This document shows positions 1-14,472 of a stretch of DNA of 14,472 nucleotides, piece by piece. Origin of the DNA: Sedimentisphaerales bacterium (lineage in GTDB: Bacteria > Planctomycetota > Phycisphaerae > Sedimentisphaerales > SG8-4). Each line of letters begins with the position of its first letter. Within the stretch, counting starts at the first letter, position 1. The notes under the pieces are model-generated. The model saw only the letters and a program-made list of their open reading frames with translations. It was not told the origin of the DNA and searched no databases. The stretch spans positions 1 to 14,472 of the forward strand of contig JAFGCA010000192.1 of the NCBI GenBank assembly GCA_016932895.1, read 5' to 3'. A program made the position numbers and the translations under genes.

Positions 1-1858
1 AGGAGGTCCAACTGTTCACGATGAGGCAGACGTCGAGGTCGTCCGCGAGCGCCATGACGTCGCAGCCCAGGCCGCGGGCGTGTCCCACGCACAGGCCGCC
101 GTTCTTCTGGTGGTAGGGGCCCCAGGAATACCAGGCCATGACTTCGTCCTCCATCATTTGCACGCTGGCCGGTTCGAGGATCGTCCCCTCGCGGAAGGAG
201 GCGACCAGGCGTGCCAAGTCGATGGCCGAGGCATACCAGCATCCTCCGTTTCCATCGCCTTCGAAGCAACTGTCGCCCGGTCGGCTGAAAAACACGCCAA
301 ACGCGTAGTCGGGCAGTTCGCCGTAGTACAGGGGATCGGTGGTCAGGTTGGCAGGGCCGCCCGAGAGCGGGCCGATTCCCAGAGGACCGTAGACGTTGGC
401 ATTCATCCACGTTTCATAGTCCTGGCCCGTGGCGGCTTCGAGGATGAGAATGAGCAGATTGAAGTAGTGATTGTAGTAGCTGGCCTTACCGGCTCCCGGG
501 GTGCCGACCAGGGGCCGCTTCAACCAGTTTCCGAAGCGCTGCCTGTAATTGCTGCCCAGCTCGTCCCACGTGGGACTGGTCGTGCCGTCGAGCTCCTCCA
601 TGCCGGTTTTCTGGGTCATAACATCGCGGATGGTAACGTTCCAGACGCCGGGATCGATATTGCTGTAGTAGCCCTGGAGGTAATATCCGATGGGCCAATC
701 GATGAAGTTGACGTTGGGGCCCAGTTGTTCGTGAAGTTCAAGGATGCCCACGACGGTGAGCAATTTGGTGATGCTGGCCACGTTCATCACGGAGTCAGGC
801 TGCATCGGTACCGACTTGTTGACCAACTCGTAGGGCGACCGGGCCCACCCCTGCGCGCCGGCCTCGGCCAGAACGCCGCTCTCCATGACCGCAAAAGACC
901 AGCCCATGGCCTTCGGCGCCAGGACCTTCGCAAAGGTGTTCTTCCAGCGCCTGTCGGTCGTATCCGGGTAGACCTCAAAATCGACGAGGCGTTGTCCGTT
1001 GTTGCCGAGATCTTCCCAGAGGCCGATGAATTTCTGCCAGTTCACTCCGGTTTCCATCAGCGCCGGCTCGACCGAGCTGTTGAAGAGCCCGGCCATCATG
1101 CGGGTGCCGCCGACCCGCCAGCTCTCCACGTCCACCAGTTGCTGGCTGCCGTCGAGGAACATCTGAACGATTTCAAACGTCCCGCGCGGAAAGGCGTAGA
1201 GCCACTCCTCGCGGTACCCCTCATTCCAGACCGCCGCCCAATACCACGCGCCGCCATCTTGATAGGTCTCGATATCGATCAGGTGCCATCCGTCCTCGTG
1301 TAAGGAAGCGTACATGTCCGTGAACTCTTCCCAGGACATCCCGGTTTCCAGCCTCTGGTCGGCCACACCGCTTCCGACGCGGGCTCCGTAGGCGGTACGG
1401 AATACGCCGACATACTTGCGCGTGCCGTATTCAGTATGCGTCTCCATGTCCATCAGTCGCATACCGAGCCGGCGCTGAGTCCAGACCTCCCGCTCGAAGT
1501 CGTCCCACATCAGCCCCCCGATGAGACTCTGGCCGTAACTGCCTTCGCGCCAGACTCCCGCGAAGGCCGGCGGCTGCTGCGGCGCCGGCCAGGGCTCCCC
1601 TCGCTCGATGATTTCCACGTCAACGAGTCTCTGTTGCTCGCGGCCCAGTTCCGCCATCTTATCGCCAAGCTGCTCCCAGGTGAGTCCTGCCAGGAGATTG
1701 TGGGCGTCACTGCCGGCAACGAACACACCGCCGAACCGGTCCTGTGAGGCGAGCGTCCCGCGGGCCAGCAGGGCGATCAGGAGCAACCGGGCCCCGAGGG
1801 AAGATCCGCTTCCACAGGCAGACGAGAACAGAGCGAAAAGGGACATAAGCGTACGCAT
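1..1858 (-). CDS. Exported serine hydrolase (class C beta-lactamase fold) with N-terminal tandem repeats; 3' end outside window
   Basis: The frame is open from ATG at 1858 to the window edge (619 codons, no stop). A strong Shine-Dalgarno (GAGGAGG, 7 nt spacing) fixes the start. Residues 1-37 form a hydrophobic export signal ending near TLAS. About residues 38-300 hold five repeats of 50-58 residues, each with a core like RLVDVE or HLIDIETY (near residues 75, 133, 191, 240 and 290) and aromatic-rich GVF/AVW strands. This resembles bacterial tandem repeat domain 1 (BTRD1), known from beta-lactamase-fold and polyglycine-hydrolase-type proteins. A penicillin-binding/beta-lactamase domain follows: SxxK motif ASITK with Ser362 and Lys365, then YYN with Tyr461 and Asn463 after PGAGKAS. 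A GHARG stretch near the edge may be the third motif. The fold and active-site motifs are seen directly. The substrate (peptide, ester or amide) cannot be told; a true antibiotic beta-lactamase is less likely than an extracellular peptidase or esterase. Confidence 0.85.
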   Translation of the reverse strand, partial: MRTLMSLFALFSSACGSGSSLGARLLLIALLARGTLASQDRFGGVFVAGSDAHNLLAGLTWEQLGDKMAELGREQQRLVDVEIIERGEPWPAPQQPPAFAGVWREGSYGQSLIGGLMWDDFEREVWTQRRLGMRLMDMETHTEYGTRKYVGVFRTAYGARVGSGVADQRLETGMSWEEFTDMYASLHEDGWHLIDIETYQDGGAWYWAAVWNEGYREEWLYAFPRGTFEIVQMFLDGSQQLVDVESWRVGGTRMMAGLFNSSVEPALMETGVNWQKFIGLWEDLGNNGQRLVDFEVYPDTTDRRWKNTFAKVLAPKAMGWSFAVMESGVLAEAGAQGWARSPYELVNKSVPMQPDSVMNVASITKLLTVVGILELHEQLGPNVNFIDWPIGYYLQGYYSNIDPGVWNVTIRDVMTQKTGMEELDGTTSPTWDELGSNYRQRFGNWLKRPLVGTPGAGKASYYNHYFNLLILILEAATGQDYETWMNANVYGPLGIGPLSGGPANLTTDPLYYGELPDYAFGVFFSRPGDSCFEGDGNGGCWYASAIDLARLVASFREGTILEPASVQMMEDEVMAWYSWGPYHQKNGGLCVGHARGLGCDVMALADDLDVCLIVNSWTS

Positions 1859-2233
1859 CTTCTTACCTCCTCATTTGGGCAGAAGTGGCATGCCGGCCGA
1901 GATTTCCAACGCAACTCCGTAGGGGCGCTCCTGAATGCTCCGTGTCCTATAATACCACGCCGGGGTACTCGATTGCAATACCCGCGGGCGCCAATCCGCC
2001 TCCTTTTTGTCCGAGACGATCCCCGGGAAAACGAAATACTGTCCGATCATCTGTACGCCATCCTCGTCGCATGGCCTCCTCGTGGGCGCACGCGAGGATT
2101 CTCCGCCTATATCCAAAGCGGCTCCCTGCGACGGCCGACATAGACGCAGTGGAGTGTCTCATGCCCACCGGAGCGGGCCCTGTTCTTCGCCAAGCCATCG
2201 CCGTTGAATTGGAACCGGAAAGAGAGGTGGATG
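1859..2233. other. Divergent intergenic region between the serine hydrolase and the hypothetical membrane protein
   Basis: These 375 bases separate two genes read in opposite directions. They hold the candidate minus-strand promoter at 1949-1978 and the two ribosome binding sites. The region is open in several frames, but none has a convincing start, ribosome binding site or protein-like composition. I see no RNA gene and no clear plus-strand promoter. Confidence 0.5.
1949..1978 (-). promoter_or_regulatory. Candidate sigma70-type promoter of the serine hydrolase gene
   Basis: Read on the minus strand: TTGCAA at 1978-1973, an 18-nt spacer, then TATTAT at 1954-1949. The predicted transcript would start about 85 nt upstream of the ATG at 1858. 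The -10 matches 5 of 6 consensus positions; the -35 is weaker. Confidence 0.4.
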
Positions 2234-2791
2234 ATGAAACTATCGCATATTCTCATCGTCGCGGTCCTGGCCGTTGCGGCCATCTATTTTGTCGCCCAGA
2301 AGGGCAGCGCCACGGAAATCGAGCAATCGGGAAACGACCTGTCGATCACGATCGGCAACCACAAGCTGGAGGCGACGAAGGCCGGCCCCGAGTTCACCGA
2401 TTCGTTTCTCCTAGTCGGCGGGATGGAAGGCAGCGATTTCTATTTCAGCGCGTATCTCTCGGTCATCCCTATGGAGACGGCGGAGATGCTGGCCCAACGC
2501 TACGGTAACTTTCGCCGGTGCGGCTCTCCGGGAGCCCGCGAGGGAATGCAGAGCGTAGAGCAGATGGTCCTCTACGCCGCCAACGGCAGCGTGCAGCGCA
2601 AGCTCAAGAAGTTCAACAAGCTCGGCCTGGCCGGCAAAGACCCCGTAATCGAGATGACGTTTCACCTGCTGGAGATGAAAGGCCACATCATCGAGCAGGG
2701 CGGCCACACCATGGAAGTCCCCTCGCACGACATCGGCCCGTCCTTCCTCGTCACCAACGCTCGCCTCATCCAGGAAGGTATGACGTTCTGA
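2234..2791 (+). CDS. Hypothetical exported or membrane-anchored protein
   Basis: The product is 185 residues from the second of two tandem ATG codons. That start is preferred because GAGG at 2224-2227 is 6 nt away; the ATG at 2231 would leave only 3 nt. Residues 1-22 (MKLSHILIVAVLAVAAIYFV) form one hydrophobic segment, either an uncleaved membrane anchor or a signal peptide. The rest is soluble and mixed alpha/beta, with a Lys-rich patch (QRKLKKFNKLG) near residue 123. One Cys lies near residue 96. I recognise no family or catalytic motif. It is transcribed away from the serine hydrolase and followed by 223 bp before the next gene, so it is probably a single-gene unit. Reading-frame quality and the ribosome binding site make it a real gene; function unknown. 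Confidence 0.75.
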   Translation: MKLSHILIVAVLAVAAIYFVAQKGSATEIEQSGNDLSITIGNHKLEATKAGPEFTDSFLLVGGMEGSDFYFSAYLSVIPMETAEMLAQRYGNFRRCGSPGAREGMQSVEQMVLYAANGSVQRKLKKFNKLGLAGKDPVIEMTFHLLEMKGHIIEQGGHTMEVPSHDIGPSFLVTNARLIQEGMTF

Positions 2792-2966
2792 CCCGCAGCG
2801 TCCGATCCCCAATGGCAACGAACTCACCTGCGCCTGCCTGACCGGCGATACGCGCGAACACGGAGGCCCCGTCCCTCCAAGCCGCGCGGCGCGCGCTTGC
2901 GGCATGGCTTCCCGCAGCCCTGTACTCAGGAAAGCCCTCTGTTTTCCTCCACCGCCGATGCCTTTT

Positions 2967-2979
2967 GCGATATAATCGC
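2967..2979 (+). promoter_or_regulatory. Perfect -10 (TATAAT) inside a small palindrome upstream of the dehydrogenase
   Basis: TATAAT at 2971-2976 lies within GCGAT-ATA-ATCGC (2967-2979), a perfect 5-bp inverted repeat. It is about 39 bp upstream of the dehydrogenase start. No good -35 is visible at the normal distance. The palindrome over the -10 could be an operator, or chance. Confidence 0.35.
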
Positions 2980-3014
2980 GCGACGATTCTTTGGTGGTTG
3001 GATAAGGAGTATCG

Positions 3015-3746
3015 ATGGCCGGACGTCTGGATGAGAGAGTGGCGATTGTCACAGGGAGCAGTCGCGGGATTGGCAGGGCCATCGCCCTGGCGCTGGGGGC
3101 CGAGGGCGCAACGCTGGTCCTGGCGGCGCGATCCTCAGCAAAGCTCGAAGAGACGGCCGACCTCGTGCGCCGGGCCGGCGGGCGGGCCGAGACGGTTGTG
3201 ACCGAGCTGACTGATGAAGACTCGATTCGCAGCCTCGTGACGGTCGCGGGCGACACGTTCGGCCGGCTCGACATCCTCATCAACAACGCCGGCATCACCC
3301 ATTCGGCCCCGCTGGAGCAGACGCGGACCGAGGACCTCGACCGCTGCTGGGCCGTCAACGCGCGGGCGCCGTTCATTCTCTGTCGCGAAGCCTTGCCCCT
3401 GCTGAAGCAGGCTGCCCAGGCAACCATCGTCAATATCTCCTCGGTCGTCGGCGTCAAGGGCTACCCGCTGCAAAGCGCCTACACCGCCTCCAAGCACGCG
3501 CTTCGCGGCATGACGATCTCGCTGGCCGAGGAACTGCGGGGCACGAACGTCCGCGTTCACGTCATCTGCCCGGGCGGTGTGGATACCGATATGGTGCAGC
3601 ATGTACGCCCTGATATCAGCAAAGAGGATCTTATCGGGCCTGACGAAATCGCCGGCCTGGTTCTTTATCTCGTAACGCACAAGGGAAACGCCGTGGTCGA
3701 CGAGCTGCACGTTCGCCGGGCCGTCGCGTCGCCCTGGTTTGGATAG
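3015..3746 (+). CDS. Short-chain dehydrogenase/reductase (SDR), FabG-like
   Basis: An NAD(P)(H)-dependent cytoplasmic oxidoreductase of 243 residues, a normal length for classical SDRs. The Rossmann cofactor motif TGSSRGIG is at residues 13-20, and Arg39 after strand 2 (LAARS) favours NADP(H). NNAG is at 90-93. The catalytic set is Asn115, Ser143, Tyr156 and Lys160 (YTASK), and the PGGVDT loop is at 186-191. The start has AAGGAG 5 nt upstream. The C-terminal part (VDELHVRR) matches SDRs that act on small carbonyl or sugar-type substrates, but the substrate cannot be assigned. The glycoside hydrolase gene follows on the same strand. The two seem once to have been closely coupled, now separated by the palindromic element, which suggests a role in carbohydrate use (inference). 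Confidence 0.93.
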   Translation: MAGRLDERVAIVTGSSRGIGRAIALALGAEGATLVLAARSSAKLEETADLVRRAGGRAETVVTELTDEDSIRSLVTVAGDTFGRLDILINNAGITHSAPLEQTRTEDLDRCWAVNARAPFILCREALPLLKQAAQATIVNISSVVGVKGYPLQSAYTASKHALRGMTISLAEELRGTNVRVHVICPGGVDTDMVQHVRPDISKEDLIGPDEIAGLVLYLVTHKGNAVVDELHVRRAVASPWFG

Positions 3747-3748
3747 GA

Positions 3749-3928
3749 TGAGGACTTATGGAAAATGGAGATTAGGCTTATATTCTTCAAGGAAATCGTT
3801 GGTTTGATTTCCTTGAAGAAGGCGGCTATATGCTATTGCCAAAGCACTTACGTTCTCGGGAGGAAGAATCACGAAGAAGATTCTTCCTCCCTAAAGTAAG
3901 CCTAATCTCCATTTTCCATAAGTCTACG
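3749..3928. mobile_element. Nested palindromic element (MITE-like), no coding capacity
   Basis: Outer arms 3753-3780 and 3897-3924 are perfect 28-bp inverted repeats (left arm begins GACTTATGG). Inside are two further perfect hairpins: 3783-3797 with 3806-3820 (15 bp, 8-nt loop), and 3858-3870 with 3879-3891 (13 bp, 8-nt loop). A 37-nt spacer (3821-3857) separates them. TAGGA occurs at 3744-3748 and 3929-3933, exactly 4 nt outside each arm, and could be a 5-bp target duplication. The element is clearly more AT-rich than the flanking genes and encodes no protein. It starts just after the dehydrogenase stop and ends just before the ribosome binding site of the hydrolase. If transcribed it would fold into a long stem carrying two hairpins. 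It resembles a non-autonomous transposable element; a structured RNA or hairpin-type replication or processing site is also possible. Confidence 0.8.
3753..3924. repeat. 28-bp perfect terminal inverted repeats of the palindromic element
   Basis: The arm at 3753-3780 is the exact reverse complement of 3897-3924. Pairing could extend by one G.U wobble at either end in RNA. The enclosed 116 nt hold the two smaller hairpins. Confidence 0.95.
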
Positions 3929-3944
3929 TAGGAGCAAACAAGCT

Positions 3945-6719
3945 ATGGGAGAAAGCGTGCAATCGTTCTGTCGGGGGCTGATGTTCGTTCTCGTTTCGTC
4001 GGTCATCCTCAGTTCGGGCCTGGCCGCCCACGAGACCGAGGTCGTCTACCTCTCCGGACAGGGCAAGGACGACGCGGTGGAATGGGACTTCTACTGCACC
4101 GCCGGCCGACGTAGCGGCCAGTGGACGAACATTCCCGTTCCCTCGAACTGGGAACTCCAGGGCTTCGGCACCTACAATTACGGCCACGACAAGCCAAAAG
4201 CCGACGAGCAAGGCAAATACAAACGGACGTTCGACGTTCCCCAGACCTGGACGGGCAGGCGCATCTTCCTCATCTTCGGGGGCGTTATGACCGACACGGA
4301 GGTCCGCGTCAACGGCAAATCGGCCGGGCCCGTCCACCAGGGTGGCTTCTATCGCTTCAAATACGAGATCACCGATCTCGTCAAGCCAGGTGAAAACCTC
4401 CTCGAGGTGACCGTCAGCAAGGTCTCGGCCAACGCCAGCGTCGAGACCGCCGAGCGAAAGGCCGACTACTGGGTCTTCGGCGGCATCTTCCGGCCTGTCT
4501 ATCTCGAGGTGCTCCCGCCGGAGTTCATCGATTCGATCGCTATCGACGCCAGGGCCGACGGCTCCTTCCGGATGGATGTGTATCTCAACGGCGTTGCCGA
4601 TATCAGTATTATTACTGCACTTCTTATCGGGCCCGACGGCAAATGCCTCGCTGAGCCTTTCGAGGCAGAGTTCTCGCCGGCACAAGAGAAGGTGACCTTG
4701 CGGACCCAGGTCACAGGACAGAAGCTCTGGACCGCCGAGACGCCGAACCTCTGCGAGGCCAGGATCACCCTGCGGCAGGGCGGCAGGGCGGTACACAGGG
4801 TCACGCAACGCTTTGGTTTTCGGACGTTTGAGCTGCGGCCGGGCGACGGGATGTACCTCAACGGGCAGAAGATCCGCCTCAAAGGCGTCTGCCGCCACAG
4901 CTTCTGGCCCGATTCGGGACGGTGCCTCAGCAAAGAGATCAGCTACGCTGACGTCCGCCTGATCAAGGAAATGAACATGAACGCGGTGCGAATGTCCCAC
5001 TATCCGCCCGATTCGCACTTCCTCGACGCCTGCGACGAGCTGGGGCTCTACGTGCTCGACGAGCTCGCCGGCTGGCAAAAGCCGCCTTACGATACTGATA
5101 TCGGCACAAAGCTGGTCGCCGAGATGGTCCCACGCGACGTCTGCCACCCCAGCATCCTGTTCTGGGACAACGGCAACGAGGGCGGATGGAACCGCGACCT
5201 GGACGACCAGTTCGCGCTCTACGATCCGCAGAAGCGAACGGTCCTGCACCCGTGGGAGAGCTTCAACGGCATAGACACCGATCATTATGAGAGCTACGAG
5301 AGCATTCGGAAGAAGCTCGCCGGCTCGACGCTGTTCATGCCGACCGAGTTCCTCCACGGGCTCTACGACGGTGGGCACGGGGCCGGCCTGGAGGATCAGT
5401 GGAACCTGATGTCCGCCTCGCCCCTCGGCGCCGGCGGCTTCCTGTGGGTCCTCGCCGACGAGGGCGTCGTCCGCACCGACAAGGACGGGAAGATCGACGT
5501 CGACGGCAACCACGCGCCCGACGGAATCGTCGGCCCGTATCGCGAAAAGGAGGGCAGCTTCTACACCATCAAGGAGATCTGGTCCCCGGTGCAGGTCGAT
5601 CCGCAACGGTTGGGCGATGATTTCAATGGTGCGATGGAAGTGGAGAATCGGTACGACTTTACGAACCTGCGCGAGTGCGTTTTCGAGGTGAAGCTGGCGG
5701 AGTTCCCGGCCCCGGGCGCGGGCATCGACGGGCACGCCGTCTTCTTCCAGCGCGCGTTCCCGGGCCCCGATATCAAGCCGCACGGCGAAGGCACGCTCGA
5801 TTTGGGTCTGCCCGCGACCTGGCGGGATGCGGACGTCCTGTACCTGACGGCCTCTGACCCCACAGGCCGCGAGATTTGGACCTGGTCGTGGGACATCCGT
5901 CCGCCGGACCACTATCGCCGGCAGTGCCTTACCAACACCGCCGCCGCAGGCGCCCGGGTAAAAGCCACCGCCAGCGGTGGCCGCGTTAGCCTCGAAACCG
6001 GCGATTTGACCTTCGGATTCGATCCCAACGACGCAACGTTCACCGATCTCCAGGTCAAGGGCAAGCCCATCGCCTTCGGCGGTGGCCCGACGGTGATCGG
6101 CGGGACGGCCAAGCCGGTCAAGGTCAGAGGCGTTCAAGACGGCAACAACGTCGTGATCGACGTCGCGTACGAGGGAAGCCTCGAGAGCGCCCGCTGGACG
6201 GTATGCCCGAGCGGGTGGATTCGCCTGGAGTACACGTACGAACTGGAAGGGCAGTTCGGCCTCTTCGGCGTCCACTTCGAGTATCCCGAGAGCCGGATGA
6301 AGTCGATGCGCTGGCTGGGACACGGACCGTACCGCGTGTGGAAAAACCGTATGAAGGGCGGCCGCCTGGATCTCTGGAGCAACGCATACAAAGACCACAC
6401 TCCCGGCCTCACGTGGGACTTCCCCGAGTTCCGCGGCTACTACCGCCACTGGCGCTGGGTCGTCTTCGAGACGAACGAGGGGACGATCACGATTGTGAAC
6501 GAAACGCCCGATCTGTTCTTAGGCGTATATCGTCCGAAAGACGGCCCGGACCCGAGCAATACAAAGCTGGACGCACCGGAAACGGGCATCGCCTTCCTGC
6601 ACGGCATCCCCGCCATCGGCACCAAGTTCCAAAAACCCGAAAGCCTCGGACCGCAGGGCCGCAAGAACGAAGCCTCCGGCACTTATCGCGGCAGCGTCTG
6701 GTTCCACTTTGACAACTGA
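3945..6719 (+). CDS. Secreted glycoside hydrolase family 2 (beta-galactosidase-like)
   Basis: A 924-residue retaining glycosidase with a Sec signal peptide (residues 1-28, cleavage after GLAA). A sugar-binding jelly-roll domain (about 60-190) includes IPVPSNWELQGFG. An Ig-like sandwich (about 195-295) leads into a TIM barrel from about 300. The barrel carries the GH2 signatures GVCRHSF and NAVRMSHYPP, the acid/base Glu412 in NGNEGGW and the probable nucleophile Glu468 in PTEF. From about 685 to the end the sequence resembles the beta-galactosidase small-chain domain (GLFGVHFEYP, then WLGHGP near 790), which points to a LacZ-like subgroup. The actual substrate may be another beta-glycoside. 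The ribosome binding site GGAG at 3931-3934 is 10 nt from the ATG and lies just outside the palindromic element. The preceding SDR gene may belong to the same pathway. No transporter or regulator for the sugar is in the window. Confidence 0.93.
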   Translation: MGESVQSFCRGLMFVLVSSVILSSGLAAHETEVVYLSGQGKDDAVEWDFYCTAGRRSGQWTNIPVPSNWELQGFGTYNYGHDKPKADEQGKYKRTFDVPQTWTGRRIFLIFGGVMTDTEVRVNGKSAGPVHQGGFYRFKYEITDLVKPGENLLEVTVSKVSANASVETAERKADYWVFGGIFRPVYLEVLPPEFIDSIAIDARADGSFRMDVYLNGVADISIITALLIGPDGKCLAEPFEAEFSPAQEKVTLRTQVTGQKLWTAETPNLCEARITLRQGGRAVHRVTQRFGFRTFELRPGDGMYLNGQKIRLKGVCRHSFWPDSGRCLSKEISYADVRLIKEMNMNAVRMSHYPPDSHFLDACDELGLYVLDELAGWQKPPYDTDIGTKLVAEMVPRDVCHPSILFWDNGNEGGWNRDLDDQFALYDPQKRTVLHPWESFNGIDTDHYESYESIRKKLAGSTLFMPTEFLHGLYDGGHGAGLEDQWNLMSASPLGAGGFLWVLADEGVVRTDKDGKIDVDGNHAPDGIVGPYREKEGSFYTIKEIWSPVQVDPQRLGDDFNGAMEVENRYDFTNLRECVFEVKLAEFPAPGAGIDGHAVFFQRAFPGPDIKPHGEGTLDLGLPATWRDADVLYLTASDPTGREIWTWSWDIRPPDHYRRQCLTNTAAAGARVKATASGGRVSLETGDLTFGFDPNDATFTDLQVKGKPIAFGGGPTVIGGTAKPVKVRGVQDGNNVVIDVAYEGSLESARWTVCPSGWIRLEYTYELEGQFGLFGVHFEYPESRMKSMRWLGHGPYRVWKNRMKGGRLDLWSNAYKDHTPGLTWDFPEFRGYYRHWRWVVFETNEGTITIVNETPDLFLGVYRPKDGPDPSNTKLDAPETGIAFLHGIPAIGTKFQKPESLGPQGRKNEASGTYRGSVWFHFDN

Positions 6720-6727
6720 CCAACGGT

Positions 6728-6821
6728 GTCATGCTGAGCCCCGGGCGAAGCATCCGGCCGGCAAATAGTGCTTGCCCTCGATCGCGGCAAGCGAGCTTGC
6801 CGATCGTCGCGCCGGCATGAC
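6728..6821. repeat. Intergenic repeat-like element with alternative hairpins
   Basis: The stretch begins GTCATGCTGAGC and ends GCATGAC, so its ends form a 7-bp inverted repeat (6728-6734 and 6815-6821). The opening resembles the GTCATnCTGAG...GAAG type of dispersed bacterial repeat (recognition from memory). Inside, GCTTGCC at 6770-6776 and again at 6795-6801 can each pair with GGCAAGC at 6786-6792, giving two mutually exclusive stems. It fills the gap between the glycoside hydrolase and dtd and could also act as a terminator, although there is no T-run. Confidence 0.5.
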
Positions 6822-6849
6822 CGATGAGTGAAATGGAAAGCGAGGTATC

Positions 6850-7299
6850 ATGCGCGCAGTGATTCAACGAGTCTCGCAGGCCAAAGTGCAAGTCGAGGAC
6901 GAAGTGGTCGGCCAAGTGGCCCGAGGCCTGCTGGTCTATCTCGGCGTCGGCAAAGGCGACGGCGAAAAGGACGCCGAATTCATGGCCGAGAAACTCGCCA
7001 ACCTGCGCATCTTCGCCGACGACGCGGGCAAAATGAACCGCAGCGTCATCGACGTCGGCGGCGCCGTGCTGCTGGTCAGCAACTTCACCCTGCACGGCGA
7101 CTGCCGCAAAGGCCGGCGTCCAAGCTTCGACGCCGCCGGCGCGCCCGAACGCGCCGAGCGGCTCTACGAGAGAGTCGCCGAGCGAATCGCCCAACAGGGC
7201 GCCCCCGTACAAACAGGCGCCTTCGGCGCCCACATGCAAGTCACCAGCACCAACGACGGCCCCGTAACCTTCCTCCTCGACACCACCAAACCCTTCTGA
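6850..7299 (+). CDS. dtd: D-aminoacyl-tRNA deacylase (DTD)
   Basis: A cytoplasmic proofreading enzyme that hydrolyses D-aminoacyl-tRNAs (and Gly-tRNAAla), preventing D-amino acids entering proteins. At 149 residues it is full length. Family motifs are present: MRAVIQRVSQAKV at the N-terminus, the SNFTL version of the SQFTL active-site motif near residue 78, GAFGAHMQV near 124-132 and the cross-subunit NDGPVTF near 136-142. The ribosome binding site GAGG is 4 nt from the ATG. It follows the repeat-like element and is probably transcribed on its own. Its 3' end is overlapped on the other strand by the frameshifted tail of the HNH gene. Confidence 0.96.
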   Translation: MRAVIQRVSQAKVQVEDEVVGQVARGLLVYLGVGKGDGEKDAEFMAEKLANLRIFADDAGKMNRSVIDVGGAVLLVSNFTLHGDCRKGRRPSFDAAGAPERAERLYERVAERIAQQGAPVQTGAFGAHMQVTSTNDGPVTFLLDTTKPF

Positions 7300-8291
7300 G
7301 CGCCGGGGACCATTGCACAGGAAGATACGCGAAGGAGATAGAACGCGGAAGTAGCGGCGCAAGGATAGCGCCCGCGGACGACTCTCGTCGTAGTGGCGCT
7401 GGCTCCTGGCAAGCATACGGGGGTTTTACAAGAACAATTCTTTGGAGAAGTCTGGCATCGGCGTGGCGAGAGCGATCTGATTGACCTCGTGCGGGGTTCT
7501 GTTGAAGTGTCCTTTATGAGCCAATGCTCGGCACTAAATGCCGGTACTATATCAGCGTGCTCAAACTGATTATGACAATTGCCGCAGACAACGATGAGGT
7601 TCTTCGGGTGGTGTCCTGCCGTGGCGTCAAGATGGTGAATCTCAAAGTACGGGCCGTTGTTTCTCTTAAGAAACCAAAAGTCGCATACTTGGCAATGCCC
7701 TCGATAAAGCTGTCCGAGCAGGGTTCTAAGATTGGGTGGGGTACGTTCTCTGGACCGCCTCGACTTTTGCCTTGCGAATTGTCTTTCGACAGGCACAGAA
7801 GTAGCTGCCAAACGGCGGTACTCATTCAGAACAACACTGCCCCTGTCTGTATTGGTCCAATGAGAGAGTTTTGTCAGCTTTTCCGACGCCTCTACTTCAT
7901 CTGCTGAGTTGTCAAAATTCGATTGCAGCTCCTGGGCCGCAGCTACGAAGTGCTTCTCTGGAATTAATCTGTAGGTGGAGTTTTCTCTGTCAACGACTTG
8001 AACGACTATTTCGTCGCCGCTTCTGAGATCATTTTCTTCAAACCATTGTTTTACGCCGCCGATTCGGCACTCCTTCGTGCTACTGTTATAGGAAGAGTAG
8101 CGTTTCAAATGGGGTGTGGGCGAATCATCCAGGTAAACCTGAATATCTTCGTTATGGTCTGGAAACCATTTGGCCAGAGAGACTGGCACTGCTATCAAGC
8201 CCTTGTCTACGCGGCTCTGTGTCAGTCTTATGGTCGCATAGCTGTAGCTAATCCGACTCTTGCTGCGGATAATCTCCGCCTTGCGATTCAT
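7164..8291 (-). CDS. HNH endonuclease with N-terminal B3-like DNA-binding domain; C-terminus apparently frameshifted
   Basis: Start ATG at 8291 has GAGAGG 9 nt upstream. Residues about 13-112 (GLIAVPVSLAKWFP ... GGVKQWFEENDLRSGDEIVV) resemble the B3-like DNA-recognition fold of restriction enzymes such as EcoRII-N. Residues 196-245 form a zinc-supported HNH nuclease: Cys200/Cys203, His219-His220, Asn231, Cys236/Cys239 and His240/His245. The frame as sequenced runs 375 codons to 7164, but beyond Glu255 (about 7527) it becomes Arg/Ser/Thr-rich and overlaps dtd. The frame gained by adding one base there reads HKGHFNRTPHEVNQIA and stops naturally at 7426, giving about 288 residues. So the tail 7425-7164 is probably not native. 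The catalytic domain precedes the break and may still work. An upstream extension in the same frame to 8420 lacks support. The region is visibly more AT-rich than its neighbours, which suggests transfer. Type II or modification-dependent restriction is an inference. Confidence 0.8.
   Translation of the reverse strand: MNRKAEIIRSKSRISYSYATIRLTQSRVDKGLIAVPVSLAKWFPDHNEDIQVYLDDSPTPHLKRYSSYNSSTKECRIGGVKQWFEENDLRSGDEIVVQVVDRENSTYRLIPEKHFVAAAQELQSNFDNSADEVEASEKLTKLSHWTNTDRGSVVLNEYRRLAATSVPVERQFARQKSRRSRERTPPNLRTLLGQLYRGHCQVCDFWFLKRNNGPYFEIHHLDATAGHHPKNLIVVCGNCHNQFEHADIVPAFSAEHWLIKDTSTEPRTRSIRSLSPRRCQTSPKNCSCKTPVCLPGASATTTRVVRGRYPCAATSAFYLLRVSSCAMVPGAQKGLVVSRRKVTGPSLVLVTCMWAPKAPVCTGAPCWAIRSATLS
7367..7400. 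terminator. Stem-loop between convergent dtd and HNH genes
   Basis: AGCGCC at 7367-7372 pairs with GGCGCT at 7395-7400, enclosing an inner GACGA/TCGTC hairpin (7377-7389). It lies 26 bp past the restored HNH stop at 7426 and downstream of dtd. There is no T-run on either side, so its role as a terminator is weakly supported. Confidence 0.3.
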
Positions 8292-8586
8292 GCCAAGTTG
8301 CCTCTCTCGTAAAGGCGCCTGAGAAGTCGCCGACCCACGCTCGCTTGCGAAAGAAACTCCTCGGTCGCCCGCTGCCGCTGCCGATGGCGATATCGGTTTC
8401 CACGGGCTCTGTAAGCCCATCTACCACGAGAGTGAGTTTGCGGCCGGTGCCCTTGCGCGCGCTCGACTGCCCATAGCACTCGGCGGGAAAGAAGTCGTAG
8501 TAGCCGCTGATGTACAGGTGGCGATTCCGGAGGTTGCCGCCCGTGATCGATAGGAGCCTCTTATTGTTGCCGATTTCACCACTCAA
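8248..8586 (-). CDS. Small B3-like-domain protein, TTG start, probable 3' frameshift
   Basis: The product is 112 residues. The only in-frame start is TTG at 8586: an in-frame stop lies 5 codons upstream, and AAGGGA is 7 nt before the TTG. The core ITGGNLRNRHLYISGYYDFFP ... PVETDIAIGSG ... SFFRKRAWVGDF resembles small DNA-binding proteins of a B3/EcoRII-N-like type met near restriction enzymes (recognised by pattern, moderate certainty). After Phe88 the frame continues to 8248, overlapping the HNH gene by 44 bp. One extra base at about 8323 would instead give LRRLYERGNLA and a TGA at 8290-8288, making an ATGA overlap with the HNH start, typical of translational coupling. It is therefore probably the first gene of a two-gene operon, damaged or mis-sequenced at its 3' end. 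Function unknown; DNA recognition alongside the nuclease is inferred. Confidence 0.6.
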   Translation of the reverse strand: MSGEIGNNKRLLSITGGNLRNRHLYISGYYDFFPAECYGQSSARKGTGRKLTLVVDGLTEPVETDIAIGSGSGRPRSFFRKRAWVGDFSGAFTREATWHESQGGDYPQQESD

Positions 8587-8622
8587 CCGTGAGTCCCTTC
8601 ACTCGAACTTGTATTTAAGCGT

Positions 8623-8650
8623 ATTATACAAGGTCTGCAGCAAACTTCAA
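8623..8650 (-). promoter_or_regulatory. Sigma70-type promoter for the B3/HNH operon
   Basis: On the minus strand TTGAAG (8650-8645) and a perfect TATAAT (8628-8623) are separated by 16 nt. This is about 37 bp upstream of the TTG start at 8586, in an AT-rich stretch. Confidence 0.6.
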
Positions 8651-8857
8651 GACCCGAGACCGCATACCGGGGCTGCTATCGTTGTCTTCGGCGGACAGTT
8701 GGCAATGAGCCGCGTGCAAACTAAGCAGGTAGCTTGTCTCCTAGCGGAAATCCGACGGGTCGCTCGCTTTGCACTTGCCACCAGGACCGGCAGTCGATTA
8801 AGTTGAAGATCCCCAAGTGTTGCGATCGATGAGATGGACAGGGGCAAGGGGCGCAGG

Positions 8858-9361
8858 ATGGATGCTGGAATAGTCCTTTACAAATTGGCAGACGAGTTCG
8901 ACCTCAGCCGCAGTACGACCGAAGAGCGTTTGCGCCTTCAGAAGACGATCTACCTGCTGCAGGCTTGCGGGTTCAAAATCGGCTACGGGTTCAGTTGGTA
9001 CAAGTACGGGCCATACTCTCAGGAGCTGGTCTACGATTCCTATCGAGCCCTGAGCACCGAGAGGGAGAAGTACGCTGATAAGACGGCCGATCTGGGTTTT
9101 AGCGAGCAAACCGGAAGCAAGATCGACCATTTCAAGGCCATGCTTGGGGAAACACTGACCGATCTGAAACAGCTGGAGCTCCTTGCCTCGGTGGATTTCG
9201 TGCGCAGGACTTGGCTTTCACCGGAAGCCACTCCGAATGAGGTCGCGACCGAGCTCAGACGGCACAAAACACGTTTCTATAACGGCGATCCTATCGCGGA
9301 TCCTGATATCAAGGACGCCAGCGCGACGCTTGATGATTTGAAACAAGCCCTTGCAAGCTAA
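8858..9361 (+). CDS. YwgA/Panacea-like (DUF4065-type) protein
   Basis: The start ATG at 8858 is chosen because AAGGGG ends 6 nt upstream; an in-frame ATG at 8834 has no ribosome binding site. The product is 167 residues. Its N-terminal half contains LRLQKTIYLLQACGF, then SWYKYGPYSQELVYDSYRAL. This LQK-hYhL ... hxYGPYSxEL layout is that of YwgA-like proteins and recalls the Panacea antitoxin domain (DUF4065). The C-terminal half is helical and charged. No membrane segment is present. Panacea proteins are known to neutralise varied toxins, and related genes occur near restriction and phage genes. Here no toxin is adjacent on the same strand; the nearest partner is the divergent B3/HNH operon, 271 bp away start to start. 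The family call is by motif pattern only, and an antitoxin role is inference. Confidence 0.7.
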   Translation: MDAGIVLYKLADEFDLSRSTTEERLRLQKTIYLLQACGFKIGYGFSWYKYGPYSQELVYDSYRALSTEREKYADKTADLGFSEQTGSKIDHFKAMLGETLTDLKQLELLASVDFVRRTWLSPEATPNEVATELRRHKTRFYNGDPIADPDIKDASATLDDLKQALAS

Positions 9362-9405
9362 GCATTCCCGAGAGCAGCGCATCTCACGCACCGGCACCGC
9401 GCATG

Positions 9406-9432
9406 AAAAAAGCCGGCCTGACTTGGCCGGCT
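9406..9432 (-). terminator. Intrinsic terminator of the outer-membrane protein gene
   Basis: AGCCGGCC (9411-9418), a 6-nt loop and GGCCGGCT (9425-9432) form a perfect 8-bp GC-rich stem. On the minus strand it is followed by six T (A-run 9406-9411). It lies 21 bp after the stop of the gene ending at 9454. Confidence 0.85.
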
Positions 9433-9453
9433 CGTGTTCTTGATGAGACTCGC

Positions 9454-10296
9454 TTAGAACGAGTACCGCAGACCCAGGCTGACCCAGAGCTCATCCGAAT
9501 CCGGATTGACGGAATCTTCCATGGTCATCTGATAGTAGACGGCCGGGGTGAGCGTCACGTTGGGAATGATGTCGACGTCCGTAGAGGCGCCAAACACCGC
9601 GTGGGACCAGTCCTGGTCCACATTCTGGGCGAGGGGATGAAACCCATCGTTGTACACCATCTCGGCGTGCAGCTTGATCAGATGCTCCGGAACGTCGGGC
9701 AGGACACCCGGAACGGTGAACCCGTAGTCGAGCATCAGAATGTGCAGCCAGCCCGAGGCCGAGCCGTGAGTGCGATGGCCGCCGATGAGGGAGCCGCCGT
9801 CACTGCTGTTGGAGGGCCAGAGCTTGACCAGGGCATAACTGGGACACAGACCTTTGACGGGCAGCAGGTTGGGCCAGGAAAAGACGGCCTGGGCCTCCTG
9901 AAGATCGTACCAGTCCGGGCTGTGGTCCGGGTAGTTGTAGTACACCCAGCCGAAACGATAGTTCGTGGCGTACGGTTCGCCCGAGAACATCCCGTTCTGG
10001 TAATAGAAGGTATAATCCAACCGCTCCCAGTTTTCGAAGCCGCTGCTGTTGGCACGGTGGAGCACAGCGCTCATGCCAAAACCCGTCTCGAACAGATTCA
10101 GATCCGCCATCACATGCGTGGCACTCTTGTTGTCGTAGACTGGAAAGCCACGCCAGAGCCACTCGCTGTCCCAGGTCACGCCGACCATGCCGTGTACCTC
10201 GCCTGTCTCCATACCCAGCAAGTCGCCTTCCCAGGCTTGCCCGGATACTACCGCTGCCGCCAGCAGGACAACGGCCACAAATACCGTTTGCTTCAT
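9454..10296 (-). CDS. Predicted outer-membrane beta-barrel protein, unknown function
   Basis: The product is 280 residues with a clear Sec signal peptide (MKQTVFVAVVLLAAAVVSGQA). AAGGAGAG lies 6 nt before the ATG. The mature part alternates aromatic and polar strands (GMVGVTWDSEWLWRGF near the start, RLDYTFYYQNG, RFGWVYYNYP). It ends LWVSLGLRYSF, with the terminal Phe expected of beta-barrels inserted by the BAM complex. The early VTWDSEWLWRG segment recalls the Gcw_chp/TorF-type barrel family (vSdYvWRG), but I would not assign it firmly. It may be a channel or porin-like protein. It is transcribed alone, with an intrinsic terminator 21 bp after the stop and trpB 87 bp upstream on the same strand. 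Confidence 0.85.
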   Translation of the reverse strand: MKQTVFVAVVLLAAAVVSGQAWEGDLLGMETGEVHGMVGVTWDSEWLWRGFPVYDNKSATHVMADLNLFETGFGMSAVLHRANSSGFENWERLDYTFYYQNGMFSGEPYATNYRFGWVYYNYPDHSPDWYDLQEAQAVFSWPNLLPVKGLCPSYALVKLWPSNSSDGGSLIGGHRTHGSASGWLHILMLDYGFTVPGVLPDVPEHLIKLHAEMVYNDGFHPLAQNVDQDWSHAVFGASTDVDIIPNVTLTPAVYYQMTMEDSVNPDSDELWVSLGLRYSF

Positions 10297-10369
10297 TTCA
10301 ATCTCTCCTTAGCTACTCTCACTCTTGAACCATGGCTCATTTGCCTCCCTGACAACGTCGTATGAGAAT

Positions 10370-10399
10370 AAGTGGCCGGACGTTTACCAGCGGCCACTT
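10370..10399. terminator. Stem-loop at the trpB 3' end
   Basis: AAGTGGCCG (10370-10378) and CGGCCACTT (10391-10399) form a perfect 9-bp stem with a 12-nt loop that contains the trpB stop codon. It has T-rich flanks on the plus side (TTTTT) and TTATTC on the minus side, so it could terminate trpB transcripts at moderate efficiency. Confidence 0.5.
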
Positions 10400-11772
10400 T
10401 TTCGCACCTCCGCCTGGGGCAGCGTATCCAGGTCCTTCGTAAATCTCTTCAGGTCCTCTTCGGGCAGCTCGTAGTCGGTGAGCTGGCCCGACATGTAGGC
10501 GTCGTATCCGGTCAAATCCATCAATCCGTGACCGCTGTAGTTGAACAGGATCACCTTCTCTTTGCCTTCCTCGCGCGCCTTCTCTGCCTCCTCGATAGCG
10601 CCAGCGATAGCGTGGCTCGTCTCCGGGGCGCAGATCGTTCCCTCAGTCTTGGCCCACGTCAGGGCGGCCTCGTAGCAGGTATTCTGGTGGTACGAGCGCG
10701 GCGTATGAAGCCCTTCGACCACGCACTGGCAAACCAGCGGGGCCATTCCATGATAACGCAGCCCGCCGGCGTGAATGGGCGGCGGGATGAACGCGTGGCC
10801 CAGCGTGTACATCGCCAGCAGGGGAGTGGTGCAGGCCGTGTCGCCAAAGTCATAGTGGAACGGCGCCCGCGTCAACGTCGGGCAGGCCGTCGGTTCGGTC
10901 GGGATGATCGTGATGTCCGCCCCGTTGATCTTGTCGAGGGTAAAGGGAAACGCCAGGCCGGCGAAGTTGCTGCCGCCGCCGGCACAGCCAATCACGACGT
11001 CCGGGAGTTTCTCCCCCGCCATTTTCAACTGCTTCTTCGCTTCCAGACCGATGATCGATTGGTGCAGCAGGACGTGATTCAGAACGCTTCCCAGCGAGTA
11101 GCGGGTCTGGCCGGACGGGTCGGTAACCGCCTGCTCGATCGCTTCGCTGATGGCGATGCCCAAACTGCCGGGCGTGTCCGGAATCTCCTCGAGGATCTTG
11201 CGTCCGGCGTTCGTCTCCGAGCTGGGACTGGCAACGCAGTTGGCGCCCCAGACCTGCATCATCATCTTGCGGAAGGGCTTCTGGTCGAAGCTGATCCGCA
11301 CCATGAAAACCTTACACTCCAGACCCAGCAGGGCGCAGGCAAACGCCAAAGCGCTGCCCCATTGCCCGGCGCCGGTCTCGGTGGTGAGCCGCTTGATGCC
11401 GAATTCCTTGTTGTAGTACGCCTGCGCCACCGCCGTGTTGGGCTTGTGACTGCCCGGCGGGCTGGTGCTCTCATCCTTGTAGTAGATGCGCGCCGGTGTC
11501 TTGAGGTGCTTCTCTAAATAGACCGCACGTCGCAACGGAGCGGGACGCCACCGGTACAGAATATCGAGCACCCCTTCGGGAATATCAATCCAGCGCTCGG
11601 TGCTGACTTCCTGTTCAATCAGATTCATCGGAAACACCGGCGCGAGCATGTCGGGGGACACCGGGTTGCCGTCGGGACCCAAAGGAGGCAACATCGGCGT
11701 GGGAAGATCGGCCGCCAGATTGTACCATTGACGCGGTATGTCACCCTCTTTTAATAGAATTTTATGTTCCAT
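10384..11772 (-). CDS. trpB: Tryptophan synthase beta chain, TrpB2 type
   Basis: A PLP enzyme that condenses indole with L-serine to give tryptophan. ATG at 11772 has GGAGAG 6 nt upstream. The same frame is open to 12003, but that extension is Arg/Cys-rich noise. The product is 462 residues, longer than TrpB1 (about 400) and typical of TrpB2. WRPAPLRRA is at about 75-83, and the PLP-binding Lys110 is in [16 protein letters not shown] at 132-139 binds the carboxylate, and the cofactor phosphate loop is in GCAGGGSNF. The N-terminal MLPPLGP ... FPMNLIEQE segment is also TrpB2-like. No trpA or other trp gene is in the window, consistent with TrpB2 acting as a stand-alone indole-salvage enzyme (known for the class). 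A Trp-codon leader ORF overlaps its start, suggesting tryptophan-responsive control. Confidence 0.95.
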
Positions 11773-11816
11773 TATCGGCTCTCCAACCAAAGTACACAAA
11801 CACGAAGCCAGCGCAT
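11772..11816 (-). CDS. Candidate Trp leader peptide of trpB (14 codons)
   Basis: The ORF reads [14 protein letters not shown] with Trp at codons 3 and 10. It has its own ribosome binding site, AGGGG 6 nt before the ATG. Its TAA stop shares one base with the trpB ATG (TAATG), and its last codons contain the trpB ribosome binding site GGAGAG (11784-11779). It begins about 20 nt downstream of a good -10. Two Trp in 14 codons is far above normal usage. The layout fits a leader peptide that senses charged tRNA-Trp or couples trpB translation by termination-reinitiation. Whether stalling raises or lowers trpB expression cannot be read from sequence. It is too short to prove by composition. Confidence 0.5.
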
Positions 11817-11836
11817 GCCAGACCCCTGCTGGGCTA

Positions 11837-11865
11837 TTGATAGCGAAAAGATCGAATGATGTCAA
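11837..11865 (-). promoter_or_regulatory. Sigma70-type promoter of trpB
   Basis: On the minus strand a perfect TTGACA (11865-11860), a 17-nt spacer and TATCAA (11842-11837). Transcription would start near 11830, about 14 nt before the leader ORF and 58 nt before trpB. Confidence 0.7.
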
Positions 11866-11907
11866 ACAAAATCTCGGTCCGACGGCAGTAGTGAGGCATT
11901 TTGTAAT

Positions 11908-11960
11908 ATCGGACGTTGCATCCTGGTATTGTCGCGTCCTGCAAGGGCATCGGACGCTGC
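11908..11960. repeat. Direct repeat ATCGGACGYTGC upstream of the trpB promoter
   Basis: ATCGGACGTTGC (11908-11919) and ATCGGACGCTGC (11949-11960) differ by one base and are 41 bp apart start to start, about four helical turns. They lie 40-100 bp upstream of the trpB -35, a usual place for activator sites. A CACGCT/AGCGTG stem-loop (11961-11987) follows towards the MEMO gene. Confidence 0.4.
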
Positions 11961-12018
11961 CACGCTTCGCGGTCGCGGCGTAGCGTGACATCGGCAAGCT
12001 CACGGCGGCGCGCCGGAG

Positions 12019-12891
12019 TCAGAAGAGGATGGCGGCGTACCCGACGCTGTCACTGCTGGTGGTTCCCATCCGCCTCTGCATGACCTCGTTGCTGCTGGTC
12101 CGGGCCAAAAGCAGGCCTTCGGTGGCGCCGCGTTCTCGCGCGGCCGCCAGGGCCGCCGCCGCCGCGCCGGGCCCGCAGGCGTTCTGCTTCTCGATCCCGG
12201 CCGACAACAGGCGCCGCGCGTCCAGGCACAACGCCGCAGCGATAAACTCCCCGTCGTTCACCTCATGGGCCCAGCGCAAGCCGTCCGCCCCCGCGCCGGC
12301 GGGAGTAAAACCATAACTGGGTCCATAATGCGTCAGATCGGTCGAGCCCACGTAGATGACGCGGCAATCCTGCGCGCCCAGCACCTCGGCAACGCGCTGT
12401 CCGAAGGCCACGGCACCCGGTTCGGGCGGCACGATGATCGGCAGGATCCGCGCCTCCGGAAAGAGATGCTGAATGAAGGGCACCTGCACCTCGATGCTGT
12501 GCTCCCGCCGATGTGCGGCGCTGTCGCTGAGGACCAGCTCGGCGTCCAGCAGGGCGGCGCGCAGCTCGCCGGCGACGGGCGCCGTTCCCAGAGGGGTCCG
12601 CCAGGAGGTGCTGCCGTCCACCGCCGGTCGGGGCCCGAAGTAGCCGTGCGCGGTCCCGAAGATCACGAACGTATCGACGGCCTGATCCCGGTGCCGGACC
12701 GCCGCAAAGACCAGGGCCGCCAGATCGCCACTGAAGGTCCAGCCGGCGTGCGGGACGAGGCCGGCGACGATGGGTTCCGGCAGCTTCGGCGGCAGGCTGC
12801 GGGCCGTAAGAGACGCCTCGATCTCGGCAAGGCACGCGTCGCGCGTACCGGGATAGAACTGGCCGGCCACTACGGGTTCGCGCGTTTCCAT
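12019..12891 (-). CDS. amrB: MEMO-family protein (AmmeMemoRadiSam system protein B)
   Basis: The product is 290 residues from ATG at 12891, with AGGTG 6 nt upstream; a GTG at 12900 is the alternative start. Family features: METREPVVAGQFYPG at the N-terminus, VPHAGW with His48, FGTAHG with His82, REHSIEVQVPF with His131, GSTDLTHYG with His188 and CGPG with Cys239. These match the His/Cys metal-site positions of the MEMO/class III dioxygenase-like fold. In bacteria the protein is often encoded with a radical-SAM partner (AmrS) and AmrA; neither is in this window, so it is solitary here or its partners lie elsewhere. The reaction of the system is not firmly established. It is divergent from purE, with 100 bp between starts. 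Confidence 0.93.
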   Translation of the reverse strand: METREPVVAGQFYPGTRDACLAEIEASLTARSLPPKLPEPIVAGLVPHAGWTFSGDLAALVFAAVRHRDQAVDTFVIFGTAHGYFGPRPAVDGSTSWRTPLGTAPVAGELRAALLDAELVLSDSAAHRREHSIEVQVPFIQHLFPEARILPIIVPPEPGAVAFGQRVAEVLGAQDCRVIYVGSTDLTHYGPSYGFTPAGAGADGLRWAHEVNDGEFIAAALCLDARRLLSAGIEKQNACGPGAAAAALAAARERGATEGLLLARTSSNEVMQRRMGTTSSDSVGYAAILF

Positions 12892-12991
12892 TTCAATCAC
12901 CTGCTTCCTTGCATTCGTTGTGGGGCATCGTTATGATTCCGGCCAACGGCCGTCAACACACATATTGTATTTCGCAGGATGGAAAACACAA

Positions 12992-13495
12992 ATGGTATCC
13001 GAACAACGAGCGCGGGTCGCCGTGGTGATGGGTTCCGACAGCGACCTGGAAACGATGCAAAGCTGCGTCGAGCAGTTGCGTGAATTCGGTCTGGAGGCCG
13101 CGGTGCGGATCATCTCGGCGCATCGCACGCCGGACGTAGCCGCCGATTTTGCCGAAAAGGCAGCGGCCAACGGGATTGAGGTCATCATCGCCGCCGCGGG
13201 CATGGCCGCTCATCTGGCCGGCGCCTTGGCGGCCCGGACCGTGCTGCCGGTCATCGGGGTGCCGCTGGCGGCACAGGCGGGCCTGGGTGGGGTGGACGCG
13301 CTGCTGAGCACGGTGCAGATGCCTCCCGGGGTGCCGGTGGCCACCATGGGGATCGGAAAGGCGGGAGCCAAAAACGCCGCGCTCCTGGCCGTGCAGATCC
13401 TCGCTCTTGGCGATTCGGCCCTCCGGAAGAAGCTCCTCGAATACAAGAAAACGCAAGCCCGGAAGGTGCGCGACAAGGACGCCGCGCTCTCGTGA
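12992..13495 (+). CDS. purE: N5-carboxyaminoimidazole ribonucleotide mutase, PurE class I
   Basis: Converts N5-CAIR to CAIR in de novo purine synthesis; octameric and cytoplasmic in the family. The product is 167 residues, typical of class I. Substrate-phosphate motif GSDSD is at 14-18, catalytic His44 in SAHRTP, AGMAAHLAG at about 69-77 and the PVIGVPL strand near 86-92. The start at 12992 aligns with other PurE proteins; the 24-codon upstream extension in the same frame does not look coding. The ribosome binding site is weak (AGGA about 12 nt away). No purK is visible. A stem-loop follows 11 bp after the stop. Confidence 0.96.
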   Translation: MVSEQRARVAVVMGSDSDLETMQSCVEQLREFGLEAAVRIISAHRTPDVAADFAEKAAANGIEVIIAAAGMAAHLAGALAARTVLPVIGVPLAAQAGLGGVDALLSTVQMPPGVPVATMGIGKAGAKNAALLAVQILALGDSALRKKLLEYKKTQARKVRDKDAALS

Positions 13496-13506
13496 AGAAG
13501 AAGCAA

Positions 13507-13534
13507 GCCACCTGCGCTGCCGTACGCAGGTGGC
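13507..13534. terminator. Bidirectional stem-loop between convergent purE and hsp20
   Basis: GCCACCTGCG (13507-13516) and CGCAGGTGGC (13525-13534) make a perfect 10-bp stem with an 8-nt loop. On the minus strand it is followed by a T-rich tail (TTGCTTCTTCTTC), which suits hsp20. The plus side has only CTTCGG. Confidence 0.7.
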
Positions 13535-13566
13535 CTTCGGAGTTGCGCCGCTCGTGAAGGCCGGGC

Positions 13567-14010
13567 TTAGGCTTTGACCTGAACCTTCACGGCCTTGGTC
13601 TTCTTAGCTTTCGGCAGCGTGACGGAGAGGATACCGTTCTTGCAGACGGCCTCGATCTTGGTCTCATCGACGTCGGTCGGCAAGCCGACCTCCCGGCGGA
13701 AGTTGCCGTAGGTGCTTTCGAGGTGGTAGTAGCCTTTCTCCTTTTCCTCTTTGCACTCTTTCTTCTCGCCGCTGATGGTCACCGTGTTCCCGTAGACGGA
13801 GATGTCGATGTCTTCCGGCTGGCAGCCGGGCACTTCGGCCCGCACTACGATCGCGTCGTCCTTCTCAGCCACGTCAATCGTCGGCCAGGCTTTGTAACCC
13901 GTGAAAGGCCGACCCAGGCCCCGGAAGAACCCGTCGAACAAGCTGTCCATCTCGTCATGCAGTCTTGCCAATTCATTTCTGTTTCTGTTGCTCCAAGGTA
14001 CCAGTGCCAT
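13567..14010 (-). CDS. hsp20: Hsp20/alpha-crystallin small heat-shock protein
   Basis: An ATP-independent holdase chaperone that binds unfolding proteins. The product is 147 residues from ATG at 14010; GGAGG lies 7 nt upstream, whereas an in-frame ATG at 14016 abuts the ribosome binding site. The N-terminal arm (ALVPWSNRNRNELARLHDEMDSLFDGFF) is the usual Hsp20 start. The alpha-crystallin domain runs from about residue 40: PTIDVAEKDDAIVVRAEVPG, then VTISGEKK, YGNFRREVGLP and KNGILSVTLPK, the conserved A-x-x-x-nGvL-type motif. The short tail KAVKVQVKA supplies the C-terminal extension. A small hairpin CGTGC-TTG-GCACG (14038-14026) lies just before the ribosome binding site. No CIRCE operator is visible. 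Confidence 0.96.
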   Translation of the reverse strand: MALVPWSNRNRNELARLHDEMDSLFDGFFRGLGRPFTGYKAWPTIDVAEKDDAIVVRAEVPGCQPEDIDISVYGNTVTISGEKKECKEEKEKGYYHLESTYGNFRREVGLPTDVDETKIEAVCKNGILSVTLPKAKKTKAVKVQVKA

Positions 14011-14304
14011 AACCATACCTCCCTTCGTGCCAAGCACGATTTCACAGATACAACAATCAAAACACTCGTACTCTCATAGAAGGTACTTGCAAATCGCGTG
14101 CCAGAACGCCGAGTGCCGATAACAAAGCCCTGCATTCGCTGCCAGCGGCAAAACAGGCAGCGCAGGACCTTGCAGCGCTGTCAAATTGGCACCCCGCCAC
14201 CGCTTTGGCGCCGATACGACACCCTCGTTGTGGCAGACGGACAAATGCAGTACACTACCCACACTGAAACAAAGACGCTTCGAACAACGAAGGGACGGAT
14301 CGAA
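14011..14304. other. Divergent intergenic region, hsp20 / nucleotidyltransferase
   Basis: About 294 bases between two divergent starts. It contains GC-rich inverted repeats (GCTGCC/GGCAGC and CAGCGC/GCGCTG between about 14139 and 14180) and the hairpin at 14026-14038. No confident sigma70 or sigma32 promoter and no CIRCE element could be picked out. ORFs here are short and not protein-like. Confidence 0.4.
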
Positions 14305-14472
14305 ATGGTCGAAGGCAACAATGCTTTGAATCTCGCGGGGCTGCCCGAGGCGGTGGGCGAATCTGTAACGCTCCTGGCCGAGCAGCTCGGCGGGTCTCTG
14401 GCGGACAACCTGGAAAGCATCACCGTAGTCGGCAGCGCTGTAACGGACGATTTCCGCCCCGGCGCCAGCGAC
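14305..14472 (+). CDS. Nucleotidyltransferase-fold protein, N-terminal part only
   Basis: 56 codons are visible before the window ends. After a helical start (NALNLAGLPEAVGESVTLLAEQLGG), the segment ITVVGSAVTDDFRPGASD matches the GS-x-x-x-(D/G)-x-x-pgSD strand-turn of Pol-beta-type nucleotidyltransferases (MNT/KNT-like). In these the first catalytic acids follow directly after SD. The start is taken at 14305 with AAGGGA 9 nt upstream; an in-frame ATG at 14245 is possible but has a poor ribosome binding site. The target and partner genes lie outside the window. Confidence 0.65.
   Translation, partial: MVEGNNALNLAGLPEAVGESVTLLAEQLGGSLADNLESITVVGSAVTDDFRPGASD

Follow-up and report, generated by a model that had tools for sequence, protein, structure and literature searches.

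A probable MITE-like transposable palindrome of Phycisphaerae with an extragenic subtype and an in-frame intragenic subtype

The window, a 14,472-nucleotide stretch of Sedimentisphaerales DNA, carries on its plus strand a short-chain dehydrogenase (SDR) gene with an open frame (3015–3746; PF00106) and, downstream of it, an open gene for a beta-galactosidase-like glycoside hydrolase of family 2 (GH2; 3945–6719, start codon at 3945; PF02836 and PF02837). A TrpB-like protein encoded further on (10387–11772) matches a Sedimentisphaerales record at 91% identity and a Phycisphaerales chromosome at 89%. Between SDR and GH2 lies a 180-nt palindromic element (3749–3928, plus strand) with the arrangement A-B-B'-C-C'-A'. 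An inverted-repeat search places its outer arms, A and A', at 3753–3780 and 3897–3924; these terminal inverted repeats are 28 nt long, 100% complementary and 116 nt apart, and form the longest fully complementary pair among the 25 longest of the 48 inverted pairs in the window. Inside them stand two hairpins with 8-nt loops, B-B' (3783–3820; 15-bp stem, arms 3783–3797 and 3806–3820) and C-C' (3858–3891; 13-bp stem, arms 3858–3870 and 3879–3891), separated by a variable spacer (3821–3857) that has the lowest conservation in alignments A1 and A3.

Folded as RNA, the element reaches −101.9 kcal/mol vs −41.1 kcal/mol for shuffled sequences (z −15.4), with none of 200 shuffles as good, and both the minus strand and DNA parameters gave the same folded shape. 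GC content is 39–49% in the five 90-base windows lying mostly on the element, compared with 51–69% in flanking windows. The three nested perfect inverted repeats described in the initial annotation are therefore exact in position and far from chance, and its remark that the base composition is foreign to the neighboring genes holds as well. Terminator and promoter scans of the window added nothing.

A DNA search of 17 related genomes returned strong matches in four (G003, G012, G014, and G016; 15–29 matched pieces each, E down to 5.5e-26), weak matches only in six, and none in seven. The two genomes closest by TrpB (G001 and G002) held no copy by either DNA search or covariance model. When 14 copies were set in one orientation, mean column identity was 76%, and RNAalifold found 62 pairs, 26 of them with double changes. 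The covariance model built from these aligned copies (R1) found a single copy in the window (3752–3925, 162.2 bits). Across the family, it matched 25 of 89 genomes with at most 30 candidates scored per genome, a figure that counts G044 and G051, where the only match was a single weak one; per-genome match counts include some copies twice, once per strand. In an even draw across the class, 13 of 397 genomes matched with at most six candidates scored per genome, and this draw held two carriers outside the first 89 genomes (G374 and G438). In these two and in G053, the element has distant relatives whose best scores are lower (82, 110, and 92 bits, respectively). As far as sampled, the element family is patchy and occurs mostly in one part of the class Phycisphaerae. 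All of our counts come from fragmented genomes and a simple home-made gene caller.

From 60 stretches fetched from four genomes (G084, G003, G014, and G016), together with the window, R1 read 67 copies: one in the window, 23 each in G084 and G003, and 10 in both G014 and G016. In the scan of the 89 genomes, most matches are about 170–182 nt long, with some of 197–214 nt. The gene caller placed 54 of the 67 copies outside genes and 13 inside, which undercounts the latter, as L137 was called intergenic while P0009, whose contig has the identical length (71,711), is an HNH protein with the element's peptide. The initial annotation had reasoned that the lack of a second copy and of compensatory changes in relatives would argue against both a mobile element and a conserved RNA; many copies and many compensatory changes were found, so this test did not refute its reading.

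To see the locus with and without the insert, we compared relatives of GH2, which occur in 26 genomes and of which 20 loci were fetched. The SDR gene lies directly before GH2 in 8 of these 20 (in L217 and L220 a contig edge removes part of it, and in L222 it is matched only piecewise), and R1 found no match in any of the 20 loci (E up to 0.1). The empty gap in G012 (L217) reads GGATAGGAGCAGATGATG, and the filled site in the window reads GGATAGGA, then 180 nt, then TAGGAGCAAACAAGCTATG. This comparison defines the insert as exactly 3749–3928, the limits originally proposed for the palindrome, and shows that its insertion duplicated TAGGA, now present on the left at 3744–3748 and on the right at 3929–3933. 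TAGGAG stands at the SDR stop codon in three of the eight empty sites (L217, L221, and L222), and the other five differ there. The TAG of the target is the SDR stop codon, and the right copy together with the G that follows forms AGGAG, likely the ribosome site of GH2, whose start codon is 10 nt further on. The original target held both signals, with the duplication leaving one for each gene, and the insertion was probably tolerated because each gene kept its signal in this way.

The copies share the terminal repeat CTGGASTTYTGCAAAATGG, clearest in G084, with the end consensus CTGGA. Matches to the ends numbered 82 in G084 and 51 in G085 vs 2 and 1 for the reversed pattern. We tested boundaries in 66 copies (45 extragenic and 21 intragenic, with the partial copy L152 dropped). 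In the extragenic type, 10 of 45 copies matched at least five of six fixed boundary positions, with 1.1 expected, while the 21 intragenic copies showed no excess of duplications (best z 2.0). Target duplications in the extragenic subtype measure 5–7 bp; other copies seem by eye to have 7-bp duplications and so fail the 6-bp test, such as TTCTTGA in L111 and TTCATAA in L104, and L240 and L243 are further 7-bp and 6-bp cases. In G007, ten short end pairs enclose 107, 109, 140, 175, 180, 252, 257, and 275 nt. Because the same ends enclose differing lengths and differing inner folds, the inside of the element is modular.

Several partial forms were also seen. Lone arms end near the end of the outer stem (L197, L203, and L208), other copies are cut inside an inner hairpin (L204, L205, and L210), and the truncation points seem to follow the fold. 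Beyond their breakpoints, two truncated copies (L209 and L210) share a continuation, GGTGGTATCCCCA.ATGACT, which may be a different repeat inserted into the element. From position 2348 of L215, a palindrome of ~38 bp is built from nothing but the two ends and represents a minimal derivative.

The element is short, has dispersed copies without an internal transposase gene, shares terminal inverted repeats among them, duplicates its target in the extragenic subtype, and is missing from empty sites. We conclude with considerable confidence that it is a non-autonomous, MITE-like transposable palindrome of Phycisphaerae, which bears out one of the three guesses made in the initial annotation. Its CTGGASTTYTGCAAAATGG ends and the 5–7-bp duplications of the extragenic subtype suggest that a DDE-type transposase may act on it in trans. 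Reading inward from a chosen subset of 32 ends (19 in G084 and G085, 13 in G007) yielded no long transposase-bearing element; most of these ends run into unlike sequence and appear to belong to truncated copies. In such fragmented genomes, the parent insertion sequence might be lost at contig breaks. In L248, the second end of a copy has decayed; the flanks of a weak 2.7-kb end pair in G007 (L250) do not match; and in L255, the long frame between a lone end and a full copy 2.9 kb away reads, by eye, as glycosidase-like.

Another of the guesses had been a viral inverted terminal repeat. Parvovirus ends are T-shaped and have the same A-B-B'-C-C'-A' layout, and a 19-nt end of the element is present exactly in two viral contigs, so a viral or plasmid terminal repeat, or a relic of one, had to be weighed. 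Yet the copies are dispersed, with 23 read in each of two genomes, blastn matches to phages and plasmids cover only 19–37 bases at E 3–9, and one of the two viral hits (L257) has neither a partner arm nor a strong fold. We regard such an origin as extremely improbable. The exact arm pattern had no match in genome contigs, and the GH2 protein had none in viral contigs. One search of viral contigs for exact shorter arm pieces found none, and two other matches, without a palindrome, were put down to chance. Viral contig L258 breaks off inside the end of one copy (8474–8502); the element may also ride in phage or prophage.

If the copies had descended from a common ancestor and drifted, the difference between the two arms of one copy would be expected to be about the same as the difference between the same arm in different copies. 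With L152 again dropped, complementarity within a copy in the extragenic type (45 copies) was 0.933 vs an identity of 0.734 between copies, and in the intragenic type (21 copies) the values were 0.905 and 0.785. For 34 of 45 extragenic vs 10 of 21 intragenic copies, the best matches of an arm included the other arm of the same copy, and arm co-evolution is weaker in the intragenic than in the extragenic subtype. Alignment A3 holds 44 of the 67 copies, leaving out all intragenic-type copies and L122, which is 214 nt long with another inner hairpin. In these 44 copies, 96.9% of cells are paired (94.5% and 97.1% in helices 1 and 2 of the outer arms; helices 3 and 4 are B-B' and C-C'), and every slid version drops to 36–59%. 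Double changes occur at 37 of 57 pairs vs 14.0 in shuffles, with none of 500 shuffles as good, a comparison that ignores kinship and gives no probability. At one outer pair, 20 copies have G-C, 19 have C-G, and only two are unpaired, which amounts to two joint transversions. The arms of a copy stay complementary while copies drift apart, most strongly in the extragenic subtype. Template switching between arms is given as a known route to homogenized palindromes in the accessible text of one study (PMC8604942). Copying or repair of the element via a folded single strand, with switching between its arms, could be the cause here, as could selection for the fold.

A fold under selection, with dispersal secondary, would also be the mark of a structured RNA, either a cis-acting mRNA element or a small RNA, which was the third guess. 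The double changes are consistent with this reading, and 24 of the 43 copies between co-directional genes sit within 24 nt of the upstream stop. However, orientation relative to genes is unbiased (26 same vs 17 opposite, p 0.22). Extragenic copies occupy 43 co-directional, 6 divergent, and 3 convergent gaps vs 137, 29, and 32 element-free gaps, and the co-directional enrichment is weak (43/52 vs 137/198 gaps, p 0.058; L152 was dropped from the subtype list of this count). Because orientation and gap context are nearly unbiased, a fixed regulatory role is disfavored. Moreover, Rfam gave no match for the element at gathering score, one subtype lies inside coding genes, and insertion is demonstrated by target duplications and empty sites. 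A structured RNA is therefore quite unlikely, and the MITE-like reading remains the better account.

We also considered that the element could be a REP-like or TIR-repeat family moved on folded single strands by an HUH (Y1) tyrosine transposase, as in RAYT/REP or TIRYT/TIRtron systems. The likeness lies in dispersed palindromes, some of them intragenic, and the accessible text of one study describes TIR repeats with Y1 enzymes and reports REPs from Planctomycetes, with intragenic REPs listed in its supplement (PMC3733652). Planctomycetes go unmentioned in the available part of a 2025 REP survey (PMC12306157). All 25 element-bearing genomes have Y1 transposase genes, and none of the 12 genomes that lack Y1 carries the element, a pattern for which genome size is a confounder. 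A route through a folded single strand would also account for arm co-evolution. By contrast, of the 64 genomes that lack the element, 52 also have Y1 genes, and in this genome-level comparison the two show no tight link. At 107–275 nt with CTGGA ends, the element is longer than a REP, defined as a 20–40-nt palindrome with a GTAG or CGTC tag, and lacks either tag. Its copies also have 5–7-bp duplications, which HUH enzymes are not known to make. Movement by an HUH enzyme is unlikely on this evidence, and we continue to treat the element as MITE-like.

The second subtype of this MITE-like element lies within genes. All 13 in-gene copies are read through, 12 of them in sense and one (L141) reversed; L152 lies at an assembly gap. 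Because sense and antisense frames are both often open, this sense bias exceeds what openness alone would give. Model length is divisible by three in 10 of 12 full in-gene copies vs 3 of 9 copies of the same subtype called outside genes, one of which (L137) is actually in a gene. Hosts include PurQ, NAD synthetase, a PfkB/HAD protein, a GH127 protein, a methylenetetrahydrofolate reductase-like protein, and PdxB (4-phosphoerythronate dehydrogenase), where the insert is at the same place in G003 and G016. Two homologous cytochrome proteins (L154 and L133) carry it at different places. The insert interrupts domain matches; the GATase_5 match of PurQ, for example, resumes with a second piece at residue 178 (profile position 117). 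This PurQ site is filled in G003 and empty in nine aligned relatives, PurQ of G016 is empty at 88% DNA identity, and of the 74 genomes with a PurQ match, the other 73 have no listed match that runs across the insert. The element peptide was found in 37 of 57 candidate proteins with ~17 distinct Pfam domain sets, and five proteins had no Pfam domain; in plasmids, the peptide had no match. The subtype with an open frame persists in frame inside enzymes, and the insert is probably tolerated at the protein surface.

Other in-frame sequences accompany the element in some of these genes. In L126 and L136, the two proteins that carry the element also contain a second, different in-frame stretch, with the peptide QKVRRSEGEKVGES...VRPSDLLNFSPSSS, so more than one kind of protein-invading repeat may be present in these genomes. 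The same dehydrogenases (L130, L145, and P0034) contain a third in-frame stretch, TGILPV...QGQDAPAT.GRD; similar peptides occur in other planctomycete and verrucomicrobial proteins. P0033, P0034, and P0035 have hybrid inserts with the second half of the peptide swapped for another (RLQAG...), which look as if two repeat families had recombined within the gene. In P0002, on a 1,810-base contig, the insert sits between the front part of another protein and the rear of PurQ, a junction that stems either from misassembly or from rearrangement through the repeat.

This intragenic subtype resembles the Rickettsia palindromic elements (RPEs), which lie in frame and encode conserved peptides (PMC10969869, PMC2229807). 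As far as the accessible text of these sources goes, RPEs, and Wolbachia palindromic elements (WPEs) as a cited reference only, are palindromes of ~100–150 nt found between genes and in frame within unrelated conserved genes, where they encode a conserved peptide. In-frame palindromes in unrelated genes with a conserved peptide are likewise what we found in the intragenic subtype. Target duplications are clear in one planctomycete subtype, at 5–7 bp, while the accessible table of bacterial MITEs has "?" for RPEs (PMC2229807). The planctomycete element also differs in host, in its nested two-hairpin layout, and in having both extragenic and intragenic subtypes. NCBIfam includes RPE models, and none was among the Pfam and NCBIfam matches of 10 host proteins (E up to 0.01), a comparison made at the level of models.

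Among MITEs, the element resembles Correia/NEMIS, RUP, and ERIC, which in the accessible text of the same source are short and non-autonomous, with terminal inverted repeats, target duplications, and stable folds; its outer perfect stem is 28 bp vs 4–24 bp in the accessible table (PMC2229807). Unlike these families, it has inner hairpins and co-varying arms, and no parent insertion sequence was found for it at the ends read. From the free-living Methanocaldococcus jannaschii, palindromic repeats with coding potential were reportedly described by Suyama in 2005, to go by the title, from which the likeness is drawn. Literature titles and the starts of abstracts, among the matches listed and with most subscription journals outside coverage, held no such palindromic element in Planctomycetes. 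The element appears to be new, a MITE by its features and RPE-like in its outcome, with no sequence relation to either found.

Tentatively, we propose a possible history for both subtypes: a selfish palindrome may be replicated or repaired through its own folded single strand, with its arms behaving as one evolving unit. It would have split into a lineage that stays between genes and a lineage whose arms serve as translatable peptide, in frame in essential enzymes of free-living bacteria. Because its arms co-evolve, the element offers a way to test whether selection or template switching keeps palindromes perfect. Intracellular Rickettsiales are the best-known hosts of in-frame palindromic selfish DNA, and large planctomycete genomes show the same outcome here. 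They offer both subtypes along with empty sites and a wide range of unrelated host proteins, which opens the origin and survival of such inserts to comparative study. Among planctomycete protein models, some contain mobile inserts that interfere with domain searches and structural work, and the intragenic branch shows that selfish DNA can turn into protein sequence outside intracellular bacteria.
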